This document shows, piece by piece, positions 1 to 64,000 of a stretch of 64,000 nt of DNA (position 1 is its first letter; each line of letters begins with the position of its first letter). Below the pieces are notes generated by a model, which saw nothing but the letters and a program-made list of their open reading frames with translations, was not told where the DNA came from and did no database searches. The stretch is from contig JANQMN010000066.1 in NCBI GenBank assembly GCA_028280065.1, forward strand, positions 62,001-126,000, in the 5' to 3' direction. The stretch is from Hahella sp. (lineage in GTDB: Bacteria > Pseudomonadota > Gammaproteobacteria > Pseudomonadales > Oleiphilaceae). The position numbers were made by a program, and so were the translations under genes.

Positions 1-1
1 A

Positions 2-589
2 GATAAACAGCAAGAGTATTACCATTACATCTATGACGAAAGTGAACGGCTCTCCAGACTAATAGCAAACGTTTTGCAATTGGCGCGCCTGGAGCGCAAT
101 GAAATAAAACTTGAACCGGGCAGTTTTGAAGTAGCTCAGTTGGTTGATTTGATTCGTTCGAAGATAGATGCACAATTAACCAAAGCGGGGTTTAACTGTA
201 CATATTCCGTGGATGCTGCCGCGCAATCATCCAAGCTGGAAGTCGACGCCGACGCGTTTTGTCAGATCATTATCAATATCGTTGATAATGCCATTAAGTT
301 TACCGGTAAGTACGGCAACCCCAGGCTGGATCTCCGGGTAAGTAAAATCCAAAATGAAAACATACTGATCAGCGTGCGTGATTACGGCCCGGGGATTCCC
401 AGCAAGCAGTTGAAGAAGATTTTTGAGCTGTTTTATCGTCCTGGAAATGAGCTCACTCGAGAAACCGTCGGCACCGGCATTGGTTTGGCACTGGTAAAGC
501 AACTGGTTACGGCAATGAACGGGCGCGTCGATGCTCTCAACTCCCGCCCTGGTGCGGAATTCAGAATTACCCTGCCGGTGCAATCTTAA
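2..589 (+). CDS. Sensor histidine kinase, C-terminal part (5' end outside window)
   Basis: The reading frame is open from the first bases of the window, so the gene begins upstream. What remains is the end of the second dimerisation helix (DESERLSRLIANVLQLARLE) followed by a complete HATPase_c domain: N-box NIVDNAIKF, G1 box DYGPG, and G2 box GTGIGLAL. All ATP-binding residues look intact, so this is an active-type two-component kinase. The phosphoacceptor histidine and the sensor domain are not visible, so the signal cannot be inferred. It converges with the small lipoprotein gene at 632-1021, about 42 bases away. The partner regulator is presumably upstream of the window. Confidence 0.9.
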   Translation, partial: DKQQEYYHYIYDESERLSRLIANVLQLARLERNEIKLEPGSFEVAQLVDLIRSKIDAQLTKAGFNCTYSVDAAAQSSKLEVDADAFCQIIINIVDNAIKFTGKYGNPRLDLRVSKIQNENILISVRDYGPGIPSKQLKKIFELFYRPGNELTRETVGTGIGLALVKQLVTAMNGRVDALNSRPGAEFRITLPVQS

Positions 590-631
590 ACAGGAGGGCT
601 GAAACATGAGGACAAAAAACAGGTAAACTAA

Positions 632-1021
632 CTAGTCCCCGGCAACCGCGATGCGCCAGCGATAATGCGCAATGTCCTTTAGGTTCAGCGGACAATTGGG
701 ATAGATCGCAGCATATTCTTCGCAGTTGCCACAGAAAATATAGCCGGCGTTTTGCACTTCATAGAATTTGATATTGCCACAGGTGGTATTTAAAGAAAGG
801 TATTTGGCCAGGCTATAGGGCATTTTGTCACCCTTAGGATTGTCAAAAGCTTCAGCCAACTTGCCTTCGAGAGTAACCTGATTCCCTTCAGGATCAGCAA
901 CTGCCAGCCGGTAACTGCTACCGTTCAACCGGTAAATAGTGCCATGCTCCGTCACTTCCTGTTCCTCACTGCACCCCCAGATGCCAGCAACCAGCAAGAT
1001 ATAGAAAAGTGTGTATTTCAT
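632..1021 (-). CDS. Small cysteine-containing lipoprotein of unknown function
   Basis: A 129-residue product with a short hydrophobic leader ending in a lipobox-like IWGC, so it is probably an anchored lipoprotein. The C-terminal half has four cysteines, including a CxxC (CGNC), suggesting a disulfide or metal site. I recognise no family. Its start lies 5 bases downstream of the stop of the solute-binding protein gene at 1026-1838, so the two are almost certainly co-transcribed. A role as accessory to that binding protein is inference only. Confidence 0.6.
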   Translation of the reverse strand: MKYTLFYILLVAGIWGCSEEQEVTEHGTIYRLNGSSYRLAVADPEGNQVTLEGKLAEAFDNPKGDKMPYSLAKYLSLNTTCGNIKFYEVQNAGYIFCGNCEEYAAIYPNCPLNLKDIAHYRWRIAVAGD

Positions 1022-1025
1022 AACA

Positions 1026-1838
1026 TTATCGAGCTAACAGCTTCGCTTCACTGATATTGCGCAAAATAATATCTTGGATTTCACCGGCCTTACGCATTTG
1101 CTCAATGGTTTCATTAAACTGACGCAGAAATGGATCTGCCTGTTGCATCGGCCAGTGGGAGGACAGCGCCAAAAATCCGGCTTCCTCCTCAATTCTCACT
1201 ATCTCCTTGATATAATCGGGCTGAAAACTAGGATACTGATGCTGCAGCGCTTTTAGATACCATTGAATTGTCACCCGATCATTGATGTGGCAGTCGGCGC
1301 GTCCCAGATTAAGCAATTGCATGGCGTTATCAGGTCCGGGAACCCTGATAACATCCAATTTCCCCAAATTTACCAAGCCCCAAAACTCATCTCCACCCAT
1401 AAGGACACCTAAACTCAACGCAAATCTCAGATCCACAAAATCATCCGGCCAGGTCGGTTCCGGACGCGAATGAAAACCTAGCTTATCCAGTTGCCGGACG
1501 TTGCAATAGACCGTTGAAGTTTCGGCCATAATCGGCACCGAGTAGCTGCGTAGGAATGGCCTTTGGTCAGGAAAGTAATGCGGTGGAAATATGCCGACCG
1601 CCCCCCCCGTCTCCACCATGTACAGCGCCCGCTTCCAGGGAACCAGCTTGATTGCAAAACCGTCCTCGCCCATTTTCTCTAACGCTCCGGACACAATATC
1701 GCTGTAGATACCTTTGGCGGATTGACCGTTCAGATAAGAAAATGGCGGATGCAACGAATCGCCTACAATTAGCAAACGCTCAGCATACGCCGTATTCAGT
1801 AGCAGAATAAAGGCAAGAGCAAGGTAAATTCTAAGCAT
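1026..1838 (-). CDS. Periplasmic amino-acid-type solute-binding protein (SBP_bac_3)
   Basis: A 270-residue exported protein with a clear signal peptide (MLRIYLALAFILLLNTAYA). The mature part begins in the style of family 3 binding proteins, including a HPPFSY segment near the N-terminus. I chose the ATG at 1838 because a GAGGA ribosome site lies 6-7 bases upstream; a TTG at 1853 would bury that site. There are no permease or ATPase genes nearby, so it may serve as an orphan sensor or enzyme-like SBP rather than an importer part. Its stop is 5 bases from the next lipoprotein gene (operon). A 7-bp inverted repeat at 1871-1888 sits in its promoter region. Confidence 0.8.
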   Translation of the reverse strand: MLRIYLALAFILLLNTAYAERLLIVGDSLHPPFSYLNGQSAKGIYSDIVSGALEKMGEDGFAIKLVPWKRALYMVETGGAVGIFPPHYFPDQRPFLRSYSVPIMAETSTVYCNVRQLDKLGFHSRPEPTWPDDFVDLRFALSLGVLMGGDEFWGLVNLGKLDVIRVPGPDNAMQLLNLGRADCHINDRVTIQWYLKALQHQYPSFQPDYIKEIVRIEEEAGFLALSSHWPMQQADPFLRQFNETIEQMRKAGEIQDIILRNISEAKLLAR

Positions 1839-1870
1839 GAAAAATCCTCGCAACTCGATACCCGTTTATT

Positions 1871-1888
1871 ATCCTAGAAACCTAGGAT
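1871..1888. promoter_or_regulatory. Operator-like inverted repeat between divergent genes
   Basis: ATCCTAG and CTAGGAT flank a 4-base spacer, a perfect 7-bp dyad. It lies 33-50 bases upstream of the binding-protein start at 1838 and upstream of the divergent small lipoprotein at 2044. No U-tract follows on either strand, so a repressor or activator site fits better than a terminator. A second weaker dyad (TTTACC...GGTAAA, 1916-1938) lies close by. Confidence 0.35.
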
Positions 1889-2043
1889 TATTGTTAGTTA
1901 CCAAGCATAGGGTTATTTACCGTTTCGCTAAGGGTAAAGTAATCAGGCATGGATTACCCGTCAACACAATTTGTAACGCTTCATTACTTTAGGTTTAGGC
2001 TGCTCGGCCGTTGAACTAACCATTGGAAATTGAGGAAAATATT

Positions 2044-2292
2044 GTGGCGCGTTACATTAGTTTGGTGAGTTTGGTTTTCTTACTTTTTGGTTGTTTTCCT
2101 CTTGACCGGGAAGCAAAAATCACCCCCGACACCCAATTGAAAAAAACACCGCCATTAACCGCTGAGCGCCTGAAGCCATTATTGCCGGAAGATGCCGATA
2201 CCGGAAATATGGAGCGGCAGCTTCGTGCCGCGGCCAAAGGGTTTTACTGGTCAACAACCAATCAAATTCGTCTGCTTGACCTACAAGGCTAA
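2044..2292 (+). CDS. Small predicted lipoprotein
   Basis: An 82-residue product whose leader (ARYISLVSLVFLLFGC) ends in a good lipobox, LFGC, so it is likely lipid-anchored. The GTG at 2044 is chosen because TGAGGAAA precedes it by about 6 bases; an upstream TTG at 2023 has no such site. The mature part is short and polar, without a known domain. After its stop there are about 280 bases without a convincing gene before the HDOD gene at 2572. Confidence 0.5.
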   Translation: MARYISLVSLVFLLFGCFPLDREAKITPDTQLKKTPPLTAERLKPLLPEDADTGNMERQLRAAAKGFYWSTTNQIRLLDLQG

Positions 2293-2571
2293 CCGACTGA
2301 GCCCAGAGCGGCGTGACAGCTTTCCCATCGCCCTAATCCATAGCTTTACCGATGTCCTCTTAACGATTCATCACTGCTCCAGCAGTTTTTTTGATGCTTG
2401 CTTATTACCGCATGAATCTTCCTATTGCTCCCGCGCCTGCAACGCTCCTTTTCAATATTCCAGGAAAGCCTGTTTACCATGTTTTGACATGGCGGCTGTT
2501 GAAAATGCAGGGCAAACTTTTAAAGTTTCGCCTATATTTCTTATTTTATTTAATCAAGGTTGGAACCTAGC

Positions 2572-3459
2572 ATGTCAACCGACGCACTAAATCTGTCGGA
2601 AGAGCTTATTCTGGTCGACGAAGAAACGGCGACCCAAGTAGTCAAGGGAATGTCGCTACCGCCACAACCCCAAATCATGCAAGACATAACTGCAGTTCAT
2701 CCGGACATAGACGCGATCAGCAAGATAGTTCTGAAAGATCCTGCCGTTATCGGAGCAATTATCAAAACCATTAATTCCGCGGCCTTTCGAAGGGCGCGCG
2801 AAATCAAATCAGTAAAACAGGCCATAGTCATGATGGGGCTGGAAAGCGTCATCAACATTATCAATGCCGTGCTTTTTAAGAGCGCTGTCGGCAGCCGCTT
2901 GTCACCGGAAGATTTACAGGATTTCTGGACCTGCACTAACGATGTTGCCGTTGCCAGTGTAACCATTGCAAAAGAACTGAATTTCAACCGTCCGGACCAT
3001 TTTTATCTCGCCGGGCTGTTCCATAACTGTGGAATTCCCATGATGATGGAAAAATTTCCCAACTATAAAACTGTGATAAAAAAGATCTACGGACAAAACC
3101 AGCACCCGATGACAGCCGTGGAAAATCACCTGTATAAGACCAACCATACAGTCGTCGGGCTGTTCATCACCCGCTCATGGAAGTTACCAAAAGAAGTACA
3201 GCAGGTTGTAAAGCACCATCATGATCTCCCGTTCATTCGAGAGCAACTGAAGCAGGAGAGCCATCTGGCTAATCTGCTCTGCGCCTGCAAAATGGCAGAG
3301 GAAATCGGGAAAGAGTCTGTCCAGTTGGGGCATCAAAGGATAGATCATGAATGGCAGGTTTTAGAAGAGGATATCTTAAATTACCTAGGCATCGCTGAAA
3401 TTCAGTATGAAGACATTAAGGAATCAGCGGTGGAAGCGATACAGGCGTCCTACAGCTGA
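2572..3459 (+). CDS. HDOD-domain signalling protein
   Basis: A 295-residue cytoplasmic protein. The N-terminal two thirds show the HDOD pattern: LPPQPQIMQDI, then a helical stretch with DPAVIGAIIKTINSAAF, then SVKQAIVMMGLESVINII. The HD-type metal ligands are degenerate (HNCG instead of HDIG), as is normal for this non-catalytic family. HDOD proteins act as regulators in signalling, motility and biofilm circuits; the partner cannot be told here. Start chosen at ATG 2572 (MSTDALNLS) rather than the upstream TTG. The next gene downstream on this strand is the histidine kinase at 3728. Confidence 0.85.
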   Translation: MSTDALNLSEELILVDEETATQVVKGMSLPPQPQIMQDITAVHPDIDAISKIVLKDPAVIGAIIKTINSAAFRRAREIKSVKQAIVMMGLESVINIINAVLFKSAVGSRLSPEDLQDFWTCTNDVAVASVTIAKELNFNRPDHFYLAGLFHNCGIPMMMEKFPNYKTVIKKIYGQNQHPMTAVENHLYKTNHTVVGLFITRSWKLPKEVQQVVKHHHDLPFIREQLKQESHLANLLCACKMAEEIGKESVQLGHQRIDHEWQVLEEDILNYLGIAEIQYEDIKESAVEAIQASYS

Positions 3460-3727
3460 ACCGGTTATCTTTTACTGGCTCTTGGTTGCTTGTTTCTGGC
3501 AGAATTGGGTTTCTTCCAGCTGGCGACATATATTTATAACAGCTTGCAGAACCAGCTACAGCCTCGGCAAAGGCAGCGCTCAGATTGGCGGATACAGAAA
3601 GAGTTGGTAATCGCAGAATTATCAAGCAACACTCTTAAACTGGCAGCTTTCATGGCTTGAACGGCGCGGTTGCCTGACATGGGAATGCATAAAGATAAAA
3701 ACTGGAAGCGAGATCTCTGCAAAAACA

Positions 3728-5179
3728 ATGAAAGAATCGCTAAAAAGACTGTTTTACTATTGTTTGACCTGGCCGCTGCTCCTGCAAAGCCATACCGTTA
3801 GCGCCGGATTACTGGCATATTTCAAGGACGAAGATGGACACACGAACTGGCAATATGTAGCCAACTGGTCCAGCGGCATCCTCATTCTGTTATTGTCCAT
3901 TACCGCCACTATTCTGTTTTTCAGCCGGCGTCAGATTAACTTCTCCAACCGTGCTCTCAAACTTATTAACGATGAACTGGAAGAACGGGTGCGGGAACGA
4001 ACGGCGACGCTGGATGACAGCAACAAACTGTTGAAAAAAACCAACAGCCTGCTGGAGGGCGAGATCGCCCAACACCTGGAAACCACCAAACGTTTGCATG
4101 CCTCTGAAACATATATCAAGAGTATACTGGAATCGATGCCGGTTATGCTGGTGGGGCTGGACAAGGCTGGCAAGGTGACGCAGTGGAACAAATGTGCCGA
4201 GACCATTACCGGTTTGAAGGCAGACGACGCCTTGCATGAAAACCTATGGGAAGCCTACCCGATTATGCCCGTGGCTAAAGAACAGGTAGAAGAAGCATTG
4301 CGGGACAGCAAAGTCCTGACCATGCGGAAGAGCCAGCGCGGTCATTTTCATTACGACATCACCCTGTATCCGCTGGAGGCCGGCGTCGTAATCCTGGTGG
4401 ACGATGTCACTCGGCAGGTTATTTCGGCGAATCAACTGGTGCAAAAAGACAAAATGTCCTTTATGGGGGAACTGGCCTCTACGATGGCCCATGACATTAA
4501 CGCGCCATTGAAAACCATCGCTAAGGACATCGATTCCGTGAAACGGCAACTGGTCAACCAGCAGTGTTTGGATGACGAGGTAACCAACCAACTGATGGGC
4601 TGGCTTACCGATGCCGGCGACCATAGCCATCATGCCTCGGCCATTACCAGCAATCTGCTACAGTTTGCCGTCAGCCAGGGCGACGAAGAACAGCCTGCCA
4701 GTATTCCCGATATCATGGATCAATCCCTGGATCTGGCTTCGAACATTTTTTCCATCCCGAATGGCCTAAAGTTTACCGACATCCTAATTGAAAGAGACTA
4801 TACCCAGGCGCTGCCACAAGTCGCTTGTTTCGCCTCGGAACTGCAACAGGTATTCTTCAGCCTACTCCGGCATTCCTTCTATGCATTAACGAAAGCCGCT
4901 GCAACGACTCCGAAGATTAAGGTTCAGATTCTTGAGGAGTTCGGCGCACTTTGGATTCGAATCCACCACAATGGAAGATCGCTGTCAGATCAGGAACAGA
5001 AACATATATTTGAACCCTTTTTCGGCAGTGCGCCCAAGGGCCCGGAAGACGAATTTGAAGCGAGTAACCGTCTGTCGTTTTCTTTCTTTATCATTACCGA
5101 ACATCATGAAGGTCAAATGGCGGTTACATCCGACGCCAACACCGGCACCACATTTCATATGCAACTGCAAGTCCACTGA
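3728..5179 (+). CDS. Membrane PAS-domain histidine kinase with degenerate ATP-binding domain
   Basis: A 483-residue protein: signal-like N-terminus, one membrane helix (about residues 49-66), a coiled coil (75-125), a PAS domain (about 127-235), an H-box (MAHDINAPL, His255) and an ATPase-like region (360-480). The catalytic boxes are decayed. The N-box reads LLRHSFYAL with His382 where Asn is expected. The G1 box reads HHNGRS with the adenine-binding Asp lost, and the G2 glycines (446-455) are replaced by SNRLSFSF. It may therefore be a phosphoacceptor, scaffold or phosphatase rather than an autokinase. There is no adjacent response regulator; a GH13 enzyme follows after 41 bases on the same strand. 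Confidence 0.8.
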   Translation: MKESLKRLFYYCLTWPLLLQSHTVSAGLLAYFKDEDGHTNWQYVANWSSGILILLLSITATILFFSRRQINFSNRALKLINDELEERVRERTATLDDSNKLLKKTNSLLEGEIAQHLETTKRLHASETYIKSILESMPVMLVGLDKAGKVTQWNKCAETITGLKADDALHENLWEAYPIMPVAKEQVEEALRDSKVLTMRKSQRGHFHYDITLYPLEAGVVILVDDVTRQVISANQLVQKDKMSFMGELASTMAHDINAPLKTIAKDIDSVKRQLVNQQCLDDEVTNQLMGWLTDAGDHSHHASAITSNLLQFAVSQGDEEQPASIPDIMDQSLDLASNIFSIPNGLKFTDILIERDYTQALPQVACFASELQQVFFSLLRHSFYALTKAAATTPKIKVQILEEFGALWIRIHHNGRSLSDQEQKHIFEPFFGSAPKGPEDEFEASNRLSFSFFIITEHHEGQMAVTSDANTGTTFHMQLQVH

Positions 5180-5220
5180 TATTGACGAGCGTAGCGCTAG
5201 CCTGAGAGCAAAAATAGTCC

Positions 5221-6531
5221 ATGACAGCCATAAAATTTCAACCCGCGCCAGCATCCATGATCAAACATCCGGAATGGTCCAAAGACGCCGTTATCTATCA
5301 AATCAATACGCGTCAATTTACCAAAGAGGGAACCTTCGCCGCTGCGAAACAGCATTTGCCACGCCTTCAGGCGTTAGGTATCGATATCATCTGGCTCATG
5401 CCGATCAATAAAATTGGCGAACAAAAGAAGAAAGGCTCGTTGGGAAGCCCATATGCGGTTCAGGATTACTATTCGGTCAATCCCGAGTTTGGCGACATTG
5501 ACTCCCTCAGGGATTTTGTCAGGGAGGCGCATAAGCTTGGATTCAAAGTCATCCTGGATTGGGTAGCCAACCATACGGCCTGGGATTCCGTGTTGATCAG
5601 CGAGCACCCAGATTGGTATTTGCGAAACTGGAAAGGCGATTTCTGCCCCACCCCATGGTATGACTGGGACGATATCATTGAACTCGATTACAGCCGGCCA
5701 GCGTTGCGCGAATATATGCTCGAAGTCATGAAGTTCTGGGTCACCGAGGTGGACATAGACGGCTATCGCTGTGATGTCGCGGGTTTCGTTCCCACCGATT
5801 TCTGGAACCTTGTACGCCGGGAACTGGATCTTATCAAGCCGGTATTCATGCTTGCCGAATGGGAAGATCGAGACTTACACGCCGCGGCATTCGACATGAC
5901 CTATGGCTGGCGCTGGAACGAAACCATGCATCGGATCGCCTCGGGCAAGGCCACCGCGGAAGAGCTTTACGTCTATTATGCATGGAATGAGAAGGCCTTT
6001 CCCAGCGATGCCATGCGTATGCTGTTCGTCAGCAACCACGACAAGAACGCCTGGGAAGGCACGGAATACGAACAGTTCGGAGATGCCCTTGATGCCACTA
6101 TCGTTCTTTCCGTGGTAAGTGAAGGCATGCCATTGGTCTATAACGGCCAGGAAGCGGGCAATAAGAAACGCCTGGAGTTTTTCGATAAGGACGAAATCAA
6201 CTGGCAGGACCATACCTATACAGAATTCTATAAGCGGTTATTTCGCCTTAAGAAAGGCAACTCAGCCCTTTGGAACGCACCCTGGGGAGCCCGCATGGTT
6301 AAGGTCGAAAACAATTGCCCGAATCAGGTCTTCAGCTTTGTCCGGCAAAATGCCAACGACAAAATATTTGCCGTTTTCAACTTCACAGACAGCCAGCAAG
6401 AAGTAACCCTGAAAGACGGCCCATTCCATGGGAAATACACGGATTTTTTCCGTGACGAGGTTATGGTTTTTGAAGGCGGGGAGAAGCTTGAACTGCCCGC
6501 TTGGGATTATCGGCTCTATGTTCAGCAATAG
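5221..6531 (+). CDS. Glycoside hydrolase family 13 (alpha-amylase family) enzyme, cytoplasmic
   Basis: A 436-residue protein without a signal peptide. It carries the GH13 barrel signatures: VILDWVANHT (region I), GYRCDVAG with nucleophile Asp184, MLAEWED with acid/base Glu213, and VSNHDKN with Asp274. It should act on alpha-1,4- or alpha-1,6-glucans or small alpha-glucosides inside the cell; the exact specificity cannot be read from the motifs. A C-terminal beta domain follows the barrel. An internal Met at 5257 is an alternative start. It follows the pseudo-kinase gene by 41 bases and is followed by an 81-residue ORF with its own good ribosome site, so a three-gene unit is plausible. Confidence 0.88.
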   Translation: MTAIKFQPAPASMIKHPEWSKDAVIYQINTRQFTKEGTFAAAKQHLPRLQALGIDIIWLMPINKIGEQKKKGSLGSPYAVQDYYSVNPEFGDIDSLRDFVREAHKLGFKVILDWVANHTAWDSVLISEHPDWYLRNWKGDFCPTPWYDWDDIIELDYSRPALREYMLEVMKFWVTEVDIDGYRCDVAGFVPTDFWNLVRRELDLIKPVFMLAEWEDRDLHAAAFDMTYGWRWNETMHRIASGKATAEELYVYYAWNEKAFPSDAMRMLFVSNHDKNAWEGTEYEQFGDALDATIVLSVVSEGMPLVYNGQEAGNKKRLEFFDKDEINWQDHTYTEFYKRLFRLKKGNSALWNAPWGARMVKVENNCPNQVFSFVRQNANDKIFAVFNFTDSQQEVTLKDGPFHGKYTDFFRDEVMVFEGGEKLELPAWDYRLYVQQ

Positions 6532-6564
6532 CCCAATAAACAGGCATTTAATGAGGAAAACCCG

Positions 6565-6810
6565 ATGGCGGATAATATCGTAAGAAGGCGAATCGAGGCC
6601 GAAACAGTTCTGAACAGAGGCTTTGCAGCCTACGCGGAAGACACCAAGCATTTCCAAGGAGAAGCAGACCGGTCTTTGTCTTCTGTTGATCAGATCAGCG
6701 AGATCATGTATGTCGTTCTGCGCGATAGCGAGGGCGTGTTAGCGGTATATCGGGTCGCCAGCAACGGCGAGTTGAAGTATGAAGAAAGGTGGCCTGCCGA
6801 ACTTGCCTAA
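6565..6810 (+). CDS. Small conserved-looking hypothetical protein
   Basis: An 81-residue acidic, soluble protein preceded by GAGGAAAA about 8 bases before the ATG. It has no membrane segment and no motif I recognise; the second half (SEIMYVVLRDSEGVLAVYRV) suggests an alpha/beta fold. It starts 33 bases after the GH13 gene and is probably co-transcribed with it. Function unknown. Confidence 0.55.
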   Translation: MADNIVRRRIEAETVLNRGFAAYAEDTKHFQGEADRSLSSVDQISEIMYVVLRDSEGVLAVYRVASNGELKYEERWPAELA

Positions 6811-6859
6811 CCTTAGAGGTAGATTGTACGAACCCTTAGGTAGACGGTTTTGACTAGCG

Positions 6860-6880
6860 TGGGCGCGTGTACCGCGCCCA
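6860..6880. terminator. GC-rich hairpin between convergent genes
   Basis: TGGGCGCG and CGCGCCCA form a perfect 8-bp stem with a 5-base loop, midway between the 81-residue ORF (ends 6810) and fabI on the other strand (ends 6907). Neither strand has a T-run after it, so it is not a classical intrinsic terminator; it could block RNA decay or assist termination for both genes. Confidence 0.35.
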
Positions 6881-6906
6881 TTGACATATAGCCTAGACCA
6901 CTCGTG

Positions 6907-7695
6907 CTACACCTCTCTTGCGCCGGCTGCAGTAACATTAAAACCGCCATCCACGTAGAGGATTTCGCCGCTGATTCCGGAGGCCAGATCGGAGCACAGA
7001 AACATCGCGGCATTGCCTACTTCTTCGATAGTCACGTTGCGGCGCAATGGCGTCTGCTTGGCATTCTCGGCGAGCATTTTACGAAAATCCTTGATTCCCG
7101 ACGCCGCCAGGGTTCGAATCGGCCCGGCGGAAATGGCATTAACGCGCGTGCCTTCCGGCCCTAAGCTATCCGCCATGTAACGGGTGTTGGCCTCCAGGCT
7201 GGCCTTCGCCAAACCCATCACGTTGTAGTTTGGTATAACCCGCTCGGCACCGAGATAGCTCAGCGTCAATAGTGCGCCACTGCGCCCCCGCATCATCTCC
7301 CTTGCCCCTTTCGCCAGGGCTACAAAACTGTAGGAACTGATATCGTGGGCGATCCGGAAACCTTCCCGTGATGTAACATCGACATAGTTTCCGTTTAACT
7401 CTTCCCCCGGCGCAAAGCCGACAGAATGTACCAGGATATCTATTCCATCCCAATGTTCCGCGATGGCAGTGAACAGATTGGTAATTTCCTCATCGCTCGA
7501 CACATCACAAGGAAAGGTAAGTTCAGAGCCATACTCCGCCGCAAAGCCTTCGACCCGGCCTTTCAGCTTATCGTTCTGGTAGGTTAGAGCAATTTCAGCA
7601 CCCTCTCGGTGAAAGGCATCCGCGATGCCCTTGGCAATGGAGAGTTTACTGGCAATACCGACAATTAGCGCCTTCTTTCCGGCAAGCATTCCCAT
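6907..7695 (-). CDS. fabI: Enoyl-[acyl-carrier-protein] reductase (NADH)
   Basis: A 262-residue protein, the same length as E. coli FabI and similar along its whole length. It catalyses the last step of each fatty-acid elongation cycle. Visible signatures are the SDR-like start [20 protein letters not shown], the SVGFAPG loop with Gly93, and the catalytic Tyr147/Tyr157/Lys164 ([20 protein letters not shown]). The [16 protein letters not shown] substrate loop is also present. I chose the ATG at 7695, which aligns with the family's N-terminus; an upstream in-frame start at 7749 would add 18 unrelated residues. It is transcribed away from the phoD-type gene at 8037. Confidence 0.97.
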
Positions 7696-8036
7696 AATTC
7701 GATTCCACTTATTTAAAGATTCAGTTAGGTGATCCAGTTGTTTCAACAAAGCCTAGTCTAATGCAGCCGACAGGTAAAATTCAGGCTGTTCAGATGGCTG
7801 GCCGTGGCTATTCAGGCGTTACTGGAATTCAGGAAAGCTCTTTTTTAGTCGAAACCAACGTAGGTTGCCATCCGCAATTAGTAGGAGCTAGCACAAACAA
7901 GAATATTGACGAAAAACTGCTAGGGTTATTCGGCAAACCCTTGGCAACTCCATTATTGTCCTTCTATAAATAAGACACCGAAACGTAACATACCAGCATT
8001 AATCTGAAGCTTTTCAACAAAACAAGAGGGGGCACA
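7696..8036. other. Divergent intergenic region fabI / phoD-type gene
   Basis: 341 bases with no convincing gene. A 70-codon frame at 7761-7973 lacks a ribosome site and protein-like composition. The region holds the promoter pair for fabI (not located with confidence) and a good sigma-70-like promoter for the phosphatase gene at 7941-7970. Confidence 0.5.
7941..7970 (+). promoter_or_regulatory. Sigma-70-type promoter of the PhoD-type phosphatase gene
   Basis: TTGGCA (5 of 6 to the -35 consensus), 18-base spacer, TATAAA (5 of 6 to the -10 consensus). The predicted start of transcription lies about 60 bases before the ATG at 8037, which has an AGAGGGGG ribosome site. No clear Pho box overlaps it. 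Confidence 0.5.
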
Positions 8037-9818
8037 ATGAAGCCGTTTTCTCGCCGGGCGTTTATCAAGCTATCCGCAATGGGACTGGGCGCTGCAGTCA
8101 TTTCTACAGGGTTACAGGGTTGTTCGGACAACGATAATGATAACAACGACTCAACTGAAACGGATGGTTCGGTCGATGATGGCTTGCAGGTCAGTTTTGA
8201 CCATGGCATTGCCAGCGGCGACCCTTTGGCAACCAGTGTGATTATCTGGACCCGCGTTAATCCAGGCGATAGTGGCGCTGAATCTGTTTCAGTAAGCTGG
8301 GAGGTCGCTTCAGATCAAGAATTCACCGATTTACTCCACAGTGGCACTACAACGACTAGCGCCGAGCGCGATTTTACAATTAAGGTGGATGTACAGAATC
8401 TGCAACCCGGAACGATCTACTACTACCGATTCCATTCCAATGGAACGACCACGGCAACCGGGCAAACTAAGACCCTGCCGGAAGGTGCCGTCGATACCGT
8501 AAAACTGGCAGTATTCTCTTGTGCCAACTATCCGGCCGGCTTTTTCCATGTTTATGGCGAAGCTGCCAAACGCAACGATCTGGATGCCGTGGTCCACCTT
8601 GGCGACTATCTCTATGAATACGGCAGCGACGGCTACGCGACGGAAGATGCTGAAGCTTTGGGTCGCACTTTGGCCGCAGATAATGCCAGCGAAATCCTGA
8701 ATCTGGCTGACTATCGCAAACGCTATGCGCTATACCGGTCTGACGCAGACTTACAGGCGCTACATCAAAATACGCCCTTTATCGTGGTTTGGGATGACCA
8801 CGAGGTAACTAACGACAGCTGGAAAAACGGGGCTGAAAATCATAACGAAGGCGAAGGCGACTTCACCGAAAGAAAGTTACAGGCGCTACAGGCCTATTTC
8901 GAATGGTTGCCCATTCGCCCGGCGTATGAAGGGGATACCGAAACCATCTACCGCCGCTTTGACTTCGGTGATCTGGTCAGCCTGCATATGTTGGACACCA
9001 GGCTGATTGCCCGCGATAAGCAACTGGATTATGCAAACTATATCGATCCGGCCACGGGCACCTTCAATGCACCGCAGTTTATCAGCGATGTATCCAGCAC
9101 CAGCCGCGCTCTGCTCGGTGCTGATCAAACCAGTTGGCTACAGTTTTCCCTGGCCGGTTCAAACGCCACCTGGCAGGTGCTCGGCCAGCAGGTATTGATG
9201 GGCCGTATGAATCTACCCGCTGAACTGTTTTTCCAGCTTGCCAATCCGGACCCCGCCGTGATCTTGCCTGCATTTCAGGAACTGGCAACACTCAAGGGCC
9301 GGGCATTGGCCGGAGATCCCTCCTTGACCGAAACCGAGAGAGCCAGAATTGAAACCGTCGTGCCCTACAATCTGGACGCCTGGGATGGTTATGCCTACGA
9401 ACGCGAGCTGATCTTCGGCACCGCGATTCAAATGGATAAAAACCTGGTCGTATTGGCCGGGGACACCCACAATGCCTGGGCCAACAATCTTAAGGATTTG
9501 AGCGGCCGCGCTGTCGGGGTTGAGTTCGCTACGGCGTCCGTCAGCTCGCCTGGGCTCGAAGACTATCTGTCACTGCCGCCTGGCTTGGAGTTTGCCATGC
9601 AGACTGAGCTCGGCTTGACAACCCTGGTAGACGACTTGGAATACGTAAACGTAAATCAGCGGGGTTATATGGTGGTTACCTTTACAACAGAACGCGCCAC
9701 AGCGGAATGGATATTTATAGACACCGTCAAATCTCAGGAATACAACATCGACAGCGCCCGAACTCACTCCCTCTCCACGCTTCCAGGAGCCGGAAATAGG
9801 GCTTTGTCAACAGGTTAA
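8037..9818 (+). CDS. phoD: PhoD-type alkaline phosphatase/phosphodiesterase, Tat-exported
   Basis: A 593-residue protein. The N-terminus has a twin-arginine signal (FSRRAFIK) followed by a hydrophobic stretch ending in LQGC, so it may be exported folded and lipid-anchored at Cys29. Next comes the N-terminal Fn3-like PhoD domain (FDHGIASGDPLATSVIIWTR), then the metallophosphatase core with the metal-binding signatures HLGDYLYEY and WDDHEVTND, and late GDTHNAWA. PhoD enzymes hydrolyse phosphate mono- and diesters outside the cytoplasm with Ca/Fe cofactors. It belongs with the nucleotidase downstream (10057) as a phosphate-scavenging pair, though 238 bases and a hairpin separate them. Confidence 0.9.
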   Translation: MKPFSRRAFIKLSAMGLGAAVISTGLQGCSDNDNDNNDSTETDGSVDDGLQVSFDHGIASGDPLATSVIIWTRVNPGDSGAESVSVSWEVASDQEFTDLLHSGTTTTSAERDFTIKVDVQNLQPGTIYYYRFHSNGTTTATGQTKTLPEGAVDTVKLAVFSCANYPAGFFHVYGEAAKRNDLDAVVHLGDYLYEYGSDGYATEDAEALGRTLAADNASEILNLADYRKRYALYRSDADLQALHQNTPFIVVWDDHEVTNDSWKNGAENHNEGEGDFTERKLQALQAYFEWLPIRPAYEGDTETIYRRFDFGDLVSLHMLDTRLIARDKQLDYANYIDPATGTFNAPQFISDVSSTSRALLGADQTSWLQFSLAGSNATWQVLGQQVLMGRMNLPAELFFQLANPDPAVILPAFQELATLKGRALAGDPSLTETERARIETVVPYNLDAWDGYAYERELIFGTAIQMDKNLVVLAGDTHNAWANNLKDLSGRAVGVEFATASVSSPGLEDYLSLPPGLEFAMQTELGLTTLVDDLEYVNVNQRGYMVVTFTTERATAEWIFIDTVKSQEYNIDSARTHSLSTLPGAGNRALSTG

Positions 9819-9825
9819 CATCGAG

Positions 9826-9851
9826 TCCTCCCTGCATTACACCGGGGAGGA
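9826..9851 (+). terminator. Hairpin after the PhoD-type gene, weak terminator
   Basis: TCCTCCC and GGGAGGA form a perfect 7-bp stem with a 12-base loop, starting 8 bases after the phosphatase stop. There is no T-run after it (ACAATCTATCG), so termination efficiency is doubtful; it may mainly protect the mRNA 3' end. Confidence 0.35.
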
Positions 9852-10056
9852 ACAATCTATCGACAGTCATCGAAGCGCCTGCATTAGAGTCCTCATAGCG
9901 GCGGTAATTGCGAGGGCTCGAATCACGAAATTGTGTAACAAAACCTTCACCAAATTGTAAAGACAGCCCCTGACTATATTTGATCGACAAAAGCTGACAT
10001 GTGTTCGATTTTTCGAAAGCAACCAATCAAAAATGACGTCATATAAGGGGTTACTT

Positions 10057-12048
10057 ATGACAAGTTTCAAGAAAACGTCTTTGGCAATAATAAGTGCAAT
10101 GCTGTTATCCGCGTGCGATGGGGACGACGGCGACCAAGGACCACAAGGCCCGGCAGGCGAACAAGGACCGGCAGGCGAACAGGGTCCGGCCGGAGAGCAA
10201 GGCACGGCCGGCGAATCTGCTTCCACGGCCAAAGCGATCGACATCACCATTTTGCATATGAATGACCACCATTCTCACATCGCTGCGGATGATTTCGATT
10301 TTGACGTGTCCGGGCTTTCCCTGTCCGGCACTACGGAAGCAGGCGGCGCGATCGCAGAAGTCGAAGTTACCTACGGCGGCTTCCCGATGATGGTTAGCCT
10401 GTTTGATACGGTGGCCAGCCAAAACGACAATGTTTTAAAACTTCACGCCGGTGACGCCATTACCGGAACGCTCTATTACAGCCTATTCAATGGCGCCGCG
10501 GATGCAGCGGTAATGAACGAGGTCTGCTTCGATGCGTTTGCCCTTGGCAATCATGAGTTTGACGATGGCGACGCCGGCCTTGCAGGATTTCTGGACTCGC
10601 TGAATTCCACCGCCTGTGAAACCCCTGTGCTGGCCGCCAACGTGGTTCCGGGAGCAACTTCCGCCATTGCGTCGGGTTACATTCAGCCTTATACAATAGT
10701 GAAAAAAGAAGGTGAAGACATCGGCATTATCGGTATCGACATCGCCGGAAAGACCAAAAATTCCTCGCAGCCTGATGCAGAGACAGAATTTCTTGATGAA
10801 ACCACAACTTCACAGCAGTACATAGACGAACTGACTGCAATGGGCGTCAACAAAATCATTCTGATGACGCACTATGGATATGAAAACGATATGGCGATGG
10901 CGGCTAATCTGACCGGTGTCGACATAATCGTGGGTGGCGACTCCCATTCGCTATTGGGTGACAGCACCTTCTCGGACCTTGGGTTCAATCCCGTGGGAAG
11001 TTACCCGACAGAAGTAACCGATGCAGCAGGCAACAAAGTCTGTATCGTTCAGGCATGGGAATATGCACATATCATGGGCAGACTGGATGTCAGTTTCGAC
11101 GAGAACGGTGTCGTGACTGCATGTAGCGGCTATCCATACATGCCGATTAGCGACAACTATGTCTATGAGTATAGCGATTCTGAGGATAGATCGCTGGAGT
11201 CAGCGGATACCTTCACGGTAACGCAAGCAATTACCGCTCATCCGGAGGTCGTGGTTACCCAGCCTGATGCGACAACCACAAATTTGATAGCCGGTTTTGA
11301 CGAGCAGGTATCAGTGCTTGAGCAAACCGTCATAGGAACTGCAGCTGATGATTTATGTCTGGAGCGTTTTCCGGGCCAGGGCAGATCAACTATCTGCGAC
11401 GTTTCGGCCACCTATGCGCAAGGTAGCGATATTTCCAACGTCGTTGCGAAGGCATTCATGACAGTGACGCCCACTGCCGATATCGCCATCCAGAACGGCG
11501 GCGGCGTGCGGGTAGACGTTGCCGCCGGTGACTATTCCATAGGCGACGCCTACACCCTGTTACCTTTTTCCAATACCTTGGTGACCTTGGAAATGACGGG
11601 GCAACAAATCATTGATCTGTTGGAAGAAGCCCTTACCAATACCTTGGATAACAGTGGTTCCAGCGGCTCCTATCCATATGCCTCAGGGTTGCGCTACGAC
11701 ATTGACGCCTCTGCGGCATCCGGCAGCCGTGTCAGCAATGTCGAAATCAATCCCAGAGTTGCCGGAACTTGGACAGCAATCGATACAAGTGCCACCTACA
11801 CGGTCGTAACCAATGACTTTATCGCCTCTGGCCGCGATGGCTACACTACATTCGGCACTGTGTTCAATGCCGGTAATTTTGTCGATACCTACACGGAATA
11901 TGCCCAAGGTTTCATAGACTATGTGGAAGGTTTAACCGCCGAAGGCGCTTCCTTGAGCAAGTTGCCGGCAGATGAATACTCGACGAAAACCTATATCGGC
12001 AGGGATGGTTGCAACCACAGTATAGACACAACCTGCTCCGGATATTAG
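10057..12048 (+). CDS. 5'-nucleotidase / 2',3'-cyclic phosphodiesterase family lipoprotein with collagen-like linker
   Basis: A 663-residue protein. The leader ends in the lipobox LLSAC, and a Gly-X-Y tract of ten triplets (residues about 25-54) follows directly. The metallophosphatase domain shows LHMNDHHSHI, LHAGDAITGT, GNHEFDDG and GGDSHS. The C-terminal 5'-nucleotidase domain has NGGGVRVD and the substrate-stacking region near SGLRYDID. UshA-type enzymes release phosphate and nucleosides from external nucleotides. I chose the ATG at 10057 because AAGGGG lies 6 bases upstream; an ATG at 10033 has none. A strong terminator follows the stop. Confidence 0.88.
   Translation: MTSFKKTSLAIISAMLLSACDGDDGDQGPQGPAGEQGPAGEQGPAGEQGTAGESASTAKAIDITILHMNDHHSHIAADDFDFDVSGLSLSGTTEAGGAIAEVEVTYGGFPMMVSLFDTVASQNDNVLKLHAGDAITGTLYYSLFNGAADAAVMNEVCFDAFALGNHEFDDGDAGLAGFLDSLNSTACETPVLAANVVPGATSAIASGYIQPYTIVKKEGEDIGIIGIDIAGKTKNSSQPDAETEFLDETTTSQQYIDELTAMGVNKIILMTHYGYENDMAMAANLTGVDIIVGGDSHSLLGDSTFSDLGFNPVGSYPTEVTDAAGNKVCIVQAWEYAHIMGRLDVSFDENGVVTACSGYPYMPISDNYVYEYSDSEDRSLESADTFTVTQAITAHPEVVVTQPDATTTNLIAGFDEQVSVLEQTVIGTAADDLCLERFPGQGRSTICDVSATYAQGSDISNVVAKAFMTVTPTADIAIQNGGGVRVDVAAGDYSIGDAYTLLPFSNTLVTLEMTGQQIIDLLEEALTNTLDNSGSSGSYPYASGLRYDIDASAASGSRVSNVEINPRVAGTWTAIDTSATYTVVTNDFIASGRDGYTTFGTVFNAGNFVDTYTEYAQGFIDYVEGLTAEGASLSKLPADEYSTKTYIGRDGCNHSIDTTCSGY
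10129..10218 (+). repeat. Collagen-like Gly-X-Y tract inside the nucleotidase gene
   Basis: Ten consecutive Gly-X-Y triplets built mainly from a six-residue PAGEQG unit repeated three times (18-bp DNA units). It lies immediately after the lipidated cysteine, as a stalk between membrane anchor and enzyme. Bacterial collagen-like tracts can trimerise; ten triplets is short for a stable triple helix. Confidence 0.85.
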
Positions 12049-12071
12049 ATATTAAAGGCAGCTAGCTGGCT

Positions 12072-12097
12072 AAGGCGCTTTCGGGCGCCTTTCTATT
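12072..12097 (+). terminator. Intrinsic terminator after the nucleotidase gene
   Basis: AAGGCGC and GCGCCTT form a 7-bp stem with a 6-base loop, followed by TTCTATTTCTTC. It lies 23 bases after the nucleotidase stop and overlaps the end of the convergent binding-protein gene (stop at 12093). Confidence 0.8.
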
Positions 12098-12845
12098 TCT
12101 TCAGATATTTATTAAAAATACGGTAGCGGGTTCCGTTATATATCAACCGGTAAAGCGTATTGTTGAAATCCAGAATCATTTGCGGCTTGGCGGTTTTCTT
12201 GGAAAACAGGAAATGCAGTTCCTCTTGGTAACTCGCCCGGGAACTGAATTTGTGGCCGCTTTCCATGTCCTCGAGCAACGCTTGTAATGTTTTGGGATTG
12301 GCAATTATTCCTTCGACATGAGACCTTTCCAGCATCATGGGCAACTTCTCGAATCCGGTGACTTTTACCACCACATCCGAGTAAACGGGATTTTCCACCA
12401 GGTCGCGAATTTCAACGGGATATGCCCATCCGTTGACCACTCCTAGTCGATTGCCGGAACTAAGAAAGTCCTCGACACCGGAAACTTGCTGAGTTTTATC
12501 GGTATTGGTAAAAAGATTGTGTTCGATGAACTTATAGGGGATGGAATAATAAGCCCATTCAGCGCGATTGGCTTTAAATGAGGCTCCCATGGCCATATCC
12601 AAGGAGCCTTCCTCAATCGAGACCAAAGTGCGGGGCCAGGGATGCTCGATAAAACTTGCCTTGCAACCGAATGCCGCCAATGTATTACGCACCAGGTCGG
12701 CATCCGTTCCAATAACCAAGTCATCGGCATTGCGAAAATGAAACGGCGGTTCGTTTTCATAACCGATACGCATTTCGCAGGCGAAGATAGGGGTAACAGT
12801 CAGCCCCATTATGACACTTGCTATTACTAAAAGGATTCGCATCAT
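12093..12845 (-). CDS. Periplasmic amino-acid-type solute-binding protein (SBP_bac_3)
   Basis: A 250-residue exported protein. The signal peptide (MMRILLVIASVIMGLTVTPIFA) is followed by the family 3 pattern RIGYENEPPFHFR and IGTDADLVRNTLAAFGC. I chose ATG 12845 with GAGAAAG upstream; the longer frame from 12893 would add 16 non-signal residues before the leader. No transporter genes are adjacent, as with the paralogous protein at 1026-1838. Such orphan binding proteins often act as ligand-binding partners of sensors; that role is inference. Confidence 0.78.
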   Translation of the reverse strand: MMRILLVIASVIMGLTVTPIFACEMRIGYENEPPFHFRNADDLVIGTDADLVRNTLAAFGCKASFIEHPWPRTLVSIEEGSLDMAMGASFKANRAEWAYYSIPYKFIEHNLFTNTDKTQQVSGVEDFLSSGNRLGVVNGWAYPVEIRDLVENPVYSDVVVKVTGFEKLPMMLERSHVEGIIANPKTLQALLEDMESGHKFSSRASYQEELHFLFSKKTAKPQMILDFNNTLYRLIYNGTRYRIFNKYLKK

Positions 12846-12925
12846 GAGCACGCTTTCTCGACAACAGGTTGCATTCAACTTAGCACAAATCAACCTATGT
12901 CGTTAGCAACGGCAGAGCCCTGACT

Positions 12926-13804
12926 ATGCCTCGCCGAAATATCTCCGGCTACCGCTTAGGCATAGGTTTCGCCGCCGTCGGCGTTACCCTGTTGAGCTTC
13001 GATGCCTTGCTGATCCGCCTGGCCAAAACCACTGCCTGGGATGTACTGTTCTGGCGTGGATTCTTTTTGTGCATCGTGATGGCCTGTTTGACCGCTTGGC
13101 AAAATCAGTGGCCCCGAGCGATGTTTTCCCGGCGTACAAGCCTAATCGCGCTTGCTGTGGCAATATTGTACGGAAGTACGACAGCGCTATTCGTTTTGTC
13201 CATTACCCATACCAAAGTCGCCAATACGGTAGTTATACTGGCAGTTTCGCCTTTTTTTGCGGCGGTTTTTTCCTGGTGGTTGCTTAGGGAGAGGTTGAAA
13301 CGGCACACCCTGGTGGCTGTGTGTATCTGTACTGCCTGCATCTTCTGGATGTTTGCCGATAGCCTGTCCATGCGAGGAAATCCCGGAGACCTTTTTGCGA
13401 TTTTACTGGCGCTGCTCATGGGACTCGCCTTAACGCTACTGCGGCTGATTCCGGATTATCCCCGGATTTTGATCATATCCGTCAGCGGCTTATTTGCCTG
13501 CCTAATTGCCGCTCCGATGGCCAGCCCTTTCAGTCTTTCCGGACCGACCTATGGTTGGCTGGCGCTAATGGGCTGCATACAGATTCCACTGGCCTCACTG
13601 CTTTTGCTTTCTGCAACCAGGTATCTTCCGGCGCCGGAGGTAAGCCTCTTTCTATTGATTGAAACCATTCTCGGACCTTTTTGGGTGTGGTTGGCCTTAC
13701 GGGAGCAACCGCCGGCATTAACCTTGTACGGCGGCTCGATAATCATCCTTTGCATCGTTTTACATAGCTGGATTAGCATGAAAAGCAAGGCAAACATGCA
13801 GTAA
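12926..13804 (+). CDS. EamA-family (DMT superfamily) transporter
   Basis: A 292-residue protein of about ten hydrophobic helices arranged as two EamA repeats. The first contains LIRLAKTTAWDVLFWRGFFL and VANTVVILAVSPFFAAVFSWWLLRE. The second ends PAPEVSLFLLIETILGPFWVW with LREQP. These inner-membrane exporters move metabolites such as amino acids or purines; the substrate cannot be predicted. It is divergent from the binding protein at 12845 and is followed by an unrelated lipoprotein gene. Confidence 0.85.
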   Translation: MPRRNISGYRLGIGFAAVGVTLLSFDALLIRLAKTTAWDVLFWRGFFLCIVMACLTAWQNQWPRAMFSRRTSLIALAVAILYGSTTALFVLSITHTKVANTVVILAVSPFFAAVFSWWLLRERLKRHTLVAVCICTACIFWMFADSLSMRGNPGDLFAILLALLMGLALTLLRLIPDYPRILIISVSGLFACLIAAPMASPFSLSGPTYGWLALMGCIQIPLASLLLLSATRYLPAPEVSLFLLIETILGPFWVWLALREQPPALTLYGGSIIILCIVLHSWISMKSKANMQ

Positions 13805-13936
13805 ACGGAGCGTACCGCAGTGACCTTGATATCAATTCCCGCGCCTTCGTTACACTATAACCCCAGGTTGTTCTGGTAAATCAAGGCATCGCGGTTATGC
13901 TTTAGGATGTATGGATCGCTTGGGGAGGAGTACAAG

Positions 13937-15016
13937 ATGCAACTGTTGAAAATGACGCTGGGTTTCGTCTTTGGGTTACTACTTATTTCCTGCGGACAAT
14001 CAGATCCAATCTATATCGGCGCCGTACTTCCTCTCAAGGGTCCGGCTAAGTTCGTCGGCGAGGAAGTCCGGGACGGCATGCAATTAGCCGTGGATGAGGT
14101 AAACCAAAAAGGGGGAATCAACGGTCGGCCATTGGTGATGTTGTATTCAGAAGTCGCCAGCCAGGATCAGGACGGAATCAAAGCCGCTTACGATTCACTT
14201 CTGGAGAAAGATCCGCTGCTGATTATCAGCGCCACCAGCAGCGTTTCCTTGATGGTTAAGAACCATACTGAAAAGGCAAATATGCCACTCTTTGCCTTGG
14301 TGGCAACTGCGCCGGACCTTACCATCAACACGCAGCGTGTTTATCGCTATTGGCCGACGGCGGAGAGTGAAGTCCCGCAACTCGCAGGGGTTTTTCCCAG
14401 CACCCCCCGCACGCTGGGTATCATTTATCTCGATGACGGTTACGGGCAAGCGGTTTACGGCAATATGGTGAGCCGTTACCCGGCAGCAACCACAGAACTG
14501 GTTGGCATACCCTTTGATATCGCCTTTAAAGACTTTGAAAAAATTGCCCAACAAGTAAAGGAAATGGAGGCGGTGGTGGCGGTCGGCTTTGATTCTCATC
14601 TGCGGAAGATTTTTAAAGCGCTCAAACAGATTGACTATAAAGGTACCGTTGTTTCGACAACCACCGCAACTTTACCTTCGGTCACGGGCATTACCGAGTC
14701 TGACGGCGTTTATGTCGCCTCCCCGGCGATTTACAACAATAATTTTCTGTTTATTGAAAAGTTCAGGAAGGAATATAACAGCCGTTACAATAAACCATTT
14801 AATCACTATGCGGCCAACGGCTATGACCTGATCGGGCTTATTGCCGGGTTACTCCATGATCAAGAAATTTCGGTAGCCAGTCTGCAGCAACAGATTGACC
14901 GGGGTTTTATCTACTCCGGTGTTTTTGGCAACATTAACTTGGATGCAAACAGCTTTGATATCGACTTCCCTTTGTATCCCGCGAAGATTGAAGACGGCCG
15001 GATTGTCTTTCTCTAG
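13937..15016 (+). CDS. Branched-chain-amino-acid-type binding lipoprotein (Peripla_BP_6)
   Basis: A 359-residue product. The leader ends in LLISC, so the protein is lipid-anchored. The mature start (IYIGAVLPLKGPAKFVGEEVRDGMQLAVDEVNQKGGING, seen in pieces at 14015-14120) is typical of LivJ-like type I binding proteins. I chose ATG 13937 because GGGAGGAG lies 6 bases before it. There are no liv permease genes. Instead, a dCache-HAMP-GGDEF cyclase gene starts 7 bases after the stop, so the protein probably feeds a signal into that sensor rather than into transport. Confidence 0.85.
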   Translation: MQLLKMTLGFVFGLLLISCGQSDPIYIGAVLPLKGPAKFVGEEVRDGMQLAVDEVNQKGGINGRPLVMLYSEVASQDQDGIKAAYDSLLEKDPLLIISATSSVSLMVKNHTEKANMPLFALVATAPDLTINTQRVYRYWPTAESEVPQLAGVFPSTPRTLGIIYLDDGYGQAVYGNMVSRYPAATTELVGIPFDIAFKDFEKIAQQVKEMEAVVAVGFDSHLRKIFKALKQIDYKGTVVSTTTATLPSVTGITESDGVYVASPAIYNNNFLFIEKFRKEYNSRYNKPFNHYAANGYDLIGLIAGLLHDQEISVASLQQQIDRGFIYSGVFGNINLDANSFDIDFPLYPAKIEDGRIVFL

Positions 15017-15023
15017 GTGATAT

Positions 15024-16670
15024 GTGAAAGCCTTTTTTCGTCTAACCCGCATTCAATCCAAGCTTATTATCCTGCTGATATTGGCTATGCTGAGCTTTGC
15101 AGCGACCTTTATCTATGTGCTCAATGCCAGTATCGGCACGTTGAAGCAGGAAAAAAGCAAAGAGATCCTGGCAGCGGGTTCGATCATGATGACACAAATT
15201 GAACAGCGCCTGATCAACCACACGGACAGATTGGCAAGCATCGGCAAACGCCAAGTCATCATTGACACCCTGCATGGGTTACACAACGATCCGGACGTTG
15301 CTCAAGACGCCATCGAAAACCATTCTGATTTCTCCGTCCTAAACCAGCGACTGCAGCGGGAAATCAGAATCATTGAACAAGCCATTGCCGGCATCCAGAT
15401 ATTCCAAAACATTATTCTCACAGACCGGCAAGGACATATCGTAGCCGCTGCCGAACACCGGCTTGGCAAGTCGGCAAAATTAAACGACTGGTGGCTACCC
15501 ACCGTCGAGAACAGCCGCCTGATAACGGAATCAGAAGATGGCTCAGGCATTTCGTTATCGGTGCGAATCAACGATGCACAGGGAAGCTTTATCGGCATCA
15601 TTCAGGCAATCTTGCCAACTCATTGGCTGACCCGGGATTTAGCGGCTACCTTTCAGCTCCGCCCCAGTAGCGAAGTCAGACTCACCAATGCCAAGGGCAG
15701 GCTGATTTACTCCTCGCGGCCATATCGGTATCTGGAAGATGCTGAAAGCGAAACCTATTTCCAGTTGTTTCTCAACGGCGACTCGCAAATGCTGGTTGAA
15801 GAAGGCGGCAAGAAAAAACTCTATGTCCTCTCCGATAACTTCCATACCGCGCAACTTAACGATCTACAGTGGTTACTTTTTATCGCCGACGATTTGGACC
15901 TGATCCTGAAAGATATCTACCGGCTAATGCGCCAGATGCTATACGTGTTTTTGATTTTTTCTATAGGATTCGCAATTCTGGCGATAGTGGTCAATCGCAC
16001 AATTTTGCGGCCTATCCTGGAGTTGCGGAAAAAGGTGGCCGAGGTCGCAGACGGCGACTTTGATCAAAAGTTGGAGCTACGCAATAAGGATGAAATTGGG
16101 GATTTGGCGGCGGCCTTCAACCGAATGGCCGAGCGCCTGAAAACCACCTATAAAAAACTCGAATATGAAGCCAATACCGACGACCTGACTGGCGTGGCGA
16201 ACCGCCGGCACTTTTTCAAGTTGGCTGAACGGCAGTGGAACAACTACCAGCGCTACAAAAGGCCTTTGTCCATGCTGATGCTGGACATCGACCATTTCAA
16301 GCGGATAAACGACAAGTACGGCCATGAAACCGGTGACACCGTATTAAGAGAAGCCGCCCAACTTATCCAGCGGAACTGTCGGTCCACCGATATCTTCGGA
16401 CGCATCGGCGGCGAAGAGTTTGCGCTGCTCATGGTTGAAACCGATCGAGATGCCAGCCGCCAGTTCGCAGTACGCGTTTGCAAACAACTCGCCGATACCG
16501 AGTTAATGGTCATTCAAGACAAGAAAATAAATATCACTATCAGCATCGGTGTCGCTCACGCAAAACCGCAAGAAGATAGCCTGGACGCCTTTATAAGCCG
16601 CGCCGACGATGCCCTCTACCTGGCCAAGAAACGCGGCCGCAACCAAGTCCGGGAATTTATCGAAGCCTGA
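15024..16670 (+). CDS. Membrane diguanylate cyclase: periplasmic dCache-type sensor, HAMP, GGDEF
   Basis: A 548-residue protein. Membrane helix 1 (about 13-30) and helix 2 (about 302-325) flank a large periplasmic region of dCache type. A HAMP linker (about 325-378) and a GGDEF domain (about 385-545) follow. The active site is RIGGEEF, and the inhibitory I-site RSTD sits exactly five residues before it, so it should make cyclic di-GMP and be product-inhibited. The GTG start is 7 bases after the stop of the binding lipoprotein gene, so the two are translated from one message and probably form a sensing unit. Confidence 0.92.
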   Translation: MKAFFRLTRIQSKLIILLILAMLSFAATFIYVLNASIGTLKQEKSKEILAAGSIMMTQIEQRLINHTDRLASIGKRQVIIDTLHGLHNDPDVAQDAIENHSDFSVLNQRLQREIRIIEQAIAGIQIFQNIILTDRQGHIVAAAEHRLGKSAKLNDWWLPTVENSRLITESEDGSGISLSVRINDAQGSFIGIIQAILPTHWLTRDLAATFQLRPSSEVRLTNAKGRLIYSSRPYRYLEDAESETYFQLFLNGDSQMLVEEGGKKKLYVLSDNFHTAQLNDLQWLLFIADDLDLILKDIYRLMRQMLYVFLIFSIGFAILAIVVNRTILRPILELRKKVAEVADGDFDQKLELRNKDEIGDLAAAFNRMAERLKTTYKKLEYEANTDDLTGVANRRHFFKLAERQWNNYQRYKRPLSMLMLDIDHFKRINDKYGHETGDTVLREAAQLIQRNCRSTDIFGRIGGEEFALLMVETDRDASRQFAVRVCKQLADTELMVIQDKKINITISIGVAHAKPQEDSLDAFISRADDALYLAKKRGRNQVREFIEA

Positions 16671-16708
16671 GCCAGACTGAATCCGGAACCTATTGTCTTT
16701 TACACTAA

Positions 16709-17086
16709 TCAGCAATTCGACCATTCTGGCGTATAAATACAGCCGTCGGCAGTACCGCCCACGCCCCAACGGCTATAGCTGTCATAGTGATTCCAATTAC
16801 CATTGCCGTCGCTCCAACCACTGCCATGCGGCGTTTGATATTGCGTCGCATTTGAAATAAGGCAACCGCTTGCTCCGGTAGACTGATTTAACCAGCAACC
16901 GGTCGACGGGTCGACCAGGTAGTACCCTGGCTCGATAGTCATGCCGATCTGTTGCTGCAGATAGTTGACTTCCGCCACGGTGAGCAGTTGACCGTTGATC
17001 ACGACGTTGGAATACCGTTCGGCCCACGCTAATCCCGTCGATAATGAAAAAGCAACGATAAATCCAAAGAGTCTTACCAAGTTCAT
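16709..17086 (-). CDS. Small secreted protein of unknown function
   Basis: A 125-residue protein with a clear signal peptide (LFGFIVAFSLSTGLAWA, cleavage after AWA). The mature part is rich in Gly, Ser, Asn, Trp and Tyr and has four cysteines (GCW, GCL, GCIY, and the terminal C), likely forming two disulfides. I recognise no family. It is convergent with the GGDEF gene that ends at 16670 and appears to be a single-gene unit. Confidence 0.65.
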   Translation of the reverse strand: MNLVRLFGFIVAFSLSTGLAWAERYSNVVINGQLLTVAEVNYLQQQIGMTIEPGYYLVDPSTGCWLNQSTGASGCLISNATQYQTPHGSGWSDGNGNWNHYDSYSRWGVGGTADGCIYTPEWSNC

Positions 17087-17219
17087 ATATTCCCCCTCAT
17101 ATAACTTGTCCGCCTTTGCCGTGAGTTAACAGCATTCGCGGATGGTCATTAATCAACAGCGGATTTAGGGAGTTAGATCCTTCAGAGGATTGGTAACGCT
17201 TTGTATCCTGGGATAACCG

Positions 17220-18362
17220 TCAAGACTGGACCGCGCTGAGCGTAGCGCTTTCCTTCAGTTCATGCAGTAAAGGAACGACCCGGTTTCTGCCCTGCTTTTT
17301 AGCGATATAAAGACGTTGGTCGGCGATGGATATAGTGTGATCGATGGAATCTTTTCGGGTTAACTCCGCAATGCCGAAACTGAGCGTAATATTCACCGAG
17401 CCGCCCGAAACCGGGATTTCGACACTTTCGACCTTACGGCGAATTTTATCGGCGATGGTAAAAGCATTCTGTAAATTGGCATCCGGCAGCATGAACAGAA
17501 ACTCCTCGCCTCCCCAGCGTGCGACCATATCTTGCTTACGGACGGCTTGTTTAAATATTTCTGCGAGCGCTATCAGAACGGCATCTCCATCAGCATGACC
17601 AAAGGTGTCGTTCACATGTTTGAAGTGATCGACATCGCACAGCAAAATCGCCAGCGGATCATCATGTCTTTCCAGCCGAAAGTGTTCGTGTTCCAGCATG
17701 GCGCTCATTCCTCGGCGATTCAGAAGCTGGGTCAGGGAATCCTGCTTTGCCTGTAGTTCAAATTTTTCCTGCATCTCCATGGTGTGTTGAAAAAGAATCT
17801 GCCGGGAATGTTCATAATAGGCGGAAAGAAAAGTAACGGTAAGGAATGACATGATCAGCCGCAGTTTGAAGCTGTGGCTATATTCGGCCAGCAATAATCC
17901 TCCTGCCTGTACAAAAAACATCAGGCTGACGATGAAGATAAAACCCATTATCTCCCCCAGGCCGCGCTTGAACCCGGAAAAAAAAAGGGTCACCGGCGGC
18001 ACCAGGTAAAGCCAGAGCGGTCCGGTATTATCAACACCACCGGCATAAACCAGATACAGCATTAGCGCCATCAGGTTGTACAGAATAAAGCTCGACGCGA
18101 TCGACCTCTTACCGCCTATTTTGACGATAAAATGACCGCCGGAAAAAACCGTACTGGAGATGAGCAAACAGGCGCTAAGAATGAATTGCTGTCCAAGTAA
18201 GGCAATCAGGCCCAGTACCAGCGTGATGCTCTGGCCAACCAAGCCAAAGAGATTAATCATAATCATTTGGCGGTTATGCTCGGTAATTTTACTATCAACG
18301 ACGCCCGTATGGATGTAATTGGAAAAGCGCTGCCGCAGTGCGTGGATGAAAGCGTTGAACAT
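17220..18362 (-). CDS. Membrane diguanylate cyclase (multi-helix N-terminus, GGDEF)
   Basis: A 380-residue protein. The N-terminal half has about six hydrophobic helices (residues about 30-185) of a MASE-like membrane sensor that I cannot assign to a named family. A short coiled linker and a GGDEF domain (about 210-370) follow. The active site is RWGGEEF, with the I-site RKQD five residues upstream, so it is an active-type, feedback-controlled cyclase. It is transcribed away from the alpha-glucosidase gene. Confidence 0.9.
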   Translation of the reverse strand: MFNAFIHALRQRFSNYIHTGVVDSKITEHNRQMIMINLFGLVGQSITLVLGLIALLGQQFILSACLLISSTVFSGGHFIVKIGGKRSIASSFILYNLMALMLYLVYAGGVDNTGPLWLYLVPPVTLFFSGFKRGLGEIMGFIFIVSLMFFVQAGGLLLAEYSHSFKLRLIMSFLTVTFLSAYYEHSRQILFQHTMEMQEKFELQAKQDSLTQLLNRRGMSAMLEHEHFRLERHDDPLAILLCDVDHFKHVNDTFGHADGDAVLIALAEIFKQAVRKQDMVARWGGEEFLFMLPDANLQNAFTIADKIRRKVESVEIPVSGGSVNITLSFGIAELTRKDSIDHTISIADQRLYIAKKQGRNRVVPLLHELKESATLSAVQS

Positions 18363-18482
18363 AGCTTGCTGGTGGTTGGTGGGACGTTATGCAACTATGA
18401 ATGTAAGCATAGGACAGATGCACGACATTTTCTTCCAAAGGCATGGATAAGACCATTTTTAACAAACATGACAAAGCTTTAC

Positions 18483-18512
18483 TTGAACGATTCAGAAAGA
18501 CTTTTTTATAAT
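18483..18512 (+). promoter_or_regulatory. Sigma-70-type promoter of the alpha-glucosidase gene
   Basis: TTGAAC (4 of 6), 18-base spacer, TATAAT (perfect -10). It lies 131 bases before the ATG at 18643, leaving a leader of about 120 bases. The 280-base gap 18363-18642 otherwise shows no gene. Confidence 0.55.
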
Positions 18513-18642
18513 CTCTGAAACCAAATCGTCAACGAAAATAACGGCGTTATCCGCCCTGGCTGACCTCTATCCTTTTCCTTTGAGGTTGGATATTGAAGCG
18601 GCTGACGAATATTCATCCGTTGACGGTGATCAGGAGTGTCCT

Positions 18643-20271
18643 ATGAGTAACCCCAAGACCGATCTGGAATGGTGGCGCGGCGCCGTTATCTATCAGATTT
18701 ATCCACGCAGTTTTCTCGATTCCAATAATGACGGCATGGGAGATTTGCCGGGAATCACCGCAAAAATGCAGTACATTGCCGATCTGGGCGTTGATGCCAT
18801 TTGGCTATCGCCGTTTTTTACCTCGCCGATGAAGGATGCCGGTTACGATGTCTCCAACTACCGCGATGTCGATTCAATTTTCGGTACTCTGGAGGATTTT
18901 GATCGGCTCATTGGCAAAGCCCATTCCTGCGGTATCAAAGTTATCATCGATCAGGTAGTCAGCCACAGTTCCGACGTCCACCCCTGGTTTATCGAAAGCC
19001 GCTCCAGCCGCACCAATGCTAAAGCGGACTGGTATGTCTGGGCCAATCCGAAGCCCGACGGCTGCCCCCCCAATAACTGGATGTCCGTGTTCGGCGGGTC
19101 TGCCTGGAGCTGGGATAGCCGCCGCCGGCAGTATTATTACCATAACTTCCTGGCCGCCCAACCGGATCTGAATTTCCATAACCCCGAAGTAATTGAGCAA
19201 GTCCTGAAAGATTTGGAATTTTGGCTGGCAAAGGGTGTGGACGGCTTCCGTCTCGATGCCATCAACCACAGTTTCCATGACAAGCTGTTGCGGGATAATC
19301 CGCCAAATCCGGCAGCCGTGGATGGCACTTCCGGCGTCCGTGCCGATAATCCCTACGCATATCAGCGCCATAAGTACGACAAGACCCAACCGGAATGTCT
19401 GGAATTTCTGGTCAAGTTGCGTAAGCTGATCGACCGCTATCCGGGCACTACCACGGTGGGCGAAATTGGCGACGACAATTCTTTGCAGACCATGGCGGCA
19501 TACACATCCAATGGCGATAAGCTGCATATGGCGTACTCGTTCGACTTTCTGACCGACAGTTGCGATAGCGAGTTCATCAAAGGCAAAGTGGAATCGATTG
19601 AAGCCGGTTTGGCCGACGGCTGGCCCTGCTGGGCAATGGGCAACCACGATGTGGAAAGGGTTATGTCCCGCTGGGCTAAAAATGACCAGGCGCGCGCCCG
19701 GCTATATATGGCCATGCTGCTTACCCAGCGCGGCAGTGTCTGTATTTATCAGGGAGAGGAGCTGGGACTGGAAGAGAGTCAGCTGGAGTTCAAGGATTTG
19801 GTGGATCCCTATGGCATTGCCTTTTGGCCGGAATTCAAGGGCAGAGATGGTTGCCGGACACCACTTGCCTGGTCGCCTGAGCAAACTCATGGCGGCTTCA
19901 GCGAGGTCAAACCCTGGCTTCCGGTTTACTCTAATCACTTACCGGCGTCAGTAAGCGTTCAGGAAACGGATCCTGGTTCGATGCTGCAATGCTATCGTGA
20001 GTTCATCAAATGGCGGCATAACCAGCCGGCATTGTTAAAGGGCGATATCAGGTTTTATAAGAGTCCCGGAAATACCTTGCTGTATAGCCGAACCTTTGCC
20101 GGTCAAACGCTGCTGATCGCATTAAACTTCGCCAACTTGTCCGTATCGGTCCCCGTCAATCAACGCACTGCCGAGGTGGCGGAACAGCTCATGGTGACCA
20201 CGGGCTCCTGGCAAAAGGACAAAGTCGATCTTCCTCCCTACGGCGTCGGCATCGCGACAGTGACCGGTTAA
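18643..20271 (+). CDS. Alpha-glucosidase / oligo-1,6-glucosidase-type GH13 enzyme
   Basis: A 542-residue cytoplasmic enzyme without a signal peptide. It begins WWRGAVIYQIYPRSF, typical of the oligoglucosidase branch of GH13. The QPDLNFHNPEV segment is the conserved region V of this branch. Catalytic residues are Asp205 (GFRLDAIN), Glu274 (VGEIGDDN) and Asp336 (GNHDVERV). It should release glucose from maltose, isomaltose or other small alpha-glucosides. I chose ATG 18643 because AGGAGTG precedes it; the longer frame from 18580 has no site. It stands alone with its own promoter. Confidence 0.92.
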   Translation: MSNPKTDLEWWRGAVIYQIYPRSFLDSNNDGMGDLPGITAKMQYIADLGVDAIWLSPFFTSPMKDAGYDVSNYRDVDSIFGTLEDFDRLIGKAHSCGIKVIIDQVVSHSSDVHPWFIESRSSRTNAKADWYVWANPKPDGCPPNNWMSVFGGSAWSWDSRRRQYYYHNFLAAQPDLNFHNPEVIEQVLKDLEFWLAKGVDGFRLDAINHSFHDKLLRDNPPNPAAVDGTSGVRADNPYAYQRHKYDKTQPECLEFLVKLRKLIDRYPGTTTVGEIGDDNSLQTMAAYTSNGDKLHMAYSFDFLTDSCDSEFIKGKVESIEAGLADGWPCWAMGNHDVERVMSRWAKNDQARARLYMAMLLTQRGSVCIYQGEELGLEESQLEFKDLVDPYGIAFWPEFKGRDGCRTPLAWSPEQTHGGFSEVKPWLPVYSNHLPASVSVQETDPGSMLQCYREFIKWRHNQPALLKGDIRFYKSPGNTLLYSRTFAGQTLLIALNFANLSVSVPVNQRTAEVAEQLMVTTGSWQKDKVDLPPYGVGIATVTG

Positions 20272-20297
20272 ACACCTTTCGAATTGGCCGATCTCTG

Positions 20298-20325
20298 CAG
20301 GCTGGCATGCAAACGTGTCAGCCTG
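20298..20325. promoter_or_regulatory. Inverted repeat: activator site or weak terminator
   Basis: CAGGCTG and CAGCCTG form a perfect 7-bp dyad with a 14-base spacer. It starts 26 bases after the glucosidase stop and lies about 150-180 bases before the -24/-12 promoter. Either it ends the glucosidase message (no T-run follows), or it is the upstream site for a sigma-54 activator. The distance fits the latter. Confidence 0.35.
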
Positions 20326-20450
20326 ACAGCTTTGCGCCCTGAATTAGTGCCCGGTGAAAAGTAATGGGGCAAGGATATTTGTTCAAAGCTTTTAAGAACC
20401 ATTGCAGATTCAGGCAATAAGGTCACACAGAAATACAACTCATTGATTTA

Positions 20451-20463
20451 AATAAACAAATTA
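20451..20463 (+). promoter_or_regulatory. IHF-like site
   Basis: AATAAACAAATTA matches the IHF core WATCAANNNNTTR with one mismatch. It lies between the inverted repeat and the -24/-12 promoter, in an AT-rich patch, where IHF usually bends DNA to bring a sigma-54 activator to the polymerase. Confidence 0.3.
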
Positions 20464-20477
20464 TTGTCCTGCGAAAC

Positions 20478-20494
20478 TGGCACGAGAGATGCTT
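20478..20494 (+). promoter_or_regulatory. rpoN-dependent: Sigma-54 (-24/-12) promoter
   Basis: TGGCACGAGAGATGCTT matches TGGCACRNNNNTTGCW with one mismatch. The invariant GG and GC are separated by exactly 10 bases. The predicted transcript starts near 20504 and runs toward the terminator at 20621-20652, with no annotated gene in between. Confidence 0.55.
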
Positions 20495-20503
20495 TACTAG
20501 AAT

Positions 20504-20652
20504 CAGTAAAGAAAGCAGTCGCTCTGCTTTTCAGGCAAATGCAAACACCTACTTTCTTTACCTATAGTCATGATGTCGTATTATCGATGATGACTGTTAC
20601 CTCTACGCTCGTGCCTTATACCTCACCTGGGTTATCCTCGTGAGGTTTTTTT
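20504..20652 (+). ncRNA. Candidate sigma-54-dependent small RNA, about 149 nt
   Basis: The region between the -24/-12 promoter and a strong terminator folds well. GTAAAGAAAG (20506-20515) pairs perfectly with CTTTCTTTAC (20552-20561). An alternative hairpin shares its left arm: AAAGCAG (20512-20518) with CTGCTTT (20524-20530), 5-base loop. A second stem-loop pairs AGTCAT (20566-20571) with ATGACT (20590-20595). The 3' end is the terminator stem and T7. The two mutually exclusive 5' folds suggest a switchable RNA. A 34-codon frame with a poor ribosome site (AGG only 3 bases before ATG 20539) could make it a small mRNA instead. I do not recognise a named family; sigma-54-driven RNAs such as GlmY, Qrr and CrcZ are the functional analogy only. 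Confidence 0.45.
20621..20652 (+). terminator. Strong intrinsic terminator
   Basis: CCTCAC and GTGAGG form the stem, with extra pairing inside the 13-base loop, followed by seven Ts. The orientation is plus only; it ends just before the stop of the convergent gene at 20662. Confidence 0.85.
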
Positions 20653-20661
20653 GTCCCGATC

Positions 20662-21798
20662 TCAGCCGAGCCGCTTATGCAACCAGGCCAGCCAGGCAGA
20701 TTCAAATTCAGACATCCCGCCCGCATAATGCCGCCCTATATAGTCAGCCGGGTTAATGGCAAGACAGGGCGTTTGCGCCAAGTCGGTCAAGATACCCAAT
20801 AGTACCGGCTTGGCTTGGGGGTTCTGTAACAGAAAAGAAGCCAGCGCCCAAGCAGTGGTATACATCAGTTGCGGATCACCCGCCTGCCAGGCGCCGGGTG
20901 AAAGTGCCAGATAGTCCTCAAGCGCCGGAAAAGCGCCGTTTTGCAACAGGTTTTTAGCGTCTCGCACAAGCCAGGCAGCCGGAATGAACTCCCGGCTCAA
21001 TGCGAGGTTACGATAATCCGCAAAGGCTTCAGCTAAACCTTCATTCAGCCATATCGGGGTTAAACCGTAAAGCCCTGCCATGATTACATGAGTCGCTTCA
21101 TGGCGTGCAACTCTTTTGGTAAGTTCTTCCACCGGCTGGCGAAAAACCACCGCTTCATTATTCAGCGCCGAGTAAAATCCTGCCGCACCCTGCAAATTTG
21201 GCGCATGAGATTGCTGATAGTGGGCAAATGCCTGTTTGGCATTAAATATCTTGAGATTGAGTTTGACCTTACGTAGATGGTCGAGCGCTAACTCATCAGT
21301 AAGATAGCGATAGATTGCGCGGATATCCCGATCCAATTGCTCTTTTAACAGCGGCGGGACAGAGCCATCCGGTGAAACCACGTGCAAATCAAAGAATTCC
21401 TGTTCCGTGACATATTTATGACTAAGATTCCTGGCGTTTGCATTTTCCGGCGGACTATCGGAAAAATGCATCTTTCCGTTGGCGTCGATCCAGGTGTAGA
21501 TCTGGCTGCCGGCGGCTTCCTCTATGGCCTCTGTTTTCGGTTTTATGCAATTAAACTGCTGGGCTATCTGGTGAAGATTATTACCGGCTTGTACCACGAT
21601 AGGGTTGTCCGGCGCCGCATCCTCCGGTCCGGTGGCTTCGCTGGTTCGGACTTTTGGCAAAGCCGTCAATAGTTCTTCGACCTTTTGCTCCATGCCTGTT
21701 TGAGTCAGTATTGCCTGCCGCTGCTCAGGTTTCAGAATTTGCCAGGATATGGCCATGCAGCCGAACACAACCATCAGAAACAGCAAAAGGTGCTTCAC
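20662..21798 (-). CDS. DUF4124-containing gluzincin metallopeptidase-like protein
   Basis: A 378-residue protein with an N-terminal membrane or signal segment (HLLLFLMVVFGCMAIS). A DUF4124 domain follows at about residues 96-128 (IYTWIDANGKMHFSDSPP). The C-terminal peptidase-MA-like domain has HEATH at 233-237 as the HEXXH zinc motif. WLNEGLAE 16 residues later supplies the third ligand, Glu253. The spacing and sequence fit DUF1570/gluzincin proteins. I chose GTG 21798 because AGGAG lies 6 bases upstream; the upstream ATG at 21909 would add 37 unrelated residues. It probably acts in the periplasm on envelope proteins or peptidoglycan-linked substrates; the substrate is unknown. Confidence 0.78.
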   Translation of the reverse strand: MKHLLLFLMVVFGCMAISWQILKPEQRQAILTQTGMEQKVEELLTALPKVRTSEATGPEDAAPDNPIVVQAGNNLHQIAQQFNCIKPKTEAIEEAAGSQIYTWIDANGKMHFSDSPPENANARNLSHKYVTEQEFFDLHVVSPDGSVPPLLKEQLDRDIRAIYRYLTDELALDHLRKVKLNLKIFNAKQAFAHYQQSHAPNLQGAAGFYSALNNEAVVFRQPVEELTKRVARHEATHVIMAGLYGLTPIWLNEGLAEAFADYRNLALSREFIPAAWLVRDAKNLLQNGAFPALEDYLALSPGAWQAGDPQLMYTTAWALASFLLQNPQAKPVLLGILTDLAQTPCLAINPADYIGRHYAGGMSEFESAWLAWLHKRLG

Positions 21799-21999
21799 GG
21801 GCCACTCCTGCTCCAGGGAAGCGAAACAATGGTAAGGAACTTCACTATAAACCAAAGCAAAGTGCATTAGACCCAGAAACCTCGCTGTTTTCTGTCTTTT
21901 TGTAATCAATTGTTAAGCTAGTCAAGGATTCGTGAGGCAAGTTCGGTTAGCCTTCCTGGGCTATTCTTTATCCTAAAAGGCAGGCGGACTCCATTCTCA

Positions 22000-23859
22000 A
22001 TGATTAAATCGTTATCAACCATTTCTTTCGTCTTGCTCCTGACCCTCGGCGGTTGTGGCGATGGCAACAATCCCCTTCCGGAAGAGACGGAGCGCCCCTT
22101 GACTCCGGGCCCCGTAGGCGATGATCCCGGCGACTTCGAAGGCCGGATTATAGCCGAACAACCTATCCAGGACGCCACTCTGTGGCTGGATATCAATTCC
22201 AATTATCAATGGGATAGCGATGAACCGCGTGCAACCTCCGATCCCGACGGTCGCTATATCTTCTCTTCCGCTGCCGTGGCGGCTTTCGGTTCGCCGCGCC
22301 AGTATCCGCTGGTCGCTCACGCACTCCCAGGGGTCAGCAGCATTGCCGGTAATCCAGTAGAACGGGGATTCTTCCTAACCGCGCCGCCAGGGAGTACCGC
22401 TGTTACGCCTCTTACCACCTTGATCATGGCTGAATCCGCCGTCCTCGCGAGAGATGGCACTGCGTCCACCTATGGCGATGCCCATGATCGACTGCGGGTC
22501 AGAACCGCCTTAAGCGAGCCCGATCTGACAATCAACTTTCAACAGGACTATATTGCGCTGCCGGAAGGCGCTAACGTGCAGTCCCTGGCCATGGCTTACC
22601 TCCAGGCGTTGCAAAATCTCTTGGCTGTCAATTTTTCCGTGACGTCCGGATTGTTGACCGAGCTTGACCGCCAAATGGTGCTGGCATCACAAGCGGCGCT
22701 ATTGAAAAGCAGTAAAACCATCATGGAAGCCGTTTACCCCTTGGCCAGTCCGTCTGACGAAGGAGCAGATGCAGACCAGGAGGACCCGGAACGCACGACC
22801 GTCAACTTGACCGGGTCGGATCCTGTGCTCCAGCTCCAGGTTGAACTCGACAATCCCGAGGTCCTATTTCAGGTCCTCCGCTATACTTCGGCAAACAGTT
22901 CAAGCGTTCAAGTGGAGGATCAGCTTCGCAATACCACTTTCCTGTATCCCATTCCCACTTCCGAGCGCATTCAACCGGAACAAAGCAGTCCCGTGCTGGG
23001 CACTCCCCTTGCCCCTTCGGCCTTTTTGAGCAATACCCAGCTCAACAGTATTACCGAGTATCACTATCAAACCGATGCCAGCCTTGAGGAGCTCAGATTA
23101 GACGGCGGGACCGACCTGCTGTTCAAGCCTGTTTCCAGCAGCCAGGTGGTAACGGATACCCGGTTTGATCCATTCAGCACAGAGTTGCTGCGCGCTGACG
23201 GAGATTGGGATTTAATCAGCCGGATCAGCTTATCGGAAGAGCAGGTTCCGATCCTGGAACTCGAAGAGCCGGATAATGGGGAGCTGACAGAAATTAACCA
23301 GTTATTGACAAAAAGCGCTGTTGTTATTGCCTTTGACGACGACCTGTTGCTGGGAACTTCAAGCGTCTCGCAAAGTTTTGGGTCTATCTCCGGCTCGCTC
23401 CTGCTAGCGCAGCGCTACCAGTTCGAGCAATTCCAAGGCGCACAACGCCTAATCCAATTTGATCTGGAAACCGGCTACGACCGATTAATGGAATTCTCAT
23501 GCTATAGCGGCGCGCAATTAACCGCGATTTATGTTGTCGACTCTACCCCGGCAGTATCTCCCTGTATCAGCCCACCACCCGAGTTCTACATGGTTGGCCG
23601 CTATTATGGGCTGGAGAACGGACTTGCCGCCCGGTGCTATCAATATCCCGCGCTAAGCAGCGGAATTTACTGTGAGATTCCTGTCGCCGACCAGCTTGGA
23701 CGGGTAGACTACACCGTTATCGAAAAACGCATTACCAGCGGCTTGCCCGAGGAATTTACCTATTCCGGCCCGGACCAAAGTGAGGTCATCGGGATTACCG
23801 ACTACACTTACAGACCTTTATCGGATGCGATGTATCTAGACCTGGATACAGAAGAATAA
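22000..23859 (+). CDS. Large lipoprotein of unknown function
   Basis: A 619-residue protein whose leader ends in the lipobox LGGC. An N-terminal Ig-like or carboxypeptidase-regulatory-like domain (about residues 45-105) has the pattern ATLWLDINSNYQWDSDEP and a YIFSS strand. This is a type used in surface proteins to carry a calcium-dependent or structural fold. The rest is rich in beta strands without known motifs, with a few cysteines near the C-terminus. It is divergent from the protease gene and monocistronic by spacing. Function unknown. Confidence 0.7.
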   Translation: MIKSLSTISFVLLLTLGGCGDGNNPLPEETERPLTPGPVGDDPGDFEGRIIAEQPIQDATLWLDINSNYQWDSDEPRATSDPDGRYIFSSAAVAAFGSPRQYPLVAHALPGVSSIAGNPVERGFFLTAPPGSTAVTPLTTLIMAESAVLARDGTASTYGDAHDRLRVRTALSEPDLTINFQQDYIALPEGANVQSLAMAYLQALQNLLAVNFSVTSGLLTELDRQMVLASQAALLKSSKTIMEAVYPLASPSDEGADADQEDPERTTVNLTGSDPVLQLQVELDNPEVLFQVLRYTSANSSSVQVEDQLRNTTFLYPIPTSERIQPEQSSPVLGTPLAPSAFLSNTQLNSITEYHYQTDASLEELRLDGGTDLLFKPVSSSQVVTDTRFDPFSTELLRADGDWDLISRISLSEEQVPILELEEPDNGELTEINQLLTKSAVVIAFDDDLLLGTSSVSQSFGSISGSLLLAQRYQFEQFQGAQRLIQFDLETGYDRLMEFSCYSGAQLTAIYVVDSTPAVSPCISPPPEFYMVGRYYGLENGLAARCYQYPALSSGIYCEIPVADQLGRVDYTVIEKRITSGLPEEFTYSGPDQSEVIGITDYTYRPLSDAMYLDLDTEE

Positions 23860-23967
23860 GCTTGGTTGGTAATCATCCGGAGATGCCTTCACGGCATTTC
23901 GCGGAATCGCAACTAACTTTACAGCCACAGGCCGGCGCGCTGTGAATCGACTGAAAGAGAATCTCGA

Positions 23968-25038
23968 ATGGTCACGAAAACCGCCATAATGCTGGGTGTT
24001 GTCATCGGCATTTTTTTCCTGTATTTCCTGCTGTCTCCGTCTTTGGTGGACCCGGCGCCCTATCAACCTCCGGCAGCGCCGGCGATGGCCGGCCCCTTTG
24101 CAGTGAACGACAAACTCAAAACGACGGAAATAATCGCCAAAGGCAAAATCCATGGTCCGGAAGATGTCGACCAATCCCCTGACGGTTTCATTGTGGCGGG
24201 CCTCTCCAATGGCGATATTGTACGTATCGGACAACAGGAAAAAGTGGAGGTTATCACTAATACCGGTGGCCGGCCGCTGGGACTGCATTATGCTGCGAAC
24301 GGCAACCTCATTATCGCCGATGCTAAGCGGGGGCTGCTGCAGATGGCTCCAGACGGCACTTTGGAGCTGCTTGCCGATCACGCGGAATCCGGTACTTTCG
24401 GTTTTACCGACGACCTGGACATCGCCGCCGATGGCAAGATCTATTTCAGTGACGCCAGCTGGCTTTGGCCCATTGAACAGTACCGGCTGGATGCGATTGA
24501 GGCGAAACCCTATGGCCGCTTGCTTCGCTATGATCCGGCGACCGGCATAACGGAAGAGCTCCTGAACAATCTTTATCTCGCCAATGGTGTGGCGCTTTCC
24601 CAAAACGAAGACTTCGTATTGGTCAACGAAACCTTTCGCTACCGGATAAAGCGCTATTGGTTGCAAGGCCCCAAGAAAGGTACTGCGGACATATTTGCCG
24701 ATAATCTGCCGGGATTTCCGGACGGAATCTCGGCAAATCGCCAGGGCACGTTCTGGGTAGCGCTAGCGGCACCGCGAAACACCCAATTAGACAGCATGCA
24801 CCCTTACCCCTGGTTGAAGAAACTGGTCGTCAAGCTCCCTGAGTTTCTGCAGCCGCAGCCGGTGCACTATGGATTTGTCCTGGGATTCGATGAGTCCGGC
24901 GAAGTTGTAGAAAATCTGCAAGATCCAAGCGGCGAGCAAATTTACGAAATCACCTCGGTGGAACAGGTAGGCAACGCCCTACTATTAGGAAGTTTGACGG
25001 GAGACCGGATAGGTCGGTACAGACTAAAGGCCGAGTAG
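23968..25038 (+). CDS. SMP-30/gluconolactonase/strictosidine-synthase-like beta-propeller protein
   Basis: A 356-residue protein with one N-terminal membrane segment (IMLGVVIGIFFLYFLLSP) and a six-bladed propeller in the periplasm. Signatures are GPEDVDQSPDG, NGVALSQNEDFVLVNET, and FPDGISANRQGTFWVAL with PYPWLKKL. These match the strictosidine synthase / APMAP branch rather than true gluconolactonases. Known members hydrolyse lactones or esters; the substrate here is unknown. It lies 108 bases after the large lipoprotein gene and may be co-transcribed with it. Confidence 0.82.
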   Translation: MVTKTAIMLGVVIGIFFLYFLLSPSLVDPAPYQPPAAPAMAGPFAVNDKLKTTEIIAKGKIHGPEDVDQSPDGFIVAGLSNGDIVRIGQQEKVEVITNTGGRPLGLHYAANGNLIIADAKRGLLQMAPDGTLELLADHAESGTFGFTDDLDIAADGKIYFSDASWLWPIEQYRLDAIEAKPYGRLLRYDPATGITEELLNNLYLANGVALSQNEDFVLVNETFRYRIKRYWLQGPKKGTADIFADNLPGFPDGISANRQGTFWVALAAPRNTQLDSMHPYPWLKKLVVKLPEFLQPQPVHYGFVLGFDESGEVVENLQDPSGEQIYEITSVEQVGNALLLGSLTGDRIGRYRLKAE

Positions 25039-25071
25039 CCCTTAAATCGCCATCGCCGGCGTTAAAACAAT

Positions 25072-25284
25072 CTAACTTGCCTGGGCCTGCTGAATTTGAT
25101 TATCTCCTGCTGCCAGATGCTGCTCGATCATCCTCACTAATTCGCGATTACGTACCAGCATGTCCTGATAAAAGTTCACCATGGCGATATTTGGCGCTTC
25201 GAACCTGAGAATCTCATTCAGTTCCGCTTCCGCAGTTGCTATTTCCTGCAATAGTCGCTGTCTTTGAGCTTCTAATGTGTTCAT
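25072..25284 (-). CDS. Small helical protein of unknown function
   Basis: A 70-residue, charged, coiled-coil-like protein (MNTLEAQRQRLLQEIATAEA). I chose ATG 25284 because GGGAG precedes it by 8 bases; the longer frame from 25317 has no ribosome site. It has no membrane segment. It converges with the propeller gene and is divergent from the next small gene. Function unknown. Confidence 0.55.
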   Translation of the reverse strand: MNTLEAQRQRLLQEIATAEAELNEILRFEAPNIAMVNFYQDMLVRNRELVRMIEQHLAAGDNQIQQAQAS

Positions 25285-25484
25285 AGTTCGCACTCCCGAA
25301 TTTCGTATTGTTATCATACAAGGTCATGCGCGATTTGATTGTGAATCCCGGCACGCGATTTCAGAGCTTTACTAAAAATTACATAATGTTTCATTCAGGG
25401 CTTTCCCAGCCCATTCCCAGGTATTCCCCCGGTAGTTGAATCGGCGCTTCAACCGAATATTCAACAATTTAAAGTTTCTTCATC

Positions 25485-25494
25485 AGGAGGTGAT
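25485..25494 (+). promoter_or_regulatory. Perfect 10-base Shine-Dalgarno match without a start at normal distance
   Basis: AGGAGGTGAT is the exact complement of the last ten bases of 16S rRNA. The nearest ATG (25511) is 16 bases after it and opens a 12-codon frame ending at 25546. The real gene starts at 25559 with its own AGAGGG site. It could be a standby ribosome site or part of a leader peptide. Confidence 0.4.
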
Positions 25495-25558
25495 TTTCGA
25501 AGCTTTTGCTATGCTTAGAGCAACAGTTTCAAAGATAAACGGATAAAGAGGGTCTGCT

Positions 25559-25915
25559 ATGACGCCGGCAAAAATCTCAGACGCCTGTACGGAATTCTAC
25601 AACCTGCTTGAAGTATTGGATGACGCCTATTGGGAAGCGAGCAATGTCGCCAAAAAAGATACTGTTTACGACGTCCTCAGCGTGTTTAACAAAGAAGTGG
25701 CTGAGCTCAACAAGCTCAGTATTCAAGACCATCACTACCCATACGAAATGATTACCGAGGGCATGCGCCAAGTCAGCCCTAAGTTGCACCGCCTGGAAGA
25801 CAAAATCGATGAAATTATTGAACGTACGACAACCCAGATCCGTCTGCGGCAAATCCTCAAGAATGTCATTATCATTATTGACCAGCAAAGCAACCGCTGG
25901 TCGACAAATAGCTGA
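25559..25915 (+). CDS. Hypothetical helical protein
   Basis: A 118-residue soluble protein, almost entirely alpha-helical by composition. It starts MTPAKISDACTEFYNLL and has a C-terminal hydrophobic patch (ILKNVIIIIDQQ) that is too short and polar-flanked to be certain as a membrane helix. An AGAGGG ribosome site lies 7 bases before the ATG. No family is recognised. A perfect anti-Shine-Dalgarno complement 65 bases upstream is unusual. A hairpin follows the stop at 25941. Confidence 0.55.
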   Translation: MTPAKISDACTEFYNLLEVLDDAYWEASNVAKKDTVYDVLSVFNKEVAELNKLSIQDHHYPYEMITEGMRQVSPKLHRLEDKIDEIIERTTTQIRLRQILKNVIIIIDQQSNRWSTNS

Positions 25916-25940
25916 TTTTACTAACTAAAACGCCATACCA

Positions 25941-25971
25941 AGGGTGCCACTCACTATGAAGGTGGCTCCCT
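25941..25971 (+). terminator. Hairpin after the 118-residue protein gene
   Basis: AGGG-t-GCCAC pairs with GTGGC-t-CCCT (4 and 5 bp around a T-T mismatch, 11-base loop), 26 bases after the stop. Only a weak T-rich stretch follows later, so its efficiency is uncertain. Confidence 0.4.
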
Positions 25972-26093
25972 GGGCTCCCTACCTTTTACATCCTTCCATA
26001 ACACGAGCACGACTGTCCTAGGGTATTGCGCCAGACCACGCAAATTTGCCGCTAAATCCGTCGCCCATACTATTCGCTTCGCCAGGTTGCCTT

Positions 26094-27356
26094 CTAAGTC
26101 CGCTCTAAGGCACCGCAAACATCATTGATCTGCGAAAGCAGTTTGATCAACGCAGGCAGATGATGGGATATTAGACACAAACCCGTTGTTAACACGGCTA
26201 CCGCAATTTGCCGCTCCGGATCTGCCCAGCAGAACTTATTGATCAGACCGATATGCCCGTAAGCTTTACTGGTGCGTTGCCCATACAGGCCAAAGGGATT
26301 TCCACCAAGCATTAAGCCTGCACTGTAGCGCATGGGAATCAGCATGGTCCGGTCAATGGTGCAACTGCCAAACTCCTGGGTCGCCCGCCGTACCGTTTCC
26401 TCTTTCAACACCGTTCGTGATTTATATCGTCCGTCATCAAGCATCATCTGATAGAAACGGCTGGTTTCTTCAGCGGTAGCATAGATGTTCGCGGCCGGGA
26501 TCACCGCATTCATCCAGCTCTCGGAGTTCGAGACCTCGGCCGCCAATGGAAAGCTTGCCCCCAAGGCGCGCTTGACAAACCAGGATAACGGGAACGGCGT
26601 ATGGGGGCCGGTCGCATAGTTTTTCGCTGCCTTATATCGATCCTCTTTGGCCAGGCCAAAGGTGAAATAGTTCATGTCGAGCGGTTTGCGGAGGTGCTTC
26701 TCCATATAGGTCTGGATGCTCTGACCTGTCACTTCCTCTAGTACCTTGGCCAGGACAAAACCGCCGCTGATGGCATGATAAGCCAGCTTAGCGCCGTCAA
26801 CGGCGATTGGCTTGGCATCGCACAGCAGATTCCACACGGCATCATTGTCGTACAGGGTTTCCAGGGGTAAATGAGTAGGAAGGCCAGGAATTCCGCCACG
26901 GTGAGAGAGAATCTGGTGAATGGTTATAGTCCGTTTCCCGTTTTTAGCGAATTCCGGCAGATAATGGCTCACAGGATCAAGTAAATTAATCAGACCCTGT
27001 TCCGCTAACTTGTGCATAAGAATGGCGGTCATCGCCTTGGAACTCGAATACAGGCAAACCGGCGTATCCACCGTTGCAGGCCGCTTCATCGCATGCTTAA
27101 GATCGCCGGGACCGTTACCCTCTGCATAACCGATCGCCCGATTGATTAGCAGCTTGCCCTGGCGACGAATGCAGAGACTGATCATAGGCTGGGTTCCGGT
27201 TCGATATAACGACTCAACCGCACGCCAAATCCGGTTTTTACCTTCCAGGCTTACCTGAACGGCCTCTGGTGCGGCTTCAAAACCAGTATGGGTAATATCA
27301 CTAAAGGAATCGGACGTATCCGCTAAATGCAGGGGAGTTCGAAGAATATTCAGCAT
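26094..27356 (-). CDS. Class C beta-lactamase-family serine hydrolase (esterase-like)
   Basis: A 420-residue protein without a signal peptide, so probably cytoplasmic. The catalytic SxxK is Ser104-Ser-Ser-Lys107 within CLYSSSKAMT. The expected YxN/YSN is Tyr193-His-Ala (LAYHAISGGFVL), which points to an esterase or peptidase of the EstB type rather than a beta-lactamase. LSHRGGIPG is another family hallmark. The physiological substrate is unknown. It is flanked by unrelated genes and stands alone. Confidence 0.85.
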   Translation of the reverse strand: MLNILRTPLHLADTSDSFSDITHTGFEAAPEAVQVSLEGKNRIWRAVESLYRTGTQPMISLCIRRQGKLLINRAIGYAEGNGPGDLKHAMKRPATVDTPVCLYSSSKAMTAILMHKLAEQGLINLLDPVSHYLPEFAKNGKRTITIHQILSHRGGIPGLPTHLPLETLYDNDAVWNLLCDAKPIAVDGAKLAYHAISGGFVLAKVLEEVTGQSIQTYMEKHLRKPLDMNYFTFGLAKEDRYKAAKNYATGPHTPFPLSWFVKRALGASFPLAAEVSNSESWMNAVIPAANIYATAEETSRFYQMMLDDGRYKSRTVLKEETVRRATQEFGSCTIDRTMLIPMRYSAGLMLGGNPFGLYGQRTSKAYGHIGLINKFCWADPERQIAVAVLTTGLCLISHHLPALIKLLSQINDVCGALERT

Positions 27357-27468
27357 AAATCCACACTAAATTGACACAACTTTGAATATTGTAGAGCAAA
27401 TACTCCAATCAACCAAACGCTTGTTTTATTTTTATGCCGCCTCCGGCAGCGGCGTTAACTCCAGCCAT

Positions 27469-29190
27469 CTACTTCAGGCGAGTTTGGTGCAAAAGCTGCT
27501 CTTCGATAAGCGCCGACTTGGACACATTTTTCAGTGAGCCCGATTCGCCCGTATTGAAGTAATAAATGTCCGCATAGGTGGTATCGGTATCCGGCAACTG
27601 CCGTATCGCCAGCAATCCATGGCCTTGCTCGACGATCCCTGCCGCTTCTACACGATATTGGCCTGCAAGACCATTTTCCAGGATGGTAAGTTCCCGCCCG
27701 AATTCTTCGGCAAAAAGCCTTGAAACTGTGTTGTTAAAGTAGCCTTGCTGAAAGGCAGGATAATTTTCATCCCCGAATCCCTGCCAGAGAATCGGATGAT
27801 ACTCGATACCCCGATCGGAGTTTTCCCGAATAAACACCCATTCGGCATCATAAATGGCCGTGCAAAAGGACTCATTCTCACCGCTGGTGGCGGGTTGCCG
27901 GACGCTTTTGGGGATCGGTTGGGTTTCCTCGCCGGCTTCGCCATTGCTGGCGGGACAACTCATCGGCGTGGTCCCGGCTTTCAGCAGATAGGCCGTACTG
28001 CCATCCGCTGTCACGACATTGCCATATACATAGTCCGCGGCAGCGAGATATCCGGGCGCACTGGAAGCCAGAAGGGTACGCTGCTCTCCACTGGCCTTGT
28101 TTACAGCCAGCAATGCACCATCATCCGTCCGAAGCAGCAGCTCCGAAGGTAACTCGGTCAAATAGCCAAATTCGGTGCCATAATTTGATAAGTCAACAAG
28201 CTGAATGGCCGTTTTCTGCTCTCGATCTATCCTCAGAATGCGTTGTCCGTCCCGTAGAAAGATTTCCGACGCATTGATAAGCAGTTGATCGGCCAACAAC
28301 TGTTCGGAAGAAAGGCTGACCAATGGGACCAAGGCTGCGCTGTCATTAACTAACTCCTTGGCTGCAACCAAGTAAAGCTGGCGGTCGAGATGCAGCAACA
28401 CTTCACCATCCCGGTCGAGATAATGCATATAGAACTCGGAGCTGGTCAGGCCGGAAAGATTGTTGAGCAGCTCGCCATCGGCCGAGAGAACATCGATAGA
28501 GGTCGCACCATTCGCCTGTAAATAGCCCGTGATGACGTAACCTTCGGTATAAACGGGAACCTGGGAAAAGTTGCCTTCCACAATATTGGTCGGTTCGGTA
28601 GTGACTCCGGCATCCAGGGAAATTCGATAGCGTTCATTGCTGAAATCCCCACAGGCGGTATCCGGGAGGGCAGCGCTCAGTAGAAACTGTTGGTTTTCCA
28701 GACCCAAGCCTTCTGCCCGCGCGAACTCCTGGCACAACTCGAGATCCGCCAAATTGACACTGCCCAACTGGCTGAGCGTGCGTTCCGAGGGTGAAGCCCT
28801 GAAATAACGGCCGTTTTCTTCAATCAGGTTATAGCCTTGGGTGAAACGGCCTTTTCCCAACGGAATCTCAAACCCGATAGTCCTGGCCGACTGGCCCGCA
28901 CTCTGTCTTAACACCGATCGGTTGGCAATGTCGTAGCTGTAGACGAAGCGACGCGGGTTCTCCTCTTCAGGTTCGGTCCGATCCAAGCCGCTGAAATAGA
29001 GAAATTTGGTGAACGGAAAGGCGACTTGAGGCTCGGTAATCTCCAACGGTGGCAGGACCGGCTCCTCTGTTTCATCAGATTGCCTATTGCCGCCGCCGTC
29101 GTCTTCGAGGCCAAGTTCCTCACAGCCTGTCAAGAAACCTTGCGCAAGGCAAATGACTAAACAAAATCCAAGAAACCTAAACATAAACAC
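27469..29190 (-). CDS. Large lipoprotein, beta-propeller-like, unknown function
   Basis: A 573-residue protein with a leader ending in the lipobox LTGC. The mature protein is acidic near the N-terminus, then beta-rich with repeated short strands and turns (for example QLYLVAAKELV, TDDGALLAVN, ILRIDREQKTA) resembling propeller blades. I cannot define blades with certainty. It has seven or more cysteines. It lies downstream of trkH on the same strand with a 151-base gap. No known family. Confidence 0.65.
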   Translation of the reverse strand: MFMFRFLGFCLVICLAQGFLTGCEELGLEDDGGGNRQSDETEEPVLPPLEITEPQVAFPFTKFLYFSGLDRTEPEEENPRRFVYSYDIANRSVLRQSAGQSARTIGFEIPLGKGRFTQGYNLIEENGRYFRASPSERTLSQLGSVNLADLELCQEFARAEGLGLENQQFLLSAALPDTACGDFSNERYRISLDAGVTTEPTNIVEGNFSQVPVYTEGYVITGYLQANGATSIDVLSADGELLNNLSGLTSSEFYMHYLDRDGEVLLHLDRQLYLVAAKELVNDSAALVPLVSLSSEQLLADQLLINASEIFLRDGQRILRIDREQKTAIQLVDLSNYGTEFGYLTELPSELLLRTDDGALLAVNKASGEQRTLLASSAPGYLAAADYVYGNVVTADGSTAYLLKAGTTPMSCPASNGEAGEETQPIPKSVRQPATSGENESFCTAIYDAEWVFIRENSDRGIEYHPILWQGFGDENYPAFQQGYFNNTVSRLFAEEFGRELTILENGLAGQYRVEAAGIVEQGHGLLAIRQLPDTDTTYADIYYFNTGESGSLKNVSKSALIEEQLLHQTRLK

Positions 29191-29341
29191 CGCTTATACT
29201 CAGAAAGACATCGTACGATTAGGGCTGCGAACAAAAGCTAAGTGCGAACCCTGCCGCGCTGACCAGCCATGTACTGTAGCGTAATTTTTTGTGACATTAT
29301 TTGAACCAGGTGACGTTCTGATACAAAGATAAGTGTTTTTC

Positions 29342-30790
29342 TTAACGACGCCAGAATGCAGGGGTGAACAGGATGAGCAAGGTGAAGATTTCCAACCGGC
29401 CCAGCAACATGGCAAAACAAAGGATCCATTTAGCCGTCGGATTCAAATCGCCATAGTGGAATGCGACATCGCCTAATCCCGGACCCAGGTTGTTAATGCA
29501 TGCGCCTACCGCGGACCAGGCAGTCACCTGGTCGAGCCCGGTTGCCAGCAATCCCATCAACATGACGACAAAGGCCACCAGATAAACCGAGAAAAATCCC
29601 CACACGCTCTCCAAAACCCGGTCCGGTACCGGCTTTTTGCCGAGCTTGACCTGAATGACAGCGCTTGGGTGAACTATTCTCTTTACTTCCCGCATCCCCT
29701 GTTTGAAGATCAGTAAAATACGGATGACCTTCATTCCGCCGCCGGTAGACCCCGCACAACCGCCGATAAATGCCACAATAAACAACAGAAATGGCAAAAC
29801 CAGGGGCCAGCTACTGAAATCCGCAATCGCAAATCCTGTCGTGGTCGCGATACTTACCACCTCAAAAACGCCCTGTAGTACTGCCTTTCCAGGCGGATAA
29901 GTATCGGTGGCAATCAACATCACCACGGTGAATACGGCGACGGCCGCCAACACTTTCAGATAAAACTGAAACTCCGAATCCTTGAAATAGACAGCCATCG
30001 ATTTCTGGCGCCAGGCAAAAAAGTGCAAAGCGAAGTTAACGCCGGCAATCACCATGAACACAATGCAGATTATCTCGATGGCAGAGTTGTCAAAGTGCCC
30101 GATTGACGCATCGTACGTGGAGAATCCTCCAATGGCGACAGTGGAAAAGCTGTGTCCGATAGCATCAAACAAGCTCATCCCGGCCAACCAATAGAGAGCA
30201 GCGCAAAGCAAGGTTAACAGTACATAAATATACCAGAGCGCCTTGGCGGTTTCAGTGATGCGGGGCGTTAGCTTATTGTCCTTGATCGGACCGGGCGTCT
30301 CGGCGCGATACAACTGCATACCACCGATTCCGAGCATGGGTAGGATGGCCACGGCAAGTACGATAATGCCCATCCCTCCAAGCCACTGCAATTGTTGCCG
30401 GTACCAGAGTATCGACTTAGGCAGATGTTCAATGCCGGTAATTACTGTGGCGCCGGTAGTCGTCAGACCGGACATGGACTCAAAGAATGCATCGACCAGA
30501 CTCAGATGCGGATCATGGCTGATATAGAGCGGGACCGCCCCGCTCATGCTGAGCACAACCCAAAAAAGCACGGTTACCAAAAACCCGTCGCGAACCCGAA
30601 GATCGGCTACCTGTTTGTGGACCGGCAGCCAGGTAAGAAGCCCCACTGCAAAAATGATCACAAAGGCCGTCGCAAAGGGTTGCAAATGACCGTCGTCATA
30701 GATGAGCGAAACAATCATCGGTGGCACCATGGTGGTGCTGAACAGCATCAACAGTATTCCGAGAATTTGGGCAATGGCAGAATAATGCAT
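29342..30790 (-). CDS. trkH: Trk-type potassium uptake channel subunit
   Basis: A 482-residue membrane protein with four pore-loop repeats of the TrkH/KtrB superfamily. Filter-like glycine segments are seen at TTTGATVITG, TVAIGGFSTYD, ATTTGFAIADF and NNLGPGLGDV. It forms the K+ pore and is gated by TrkA, whose gene lies 32 bases upstream in the same operon. Length and sequence fit TrkH/TrkI of gammaproteobacteria. It is the last gene of the conserved def-fmt-rsmB-trkA-trkH run. Confidence 0.95.
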   Translation of the reverse strand: MHYSAIAQILGILLMLFSTTMVPPMIVSLIYDDGHLQPFATAFVIIFAVGLLTWLPVHKQVADLRVRDGFLVTVLFWVVLSMSGAVPLYISHDPHLSLVDAFFESMSGLTTTGATVITGIEHLPKSILWYRQQLQWLGGMGIIVLAVAILPMLGIGGMQLYRAETPGPIKDNKLTPRITETAKALWYIYVLLTLLCAALYWLAGMSLFDAIGHSFSTVAIGGFSTYDASIGHFDNSAIEIICIVFMVIAGVNFALHFFAWRQKSMAVYFKDSEFQFYLKVLAAVAVFTVVMLIATDTYPPGKAVLQGVFEVVSIATTTGFAIADFSSWPLVLPFLLFIVAFIGGCAGSTGGGMKVIRILLIFKQGMREVKRIVHPSAVIQVKLGKKPVPDRVLESVWGFFSVYLVAFVVMLMGLLATGLDQVTAWSAVGACINNLGPGLGDVAFHYGDLNPTAKWILCFAMLLGRLEIFTLLILFTPAFWRR

Positions 30791-30822
30791 AGTTAACTGG
30801 CCTTAGCGTCCTGGCGAGACGC

Positions 30823-32196
30823 TCAAAAGAACGCGAGTCCCACCTGAAACAGGCGTTCTACATCCGGAATCCGGCGTTTGTCGACCACAAAAAGAATGAC
30901 ATGGTCATCGGGTTGAATACGAATATGGTCGTGGGCAATCAATACTTCTCCCCGGCGAACGATCGCACCGATAGTCGAGCCGGGGGGTAGGGAAATTTCA
31001 TCGAGCCGCTTGCCCACTACCTTCGATGAGCGATGATCGCCATGAGCAATCGCTTCAATCGTTTCCGCCGCACCGCGGCGCAAGGAGTGTGCCGAGGCGA
31101 CATCGCCCCGGCGAATATGTGTCAACAGGCTGCCGATGGTAGTCTGTTGCGGCGAAATCGCGATGTCAATTTCACCTCCCTGGATCAGGTCAACGTAATC
31201 CGGATTGTTAATCAGCGTCATGACCTTGCGCACTCCCAGGCGTTTCGCCAGCATGGAGGCCATGATGTTGGCTTCGTCATCGTTGGTGAGTGCACAGAAA
31301 ATATCCGTATCTTCGATATTTTCCTCCATCAGCAGGTCTTTGTTGGCGCCGTTTCCATGTAGGACGATGGTTTTGTCCAGCTGCTCAGAGAGCTGGATAC
31401 AGCGCTCCCTGGTGCGTTCAATAATCTTGACCTGGTAGTTTCCTTCCAACATGGCGGCCAATCGCGCGCCGATGTTGCCGCCGCCGGCAATAATGATGCG
31501 TTTGTAGGGTTTCTCCAAAGGCTGGAGTTCGCTCATGACCTTACGGATATGATCTTTTGCGGCGATAAAAAATACTTCATCGTCTTCCTGAATCACCGTG
31601 TCGCCCTGGGGAATAATCGCCCGGCGCTTGCGGTAAACCGCCGCCACCCGGGTATCTATGTGGGGCAAATGTTGGCGCAAATAGCTGATTTCATGATTAA
31701 TCAGCGGCCCGCCTTTGGTCGCTTTGATCCCTACCAAGCGCACCAGACCCAACGAAAAGTCCAACACCTGCAGCGCGCCCGGATATTCAATCAACCGGGC
31801 GATGTGCTCGGTGACCACCTGCTCCGGGCTGATGATGACATCGATAGGAAACGCTTCCGTACAAAACAACCCTTTCTTTGAAATGTAATCGGAAGTGCGC
31901 ACCCGGCTGATTTTGGTGGGGGTTTTAAAAAGGGTAAAGGCGATCTGGCAGGCTACCATGTTCACTTCATCACTGCTGGTGACCGCGATCAGCATGTCCG
32001 CGTCATCGGAACCCGCTTGACGTAACACGCTGGGATAAGACGCTTCGCCATAGACGGTGCTGATATCCAAGCGGTCTTGCAACGCCCGCAGGCGTGCCGG
32101 GTCTTTATCCACGACCGTAACGTCGTTAGCTTCGATTGCCAGATGTTCCGCCAATGTACCGCCGACTTGTCCCGCGCCAAGAATTATGATCTTCAT
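30823..32196 (-). CDS. trkA: Trk potassium system NAD-binding regulatory subunit
   Basis: A 457-residue cytoplasmic protein made of two RCK_N-RCK_C repeats. The first Rossmann glycines are [13 protein letters not shown] and the second [13 protein letters not shown]. It binds NAD(H) and ATP and gates TrkH. Full length. It is preceded by rsmB with a 78-base gap and followed by trkH after 32 bases. The gene order matches the Pseudomonas trkA-rsmB-fmt-def cluster. Confidence 0.97.
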
Positions 32197-32274
32197 AGAG
32201 AGTATCCGACAAATCCTTCGCTGACCGCCGCAGCGTTCCTGTTCGGTTTACCAATGAACTGCCTACGCAAGTAC

Positions 32275-33582
32275 TTATCCAGTAAAGCACTTTTCTAGTA
32301 AAGCATAATAAAAACCGTCGTGTCCCTGTGGTTGGGGCAATAATTGCAAACCCACAGGCACGGCAATGTCGCCGGATATCGTCATGGGGACCGGACGGGC
32401 ATCTGCCTGTTCAGCTAAAAAGTCGGCAATTATATGCGTATTTTCTTGAGGAAGAATAGAGCAGGTTGCGTATAACAGCCTCCCGCCGGGTTTCAATAGT
32501 TCCCAGAGCCGCTTCAGCATCGACTTTTGGGTGGCGGAAAGTGCCGAGATGTCGTCAGCGCGCCGCAAATGCTTGATGTCGGGGTGCCGCCGAATTACCC
32601 CGGTAGCGCTGCACGGCGCATCCAGCAAGACCCGGTCAAAAGGCTGCTGATCCCACCATTTGGCCAGCTGCCGGACGTCGGCAACCTTCACCTCCGCTTC
32701 CAGATTCAAGCGTTGCAGGTTTTCCTTGGTGCGCGCTTGCCTTGCCTCTTCAAGATCCACCGCGATCAGTTGGATATCCGATGTCCTTTCAAGCAGCGCC
32801 GCCGTTTTACCGCCCGGCGCACTACAAGCATCCAATACCCGGTCGTTGGGCGCTGCCGCCAATAGCTCGGCGGCAAGTTGCGCCGACTCATCCTGCACCG
32901 AACAGCTGCCCTGTTGAAACGCCGGTAACCTGCTGACATCCACCGGCTGCTCAAGGGTTAGGCCTAAAGGCGCGATCGGGCATGGCCGACAGGCAATTCC
33001 CGCCTGTTCCAACAGCCTCTGGTAGGCTTCCCGCGAATAGCGCCGGGAGTTCACCCGCAAACTCATCGGCGCTCGCCGATTCAGGGTCTCCAGCAACTCA
33101 TCGGCCATTTGCGGATAGGCATCCTGCAGCATTTTTACCAGCCACCGAGGGGATGCCGTGGTGATTTCCAGGCGATTGGCCGCCATTTTTTGCAGCTCGT
33201 CCTGGCGCCGCAAAAAGTTACGCAGTACGCCATTCAACAGCTTGCTCGCCCAGTCTTTTTTGAACTCGCGAGCGAGATTGACGGTTTCATTGATGACTGC
33301 GTGGGCGGGTTTATCGAGAAAGGATAACTGATATAAGCCGAGAATCAGCGCAAAATGCACGTCCCGGTCTTTGGATTTCAAGGGTTTATGGAGCAACTTC
33401 CCTAACAGGAACTGCAATTGCAACAGCCAACGCAAGCTTCCGTAGGTGAGCTCGCTCAAGAACGCCTGCTGTTCATCCGGCAGTTTTTGCTGCGCCTCCT
33501 TTAGCACCACATTCAAGGACCTCTGCTGATCGACCACCTCTTGCAGTACCCCGACGGCAATTCCCCGACAACTAATTTTCAT
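32275..33582 (-). CDS. rsmB: 16S rRNA (cytosine-967 C5)-methyltransferase
   Basis: A 435-residue protein with an N-terminal NusB-like RNA-binding domain (about 1-140) and a C-terminal Rossmann methyltransferase. SAM motif I is DACSAPGGKT. The two cysteines of the m5C mechanism are in DAPCSATGVIRRHPDIKH and ATCSILPQEN. It methylates C967 of 16S rRNA. Its start is 22 bases after the fmt stop, in the conserved fmt-rsmB order. Confidence 0.97.
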   Translation of the reverse strand: MKISCRGIAVGVLQEVVDQQRSLNVVLKEAQQKLPDEQQAFLSELTYGSLRWLLQLQFLLGKLLHKPLKSKDRDVHFALILGLYQLSFLDKPAHAVINETVNLAREFKKDWASKLLNGVLRNFLRRQDELQKMAANRLEITTASPRWLVKMLQDAYPQMADELLETLNRRAPMSLRVNSRRYSREAYQRLLEQAGIACRPCPIAPLGLTLEQPVDVSRLPAFQQGSCSVQDESAQLAAELLAAAPNDRVLDACSAPGGKTAALLERTSDIQLIAVDLEEARQARTKENLQRLNLEAEVKVADVRQLAKWWDQQPFDRVLLDAPCSATGVIRRHPDIKHLRRADDISALSATQKSMLKRLWELLKPGGRLLYATCSILPQENTHIIADFLAEQADARPVPMTISGDIAVPVGLQLLPQPQGHDGFYYALLEKCFTG

Positions 33583-33603
33583 GATGTACCCGCATGGTTT
33601 GCG

Positions 33604-34554
33604 CTAGAGCGGCAAGTCGAAACGTTGCCCTACCGGCAACCTGCCTTGATTGCCATTGACAAAATCCATGACAGCCAAAGGCTTGGCGCCGGGCAACTGC
33701 AGTTTGGTAATCAATAAGCTGTCTGTACCGCAGGCAACCAGGATGCCGTTGCTGTCCCGCTTTTCAATAGTGCCGGGCGCTGGTTGGCTGCCTCCCGCAA
33801 CGACTTGCGCCTGGAGAATCTTAACCTGTTCGCCCTGGTTAAAGCTGTATGTACCGGGCCAGGGAGTAAAGGCGCGCAGCGTGCGATGTATTTCCTGTGC
33901 GGAAAGCCGCCAGTCAATCGCACCTTCCTGTTTACCAAGTTTTTTCGCATAACAGGCCCTGGACTCATCCTGGATTTCAGGCACAAGAGATGTCAACTCG
34001 GCCAGCGCTTCAACAATAGCCTGCCCGCCCAGTACTGCCAGCCGGTCGTGCAAAGAACCGGCAGATTCGTTTTCCTGAATCGGAATTGCACGTTTTAACA
34101 GCATGGGGCCGGTATCCAAACCTGCCTCCATCTGCATGATAGTGATCCCTGTTTCACTGTCACCGGCTTGAATTGCCCGTTGTATCGGCGCGGCACCTCG
34201 CCAACGCGGCAACAGTGAGGCATGAATATTTAGACAGCCTAACCGGGGAATATCCAATGCCGACTGCGGGAGTATGATGCCGTAGGCGGCGACGATCATA
34301 ATGTCAGGTTGCCACTCCCGTAACTTTTCGAGGCTTTCTTGTGTTTTAAAATTCCGTGGCTGGGCGATCGGCAGATTACGGTCGAATGCCAGACTTTTCA
34401 CCGGGCTCGGCATGAGCTTGTGACCGCGACCCGCCGGACGATCAGGCTGGGTATAGACAACAACGACCTGATGACCTGCCTGTAACAAAGCAGCTAAAGC
34501 CGTTGCGGCAAATTCTGGAGTGCCGGCAAAGGCAATTCGGAGAGGGGAACTCAA
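33604..34554 (-). CDS. fmt: Methionyl-tRNA formyltransferase
   Basis: A 316-residue protein, the usual length. It formylates initiator Met-tRNA using 10-formyl-THF. The N-terminal domain shows FAGTPEFAA and the catalytic HASLLPRWRGAAPIQRAI segment. The C-terminal OB-like tRNA-binding domain is complete (FTPWPGTYSF). It works together with the adjacent def; 178 bases separate them, which hold no gene. Confidence 0.97.
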   Translation of the reverse strand: MSSPLRIAFAGTPEFAATALAALLQAGHQVVVVYTQPDRPAGRGHKLMPSPVKSLAFDRNLPIAQPRNFKTQESLEKLREWQPDIMIVAAYGIILPQSALDIPRLGCLNIHASLLPRWRGAAPIQRAIQAGDSETGITIMQMEAGLDTGPMLLKRAIPIQENESAGSLHDRLAVLGGQAIVEALAELTSLVPEIQDESRACYAKKLGKQEGAIDWRLSAQEIHRTLRAFTPWPGTYSFNQGEQVKILQAQVVAGGSQPAPGTIEKRDSNGILVACGTDSLLITKLQLPGAKPLAVMDFVNGNQGRLPVGQRFDLPL

Positions 34555-34732
34555 TTCGGCATCCTTTACTCAAAATATTGGAAGAAGAAACATAACGACA
34601 CCCTAGTGCGTTGGCAGCGCTATGCCCTTTGAAGCATACTGCATTGGCTACGCAATCACTAGCCGATGCAAAGGGGGTAAAAGATAAGAGAGATAATAGA
34701 GAGAGCGTACAGCGACGCTCCGTCTGAAAGAG

Positions 34733-35239
34733 TTAAGCCCGCATCTTATGCTGCTTTTCGAGCTTTTTGCGAATGCGGGTGCGCTTGATCGGGCTGATGT
34801 AGTCAACGAAGAGTTTGCCGTTCAAGTGATCCAGCTCATGCTGAATACAAACTGCCAACAGTCCGCGAGCTTCCATTTCAAAGGCCTGGCCCCGTTTATC
34901 CATAGCCTTGATTCGGACATGGGGAATACGGGTCACATTTTCATAAAATCCCGGTACAGATAGGCAACCTTCCTGGTAATCTTCGGCGTCGCCATCTAAA
35001 ACGGTTACTTCGGGATTGATGAAAACCAGAGGTTCGGATTTATCTTCGGTTACATCGATCACGATGATCCTTTTGTGCACATTCACCTGGGTCGCGGCCA
35101 ATCCGATCCCCGGCGCGTCGTACATTGTTTCAAACATATTGTCGACCAGTTCACGGATTTCAGCATCGACAAGGGTCACCGGCTTTGCAACTGTGCGTAG
35201 CCTAGGGTCAGGAAATTCAAGAATTTGGAGCTTACTCAT
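34733..35239 (-). CDS. def: Peptide deformylase
   Basis: A 168-residue metalloenzyme that removes the formyl group from nascent chains. All three signature motifs are intact: GIGLAATQ (motif 1), EGCLSVPG with the metal-binding Cys (motif 2), and QHELDHLNG with HEXXH-type His ligands (motif 3). It is the first gene of the leftward run def-fmt-rsmB-trkA-trkH and has a good promoter at 35290-35318. It is divergent from the LysM gene, as in Pseudomonas. Confidence 0.97.
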
Positions 35240-35289
35240 AATAATTTTTTGAAAAAAATTCCATTACAGATTCGATATCGCCTGCTACT

Positions 35290-35318
35290 ATTATCTATTA
35301 GTGTAATGTTGAGTACAA
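35290..35318 (-). promoter_or_regulatory. Sigma-70-type promoter for def operon
   Basis: On the minus strand, TTGTAC (4 of 6), 17-base spacer, GATAAT (5 of 6). The predicted start is about 45 bases before the def ATG at 35239. It probably drives def, fmt, rsmB and perhaps the trk genes. Confidence 0.55.
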
Positions 35319-35437
35319 ATTGAACCAGCTGATCAGTGTCATAGGCTCTCTGCATGGCGTTTTTTACAGTGACCCTCTGTACTCATATCGACAATATTTA
35401 TAGTAATAAAGCTGGAACGACCTAAAGGAAACAGAAC

Positions 35438-36466
35438 ATGAGGAAATTGCTGTCCTTTATCTGCGGAATTTTACTGGTAAGCGCACAAGTCGCCTGGTCA
35501 GAAGCCCAGTTCCGTAGCGACATCCCAGAGCGGTATACAGTCGTGAAAGGAGATACACTGTGGGATATCTCTTCGCGGTTTCTGCAGAATCCCTGGTTTT
35601 GGCCGGAGATTTGGCATGCAAATCCACAAATCGACAACCCTCATCTTATTTTCCCGGGCGACGAACTTGCCTTGGTATACGTTGAAGGCCAGCGGCGGGT
35701 TACCGTGGCGCGCCGGGGGGATGCCAGCCGGACGATAAAGTTAACTCCGGAAGCCAGAATCACACCCTTGGCTAGCGCAATTCCTGCAATTCCCCTGGAT
35801 ATCATTCGGCCTTTCCTGACGGATAACCGTATCGTTTTTGAAGAAGAGTTTGACGAAGCCCCTTATGTACTGCAAGGCAAACGCGGCAACATCATTGTCG
35901 GTGCCGGCGATGCCATTTATGCCAGAGGCAACGGCCAAGTCGATGAAACCTATGGGATTTACCGCCGTGGCAGAACCTTTATCGATCCAATTACCGAGGA
36001 TTTCCTAGGCGTTGAGGCGCGCTCTGTGGCCGTCGGCAAAGTCACCGCAGCGGAAGACGAAGTACTGACGCTCGACATTCGCCGCAGCTCGGAAGAAATC
36101 CGCATTGGCGACAGGCTATTGTTCCAGGAAGACCGGGAAATCAGCGCGACCTTTTACCCCAGCAACCCCGAAGCGGATATTCGCGGTCAGATGATCGCCG
36201 TTGTCGATGGCGTTTCGCAGATTGGCCAGTTTGACGTGGTCATTATCAATCGCGGTGCTGACCACGGATTGGAAGAAGGCAACATCCTGGCGGTGCATAA
36301 GGCCGGCGACCGGGTTCGCGATCCGGTCACCGGCGAAGTTATTCAATTGCCGACGGATCGTGCAGGCGTGCTAATGGTATTCCGGGTTTTTGATCTTCTC
36401 AGCTACGGCTTGGTTTTGAAGTCCGAGCGAGCGCTGGCTGTGATGGATGAAGTGCGCAATCCCTGA
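35438..36466 (+). CDS. Exported LysM-domain protein of the dprA cluster
   Basis: A 342-residue protein with a signal peptide (LLSFICGILLVSAQVAWSEA) and one LysM domain at about residues 33-80. Pieces of that domain are YTVVKGDTLWDISSRF and IWHANPQIDNPHLIFPGDEL. The rest is a beta-rich domain of the type found in PA0020-like proteins. LysM binds peptidoglycan, so it acts in the periplasm or cell wall. Its position between def and dprA is conserved in gammaproteobacteria. RBS AAGGAAA. Confidence 0.92.
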   Translation: MRKLLSFICGILLVSAQVAWSEAQFRSDIPERYTVVKGDTLWDISSRFLQNPWFWPEIWHANPQIDNPHLIFPGDELALVYVEGQRRVTVARRGDASRTIKLTPEARITPLASAIPAIPLDIIRPFLTDNRIVFEEEFDEAPYVLQGKRGNIIVGAGDAIYARGNGQVDETYGIYRRGRTFIDPITEDFLGVEARSVAVGKVTAAEDEVLTLDIRRSSEEIRIGDRLLFQEDREISATFYPSNPEADIRGQMIAVVDGVSQIGQFDVVIINRGADHGLEEGNILAVHKAGDRVRDPVTGEVIQLPTDRAGVLMVFRVFDLLSYGLVLKSERALAVMDEVRNP

Positions 36467-36551
36467 TATGCTGTACCAATTTGTGGAAAACCTGCGGGCA
36501 TTGCTGTAAGGGCAGTGCCTATTTGTCATTAATCGTGTTCAAGGAAGGACA

Positions 36552-37751
36552 ATGTCAAACACTCCTCATTTTTTCTGGTTAAAGCTTTGCCAAATCCCCG
36601 GCTTAGGCGCTCTTCGTCTTAAAACGCTCTCCGAAGCTTTCTCATGGAATGACAAGGTCGATACAGACGTTCTGGAAAATCTCACCCGCCAATTCCCCGG
36701 CGCAATAAGGCACAAAGTCCTGTCCGTTATCACCCAGAAAGACCTCGGCTTGGATTCCAATCTGGAAAAATGGCTGGCCTGGCAGGAAACGGACGGATGC
36801 CATCTGGTCAGCTTACCTGAGCCGGACTATCCCGCCTTGCTTAGATTGCTGCCGGACCCGCCGGCAGTGCTGTTTCTTAAAGGCAACCTGGAGCTCTTGA
36901 CCCGACCGCAAATCGCTATGGTCGGTTCCCGGAATCCCACTGCTCAAGGCGGGGAAGACGCTTTTGCTTTTGCCAGATCATTAAGCAAAGGGGGATTTAC
37001 GATCACCAGCGGACTTGCCAAGGGCATTGACAGCGCCGCCCACCGAGGCGCGCTAAAAGATCTCGGCGGCACTATAGCGGTCATGGGAACCGGAATCGAC
37101 GTCATCTATCCTGCCTGCAATAGAGAGCTGGCTGAAAAGATCACCGGCTCCGGATTATTAGTAAGTGAACTCCCACTCGGCACAGCGCCAAAAGCAAGTA
37201 ATTTTCCCAAACGCAACAGAATCATAAGTGGCTTGGCTCTTGGCACCCTGGTTGTAGAAGCATCCATACGCAGCGGATCACTGATCACGGCCCGTCTCGC
37301 CAACGAGCAAAACCGCGAAGTGTTTGCCCTTCCGGGTTCGATTCACAATCCCCAAGCCCGCGGCTGTCACCATTTGATCAAACAGGGTGCAAAACTTGTA
37401 GAAAGCGTCGATGACCTGTTTATCGAGCTGCCGGCATTGATGCAGCTCTACCAGCAACTGGAGCCGCTCGATAAAACCGAACGGGCGGTAGATACACCGG
37501 CACATCAGAAAGCGCCTACCTCCGCCATACCCGAGAGCGCCAAACCGGGAACAGATAGAAATTTGGAGGAAGTTTCAAACAGGTCAACGCTCATTCTTGA
37601 AGCGGTCGATTTTCATCCAACCCACCCGGATCAAGTGGTCGCACGCACAGGCTTACCGGTTGCAGAAGTTCAGGCCATGCTAATGCAGCTGGAAATAGAA
37701 GGACTCATTAGAAGCGAAAACGGCGGTGTTCAGCGGCTACAAGCCGTTTAA
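36552..37751 (+). CDS. dprA: DNA processing protein (natural transformation, RecA loading)
   Basis: A 399-residue protein. An N-terminal SAM-like region is followed by the Rossmann DprA domain: MVGSRNPTAQG, SGLAKGIDSAAHRGAL, GTGIDVIYPACN, FPKRNRIISGLALGTLVVEA, and SGSLITARLANEQNREVFALPG. A C-terminal winged helix (DHPTHPDQVVARTGLPVAEVQ region, about 345-395) is present. It binds single-stranded DNA and loads RecA during transformation. It sits 86 bases after the LysM gene. Confidence 0.97.
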   Translation: MSNTPHFFWLKLCQIPGLGALRLKTLSEAFSWNDKVDTDVLENLTRQFPGAIRHKVLSVITQKDLGLDSNLEKWLAWQETDGCHLVSLPEPDYPALLRLLPDPPAVLFLKGNLELLTRPQIAMVGSRNPTAQGGEDAFAFARSLSKGGFTITSGLAKGIDSAAHRGALKDLGGTIAVMGTGIDVIYPACNRELAEKITGSGLLVSELPLGTAPKASNFPKRNRIISGLALGTLVVEASIRSGSLITARLANEQNREVFALPGSIHNPQARGCHHLIKQGAKLVESVDDLFIELPALMQLYQQLEPLDKTERAVDTPAHQKAPTSAIPESAKPGTDRNLEEVSNRSTLILEAVDFHPTHPDQVVARTGLPVAEVQAMLMQLEIEGLIRSENGGVQRLQAV

Positions 37752-37962
37752 TCCAATTCCAATTGGCAACTGCCTCAGGATTCCCGACTGACCGATCAAT
37801 TCAATGCCTTTTAACCATCAGGCTCCGTTGACATTTGCGCAACAGAGCTTGGAAATAAAACCAGGAATCGTTTGAAAAACAGTGAGCTACTAAGCAAGAA
37901 TAGGCAGGAATACGCATCAGCACCAATTCGATGCATGAGTCCAACGAAACTGGATATTCTAA

Positions 37963-39482
<1,520 letters not shown>

Positions 39483-39517
39483 GCGCCAATCCCGAAAGCC
39501 ATCGGAGCAAATGACCA

Positions 39518-40330
39518 ATGGATATTTACGCGGTTGTAGGAAACCCTGTCTCTCACAGTAAGTCCCCGAAAATTCACAGTCTCTTCGCCGCTCAGACAGG
39601 TCGGAATATCGACTACACAGCGATTCAAGCACCGCTGGATCACTTTCAAAATACCGTCAATGACTTTTTTCAATCTGGCGGTGCCGGCCTCAATGTGACC
39701 GTACCTTTTAAGGAACAGGCATGGCGCCTAGCCGACGAACGCAGTGACCGGGCGCAGGTAGCAGGAGCGGTTAACACCCTGAGCCGTTCACAAGGTAAAT
39801 TGCATGGCGACAACACCGATGGCACGGGGCTGGTCCGTGATCTGACGGAAAACAACCAGATTGCTATCAGCAACAAAAAGGTTCTCATTCTTGGCGCGGG
39901 AGGGGCGGTGCGAGGCGTATTACTGCCACTTGTTCAACAGCAGCCCGAGCTTCTGGTCATCGCCAACCGCACGGTTGCCAAAGCTCAACAACTTGCCCAG
40001 ATGTTTGCGGATTTCGGCGCTTTGCAGGCCAGCAGATTGGATGCGCTGACAGCGCCGTTCGATATTGTCATCAACGGTACTTCAGCCAGTTTGGGTGGGG
40101 CTGTGCCTGCAATACCGCCCAGTGTTATCTCAACCACAACGGTGGCTTACGATATGATGTATGGAACTACGACCACCGCTTTCAATCAATGGGCAAAAGA
40201 ACAGGGTGCATGTTTGACACTGGATGGTTTGGGAATGCTGGTGGAGCAGGCGGCAGAATCATTTGCCATTTGGCACGGCGTCCAGCCCGAGACACAACCC
40301 GTTCTAGACCTGCTCCGGCGGGGTAGCTGA
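39518..40330 (+). CDS. aroE: Shikimate dehydrogenase (NADP+)
   Basis: A 270-residue enzyme of the shikimate pathway, reducing 3-dehydroshikimate. The substrate site SHSKSPKIH is intact, followed by NVTVPFKEQ with the catalytic Lys and DNTDGTGL. The NADP-binding Rossmann glycines are [15 protein letters not shown] near the C-terminus is also typical. It is the last clearly conserved gene of the tsaC-hemF-aroE run; the methyltransferase gene starts 27 bases later. Confidence 0.97.
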
Positions 40331-40357
40331 AGGCAAATTGGCGAAAAGGCAAGTAAG

Positions 40358-40978
40358 ATGCTGACAGACCTATACGAAAGGCACCTTCTACCCCACCTGA
40401 TACACATGTCCTGCAGTAGCAAACCGGTTACCCGTCAGCGGCAAAAAATTGTTCCAAAGGCCGCCGGGCGGGTTTTGGAAATCGGGTTTGGTTCGGGGTT
40501 GAACCTCCCTCATTATAAATCGAGTGGAGTGGAACTGATCTGGGCGCTGGAACCTGCCATGGGAATGCGCGCCAAGGCCAAATCCAATATCGAAAAATCC
40601 GATCTGGAAGTTCGGTGGCTGGACCTGGACAACGGCGACATTCCGCTCGATACCCATGCAGCCGACTGTATTGTGATGACCTATACCCTCTGTACCATTA
40701 CCGATTGGCGTCTTGCTTTAAGCAACATGCGGCGGGTAGTGAAGCCGGGCGGCAAACTGTATTTCTGCGAACATGGACGAGCGCCGGATGAAAATGTCGT
40801 CCGGTGGCAGAATCGACTTAATCCTATTTGGCAAAAATGCAGCGGCGGCTGTCATTTGAACCGGGATATTCCGGCGTTAATCCGGCAAGGTGGTTTCGAT
40901 ATCCAACAGGTAGAAACCATGTATCTGCCGAAAACACCTAAGTTTGCCGGCTTCCAAATTTGGGGGCGGGCGGTTTAG
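40358..40978 (+). CDS. Class I SAM-dependent methyltransferase
   Basis: A 206-residue protein with SAM motif I VLEIGFGSGLNLPHY and motif II-like DCIVMTYTLCTITDW. A GGKLYFCEHG segment near motif III is typical of the UbiE/Methyltransf_11 type that acts on small molecules or lipids. No membrane helix. The substrate is unknown. It follows aroE by 27 bases on the same strand and converges with glpX, 11 bases away. Confidence 0.85.
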   Translation: MLTDLYERHLLPHLIHMSCSSKPVTRQRQKIVPKAAGRVLEIGFGSGLNLPHYKSSGVELIWALEPAMGMRAKAKSNIEKSDLEVRWLDLDNGDIPLDTHAADCIVMTYTLCTITDWRLALSNMRRVVKPGGKLYFCEHGRAPDENVVRWQNRLNPIWQKCSGGCHLNRDIPALIRQGGFDIQQVETMYLPKTPKFAGFQIWGRAV

Positions 40979-40989
40979 GTTCGCTGGAA

Positions 40990-42000
40990 TTAGCCGATAA
41001 TGCGCCGGACATCTTCATCTTTACGGTCCAGATAATGCAGGGACTGTATCCGTCGCACAGTTCGTGATTTGCCCCGAATCAGCAATGTCTCCGTCTCCGC
41101 AATATTACCGTTACGCGTAATACCATGGAGCAGGTCCCCTTTGGTTATGCCGGTGGCCGAAAAAATGACGTTATCGGTCTTTGCCATATCTTCGAGTAGC
41201 AGCTTCTTGTTTACATCTATGCCCATTTCCCGGCATCGCTGGATTTCCTGGGCGCCAAGATGGCGGTTTTGATCCGTATCTTCTTTTGCTATATGTCTAG
41301 GCAGCAACCGCCCTTGCATGTCGCCGTCCAGAGCCCGAATGACAGCTGCCGAAACCACGCCTTCCGGAGCGCCGCCCACGCTATACATGACATCGACTTC
41401 AGAAGTCGGCAAACAAGTTAAGATCGAAGCTGCAACATCCCCGTCCGGTATGGCGAAAACACGTACACCGCTTTGCTGCATCTGCTGGATGACCGCATCG
41501 TGCCGCGGCTTTGCCAACGTTACAACCGTCAAATCTTGCATTTTTTTTCCGATCGCATTGGCAATCGAAACCAGGTTTATTTGCAGTGGCCGCTCAATAT
41601 CAATCGCCCCCTTGGCACCCGGTCCAACCACCAGTTTTTCCATATACATATCCGGTGCGCGCAGGAAACTGCCTTTATCGGCAACCGCCATCACCGACAA
41701 GGCGTTGGACTGTCCCATTGCCGTCATTCGGGTGCCTTCGATCGGATCCACCGCGATATCGACCGGATCTCCATTACCGGTTCCAACTTTTTCACCAATA
41801 AACAGCATGGGCGCTTCGTCGATTTCACCTTCGCCAATAACGATCTCACCGGCAATATTGACCTTGTTCAACATCGCGCGCATAACCTCGACAGCAGCCC
41901 CGTCGGCGCGGCTCTTGTCGCCACGCCCCAGCCAACGATAGCCTGCCAGGGCAGCCGCTTCGGTAACTCTACTGAACTCAATTGCAAGTTCTCTACGCAT
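40990..42000 (-). CDS. glpX: Class II fructose-1,6-bisphosphatase
   Basis: A 336-residue enzyme of gluconeogenesis. It begins MRRELAIEFSRVTEAAALAGYRWLGRGDK, typical of GlpX (quoted in part). Metal and phosphate ligands are seen in IGEGEIDEAPML and DPIEGTRMTAMGQSNAL. The GGAPEGVVSAAVIRALDG loop is conserved. I chose ATG 42000 because AGGA lies 8 bases upstream; the longer frame from 42060 adds 20 residues outside the family. It stands alone and is divergent from the LacI regulator. Confidence 0.96.
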   Translation of the reverse strand: MRRELAIEFSRVTEAAALAGYRWLGRGDKSRADGAAVEVMRAMLNKVNIAGEIVIGEGEIDEAPMLFIGEKVGTGNGDPVDIAVDPIEGTRMTAMGQSNALSVMAVADKGSFLRAPDMYMEKLVVGPGAKGAIDIERPLQINLVSIANAIGKKMQDLTVVTLAKPRHDAVIQQMQQSGVRVFAIPDGDVAASILTCLPTSEVDVMYSVGGAPEGVVSAAVIRALDGDMQGRLLPRHIAKEDTDQNRHLGAQEIQRCREMGIDVNKKLLLEDMAKTDNVIFSATGITKGDLLHGITRNGNIAETETLLIRGKSRTVRRIQSLHYLDRKDEDVRRIIG

Positions 42001-42388
42001 AAATTTTTCCTGATTCTCAGTTAAGCCGGGGAATTCGCAACCTGAAAACTGTTGCTGCAAAGATGCTTTTTGAACAATACGCCAGATTTACCCAAACGAA
42101 GAGGTTATTCATGACCGTTATTCGGCATAGATTACCTTGCAATTCAACTCCATGCACTCACCGGGGTAGGATTCTGCTCCCAAGTTGACTTGGCTTCCAA
42201 TTGCCTGATCTTTAGTACAAATACCTATGCTCTGGTCGATCGCGAAATCGCAAAGGACCTTTCCCATGAACCGATGCCCGTTGCATTGCTGTAGCTGGCT
42301 ATTCTTGCTAGAGTCTTTCTCAATATTGCCTTAACCGTTTGATAAAACAGCGAACATTCTTCCATTTATTGAAGACGATCAGTCACCT
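42001..42388. other. Divergent intergenic region glpX / lacI-type regulator
   Basis: 388 bases without a gene; frames longer than about 25 codons with a ribosome site are absent. It must hold both promoters, but I found no pair close to consensus. Weak candidates are a TTAACCGTTTGA near-palindrome (42331-42342), which could be a LacI-family operator, and a small GCGA-aa-TCGC dyad near 42241-42250. Confidence 0.4.
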
Positions 42389-43468
42389 ATGGCACAAAAA
42401 ATCACCCTGCTGGAACTTGCAAAAATACTCAATGTGTCCCGCACAACGGCTTCAAATGCCTTTAACAGACCGGATCAGTTATCGGAAGAATTGCGCAATC
42501 GGATTCTGAATAAGGCCAAGGAACTGGGTTATTACGGACCCAACCCTGCCGGGCGGTTGCTGCGAACAGGTAAAGCCGGTGCTATCGGCGTAATCTTTTT
42601 TCAGGAAGCGCAATTTGCCTTTTCGGATGAAATGGCTTTGCGTTTCATGGCAGGCGTCGCATCGGTGAGTGACCAGGAAAAAACCAATCTGATGATTCTG
42701 CCTTACTTGCACAACCAGATGGAAGTCAGCGAAATTTTTAGCGCCGCAGTGGACGGTTTCATTATTCACAGTAACGCGCTTTCCGATGAAGTGATTGACC
42801 AAATTAACATCGGCAATCGCAACCTGGTCACCGTCGATCACCAAATCAGAGGTGTTCCCAGCGTCTGTGTGGATAACATTCTGGGTGGCAAACTTGCAGC
42901 AAAACATTTGCTAAACTTAGGTCACCGCAATATCGCGATACTCTCTTTTGAGTTGCCTGAACTATCAAATGAACAGATAGAAAATCGCTTTGCGGCGCAT
43001 TCAAAGCTGGACGACTGCTCTTATTCCGTCGCTTCGCAGCGGTTACTAGGATATAGACAGGGGTTTCAGGATGCGAATATCGACTTTACGAAAGTACCGA
43101 TAATCTTAAGACCAATGCCGGAACCTGGAAAGCCAGAAATGCTGGACGATCTATTTGGCTACCAGCAGGCCTTGAGGCTATTTCAGGAGCCAAACCGCCC
43201 GACCGCGCTGCTTTGCATGAGCGATAAAATGGCATCAGGTGTCTATAAAGCCGCATACGAACTTGGTATCAGAATCCCGGAGCAACTATCGATTGTCGGT
43301 TTTGACGACAACCCTTCCGCAGCCAGGGTGTCACCGCCTTTGACGACCTTGCACCAGGACGGTTTTCTCAAGGGTGAAACCGCCGCCAAGATGCTGTTCT
43401 TTGGCGATCAGTCGAAACTGTTCGAACCTACGCTGGTCATTCGAGAATCGACTCAAGCAGCTAGTTAG
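42389..43468 (+). CDS. LacI-family transcriptional regulator
   Basis: A 359-residue protein. The N-terminal LacI helix-turn-helix reads TLLELAKILNVSRTTASNAFN, with the hinge helix around PAGRLLRTGKAG. A type I periplasmic-binding-like effector domain follows, with IGVIFFQ, VDNILGGKLAAKHLLNLGHRNIAIL and SIVGFDDNPSAARVSPPLTTL. Members repress sugar or nucleoside genes until a ligand binds. No sugar genes are adjacent except glpX across the divergent gap; the two GH13 genes are too far away to be assumed targets. Confidence 0.93.
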   Translation: MAQKITLLELAKILNVSRTTASNAFNRPDQLSEELRNRILNKAKELGYYGPNPAGRLLRTGKAGAIGVIFFQEAQFAFSDEMALRFMAGVASVSDQEKTNLMILPYLHNQMEVSEIFSAAVDGFIIHSNALSDEVIDQINIGNRNLVTVDHQIRGVPSVCVDNILGGKLAAKHLLNLGHRNIAILSFELPELSNEQIENRFAAHSKLDDCSYSVASQRLLGYRQGFQDANIDFTKVPIILRPMPEPGKPEMLDDLFGYQQALRLFQEPNRPTALLCMSDKMASGVYKAAYELGIRIPEQLSIVGFDDNPSAARVSPPLTTLHQDGFLKGETAAKMLFFGDQSKLFEPTLVIRESTQAAS

Positions 43469-43522
43469 TCCCGGTTCAGAAACTTACATTTTCGGGACGG
43501 CACTACCAAATTCCTACGGAAT

Positions 43523-44014
43523 CTAGCTTTTCCGGGTTATTTTATCGAGATAACCCATGGCAAATGCGGATAAAACAAAGGTTAGATGCAACAACATGTA
43601 CCACTTGAGATAGGTCTCTTCGACATTTTCCGCGTTAACAAAAATCTTCAGGAGATGGATCGAGGAAATCGCAACGATGGAAGCCGCCACCTTGTTTTTC
43701 AATGATCCGGAATCCATTTTCCGGAGCCAATCCAGTTTTTCGCCACTTTCGTCTATATCCAGCCGCGATACAAAGTTTTCGTAACCGCTGAACATCACCA
43801 TGATAATCAGTCCGCCAACCAGTGCGATATCAATTAACGACAATACCAGCAGCACCAAATCGGATTCTTTAACTTCCAGGATAATCGGCAATACATGCAG
43901 GATCTCCTGAAAAAACTTAATGCCCAAGGCTAACAAAGCAAGGCTCAAACCAATATAAATAGGCGCAAGTAACCAGCGGGCCGAATACATTAGTCGCTCA
44001 AAAAGACGTTCCAT
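43523..44014 (-). CDS. yqhA: YqhA/UPF0114-family membrane protein
   Basis: A 163-residue inner-membrane protein with three or four helices, close to E. coli YqhA over its whole length. Matching segments include [32 protein letters not shown] and [18 protein letters not shown]. Its biochemical role is not established. It converges with the LacI gene and is 95 bases from the end of the first repeat-protein gene. Confidence 0.92.
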
Positions 44015-44108
44015 AAGATTAATAGTTCGAGAGTGGCTTAAGGTTCAAGGGTGGAAAGGTGAGCGAACTCGGCAGAGCACTACCGAGATCGCACGTTAAT
44101 ATTGACGC

Positions 44109-47100
44109 TCACATGCCAACAAAATTAATTATCAACTGATAGGAAACGGTGCCGCCGGCGTAGTTCCCGCCTGGTTGTTTGTTGGCAGTGACGGTAATCG
44201 TCGTGGGATTGAACACTTCGACTTCTCCGGTCACCTCATCCACGTATGCATCCTCACTTTCACAGCCTGCACAGGAGTATGATATTGCCCCCGGACCGTC
44301 ACCTGTTTCAATCAGCGGATTGGTATAGGTGTCGCCGTAATTAACAAATATCGTCACCGGCCCGTCATTTTGAAAACGAAGGGTTTCCGATATAAGCGTG
44401 ACGTTCAATTGGTAACTCGCCGATGCGGAGTCGTATAAACTGTCGGCCGCCTTATCGGCTCTGATGGTCGTGGTTCCGGTAGCAATTACATTAACGGCTC
44501 CGGTAGTGGAGTTTACCGTTGCCACGCTCTCGTTCGATGAAGAGTAGGTTATCGCACCGGTTCCATCTCCTCCGGCCGCCACATTGACAAAGCTGCTTGC
44601 ATCCAATTCCAGCGTCACGGGCCCGGGATTAGAAAAGGATATGGATTGCGACGCGCCGCCGACGATTATGGAATAATTGGCAGACGCACCGGCATATTGG
44701 CTGTCGGCAGCAACTGTGGCGGTAATCACTGCCGCTCCAAAATTGACAATTTGCACCAGTCCACTGGATGTATCGACCACCGCAACCGACGTATTGCTGG
44801 AGGAATAAGTGACATTACCCGTACCTTCAGGCGGTAGTACCGGATTGGAGAACGACTCTCCGTTCTGCGCACTGACCGGCCCGGGATCGGTAAACTCCAG
44901 GGTTTGCGGTATCAGTTCGCTGCTAACAATAAATGACGCTGTCGCCGCAAGATAGCGGTTATCCGCGGCTTTTGTTGCAGTTATTATTGCATTGCCCTCG
45001 CCGACCAAGGTCACTATACCGGTAGACTCGTCAACCGTGGCAACGGAAGGAGTGCTGCTTGAGTATGTAATCGCCCCAGTGCCTGCGCCTGTTTCAACCA
45101 GCGGGTTGTTTATGGTTGAGCCGACAAAACCGCCAATCTGGCCGCTGTTTTCAAACTGAATGGTCTGTTCCAGAAGATCGACTTCCACCGTATAACTGGC
45201 TTCCGCGGCTTCATAGACAGGGTCCGCCGCTTTACTGGCGGTAATCGTCGTAGTGCCAACAGTCAATACGGTTACTTCGCCGGTCGTCGCATCAACGCTC
45301 GCCACTTCCGGATTGCTACTGCTGAAAACCAGGGAGCCTGACCCATTGCCGGTTTCCGCTAGCGCATTGGTAAACACGTCGCCAACCTGCACGGTTAAGG
45401 GTCCGGGCAAGGTGAACTCAAGTTGCTGGGTAAGCCTCTCAACGGTAATCGAATAGCTGGCTTGCGCCGCGGCATAAACCTCGTCAGCCGCTTTGCTAGC
45501 GGTAATTGAAGTACTTCCCACGGCAAGTACATTGACTTCGCCAGTCGTCGAGTTGACAGTGGCAACCGTTTCATTGCTGCTGGAAAAAACTATGTCACCG
45601 GTGCCCTCACCGGATTCAACCAGCGGATTGTTTATAGTGTCTCCGACAAAGCTGTTTAGAGGCCCCGGTGAATCAAATTGCAGTGTTTGTGTATTCAACT
45701 CGACCGCGATCGTATAGCTAGCGGTTGCCTCGGCATAAACATTATCTGCCGCCTTGGTCGCTGTAATTTCCGCAGTACCGACGGCTAGCAAACTCACTTC
45801 TCCCGTATCGGAATCGACACTAGCAACCAGTTCATTGCTGGAACTGAAACCAATCGCGCCGGAACCATCGCCGGTTTCGGCCAGGGGATTATCGATTGTC
45901 GATCCGACAAATCCGGTCAAGGGACCGGCACTTTCGAAAGCCAAGGTTTGCGCGTTCAGCTCAACGTTGATGATGAAACTCGCGGATGCTTCTGCATAAG
46001 TCGAATCCGCTGCTTTTGTCGCAGTTACAGTAGCACTGCCTTCCGCCAATGCGGTCGCGTCACCGGTGCTTGAATCAACACTGACTACGGCAGCATCACT
46101 GGATGCAAAAGTTACAATGCCTGATCCATCTCCTGCTTCGATCAAGGGATTGGAAATGACTTGATTGACCACTGCCGTCACCGGACCAGAGTCTTCAAAG
46201 GCCAATTGTTGCTCTACAAGACTAACGTTAATGGTATAACTGGCTTGCGCGAAAGCGTAGGTCGCGTCTTCTGCTTTGGCAGCGGTGATAACAACGGTAC
46301 CCTCGCCCAGGAGGGTGACAATCCCAGTCTCCGGATCGACTGTTGCAACCAGCGGATTGCTCGAGGAATAGGAAACTGCGCCGGTGCCAGGCGAATTTTC
46401 CGGATCTTCGACAACGGCATTTTCAATCGTATCTCCTACCATACCCTCAAAAGGTCCCAGGTCGGCAAAGGTGATCGACTGAAACAGAAGCGAGGGATCG
46501 TTGCCGCCACTTCTGATGATGACACTGCCTATTCCCGTGGTCTGCACTCCGGAATTTTCGCCTGCGACATAAAGCAGAAGTGTTTCGTCTGCCTCGACGA
46601 TCTGATCTGTCAGCAATGCAATGGTGATATCAATGCCGATCTCCCCTGCGGGAATGGTTGTTTCGCCTTCTTCAGGCACATAATCAAAGCCCGCTTTGGC
46701 AGAACCGTCCAAGGTTTTGAAGTTCACCCGCGTGGGCTGATCCGACACCCGATTAAGCTCTACCCGAACCGTGACAGTGCCCGCGTCTTCATCGACGGAG
46801 GTGCTGATTACCCGGACAAAGGTTTCCAGCGGGATTACACTAAGCACCGTGAAGTCGGCGTTGGTGCGACCATTGGAATCGGTCGCCTGCAGGTACAAAA
46901 TAACCTGGTCGGAAGACGAACTATCGGGAATCGCGAGAATATTGGATAAGGAATTCGGATTGGGAATATCCACTTCCGGACCGTCAAGCTGCCCCCACTC
47001 AATATTCGTCAGCTTTGCATCGCCCTGAGCCTCGGCGCTGCCATTGAGAGCGATGACCACGTTGGCATCGGCAAACTGATCCAAACCTGCACTAACAATA

Positions 47101-47315
47101 GGCCCCAACTCATCAAAGGGTGTGTTTTCGATAAATGCCTGCAACTTAATACTAAAAGGATTTTGTTGTTCGACCTGAACATCGGTAGGTTGCTGGGTCT
47201 CGCTACTGCCGTCCCCGCAACCGGTAACCAATAAACTAACTAGTAACGACAGTAGCCATAAATAAATGAGGCGGCGTGCCTGAACTGGTGAAATAAACTT
47301 TAACCCGATTGACAT
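44109..47315 (-). CDS. Ig-like-repeat surface lipoprotein with Calx-beta domain (9 repeats)
   Basis: A 1068-residue protein. The leader ends in VTGC (Cys33). A conserved N-terminal region (about 60-165) includes a PKD/Ig-like segment (AGLDQFADANVVIALNG). A Calx-beta domain (about 166-268) follows, with VDEDAGTVTVRVELNR and DETLLLYVAGENSG. From about residue 276 to the end are nine tandem repeats of about 88 residues with the core FSSSNxxVASVDxxTGEV...GxxxITAxKAAD.xYxxAxASYxI. This resembles bacterial Ig-like (Big-type) repeats. The last repeat is divergent and carries CAGC. Start supported by AGGGA upstream. It lies 61 bases downstream of its larger paralogue and is probably co-transcribed. 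Likely an adhesin or stalk. Confidence 0.85.
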   Translation of the reverse strand: MSIGLKFISPVQARRLIYLWLLSLLVSLLVTGCGDGSSETQQPTDVQVEQQNPFSIKLQAFIENTPFDELGPIVSAGLDQFADANVVIALNGSAEAQGDAKLTNIEWGQLDGPEVDIPNPNSLSNILAIPDSSSSDQVILYLQATDSNGRTNADFTVLSVIPLETFVRVISTSVDEDAGTVTVRVELNRVSDQPTRVNFKTLDGSAKAGFDYVPEEGETTIPAGEIGIDITIALLTDQIVEADETLLLYVAGENSGVQTTGIGSVIIRSGGNDPSLLFQSITFADLGPFEGMVGDTIENAVVEDPENSPGTGAVSYSSSNPLVATVDPETGIVTLLGEGTVVITAAKAEDATYAFAQASYTINVSLVEQQLAFEDSGPVTAVVNQVISNPLIEAGDGSGIVTFASSDAAVVSVDSSTGDATALAEGSATVTATKAADSTYAEASASFIINVELNAQTLAFESAGPLTGFVGSTIDNPLAETGDGSGAIGFSSSNELVASVDSDTGEVSLLAVGTAEITATKAADNVYAEATASYTIAVELNTQTLQFDSPGPLNSFVGDTINNPLVESGEGTGDIVFSSSNETVATVNSTTGEVNVLAVGSTSITASKAADEVYAAAQASYSITVERLTQQLEFTLPGPLTVQVGDVFTNALAETGNGSGSLVFSSSNPEVASVDATTGEVTVLTVGTTTITASKAADPVYEAAEASYTVEVDLLEQTIQFENSGQIGGFVGSTINNPLVETGAGTGAITYSSSTPSVATVDESTGIVTLVGEGNAIITATKAADNRYLAATASFIVSSELIPQTLEFTDPGPVSAQNGESFSNPVLPPEGTGNVTYSSSNTSVAVVDTSSGLVQIVNFGAAVITATVAADSQYAGASANYSIIVGGASQSISFSNPGPVTLELDASSFVNVAAGGDGTGAITYSSSNESVATVNSTTGAVNVIATGTTTIRADKAADSLYDSASASYQLNVTLISETLRFQNDGPVTIFVNYGDTYTNPLIETGDGPGAISYSCAGCESEDAYVDEVTGEVEVFNPTTITVTANKQPGGNYAGGTVSYQLIINFVGM
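44112..46490 (-). repeat. Nine tandem ~264-bp Ig-like coding repeats
   Basis: In-frame repeats of about 88 codons, diverged from each other at about the same level across the array. Repeat boundaries fall near the recurring Q-T/S-L-x-F-x-x-x-GP segment. The final unit (about 44112-44380) is the shared, cysteine-bearing cap. Confidence 0.85.
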
Positions 47316-47376
47316 AATGGGTTCCCTGGATTGGTTGCTTTTGATGTCTGAGTTCTTTTACTTAGAACAATCATGC

Positions 47377-50300
47377 TCAAAGGATATTTATAGTAAGTTG
47401 ATAGGATGCAGTACCGCCCGCATAGAGTCCGCCTGGTTGTTTGGTAGCAGTCACTGTAATCGTGACTGAACCATAAGCTTCAACTTGCCCAGTCATTGGA
47501 TCAACGAATGCATCTTCAGATTCACAGCCTGCACATGAATACGATATTCCACCAGGTCCATCCCCGATTTCTACCAATGGATTGTCATAAGTATCTTCGA
47601 CATTAACATTAATTGTTACAGGTCCAGCATCCTGGAAGGATAATGTTTCTGGAGCCAAGATAGTAGTTAACTGATAAGTATCTAATGTTGAAGAAAACAA
47701 TGCATCTGCCGCTTTGTCTGCGGTAATTGTTACAACACCAATATTAAGTATTGAAATTTCACCGGTAGAGGAATCCACTGTCACGATACCATTATCAGAT
47801 GAAGAGTAGGTTATTGCTCCACTACCTCCAGCACCGACCAACGTAGCAGCGTTAATATATCCAGAAGTATCTGCTTCTAAAACAACTGGACCACTGTCTG
47901 TAAATGCAATCGATTGAGAACCCGGAGATATTGTTAAGTCATAGGTAGTTATGGCTGACGAATAAATACTATCAGCCGCCTTCTGTGCAGTGATAGTAAC
48001 TGTTCCTGTCGCCAAAAAGGTAACTTCACCAGAAGCGGAATCCACGGCTGCGATACTCGTATTTGACGAAGAGTAGCTAATTGCTCCGCTTCCACCACTC
48101 CCGACTAACGCTGCGGTATTAGTATAGCCACTAGCATCTCCTGTAGTCACAACTGGCCCAGTATCGCTAAAGGCAATGGTTTGGGATGCTGCACTTACAG
48201 TTATGTCGTATGTATCTGTCGTAATAGCGTAAACACTATCAGCCGCTTTCTGGGCTGTGATCGTCACGGAACCTGTTCCGGTAAAAGTCACCTCTCCAGT
48301 TGAGGAGTCTACCGTTGCAATACTCGTATTAGATGAAGAGTAACTAATAGCGCCGCTGCCTCCAGCACCGACAAGAGCAGCAGTATTAATATACCCTATA
48401 GTATCCGCCGAAAGAGCGACCGGGCCTGCGTCACTAAATGCAATCGATTGTGAGGCAGCATTCACAGTTATGTCATAGCTGGAATTTGTAGACGCATAAA
48501 CACTATCAGCCGCCTTCTGCGCTGTTATCGTCACCGTTCCGGTTCCTGTAAAAGTCACCTCGCTGGTAGAAGAATCCACGGTAGCGATACTGGTGTTGGA
48601 TGACGAGTAACTAATAGCACCACTGCCTCCCACGCTTACTAATGCAGCAGCATTTAGATAACCGGTAGTATCCGCCGCAAGAGAAACCGGACCAACATCA
48701 CTAAACGCAATCGTTTGTGGCAATCCGGTGACGACAAGTGTAAATGAGGCCTGCGTAGCAGCGTATAGACTATCACTTGCTTTTAATGCCGTAATAGTCA
48801 CCGAACCAGTCTGATGCACGAAAATCTCACTGGTATTAACGTTAACAGAAGCAATGCTAGAGTCAGAAGATGAATAGGTAATTATCCCCTTTCCGCCATC
48901 ACCTACTAGAGTAGCAAGATTGGTGAAACTAGCAGAATCAACCTGAACGGAAACCGGACCCGGGTCGCTAAACGCAATTGTTTGCGGGGCGCCGCCAACG
49001 ATCACAGTATAAGAGGCTTCCGCAGAGTCATATTTACCATCAGCGGCTATTAAAGCGCCTATCAAAGCTGTGCCGTGCCCATTGAGTTGCACTAATCCGC
49101 TATTAGTATCTACGGCGGCGACTGAGGAGTTACTTGATACATAAGTTACAGCGCCAGTTCCTTCTGGCGTCGAAACCACATTAGAAACTGTTTGTCCTAA
49201 CTCACCGCCGATTGGCCCTGGATCTGCAAATGCCAATATTTGCGGTATCAGCTCACTATCAACTGTATAGGAGGCAGAAGCCTCCAGATAGTTCGAATCG
49301 GCGGTTTTCGTTGCGGTAATAACAGCCGTTCCTTCACTTAGCAATGTGACCAGTCCTGAGCTTTCATCAACGCTGGCGATTGATGGACTGCTGCTAGAAA
49401 AAGTAATAGAACCTGTGCCTTCGCCAGTTTCTACCAATGGATTGGATATGGTGGAATCGATAAACCCTCCAATTTGACCAGAGGTTTCAAACCGTATGGA
49501 CTGTTCTTTGCGCCCAACCTCAAGTGAATAACTCGCCTGAGCTGCCAAATAAACTGGGTCAGCTGCTTTACTGGCTGTAATCTGCGTACTGCCGTTTGCT
49601 AAAGCAGTGACTTCACCAGTACTGGCGTCAACACTCGCCACCGTCGGATTGCTGCTGCTAAAGACGATATTCCCCGATCCTGCGCCCGTCTCGGCAAGGG
49701 CATTTGTGAACAGATCACCTACCTCAACAGTAAGGGGACCGGGCATCGCAAATTTCAGCTCCTGTGTCAAGCTTTCAACCATGATGGAGTAGCTGGCCTC
49801 AGCAGCCTCAAATAAAGTATCCGCAGCTTTACTCGCAGTAATCGTTGCATTTCCCACTGCCAATATGCTTATTTCTCCTGTGGTGGCATTAACACTTGCC
49901 ACTTCTGGGTTGCTGCTGCTGTAGACTATAATCCCGGACCCATCACCGGTTTCCGCAAGAGCATTAGTAAAGACATCTCCTACCTGTACATTTAAGGGAC
50001 CTGGATCAGTAAATTCAAGCAGCTGGACGAGCTGTTCAACATTGACTAGATAGCTGGCCTGCGCCGCCGCAAATATCTCGTCAGCAGCTTTGGTTGCGGT
50101 TATGGTAGTGCTACCTTCCGCCAACACACTCACTTGACCGGAGGTTGAATCTACAGTCGCCACCGCTTCATTGTTACTGGAGTAAACTATCTCGCCGGAA
50201 CCTTCTCCTGCATTAACCAAAACATTAATCAGAGTATCACCGACAAAACTGGTTAAGGGGCCTGATGATTCAAATTGCAGAGATTGTGAATTTAACTCGA

Positions 50301-51909
50301 CGGCTATGGTATAGCTTGCGGTTGCTTCAGCATATAAACTATCTGCAGCTTTGGTAGCTGTGATTTCCGCATTGCCTAGAGCAAGCAAGCTGACTTCACC
50401 GGTTGTAACGCCCACTGTGGCGACCTGTTCGTTGCTGGAGCTAAAGCTTATTGCACCTTCACCATTTCCAGTTTCGGTCAAACTGTTAATGATCGTGGAT
50501 CCAATAAAGCCAGTCAACGGCCCTGAGTTTCCGAAAGCTATTGATTGAGAACTCAACTCCACATTAACAATGTAGCTCGCCGTAGCTTCGCCAAAGAGTT
50601 CATCCGCTGCCTTTGTCGCTGAAATGGTCGCGCTACCTTCCGCTAGGGTTGTTGCTTCCCCGGTGCTGGAATCCACACTCACGATTGATTCATCACTGGT
50701 TCCATAACTGATTGCACCAATACCTTCACCGGTTTCGGCCAGCGGATTTAAAATAATGTCGTTGATCATGGCGGCAATTGGACCCGGATCATCAAAGGCC
50801 AACTGTTGCTCGACAAGACTGGCGTTGATGGTGTAACTAGCTTGGGCAAAAGCATAGGTTTCATCCTCTTCCTTCGCTGCGGTAATTACGACTGTTCCTG
50901 GCCCAACCAGCGAAACAACGCCAGTTTCAGAGTTAACAGTTGCAACTAGAGGATTACTAGATGCATAGGAGATCAGCCCGGTACCTGGGGCGTTTTCCAG
51001 ATCATCATTGATGGCATTTTCAATAACTTGTCCCACTGTGCCTTCAAGCGGCCCTAAATCGGCAAAAGCGATTGATTGGTAAAGAAGAGAAGAGTCCCCG
51101 CTGCTACTACGAATGATTACACTCCCGATCCCCGTAGTTTGAACCCCGGCATTTTCCCCAGCGACGTACAAAAGCAGTGTTTCGTCTGCTTCAACCAGTT
51201 GATCCGCCACCAATGCAATGGTGATATCCACACCGATTTCCCCAGCAGGAATAGTTATCTCACCTTCTTCAGGAACATAGTCAAATCCTGCTTTGGCAGA
51301 ACCGTCCAAGGTTTTAAAGTTCACTCGCGTCGGTTGATCAGAGACACGGTTTAGCTCGACACGGACTGTGGCGATTCCGGCATCTTCATCAACTGAAGTA
51401 CTAATCACTCTGACAAAGGTTTCCAAAGGAAAAACACTGAAAACGGTGTAGTCAGCATTGCTGCGACCATTGGAATCCGTCGCTTGCAGATAGAGAATCA
51501 CCTGATCGGTGGTCAAACTATCAGGAATTGCAATGATATTTGATAACGAATTGGGGTTGGGGATTACCACTTCCGGACCGTCAATCTGTCCCCACTCAAT
51601 ATTCGTGAGCTTGGCGTCGCCTTGGGCTTCAGCACTACCATTGAGGGAAATAACTACGTTAGCATCAGCAAACTGATCCAAGCCAGCATTAACAATGGGT
51701 CCCAGTTCATCAAAGGGTGTATTTTCAATAAACGCTTGCAGTTTAACGTTAAAAGGATTCTGTTGCTCTGGAATATCGGCGGGTTGATTGGTTTCACTGC
51801 TTCCACCTCCGCAGCCAGCAAGTAACAAACCTGCAAATATCACTAGAATCCAGCAATAAAAGCGGCGATGTGCCGGGATCGGCGAAATTTGCTTAAGCAC
51901 GTTTGCCAT
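47377..51909 (-). CDS. Ig-like-repeat surface lipoprotein with Calx-beta domain (14 repeats)
   Basis: A 1510-residue paralogue of the protein at 44109-47315. The leader ends in LAGC (Cys33). The first about 270 residues (PKD/Ig-like, then Calx-beta with VDEDAGIATVRVELNR) are nearly the same as in the paralogue. Then come fourteen repeats of about 88 residues. Repeats 1-8 align one to one with the partner's first part, with one extra unit. Repeats 9-13 are a block with a longer GP-to-strand segment (SGYxNxAALVGxGGSGAISYSSS), and repeats 10-12 are almost identical. The last repeat carries CAGC as in the partner. RBS AAGGA. Codons look AT-richer than in the partner. The upstream region has periodic ACAGACA motifs. 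Confidence 0.87.
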   Translation of the reverse strand: MANVLKQISPIPAHRRFYCWILVIFAGLLLAGCGGGSSETNQPADIPEQQNPFNVKLQAFIENTPFDELGPIVNAGLDQFADANVVISLNGSAEAQGDAKLTNIEWGQIDGPEVVIPNPNSLSNIIAIPDSLTTDQVILYLQATDSNGRSNADYTVFSVFPLETFVRVISTSVDEDAGIATVRVELNRVSDQPTRVNFKTLDGSAKAGFDYVPEEGEITIPAGEIGVDITIALVADQLVEADETLLLYVAGENAGVQTTGIGSVIIRSSSGDSSLLYQSIAFADLGPLEGTVGQVIENAINDDLENAPGTGLISYASSNPLVATVNSETGVVSLVGPGTVVITAAKEEDETYAFAQASYTINASLVEQQLAFDDPGPIAAMINDIILNPLAETGEGIGAISYGTSDESIVSVDSSTGEATTLAEGSATISATKAADELFGEATASYIVNVELSSQSIAFGNSGPLTGFIGSTIINSLTETGNGEGAISFSSSNEQVATVGVTTGEVSLLALGNAEITATKAADSLYAEATASYTIAVELNSQSLQFESSGPLTSFVGDTLINVLVNAGEGSGEIVYSSNNEAVATVDSTSGQVSVLAEGSTTITATKAADEIFAAAQASYLVNVEQLVQLLEFTDPGPLNVQVGDVFTNALAETGDGSGIIVYSSSNPEVASVNATTGEISILAVGNATITASKAADTLFEAAEASYSIMVESLTQELKFAMPGPLTVEVGDLFTNALAETGAGSGNIVFSSSNPTVASVDASTGEVTALANGSTQITASKAADPVYLAAQASYSLEVGRKEQSIRFETSGQIGGFIDSTISNPLVETGEGTGSITFSSSSPSIASVDESSGLVTLLSEGTAVITATKTADSNYLEASASYTVDSELIPQILAFADPGPIGGELGQTVSNVVSTPEGTGAVTYVSSNSSVAAVDTNSGLVQLNGHGTALIGALIAADGKYDSAEASYTVIVGGAPQTIAFSDPGPVSVQVDSASFTNLATLVGDGGKGIITYSSSDSSIASVNVNTSEIFVHQTGSVTITALKASDSLYAATQASFTLVVTGLPQTIAFSDVGPVSLAADTTGYLNAAALVSVGGSGAISYSSSNTSIATVDSSTSEVTFTGTGTVTITAQKAADSVYASTNSSYDITVNAASQSIAFSDAGPVALSADTIGYINTAALVGAGGSGAISYSSSNTSIATVDSSTGEVTFTGTGSVTITAQKAADSVYAITTDTYDITVSAASQTIAFSDTGPVVTTGDASGYTNTAALVGSGGSGAISYSSSNTSIAAVDSASGEVTFLATGTVTITAQKAADSIYSSAITTYDLTISPGSQSIAFTDSGPVVLEADTSGYINAATLVGAGGSGAITYSSSDNGIVTVDSSTGEISILNIGVVTITADKAADALFSSTLDTYQLTTILAPETLSFQDAGPVTINVNVEDTYDNPLVEIGDGPGGISYSCAGCESEDAFVDPMTGQVEAYGSVTITVTATKQPGGLYAGGTASYQLTINIL
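47380..51087 (-). repeat. Fourteen tandem ~264-bp Ig-like coding repeats
   Basis: In-frame repeats. The units encoded at about 47650-48750 are much closer to each other in DNA than the rest, pointing to recent expansion. This block is the main length difference from the neighbouring paralogue. Confidence 0.85.
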
Positions 51910-51944
51910 AAAGATTTTCCTTGGGCTTGCTTCTAGTGCAGAAT

Positions 51945-52095
51945 ACAGACAGGTGATTTAGACGTTTCGAGCCTTCCCATTCTAATACAGACACGACTAT
52001 TGCAGAACAGCATTCCTAAAAATTTACACTGTCTACATACCCCCTATGGAATGTGAAAAAGCATTCCAACTGTCTGTACTAAGTGAGAACAGACA
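51945..52095. promoter_or_regulatory. Periodic ACAGACA motifs upstream of the 14-repeat lipoprotein
   Basis: ACAGACA at 51945-51951 and 51987-51993, its complement TGTCTAC (6 of 7) at 52030-52036, TGTCTGT at 52071-52077, and ACAGACA again at 52089-52095. The first four are spaced 42, 43 and 41 bases, about four helical turns each. The last two form a 7-bp dyad around 11 bases. The array ends 36 bases before the start codon at 51909. It is a plausible multi-site operator; no matching known box comes to mind. Confidence 0.45.
52047..52068. promoter_or_regulatory. Inverted repeat TGGAATG/CATTCCA
   Basis: A perfect 7-bp dyad with an 8-base spacer inside the ACAGACA array. A further CATTCC half-site lies at 52011-52016. 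It may bind a second regulator or be an RNA hairpin of a divergent transcript; no T-run follows. Confidence 0.35.
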
Positions 52096-52154
52096 CAGTT
52101 GAAGTAAGAAAGCGACATCGCCAAGAAAAACCCTTTTCGAGTTAAAGACCGAAA

Positions 52155-53933
52155 TCAAAGGGAGTAATGCCAAGATTCCTTGAGTCGATCCTCAATTTCA
52201 GCAGCCATAAGTGGTTTGTCGAATAAGTAGCCCTGAACATGTTGGACGCCAATCTCTCGCATCACGCACAGCTCTTCCCCGGTCTCCACCCCTTCGGCGA
52301 TCACCTCCAAGCCGAGACTGCGGGCCATTTCGACAATTGCCTGCGCAATTCGACGGCCATCTTGGCGTTGGTCAATCTTTTCAACAAAAGCCCGGTCAAT
52401 TTTTAGGGTACTAACGGGAAACCGGGAGAGATAGGCCAGGTTGGAATATCCGGTGCCGAAGTCGTCGATGCTGATCGTGACTCCCTGATCAAGTATCTTC
52501 TGCAGGTTATCAATGATTCGATCCGAGTTTTCCATAATAATGCTTTCGGTCAATTCCAGTTCGATCTGAGAACCACTAACGCCAAACTGTTTCAGTTTAT
52601 CTTTGATGGTCTGAACCAGAGTATTTTGGTGAACTTGAATGGCGGAAACATTGATGGCGACTTTGGTGACAAAACCCTTCTCGTTCCAGCGCTGTAGCTG
52701 TTTAGTGACTGTATCGATAACCCATTCACCCAGAGTGAGAATAAAACCGGACTGCTCCGCGGCAGGTATAAACTCCAATGGCGAGACAAAGGCGTTGGCA
52801 CTGGAATCGAACCAGCGTAACAGGGCTTCAAACCCAATCAACCGGCCGCTCTCGATATCGACTTTTGGCTGGTAACGGAGACTGAACTCCTCCTTGAGCA
52901 GAGCCTCCTTCATCCGACTATCCAACGTCATCCGCCGAATGGAACGATCAGCAAGCTGTCTTGAAAACACTGTGATACGGTTTTTACCCGCCTGCTTGGA
53001 ATGGTACATCGCCAAGTCCGCATTTTGCACGAGCCCCCAACAATCGGTGCCATCTTCGGGATAGATAGCTATTCCCAGGCTGAATGTGATTTCAAAAGAA
53101 ATGGCTTCGTAATGAATCGGTAACAGCAATTCTTTTCGCAACTTCTCGGCAATTGCAGATGCCTCATCGACATCGGTATAGGGTAGGACCACAACGAACT
53201 CGTCACCGCCGATGCGAGCAACCGTATCGTCTTTTCGAACAAGGCTCCGCAACCGGTTTGCCAGTTCTATCAAGATATTGTCGCCTACATGGTGGTTTAT
53301 GGTGTCATTGATCACTTTGAAGTTATCAAGGTCAATGAACATCACCGCAAGGTGGTCAGTATCCTCGTCATGATTCTGCAGATAGCGTTTTACCCGCCTT
53401 TCCAACAGCGTCCGGTTAGGCAGATTGGTTAGCGTATCGTGATGCGCCAGGTGATTGATGTGACGTTCGGCCCGCTTACGCTCACTGATATCCCGCGCCA
53501 TCCCGGCGGTTCCTTCGACGTTCCCATCCGGCCCGATGATCGGCACCTTGACGGTTTCGGCCCAACTCTCCGCTCCTCCTTCTCCGGTAATCCGTTCTTC
53601 CCGATGGATGGCTTGCCGGGTGTTGATCACCAACAAGTCGTCTTCCAGGTACTTCTTGGCCTGCTCTGATTCAGACAAATCGAAGTCGGTTTTACCGAGA
53701 ATCTCTTCGCTGGTCAAACCGAAGGCCTTGGTAAACTGCCGATTCACCATCAAGAATCTGGAATCCAAATCCTTCACCCAGGTGAGATCGGGGATGCTAT
53801 CGACTAATGCCTGAAAATGAGATCTACGGACTTTTAAATGCTGAAGGTGGTTTTGAAGCTGTCGGACTCTCCATAAAAGAGCCACCACACTCAGTGCCAG
53901 CGTCAAAGACACGATCAATAAAACCCAATCCAT
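52155..53933 (-). CDS. PAS-GGDEF-EAL cyclic di-GMP enzyme
   Basis: A 592-residue protein with one N-terminal membrane helix (WVLLIVSLTLALSVVALLW). A PAS domain (about 38-155) is followed by GGDEF (about 165-330) and EAL (about 345-590). GGDEF is intact (RIGGDEF) with I-site RKDD five residues upstream. The EAL domain keeps EALLR, ELTES, DDFGTGYS, KIDRAF and AEGVE, so both cyclase and phosphodiesterase activities are possible. I chose ATG 53933 with GGAG 5 bases upstream; the GTG at 53939 would place the site inside the gene. An 8-bp hairpin ends just before the ribosome site. Confidence 0.93.
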   Translation of the reverse strand: MDWVLLIVSLTLALSVVALLWRVRQLQNHLQHLKVRRSHFQALVDSIPDLTWVKDLDSRFLMVNRQFTKAFGLTSEEILGKTDFDLSESEQAKKYLEDDLLVINTRQAIHREERITGEGGAESWAETVKVPIIGPDGNVEGTAGMARDISERKRAERHINHLAHHDTLTNLPNRTLLERRVKRYLQNHDEDTDHLAVMFIDLDNFKVINDTINHHVGDNILIELANRLRSLVRKDDTVARIGGDEFVVVLPYTDVDEASAIAEKLRKELLLPIHYEAISFEITFSLGIAIYPEDGTDCWGLVQNADLAMYHSKQAGKNRITVFSRQLADRSIRRMTLDSRMKEALLKEEFSLRYQPKVDIESGRLIGFEALLRWFDSSANAFVSPLEFIPAAEQSGFILTLGEWVIDTVTKQLQRWNEKGFVTKVAINVSAIQVHQNTLVQTIKDKLKQFGVSGSQIELELTESIIMENSDRIIDNLQKILDQGVTISIDDFGTGYSNLAYLSRFPVSTLKIDRAFVEKIDQRQDGRRIAQAIVEMARSLGLEVIAEGVETGEELCVMREIGVQHVQGYLFDKPLMAAEIEDRLKESWHYSL

Positions 53934-53944
53934 CTGCACTCCAA

Positions 53945-53965
53945 AGCCCGATCTATCATCGGGCT
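53945..53965 (-). promoter_or_regulatory. Hairpin abutting the ribosome site of the GGDEF-EAL gene
   Basis: AGCCCGAT and ATCGGGCT pair perfectly (8 bp, 5-base loop). On the message, the stem ends 2 bases before the GGAG of the gene starting at 53933. It could affect translation start or mark the end of an upstream processed transcript. Confidence 0.4.
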
Positions 53966-54081
53966 AAATCAATCCACGCACTTACCAGGCGCTGTAGAGA
54001 GAATAAGTTCATCGTAAAAATTAACTATAGCGCAGAATTAATACTAACCAGGCTGGAAAATGGTTCTCTGAAAGGTTGGCG

Positions 54082-54128
54082 GGCTCTATCTGCCGTAACG
54101 GGAAGGCGGTCGGATAGAGCCTTTTTTT
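54082..54128 (+). terminator. Strong plus-strand terminator without a plus-strand gene
   Basis: GGCTCTATC and GATAGAGCC form a perfect 9-bp stem, extended inside by further pairing (TGCC with GGCG), followed by seven Ts. Both flanking genes are on the minus strand, and the nearest upstream plus-strand gene ends at 43468. On the minus strand no T-run follows. It implies an unannotated plus transcript or insulation of the trhP gene. Confidence 0.75.
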
Positions 54129-54156
54129 GGTTACCTGGGATGAAGAAAATGGCTTC

Positions 54157-54903
54157 TTATTCAACTCCCATGGCGCTAATAAGTTCCCGCAATGTTTGCT
54201 GGGATTGCAGCAGTTGATGCTCCAGGTTCTGAATGAATTGAGATTGATGGGCACTATGCAGCAAAGTATAAGTACCGAAAAGGGTTGCGAAAAAAATTGC
54301 ACCATACAACAAACGGCGTTGTTTCTGTTGCATTTGTTGCCGACTCTCGGAGAGCTGTTTACGCAATTCCGCTTTTTGCCCCTGTAAGCCATGAATTTCT
54401 TTAACGAAATGCTGATGTTTCGCGGATTTACCCCGCAAAGGAACGATATTTGTCACTGTAGACTTGGGAGGACCACCCGAAAGTGACGGCTGGCTCCAAT
54501 CGCCATTAACCGTCTGCGCCGGGTCCAGTTCGCGTTGTATGGAGGCGCGCTCCACCATGACATAAAGCTTGTCCCGTTCAATTTGCTTGGTAATTACTCC
54601 CGCCGCGCCAAGTGACTTGGCTTCTTCGTGGTACTTAAGAGCGTTCTGAGAGGTATACATAAAAACGGGAATGGTCGCCGTGAGAGACGACGCCTTTAGA
54701 TGCTTCAGCGTTTGAAAGCCATCTAGCCCTGGCATCATATGGTCGAGGAAAATGACGTCCGGTAGCTCTGAAGCGAGCATTCGCAGCGCTTGTTCACCAC
54801 TATTTGCTTGTTTGACCTGGATATCCATCGACTCCAATACACGGCATAACATCAACCGGGCAGTGGCGGAGTCATCAACAATCAACGCGGAGGTTGCGGA
54901 CAT
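54157..54903 (-). CDS. Response regulator with C-terminal membrane helix
   Basis: A 248-residue protein. The receiver domain (1-120) has the acidic pair Asp10-Asp11, the phosphoacceptor Asp54 (VIFLDHMMPGLDG), Thr84 and Lys106. A coiled region (about 165-200) follows, then one membrane helix (YGAIFFATLFGTYTLL) and a short coil. There is no DNA-binding or enzymatic output, so it may tether a signal to the membrane or act as a sink. I chose ATG 54903 (MSATSALIVDDSATAR). It is upstream of the GGDEF-EAL gene on the same strand. Confidence 0.82.
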   Translation of the reverse strand: MSATSALIVDDSATARLMLCRVLESMDIQVKQANSGEQALRMLASELPDVIFLDHMMPGLDGFQTLKHLKASSLTATIPVFMYTSQNALKYHEEAKSLGAAGVITKQIERDKLYVMVERASIQRELDPAQTVNGDWSQPSLSGGPPKSTVTNIVPLRGKSAKHQHFVKEIHGLQGQKAELRKQLSESRQQMQQKQRRLLYGAIFFATLFGTYTLLHSAHQSQFIQNLEHQLLQSQQTLRELISAMGVE

Positions 54904-55015
54904 GGCGGTTCCATTCTGGGTGGCCCAGGCCAAATAATAGGCAAAGTGAGTTAAAATCACCATAGCCCGAATGGCCGGTTACTCTCTAAACCATTTGGTC
55001 AGCCCGGATGGCACT

Positions 55016-55044
55016 ATTATAAGCAAACTGCTGCAGGTAGCAGT
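55016..55044 (-). promoter_or_regulatory. Perfect -10 with overlapping dyad, response regulator gene
   Basis: On the minus strand a TATAAT sits at 55016-55021. The dyad ACTGCT/AGCAGT (55027-55044, 6-base spacer) covers the -35 area, which itself is far from consensus. This is typical of an activator-dependent or repressed promoter. The leader to ATG 54903 would be about 105 bases. Confidence 0.4.
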
Positions 55045-55125
55045 CCCGACTTTGATCCAGGTCAGCACCATGGGATTTTTCGTCAAGTTAAATAACGCCC
55101 CCGAAAATTGGTCGAGAATTAGTCA

Positions 55126-56487
55126 ATGACAGTCTTTCAGCCCGAATTACTCTCTCCCGCCGGAACACTCAAAGCCATGCGCTACGCTTTCGCCTATGGT
55201 GCGGACGCCGTGTACGCCGGCCAACCCCGCTACAGCCTTAGAGTCCGCAACAACGAGTTTGATCTGCAGAACCTTGCTATCGGGATTAACGAAGCCCATG
55301 CCTTGGGAAAGAAATTCTATGTCGTTGTCAATATCGCACCTCACAACAGCAAACTTAAAACCTTTATCAAGGACTTGGCACCTGTCGTGCAGCTAGCGCC
55401 GGATGCTCTGATCATGTCCGACCCTGGCCTTATCATGCTGGTTCGCGAGCACTTTCCGGAACAGTCCGTACATCTTTCGGTACAGGCCAATACCGTTAAT
55501 TACGCGGCAGTCAAATTTTGGCAGCAGGTCGGATGTTCCCGGGTGATTCTGTCCAGGGAGTTGTCCCTCAAGGAAATTGCCGAAATACGGGACCAATGCT
55601 CTGATATGGAACTGGAAGTATTTGTTCATGGCGCACTTTGTATCGCGTATTCGGGCCGCTGTCTGCTCTCAGGGTACATTAACAAACGTGACGCCAATCA
55701 AGGAACCTGTACCAATGCTTGCCGCTGGAATTACAACACCCATCCGGCTACGGAATTCGCTGAAGGAGGCTGTGAACCGGTTCGGCAATCCACCGATGTT
55801 GCTTCGGATCAAGCAAATCTAACCGAAACCGCGCTTCAAAACCGAACGGCCGGCGACCAGATTTTCCTTTTACAGGAAAAAACCCGCCCTGGAGAATACA
55901 TGCCCGCTTTCGAGGACGAACATGGCACCTACATCATGAACTCCAAGGATTTAAGGGCCGTTCAACACGTCGCCAAACTAGCCGAAATGGGAGTCCATTC
56001 GCTGAAAATCGAAGGCCGCACCAAATCCTTCTACTACGTCGCCAGAACCGCGCAGATTTACCGTCAGGCCATCGACGACGCTGCCGCCGGCAAATCCTTC
56101 AACATGGGACTCATGGATGCCTTGGAGGGTATGGCAAATCGAGGGTATACCGAAGGCTTCTATCGGCGTCACGTACATGATGAGTATCAGAACTATCAGG
56201 AAGGGAACTCCACCAGCGACTACCAACAATTTGTCGGCGAGCTCAATGGAGATCGGTCTTCGCAAGACTGGGCCACGGTTATCGTCAAAAACCGGTTTGA
56301 GACTGGGGATGAACTGGAGCTAATGACACCGGTGGGAAATACCAAGTTCAAACTGGAAGCAATGCAAACTATTAAAGGCGAAAAAACGGAAACCGCGCCC
56401 GGCTCCGGCCACATCGTGCAAATTCCGTTACCGAAAGATCTCCATTTAGACAAAGCGCTATTGATTCGTAACTTGCCTCGCTATTAA
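55126..56487 (+). CDS. trhP: tRNA 5-hydroxyuridine synthesis protein (U32 family)
   Basis: A 453-residue protein, the same length as E. coli TrhP (YegQ) and similar along its length. It uses prephenate-dependent chemistry to make 5-hydroxyuridine at the wobble base of tRNA. The U32 signature is present (ELEVFVHGALCIAYSGRC), with the cysteine cluster in LLSGYINKRD and GTCTNACRWNY likely holding an iron-sulfur centre. A C-terminal EF-Tu-like beta domain is complete. It faces the XRE gene (one base between stops) and is divergent from the response regulator. Confidence 0.95.
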   Translation: MTVFQPELLSPAGTLKAMRYAFAYGADAVYAGQPRYSLRVRNNEFDLQNLAIGINEAHALGKKFYVVVNIAPHNSKLKTFIKDLAPVVQLAPDALIMSDPGLIMLVREHFPEQSVHLSVQANTVNYAAVKFWQQVGCSRVILSRELSLKEIAEIRDQCSDMELEVFVHGALCIAYSGRCLLSGYINKRDANQGTCTNACRWNYNTHPATEFAEGGCEPVRQSTDVASDQANLTETALQNRTAGDQIFLLQEKTRPGEYMPAFEDEHGTYIMNSKDLRAVQHVAKLAEMGVHSLKIEGRTKSFYYVARTAQIYRQAIDDAAAGKSFNMGLMDALEGMANRGYTEGFYRRHVHDEYQNYQEGNSTSDYQQFVGELNGDRSSQDWATVIVKNRFETGDELELMTPVGNTKFKLEAMQTIKGEKTETAPGSGHIVQIPLPKDLHLDKALLIRNLPRY

Positions 56488-57240
56488 TCAAAAATTTTTC
56501 CTATTGGGAGTCCTTCTAATTTCGGCAAATTGATCGGGCTCCCAGGGCCGCATGGCCATCACACATCCGGTTCCAAATCGCTCCTCCAACGGCAGCGCTT
56601 CATCCTCGGTTACCAATGCCAGGAACTCCGTTTTCAGCCGTTTTATTCGGCGCTGCAGCTCCTCATTGGAACGTCGGGAAAGCATGCCGTTGAGAAATAC
56701 CCGAATTTCCCCCGGACGACTGAAGGTAGAGCGTAAAAATTGCATTTGCACCTGCTGCTCAAAGAACTTTTGAATCGGACCATTCTTACGCCAGGAAAAA
56801 TTCCGGGAGATTTTTAACTTCACCCGATTTCCGGGCAACAGATCGATCAGTTTCATCCGGTCTAATTTGGCCAGCATCTGAATACCTTCCAATTGGTCGA
56901 TCTGATAAGTGGCAATAACATCTTCAAAAGTCCAGGAGTTCAACAATAAGCTCGCCAGGAGCAGCAGCTTCAGGTCCGAAGCCAGTTCCTGCTCCTGTTC
57001 TATGGTCAGTTGGGTAATCTGGCCGCTTTGCGCCTCCATGGCCTTTACCAGATCGGAAATTTCCATATTGAGATAAGTACAGAGTTTGTCCAGCCTGATA
57101 AGCGAAAAGTTTTTTTCCGCAAACAGCCTCTTGACACTCGCCTCGGAAAGTTCCAGTACTATCGCCACATCGGCATAGGTTTTTCCCTGTGATTTCAGTA
57201 GGCGTTTCAAGGTCGCAATGAGGGCGTTGGTTTGAGACAT
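56488..57240 (-). CDS. XRE-family transcriptional regulator
   Basis: A 250-residue protein. Residues about 5-60 form a Cro/CI-type helix-turn-helix (LLKSQGKTYADVAIVLELSE and SVKRLFAEKNFSL). The C-terminal about 180 residues are a helical effector or dimerisation domain without a known motif. It converges with trhP and is divergent from the GDPD gene, so it may control that gene; this is inference only. Confidence 0.85.
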   Translation of the reverse strand: MSQTNALIATLKRLLKSQGKTYADVAIVLELSEASVKRLFAEKNFSLIRLDKLCTYLNMEISDLVKAMEAQSGQITQLTIEQEQELASDLKLLLLASLLLNSWTFEDVIATYQIDQLEGIQMLAKLDRMKLIDLLPGNRVKLKISRNFSWRKNGPIQKFFEQQVQMQFLRSTFSRPGEIRVFLNGMLSRRSNEELQRRIKRLKTEFLALVTEDEALPLEERFGTGCVMAMRPWEPDQFAEIRRTPNRKNF

Positions 57241-57414
57241 TCCGGTTACCTAATTCAGAATTCAAGAAGATATTTATAGCCGGTGTTTATCGTGTGAGCA
57301 AAACTGTAATGCTACAAACATCGTAGACAAGGAAAGACCAGTTTTCCGGGTTTCTAGCCAAGTTTTTTATAAGAAGCCGGTCTAACTTATTTAGAGCGCG
57401 CTCTCGTTAGAAAA

Positions 57415-57432
57415 GCGTCATAAATATGGCAT
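57415..57432 (+). promoter_or_regulatory. Pho-box-like element before the GDPD gene
   Basis: GCGTCAT, spacer AAAT, ATGGCAT: two half-sites with 5 of 7 matches each to CTGTCAT and the right 11-base period. A possible third half-site (AAGCAAT, 3 of 7) follows at 57437-57443. A TATTCT -10 at 57454-57459 lies 10 bases beyond it, as in known PhoB promoters. Confidence 0.45.
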
Positions 57433-57506
57433 AAGAAAGCAATGTTCCCAGCCTATTCTGCGGTTGCTTATGACCAAGAAAAAACAACCTCGGAAAGGAA
57501 AGCAAA

Positions 57507-58814
57507 ATGAGTTTAACCCTAAAACCACAACGCCTGGGCTGGCTAGGTCTTATTCTAACCGCATCACTATTCCTCGGAGCCTGCAGCAACGACGACGATA
57601 ACAGCGCAACCACCGATGTCCCGGCAGATGAAAACCCACAAATCGTCAACAACAACGATGCCTCGATTCAGCTTGGCACCCGTCCGTTCTTTTTACTGGA
57701 CGATATGGATGAGGGCGATTTGAAAACTGCGTTGCAGGTCTGCGAGGATGGCCCGTTTTTCAAAACAGACTTTTCTATCGGCCATCGCGGAGCACCACTG
57801 CAATACCCGGAACACACCAAAGAGTCCTACATCGCCGCGGCAAAAATGGGGGCCGGTATTCTCGAATGCGATGTTACCTTTACAAAAGACAGAGAGCTGG
57901 TTTGTCGGCATAGCCAGTGCGACTTGCACACCACAACCGATATTCTGGCCACCGATCTGGCTGCCAAGTGTTCCACGCCATTCACCCCGGCCGATCCGGA
58001 TTCAGGCACGCCGGCGAGTGTACAGTGCTGCACCAGCGACATAACACTGGCTGAATATAAGACACTGCAAGGTAAAATGGACGCGGGAAATCCAAATGCC
58101 ACCACAGTGGAAGAGTACCTCGATGCTACGCCTAGCTGGCGCACGGATCTTTACTCCAGCCGCGGCACACTGCTGACTCATGCCGAAAGTATCGAACTGT
58201 TCAAGAGTCTCGGCGCGAAGATGACCCCGGAGCTCAAATCGCCCAGCGTCGCGATGCCCTTTGAAGGAGACTATACCCAGGAACAATATGCCCGGCAGTT
58301 GGTAGAAGAATATAAAGCGGCAGGCGTGGATGCCAGTCAAGTTTGGGCACAGTCATTCAATCTCGATGATGTCCTCTACTGGATAGCCAACGAACCGCAG
58401 TTTGGAATGCAAGCGGTTTATCTGGACGGCAGATACAGCGTCGACGGCTTCGATCCAAATGACGCCAGCACCTGGTCACCGACAATGGAAGAACTGGCGG
58501 CGCAAAATGTGGCCATTATCGCACCTCCGCTGTGGATGCTGGTGACACTGGACGGCAACAATCAAATTGTTCCGTCAGCCTATGCGGAAGCCGCCAAAGG
58601 AGCAGGATTGCAGATCATCACTTGGACTCTGGAACGTTCCGGCCTGTTGGCTAACGGCGGTGGTTGGTATTACCAGTCCATTGCCGGAGCGACCAACAAC
58701 GATGGCGATGCTTACAAGCTGCTAGATGTATTGGCCAAACAGGTGGGCGTGATAGGAGTATTCACCGATTGGCCGGCAACCGTTACCTACTATGCCAACT
58801 GCATGAATCTGTAA
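57507..58814 (+). CDS. Glycerophosphodiester phosphodiesterase lipoprotein (GlpQ-like)
   Basis: A 435-residue protein with a leader ending in LGAC (Cys26). The catalytic GDPD pattern is complete: HRG at 93-95 ([14 protein letters not shown]), Glu120 and Asp122 ([10 protein letters not shown]), and His135 (CRHSQCDL). It hydrolyses glycerophosphodiesters from phospholipids, supplying glycerol-3-phosphate. Later motifs such as TPELKSP and TWTLERSG fit the bacterial GlpQ branch. RBS AAGGAAAG. A Pho-box-like element precedes it and a terminator follows, so it is probably a single phosphate-regulated gene. Confidence 0.92.
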
Positions 58815-58834
58815 AAATCCACGGAAAAGTAAGT

Positions 58835-58866
58835 CGACATGCCCAACCCGTGGGCATGTCGTTCTT
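58835..58866 (+). terminator. Terminator after the GDPD gene
   Basis: CGACATGCCC and GGGCATGTCG form a perfect 10-bp stem with a 7-base loop, 20 bases after the stop, followed by a short T-rich stretch (TTCTT). Confidence 0.7.
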
Positions 58867-58906
58867 CGCCTGAAGAAATCACAAGGCAAAATCACTAACG
58901 CCCGCC

Positions 58907-58912
58907 TATAAT
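58907..58912 (+). promoter_or_regulatory. -10 element for the HD-GYP gene
   Basis: A perfect TATAAT without a recognisable -35 box, 71 bases before the chosen start at 58978. A factor-assisted promoter is possible. Confidence 0.35.
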
Positions 58913-58977
58913 TATTTTTGCAGCGCTGAATGAAGCCGCCTGCGCCATCCATTTATCTGAGACTTCGATCTTTTCCA

Positions 58978-60330
58978 ATGCATTATGAAACAGTTGAAAT
59001 GGAGATTCACGTCTCCGAATTGCGTTTAGGGATGCATGTAGTTCGCCTCGATAAGCCCTGGGAGCAAACGGACTTTTTACTACAGGGTTTTGTCATCCAT
59101 GATCGGCATGAAATTGAAGCGCTTCAAAACCAATGCGAACACGTCATTATTGAAGGTCGCATCAAACGCAATGACCCTGAGCCCCCGGCCAAGGAAAAAC
59201 GTCGTGGCGCGATGAACCTGTTTGCCAAAGTCACGGCAAGAAAGACAGAAGGACAACCCGCGAGCAAGAAGAAGCCGCGGAAAGTCACTTACAAAGAACG
59301 CCACAATGTCGAGTCAAGCCCCCGGATAAACTACATCAATAAAATTGATACCAACCGGGAAATGGGCCAGGCCAAAAGCGCTTACGATAATGCCCGCTCC
59401 CTGGCCTCGAATATTATGACCGGCATTCGCCTCGGCAGAACATTGGATATGAACCAGGCACGGGAAGTCGTAGACGAATGTGTCGAAAGTATCTTGCGCA
59501 ATGACGACGCATTGATGTGGTTGACCAAGATTAAGCATCAGGATGAATACACTGCCGAACACTGTCTGAATGTTTCCATTCTTTCCGCCGCTTTTGGCAA
59601 ACGGCTGGGATTATTGGAGGAGGAGATAAAAACGGTCGGCCTTTGCGGCCTGCTGCACGATGTCGGCAAATCCAGAATTCCCTTAGGGGTCTTGAATAAG
59701 CCAGGTGCTTTAACGCCGGCCGAATTCAAAACCATGCAGGACCACACCATCTATGGCCGGGACATTCTCATGTCGATGCCACGGGTCAATCACGCCACGA
59801 TCGATGTTGCCTACAATCATCATGAACGGATGGATGGTAGCGGCTACCCCAGAGGACTTTCTGACCACCAAATTCCCTATTTCGCCAAGATAGTCGCACT
59901 GGCCGACACTTACGACGCCATTACCAGTAACCGCGTATACGATAATGGCCGCGCCTCCATGGATGCGCTCGATATTATTTATCGGTTTCGCGACAGCCAG
60001 TTTGACCGTGAACTGGCCAACGAATTTATCCGCCTGGTGGGCATCTATCCACCGGGATCCATTGTCGAACTGACCAATGGCGAGGTTGGCATCATTATAT
60101 CTTCCAATCCTAAGAATAAGCTCAAACCCAAGGTTATCCTGGTGCGGGACTCCGCCAAACAAAAACGTTTCAAGCAAAAAATCGTCGATCTCATGAGCAA
60201 CGCCGTCGATGGTACCGGAACCCCCTATAAAATCGCCAAGGAAATCCCCAATGGCACCTACGATATTCATTTACAAAAGTTTTTGGAAGACGGCTTGATC
60301 CTCGGCCATCAAACTATTGACCAGACTTGA
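58978..60330 (+). CDS. HD-GYP cyclic di-GMP phosphodiesterase with DUF3391
   Basis: A 450-residue protein. The N-terminal DUF3391 domain (about 1-120) starts VSELRLGMHVVRLDKPW. The HD-GYP domain (about 190-360) has GLLHDVGKSRIP, YNHHERMDGSGYPRG and LADTYDAITSNR, so all metal ligands are present. It should hydrolyse cyclic di-GMP. A KOW-like C-terminal part follows (GEVGIIISSNPKNKLKP). I chose ATG 58978; the frame opens at 58930, and Met at 58999 is also possible because no start has a strong ribosome site. The PilZ-like gene starts 17 bases after the stop. Confidence 0.9.
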   Translation: MHYETVEMEIHVSELRLGMHVVRLDKPWEQTDFLLQGFVIHDRHEIEALQNQCEHVIIEGRIKRNDPEPPAKEKRRGAMNLFAKVTARKTEGQPASKKKPRKVTYKERHNVESSPRINYINKIDTNREMGQAKSAYDNARSLASNIMTGIRLGRTLDMNQAREVVDECVESILRNDDALMWLTKIKHQDEYTAEHCLNVSILSAAFGKRLGLLEEEIKTVGLCGLLHDVGKSRIPLGVLNKPGALTPAEFKTMQDHTIYGRDILMSMPRVNHATIDVAYNHHERMDGSGYPRGLSDHQIPYFAKIVALADTYDAITSNRVYDNGRASMDALDIIYRFRDSQFDRELANEFIRLVGIYPPGSIVELTNGEVGIIISSNPKNKLKPKVILVRDSAKQKRFKQKIVDLMSNAVDGTGTPYKIAKEIPNGTYDIHLQKFLEDGLILGHQTIDQT

Positions 60331-60347
60331 AAGCCGGAGGGCACAGT

Positions 60348-60761
60348 ATGTCTACTGAAGAAAGTGGGGGACCAGAGCAGCGGCGGCGGCCACGTTTTCT
60401 TTGCGACGAGCGCTTTAGCGATAGTGAAATTCTGCCCGAAAATACGTCGGATTGGATTGCCGTCAATCTAATCAACTACAACCGTTACGGCGTTTGCATT
60501 TTTATGCCACTGCCATTGGAGGCGCTGACGAATTTTAGCTTACGGATGGCCTTTGACGATGCCACTCTGCATATGCCGCAGCTACAGATTCCTTGTGAAC
60601 TGGTATACCGCAACGATAGCGATATTGGCTCATACTGCGGAGTACGGTTTCGCCTGAATAACAAACAGCCTTCCAATACATTGATCAAAATTGAGGAAAT
60701 ATTGGAGGATTCGCAGCAGGATGAAGACCGCTACGGCTTGCTCGACGACGCCGATTTATAA
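60348..60761 (+). CDS. PilZ-like cyclic di-GMP receptor candidate
   Basis: A 137-residue protein. The N-terminal RRRPRF fits the RxxxR arm of PilZ. The second motif reads NYNRYG instead of [DN]xSxxG, with Asn in place of Ser. The rest has the beta-barrel look of PilZ (TLHMPQLQIPCELVYRN and YCGVRFRL). It may bind cyclic di-GMP with altered affinity. Start at ATG 60348 (GGAGG upstream). It follows the HD-GYP gene by 17 bases, so a phosphodiesterase-receptor pair is likely. It overlaps the convergent autotransporter gene by 6 bases. Confidence 0.7.
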   Translation: MSTEESGGPEQRRRPRFLCDERFSDSEILPENTSDWIAVNLINYNRYGVCIFMPLPLEALTNFSLRMAFDDATLHMPQLQIPCELVYRNDSDIGSYCGVRFRLNNKQPSNTLIKIEEILEDSQQDEDRYGLLDDADL

Positions 60762-62414
60762 CTCGAAGCGAATTCCCGCCTGAATCTGATAAATATCGAT
60801 GTTCTCATAGGCAAAGGTTTGCATATATTCGGCATAGAGACTTAAACCGCGAGGCAGAGTAGCCACCACACCAACGCCGAGTTGATAGTAAAAGCTGTCC
60901 TTGCCATCTGCCTGAATCCTGAAATCGCTATTTTCGGTGTCCGGATCAAAAGCGAAATTGCCAACGATGTCATCCTGGTCAACGGATGCTTCGCTGAGAA
61001 TATTCAATTGAAACGTGGGCATTAATACACCCCAATTCTGGCTCATCGCGTAGCTGCCGTGAACGCCGGCGGTTGCCGTCAGCCGCGAGTAGCTTTGATC
61101 TTCTATTTCCACCTCCAACCCTTCTGCGTTATTTTCGCCGTAACCATCAATGTCACTGCTCAAATAGTCCAGCCGCGCATAGGGGTGAATTGCCCACGCC
61201 GCCTGATACCAGTCATATTGAATCTGGCCACTGGCGATTAGCTGCGAACCTTCGGTATTGGAGTCGGCGACAGTATCAACCTCGCCGTTACCATCCACAT
61301 ATTGAATGCGGCGTTCAGACTCAAAATCCAGGCCGCCATAGCCGAGTTGAAGATCAAAACTCAGATTATCCTGATAGAAACTGGCATAGCCGATGAGCGA
61401 AACAATCGTCGATTCGACCTCACCACCATTGCTCGAATAATCCAAATCGCTGGCGGTATACCCCGCCGCCGCACCCAGATAGAAGTTGCGGCTTACGGCA
61501 TAGTCCGCTCCAAGGGTGAGAATCAAACCACTCTGCTCGTAACCGCTTTCGTTTTCCGTGGGATCCCGGTCAGCCCCTTCGCCTTGGATAGACGCAAAGA
61601 CACCGGCACGCTGCCAGTTTTCTTCATCGCCGGCAGCGCCGCCGGAAAAACCCGTAAGGCTGTTGACGCCGTTTACACTAAAATTGTTTGCCCCGGTCTT
61701 CAACAAGTTCATGCGTTGACCCACGGCCGAGTATTGCTGGCGAATACTCTCCGCCGAGGCACGAAATAAGGAAGCGACTTCTTCCGGTGAGATAATCCGA
61801 AGTATCTCGCCCAATTCTGAATCCGGCACACCAAGCGCTTGCAGCCCTTCGCAACGCTCCAGCAATTGCAACTCGCCGGCACTCAGACCATCTTTATCCT
61901 CCTCCAACTTGATGCAAACATCGTCGAGCACTTCGGCAACACTGACTGTGTTGTCCGACTCTGCAAATGGAGGCAGCGCAAACTCCTCCATCACAATGGT
62001 CACGGTGGCGGTAGAGGTTTGGGGAAACTCCGTAACATCCTGGATGGTATAAGTGAAGGTAGCTTCGCCCAAGAAGCCAGGTGTCGGTGTATAGGTGATG
62101 CTGCCATCCGGGTTTAATTGGGTAGTGCCGCCGAAAGCGTCCGATACCGCAATTACCTCAATAACGTCGCTATCGGCATCAAAATCATTGGCGAGTACAT
62201 TGACGGTGACAATCCGGTCTTCCAGGACATTACGCACATCGTCAACCGCAGTCGGCGCCGCAGCATGGGCTACCGCTATTGGCAGAACAAACAACATTCC
62301 CAACAAGAGGCGGGATACACCCGGTTTACTGATGGCCAAGGCCGAACCATAATCCTGCAAAGTCGAAACCAGTGGCTTTGCTCGAGACACCAATAAAGGA
62401 ATTATCGTATTCAC
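60756..62414 (-). CDS. Autotransporter-like protein with cadherin-like domain and beta-barrel
   Basis: A 552-residue protein starting with GTG (AGGA upstream). A hydrophobic leader (LLLGMLFVLPIAVAHA, cleavage after AHA) is followed by a tandem cadherin/VCBS-like domain (about 55-140) with VLANDFDADSD and FTYTIQD. A short helical linker follows. A 12-strand-type autotransporter barrel (about 275-552) then ends in IQAGIRFEL. The passenger is only one small domain, so it is a mini-autotransporter or a barrel with a short surface cap. It converges with the PilZ-like gene. Confidence 0.8.
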   Translation of the reverse strand: MNTIIPLLVSRAKPLVSTLQDYGSALAISKPGVSRLLLGMLFVLPIAVAHAAAPTAVDDVRNVLEDRIVTVNVLANDFDADSDVIEVIAVSDAFGGTTQLNPDGSITYTPTPGFLGEATFTYTIQDVTEFPQTSTATVTIVMEEFALPPFAESDNTVSVAEVLDDVCIKLEEDKDGLSAGELQLLERCEGLQALGVPDSELGEILRIISPEEVASLFRASAESIRQQYSAVGQRMNLLKTGANNFSVNGVNSLTGFSGGAAGDEENWQRAGVFASIQGEGADRDPTENESGYEQSGLILTLGADYAVSRNFYLGAAAGYTASDLDYSSNGGEVESTIVSLIGYASFYQDNLSFDLQLGYGGLDFESERRIQYVDGNGEVDTVADSNTEGSQLIASGQIQYDWYQAAWAIHPYARLDYLSSDIDGYGENNAEGLEVEIEDQSYSRLTATAGVHGSYAMSQNWGVLMPTFQLNILSEASVDQDDIVGNFAFDPDTENSDFRIQADGKDSFYYQLGVGVVATLPRGLSLYAEYMQTFAYENIDIYQIQAGIRFEL

Positions 62415-62559
62415 GGGGTAGTCCTTGAGGAGGGCGAAAAATCTCTGTTAATACTATCCTAACTTGCTAAGGATGCAACCGTTTTGAACTCCCGCTCCAA
62501 TGTTGACAAAGTGTTATTCAATATTTGGGTTTTGCGCCGTACCGGAAGGCTAATCTTTT

Positions 62560-63024
62560 TCAAACGCCCTTTTCCCGCCACCGCATCGCCACCCTGTGAC
62601 ATTCGATAAAGGCTTGTGGCATGCGACTGGGTCGCCCGCTGCGGATATCGATACAAGCATACCGGCAGTATGCACGAAGCAGCGTTTTGCTGTCCGACGT
62701 GCGAACGATTTGAAACCGGCGCTCTGAAGTCAAGCGCTCGTCGCAAGCCATGATCCAGGTGCCTACGTACAGTGCGTCTCCGGCATAGGCGCTGGCCAAA
62801 TAGTCGACTTCCGTGCGGGTGATTGCCATCGCCTTTCCAAGCGTTTCATGAACTTCCCAGCTCATACCCAATGGACTGATGTGTTCCCAACTTATTTCTT
62901 CCATCCAATGCAGGTATGCCGTGTTATTGGCATGCCCCAACCGGTCTGTTTCATTCGGATGAACCTGCCTTTCCCGGATAAACGGGTCCGGAAAGTCCCA
63001 CGTTGTGGCCTTGAAATCAACCAT
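62560..63024 (-). CDS. Acyl-CoA thioesterase (4HBT hot-dog)
   Basis: A 154-residue hot-dog protein with the motif ETDRLGHANNTAYLHWMEE, which contains the catalytic Asp of the 4HBT family. RTEVDYLASAYAGD follows as usual. It hydrolyses acyl-CoA or acyl-ACP thioesters; chain length is unknown. Start at ATG 63024 just after AGGGGA. It is upstream of the autotransporter gene on the same strand, 145 bases away. Confidence 0.85.
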   Translation of the reverse strand: MVDFKATTWDFPDPFIRERQVHPNETDRLGHANNTAYLHWMEEISWEHISPLGMSWEVHETLGKAMAITRTEVDYLASAYAGDALYVGTWIMACDERLTSERRFQIVRTSDSKTLLRAYCRYACIDIRSGRPSRMPQAFIECHRVAMRWREKGV

Positions 63025-63204
63025 ATCCCCTCATTTCGCTATCATAGTAACTTTATAAATGCAAGAAAAAGCTGCGAGATACAGCTCTCAGCGTTACGTT
63101 TTGTCTAATTTATAAGCATTACCTATACAGACAAATTGGTATCAGTGGGTAACACTCTATGCAAATAAGCCAAATGGCCTATACCCAACACATTAGGCAG
63201 GCCG

Positions 63205-63582
63205 ATGGCACAAGTAAACGGATTGAGAAAAATGATTTATTCAACTGACGTACTCAACCAAATGAAGGAACTGAGGCAGCGTTTCAAAGAGGAAGGCTTG
63301 GGCATTCTCAAACTCTCCGACCCGGAACTGCTCGATAGCATTACAGCAATGGCGCGTTCCTCGGAATCCGATGCGACGCGCTATTTGGCGTTCAAGTTGT
63401 TCCGTGAGCTTGGAATCGTGAAGTCTCCACGGGAACTTTATCCTGAACCCCGGCAGTCACCCATCGCCCCAAAATACTATCGCGGAGTATCATTGACCGG
63501 CCGTAAAAACCCGGAAGATTCTCAATTGGTGGTAAGGGACAAAACAGGCGCAAGAATTTATCGCGGTCATCGCGTCGCTTAA
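63205..63582 (+). CDS. Hypothetical soluble protein
   Basis: A 125-residue basic protein without membrane segments. It starts MAQVNGLRKMIYSTDVLNQM and has a helical N-terminal half, then a Pro/Arg-rich tail (PKYYRGVSLTGRKNPED). No family recognised. AGGCAGG precedes the ATG. It stands alone; the next gene starts about 260 bases later. Confidence 0.55.
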   Translation: MAQVNGLRKMIYSTDVLNQMKELRQRFKEEGLGILKLSDPELLDSITAMARSSESDATRYLAFKLFRELGIVKSPRELYPEPRQSPIAPKYYRGVSLTGRKNPEDSQLVVRDKTGARIYRGHRVA

Positions 63583-63839
63583 GTTATATAGATGGACGTA
63601 AGCCGTCAATATCAGCGGCCTCCATTTTACTTCAATGTAACCGCGAAAACTAATGACCGAAGCCTAACACCTATCAGAGTGCGTTTACTAGATTTGGTGA
63701 CTTTATCGCACACTCCACCTAAAAGAGCACCTAAATACTAGAAAGCCTTCCATCCCAAAGATGGTCTATTGGTCAACGACAACAAACAATTTAGTTGCAA
63801 AACAATAGATGTGCTCTATACATTAAGTTGCTTTTCTAA

Positions 63840-64000
63840 ATGCCTGACCGGGAAGTCAAGTCAATGGATCAAAATGACACTACTCATGGCCATACCAGTG
63901 CATTAGCCATTTCTGGAGGAGGTTACAGGGCCACGCTGTTCGCGCTGGGCAGTTTATGGCGCCTTAACGAACTGGGATTGCTGTATACACTCAATCGCAT
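63840..64000 (+). CDS. Patatin-like phospholipase, N-terminal fragment (3' end outside window)
   Basis: An open frame from 63840 runs to the window end. It reads LAISGGGYRATLF about 27 residues in, the oxyanion-hole glycine motif of patatin-like lipases, then ALGSLWRLNELGLL. The nucleophile GxSxG lies outside the window. The ATG at 63864 (GGAAG upstream) is more likely the true start than 63840. Patatin-like enzymes cut acyl chains from phospholipids. A TTGCAA/TATACA-like pair at about 63797-63824 may be its promoter. Confidence 0.8.
   Translation, partial: MPDREVKSMDQNDTTHGHTSALAISGGGYRATLFALGSLWRLNELGLLYTLNR

Follow-up and report, generated by a model that had tools for sequence, protein, structure and literature searches.

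The window analysed here, a 64-kb stretch of Hahella DNA, contains a gap without genes at positions 20272-20661, flanked on the left by a gene of the GH13 alpha-amylase family (18580-20271) and on the right by a convergent DUF4124 gene on the minus strand (20662-21909). A small regulatory RNA, present in Hahella and one relative, is in all likelihood encoded in this gap. The predicted RNA, of about 149 nt, lies on the plus strand at 20504-20652, its start being taken from the spacing to the -12 element, with the C of the -12 GC counted as position -12, and its end from the terminator. The same unit is found once per genome in 7/7 Hahella genomes and in one MAG (G010) from another genus of the same family, with predicted RNA lengths of 101-165 nt. 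Common to all eight copies are the promoter, a 5' part that is paired, a 25-nt block without any variation, in which the ~20 nt on the 3' side are mostly unpaired, and a terminator.

The RNA is preceded on the plus strand by a sigma-54 -24/-12 promoter, TGGCACGAGAGATGC, at 20478-20492, which bears out the promoter type assigned to this gap in a preliminary description. With the -12 element relaxed to WTGC, a relaxation picked after the site was seen, it is the sole match in the window, where 0.08 are expected. It is also the sole window match at one mismatch to TGGCACGN4TTGC; as 1.75 such matches are expected by chance, the promoter match alone proves little and would fit a promoter-like site arisen by chance, together with the ends of the adjacent genes, and no genuine transcript. 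The observation is raised above chance by the recurrence of the whole unit in eight genomes. The -24/-12 elements are present with the right spacing in 8/8 copies, where TGGCA[CT]-N6-TGC stands 79-118 nt ahead of a conserved 20-mer, and promoter, block and terminator recur together despite differing neighbours, which makes a chance origin extremely improbable. In addition, the stretch 20200-20760 contains two sigma-70-like sites, against 0.7 expected, and one of these falls within the RNA, at 20557-20584.

With regard to these neighbours, genes were listed for four of the seven other genomes, namely CCB-MM4, ganghwensis, G001 and the MAG. The downstream gene is of the DUF4124 type in CCB-MM4 and ganghwensis (by eye in the latter), resembles the gene at window positions 22000-23859 in G001 (by eye) and is SMP-30/strictosidine-synthase-like in the MAG. 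Upstream, a small membrane-protein gene is found in CCB-MM4, ganghwensis and G001 (by eye in the last two), with a Frag1 match just under the cut-off for the CCB-MM4 protein, and an AstE/AspA-type gene lies past it in CCB-MM4 and directly upstream of the RNA in the MAG. The GH13 gene is absent beside the RNA in all four of these genomes, which suggests an insertion or rearrangement. The RNA thus appears to be tied to its place and not to the alpha-glucosidase gene with which it had initially been associated.

The predicted fold of the window RNA is more stable than those of dinucleotide shuffles (z -3.05, with 2/200 shuffles as stable). In the centroid fold, a first plus-strand hairpin, SL1 (20506-20561), is closed by the arms GTAAAGAAAG (20506-20515) and CTTTCTTTAC (20552-20561), which form the perfect 10-bp stem described previously, and across the copies the predicted start falls within 1-2 nt of the 5' stem base. 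The third pair of SL1, compared by hand, is A-U in the window, G-U in ganghwensis and CCB-MM4, and G-C in the HN01-like copies. It is followed on the same strand by a second hairpin, SL2 (20563-20597, outer arms ATAGTCAT and ATGACTGT), likewise noted before. The invariant block ACTGTTACCTCTACGCTCGTGCCTT (20593-20617, plus strand), in which 25/25 columns are identical in 8/8 sequences, is mostly unpaired from 20599 and is the proposed pairing region. Identity among four clade representatives is 1.00 in a 20-column block versus 0.26-0.88 in other blocks, and the mean paired probability of the conserved 20-mer is 0.32-0.43, versus 0.58-0.71 for the RNA ahead of it. The unit ends in an intrinsic terminator, ACCTCAC...GTGAGGT-T7 (20620-20652, plus strand), whose lower stem is paired in 97.6% of cells, with two pairs changed on both sides. 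A simple terminator scanner listed none here, probably due to the 13-nt loop, as its loop limit is 8.

The minimum-energy fold of six Hahella copies consists of SL1, SL2, an exposed segment and the terminator. In the window copy, SL1 and SL2 appear in the centroid fold, and the minimum-energy fold has an alternative 5' hairpin with part of the exposed segment paired; this alternative, included in the preliminary description as a feature of the RNA, is predicted in the window copy only. For the MAG copy a single compound hairpin is predicted, with GTGACAG paired to the CTGTTAC that belongs to the block. On the model-fitted alignment, pairing is found in 92.6% of cells, versus 27-45% in slid controls. 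With regard to the compensatory changes that had been suggested as a check of the stems, 4 pairs are changed on both sides and 0/500 shuffles reach that number. The covariation score is reached by 1/500 shuffles, and the measure of further pair types by 487/500; these pair counts come from 7 distinct, closely related rows, in an alignment fitted to the model.

NtrC recognises a dyad with the consensus TGCACY-N5-RGTGCA, located roughly 100-150 bp upstream. A scan with this consensus (TGCACYN5RGTGCA) over the 250 bp before the TGG of each copy, evaluated with 300 first-order resamples, places the start of the best NtrC-type dyad 124-143 bp before the TGG in 8/8 copies. In the window it corresponds to CGCCC-T-GAATT-A-GTGCC (20335-20351, plus strand), a probable enhancer. 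The dyad has 1-2 mismatches in the four HN01-like copies (resampling P 0-0.01) and 3 mismatches in the window, ganghwensis, CCB-MM4 and the MAG (P 0.25, 0.18, 0.17 and 0.23, respectively), so that the window dyad alone is not significant. About 20 bp, or two helical turns, past the dyad lies GGGGCA (20366-20371, plus strand), a possible half-site whose GGGCA is invariant in 8/8 alignment rows, and in two copies a weak second dyad match is found 20 bp from the first. The dyad at 20298-20325 (CAGGCTGGCA/TGTCAGCCTG, 90%), to which the role of activator site had been given, does exist, but by eye nothing similar is seen in the seven other upstream sequences; an inverted-repeat scan requiring 7 perfect pairs missed the window's own dyad and is no test of its conservation. 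The candidate for a conserved activator site is, judging from these comparisons, the NtrC-type dyad at 20335-20351 and not that at 20298-20325.

Between dyad and promoter, IHF-type sites are present in the seven Hahella copies. The one in the window, AATCAATGAGTTG (20436-20448, minus strand), is a perfect match to WATCAAN4TTR and starts 42 bp before the TGG; 4 perfect matches occur in the window, against 2.7 expected. The IHF-like site reported earlier at 20451-20463 is also there, 27 bp before the TGG, but carries one mismatch. In the six other Hahella copies the site has 0-1 mismatch and lies 29-30 bp before the TGG. The best IHF-type site reaches P 0.003-0.04 in 6/7 Hahella copies and P 0.27 in CCB-MM4, and the MAG is without a good site (P 0.71).

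The RNA is probably switched on by the sigma-54 machinery in a response of the nitrogen-stress type, as far as these sites can tell. The genome encodes NtrC (TIGR01818, 767 bits, cut-off 558.6), with the RNA on contig C30 and ntrC on C4, 11 bp from the next listed open reading frame. A glutamine-synthetase-like gene and the ntrB-like gene (labels by eye) are preceded by NtrC-type sites with one mismatch, and sites at up to two mismatches are common (583 versus 224 for the control). A second glutamine-synthetase-like gene, eukaryotic-type by eye, is found near glnA-ntrBC with an upstream NtrC-type site of its own (C4:16027-16043); the glutamine-synthetase-like genes of contig C4 are located at L056:287-1297 and 2635-4164. 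At least 19 TIGR01818 matches in this genome cover the AAA+ part of the model, so that another activator is possible: the RNA could be driven by sigma-54 under a different enhancer-binding protein, of the GlrR, CbrB or other type, and answer to carbon, envelope or other signals. The weakness of the NtrC-type dyad in 4/8 copies would agree with this. However, in a scan that covered NtrC among the enhancer-binding proteins, the position of the best dyad is shared by 8/8 copies, four of which have 1-2 mismatches, and sites of the same form precede the glutamine-synthetase-like and ntrB-like genes mentioned above, and control by another such protein is considered unlikely, if still a serious alternative to NtrC.

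The distribution of the RNA seems to be narrow. In a DNA search of 58 genomes, eight matched, namely the own genome, six congeners and one from another genus of the family, and of 163 family genomes these eight, and no others, have an exact copy of the 20-mer GTTACCTCTACGCTCGTGCC, one apiece. In 17 further family genomes the 20-mer has 2-3-mismatch places only, and among 390 genomes of the order, at up to 2 mismatches, three match, of which one is the own exact copy and two have 2 mismatches. These near matches were rejected as relatives: 21 places at 2-3 mismatches in the family compare with about 41 for a reversed-pattern control, and 2 places at 2 mismatches in the order with 3, and an alignment of all 23 reveals by eye no common flank or terminator, so they were taken as chance. 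A scan of 84,980 species genomes for the exact 20-mer retrieved four stretches, from Hahella ganghwensis, Hahella CCB-MM4, Hahella HN01 and the MAG (JAUIAZ010000285.1), and none beyond Hahella and the MAG; it covered contigs of at least 3,000 bases and may omit near relatives of the window. The 20-mer was not found in viral contigs.

A covariance model built from five copies retrieves the MAG copy, which was outside its building set, with 35 bits. In 163 family genomes the model finds the same eight and 4 weak matches (E 0.01-0.08), and in 390 genomes of the order the own copy and 3 weak matches (E 0.002-0.006). Neither search gave a convincing extra copy; filtering was stricter in both, with only 10 or 26 candidates scored per genome among those listed, and weak relatives may be missed. 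The 7 weak matches are read as chance or plain terminators: five (L140, L142, L143, L146 and L147) rest on an ordinary terminator hairpin, and two (L141 and L145) rest on neither terminator nor block.

No Rfam family reaches its gathering score anywhere in the window, in agreement with the earlier impression that the RNA is unlike remembered families. When E values up to 10 are admitted, 6 weak matches appear in the gap, of which 5 lie on the opposite strand and the strongest is to a microRNA family (20.4 bits, cut-off 63); four homologous loci yield 2, neither at the RNA. Rfam includes models of GlmZ, Qrr and CrcZ. GlmY and GlmZ in enterobacteria and Qrr in vibrios, which pair with mRNAs in the case of Qrr, are sRNAs also driven by sigma-54, and they are not among the matches to the Hahella gap at E up to 10.

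The possibility that the gap holds a short peptide gene was considered both for a 34-codon frame, whose conservation at codon level had been named as evidence against an RNA, and for other frames across the invariant block. The 34-codon frame is not conserved across the copies. Across the block, 8/8 copies have two open frames, one of which reads TVTSTLVP in each, and in ganghwensis this frame has a GTG after an SD-like GGGAAG. Neither of the two keeps its starts and ends among the copies: in the four HN01-like copies the RNA offers no start codon for the TVTSTLVP frame, which stops right after this motif, and starts and ends differ among the remaining ones. The block contains no synonymous change. 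A peptide gene is thus barely plausible on this evidence. The terminator at 20620-20652 and the lack of a conserved reading frame support the earlier reading, namely a non-coding RNA that carries a terminator of its own.

The traits of a trans-acting base-pairing sRNA, a conserved exposed segment and an own terminator, are both present. The exposed segment, ACCUCUACGCUCGUGCCUUA, contains ACCUCU, which resembles an anti-Shine-Dalgarno sequence and makes translational repression the likeliest mode of action. Target scans were run on seven genomes against a reversed-pattern control, with loci taken from up to 30 places per scan, and neither a 20-nt wobble pattern nor three 9-nt sub-segments before ATG gave a target common across clades. 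The complement of the full 20 nt, allowing wobble and at most 2 mismatches, has 28 places (7 RNA loci excluded) versus 23 in the control, and the sub-segments CGTAGAGGT, TAGAGGTAA and GCACGAGCG followed by ATG have 31 versus 43, 32 versus 42 and 51 versus 48, some of the last being tandem repeats. Comparison of 53 loci from the 20-nt and CGTAGAGGT scans yielded one strong cross-clade pair, L103/L108 (58%), rejected as a common target because the matches sit inside unlike coding stretches, and four between-genome pairs at 25-29% identity (L079/L116, L079/L126, L081/L100 and L099/L127). Among 60 loci from the TAGAGGTAA and GCACGAGCG scans, all pairs fall within G001, G002, G004 and G005.

A candidate target is seen in 4/7 genomes, all of one clade, where the 11-nt complement TAGAGGTAACAATG marks the start of a secreted-type protein of 194 aa. 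This protein is preceded by TTAGAGGTAACAATG at L158, L165, L166 and L167 (G005, G004, G001 and G002, respectively), with a perfect 11-nt complement of the conserved block over the ribosome-binding site. A separate observation concerns GCACGAGCGCAATCGCATG, which recurs every 603 bp or a multiple thereof in G005:C1:6543846-6545673 and G001:C1:6649826-6651653 and in G005 lies inside a glycine/aspartate-rich repeat protein, pointing to long near-identical tandem repeats. When the ntrBC/glnA stretch was scanned for duplexes, no noteworthy one was seen at the gene starts that were tried (labels by eye). The best duplex there (-29.5 kcal/mol), which was discarded, lies roughly 550 bp ahead of a typA/bipA-like start and on the opposite strand.

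The scans of seven genomes, with no conserved target, together with an invariant block of 25 nt, which is long for a pairing seed, would also agree with an RNA that titrates a protein, as CrcZ does with Hfq and GlmY with RapZ, the block then being the protein site. This appears quite unlikely, since no Rfam family scores and the exposed segment has by eye no repeated motif such as A-rich repeats. An sRNA driven by NtrC, IHF and sigma-54, which would act in trans by pairing with mRNAs, is the reading favoured here, with moderate confidence. Its basis is the promoter, the position of the dyad, the conservation of the RNA, its predicted structure, the terminator and the lack of a conserved reading frame, from which we infer expression, activation by NtrC, base pairing, repression and the existence of targets. 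Under nitrogen limitation, phosphorylated NtrC would bind the dyad at 20335-20351, perhaps together with the half-site at 20366, and, with the DNA bent by IHF, would activate sigma-54 RNA polymerase at 20478-20492. Transcription would start near 20504 and stop at 20652, and the RNA would fold into SL1, SL2 and the terminator, leaving ACCUCUACGCUCGUGCCUUA mostly exposed. This segment would most likely pair with ribosome-binding regions of trans-encoded mRNAs and lower their translation, and the sRNA may in this way form an arm of the nitrogen response that switches genes off.

Known systems offer several parallels. In Pseudomonas, NrsZ is an NtrB/C- and RpoN-dependent sRNA of ~226 nt, which is processed and encoded between ntrC and PA5126 (PMC8395346). 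The Hahella RNA is likewise a stand-alone intergenic sRNA with proposed NtrC/RpoN control but, unlike NrsZ as described there, has ~149 nt and lies on a different contig from ntrC. The two would work alike and are apparently unrelated, to judge from the 20-mer, for which the scan of 84,980 species genomes gave exact matches in Hahella and the MAG alone. CrcZ and CrcY of Pseudomonas depend on CbrB, IHF and RpoN, and CrcZ has ~407 nt with A-rich Hfq motifs (PMC8395346). The Hahella RNA shares the sigma-54 and IHF promoter plan with this pair but, in contrast to CrcZ as portrayed in that source, it has no series of A-rich motifs by eye and no Rfam match. In the alphaproteobacterial genus Sinorhizobium, NfeR1 is a nitrogen-linked trans-acting sRNA in an NtrBC loop, repressed by NtrC and activated by LsrB (PMC10746234). 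Both RNAs would be nitrogen-linked and trans-acting in the present proposal, whereas NtrC is, according to that source, a repressor in the case of NfeR1. In the literature collection searched, the titles and abstract openings of Hahella papers on small RNAs or NtrC contain no report of such an RNA.

A more specific proposal, to which slightly less than an even chance is given, is that the RNA represents a family of Hahella sRNAs driven by NtrC, IHF and sigma-54 and not described before. This family would stand in for NrsZ as the RNA component of the response to nitrogen stress and repress a set of mRNAs through an invariant exposed segment of ~20 nt. For the genus Hahella, the finding provides a regulatory RNA that can be tested and for which both a signal and a start site are predicted. 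Furthermore, it is one more case, apparently unrelated to the others, of a regulatory RNA driven by sigma-54 and is thereby relevant to how frequently such RNAs emerge afresh.
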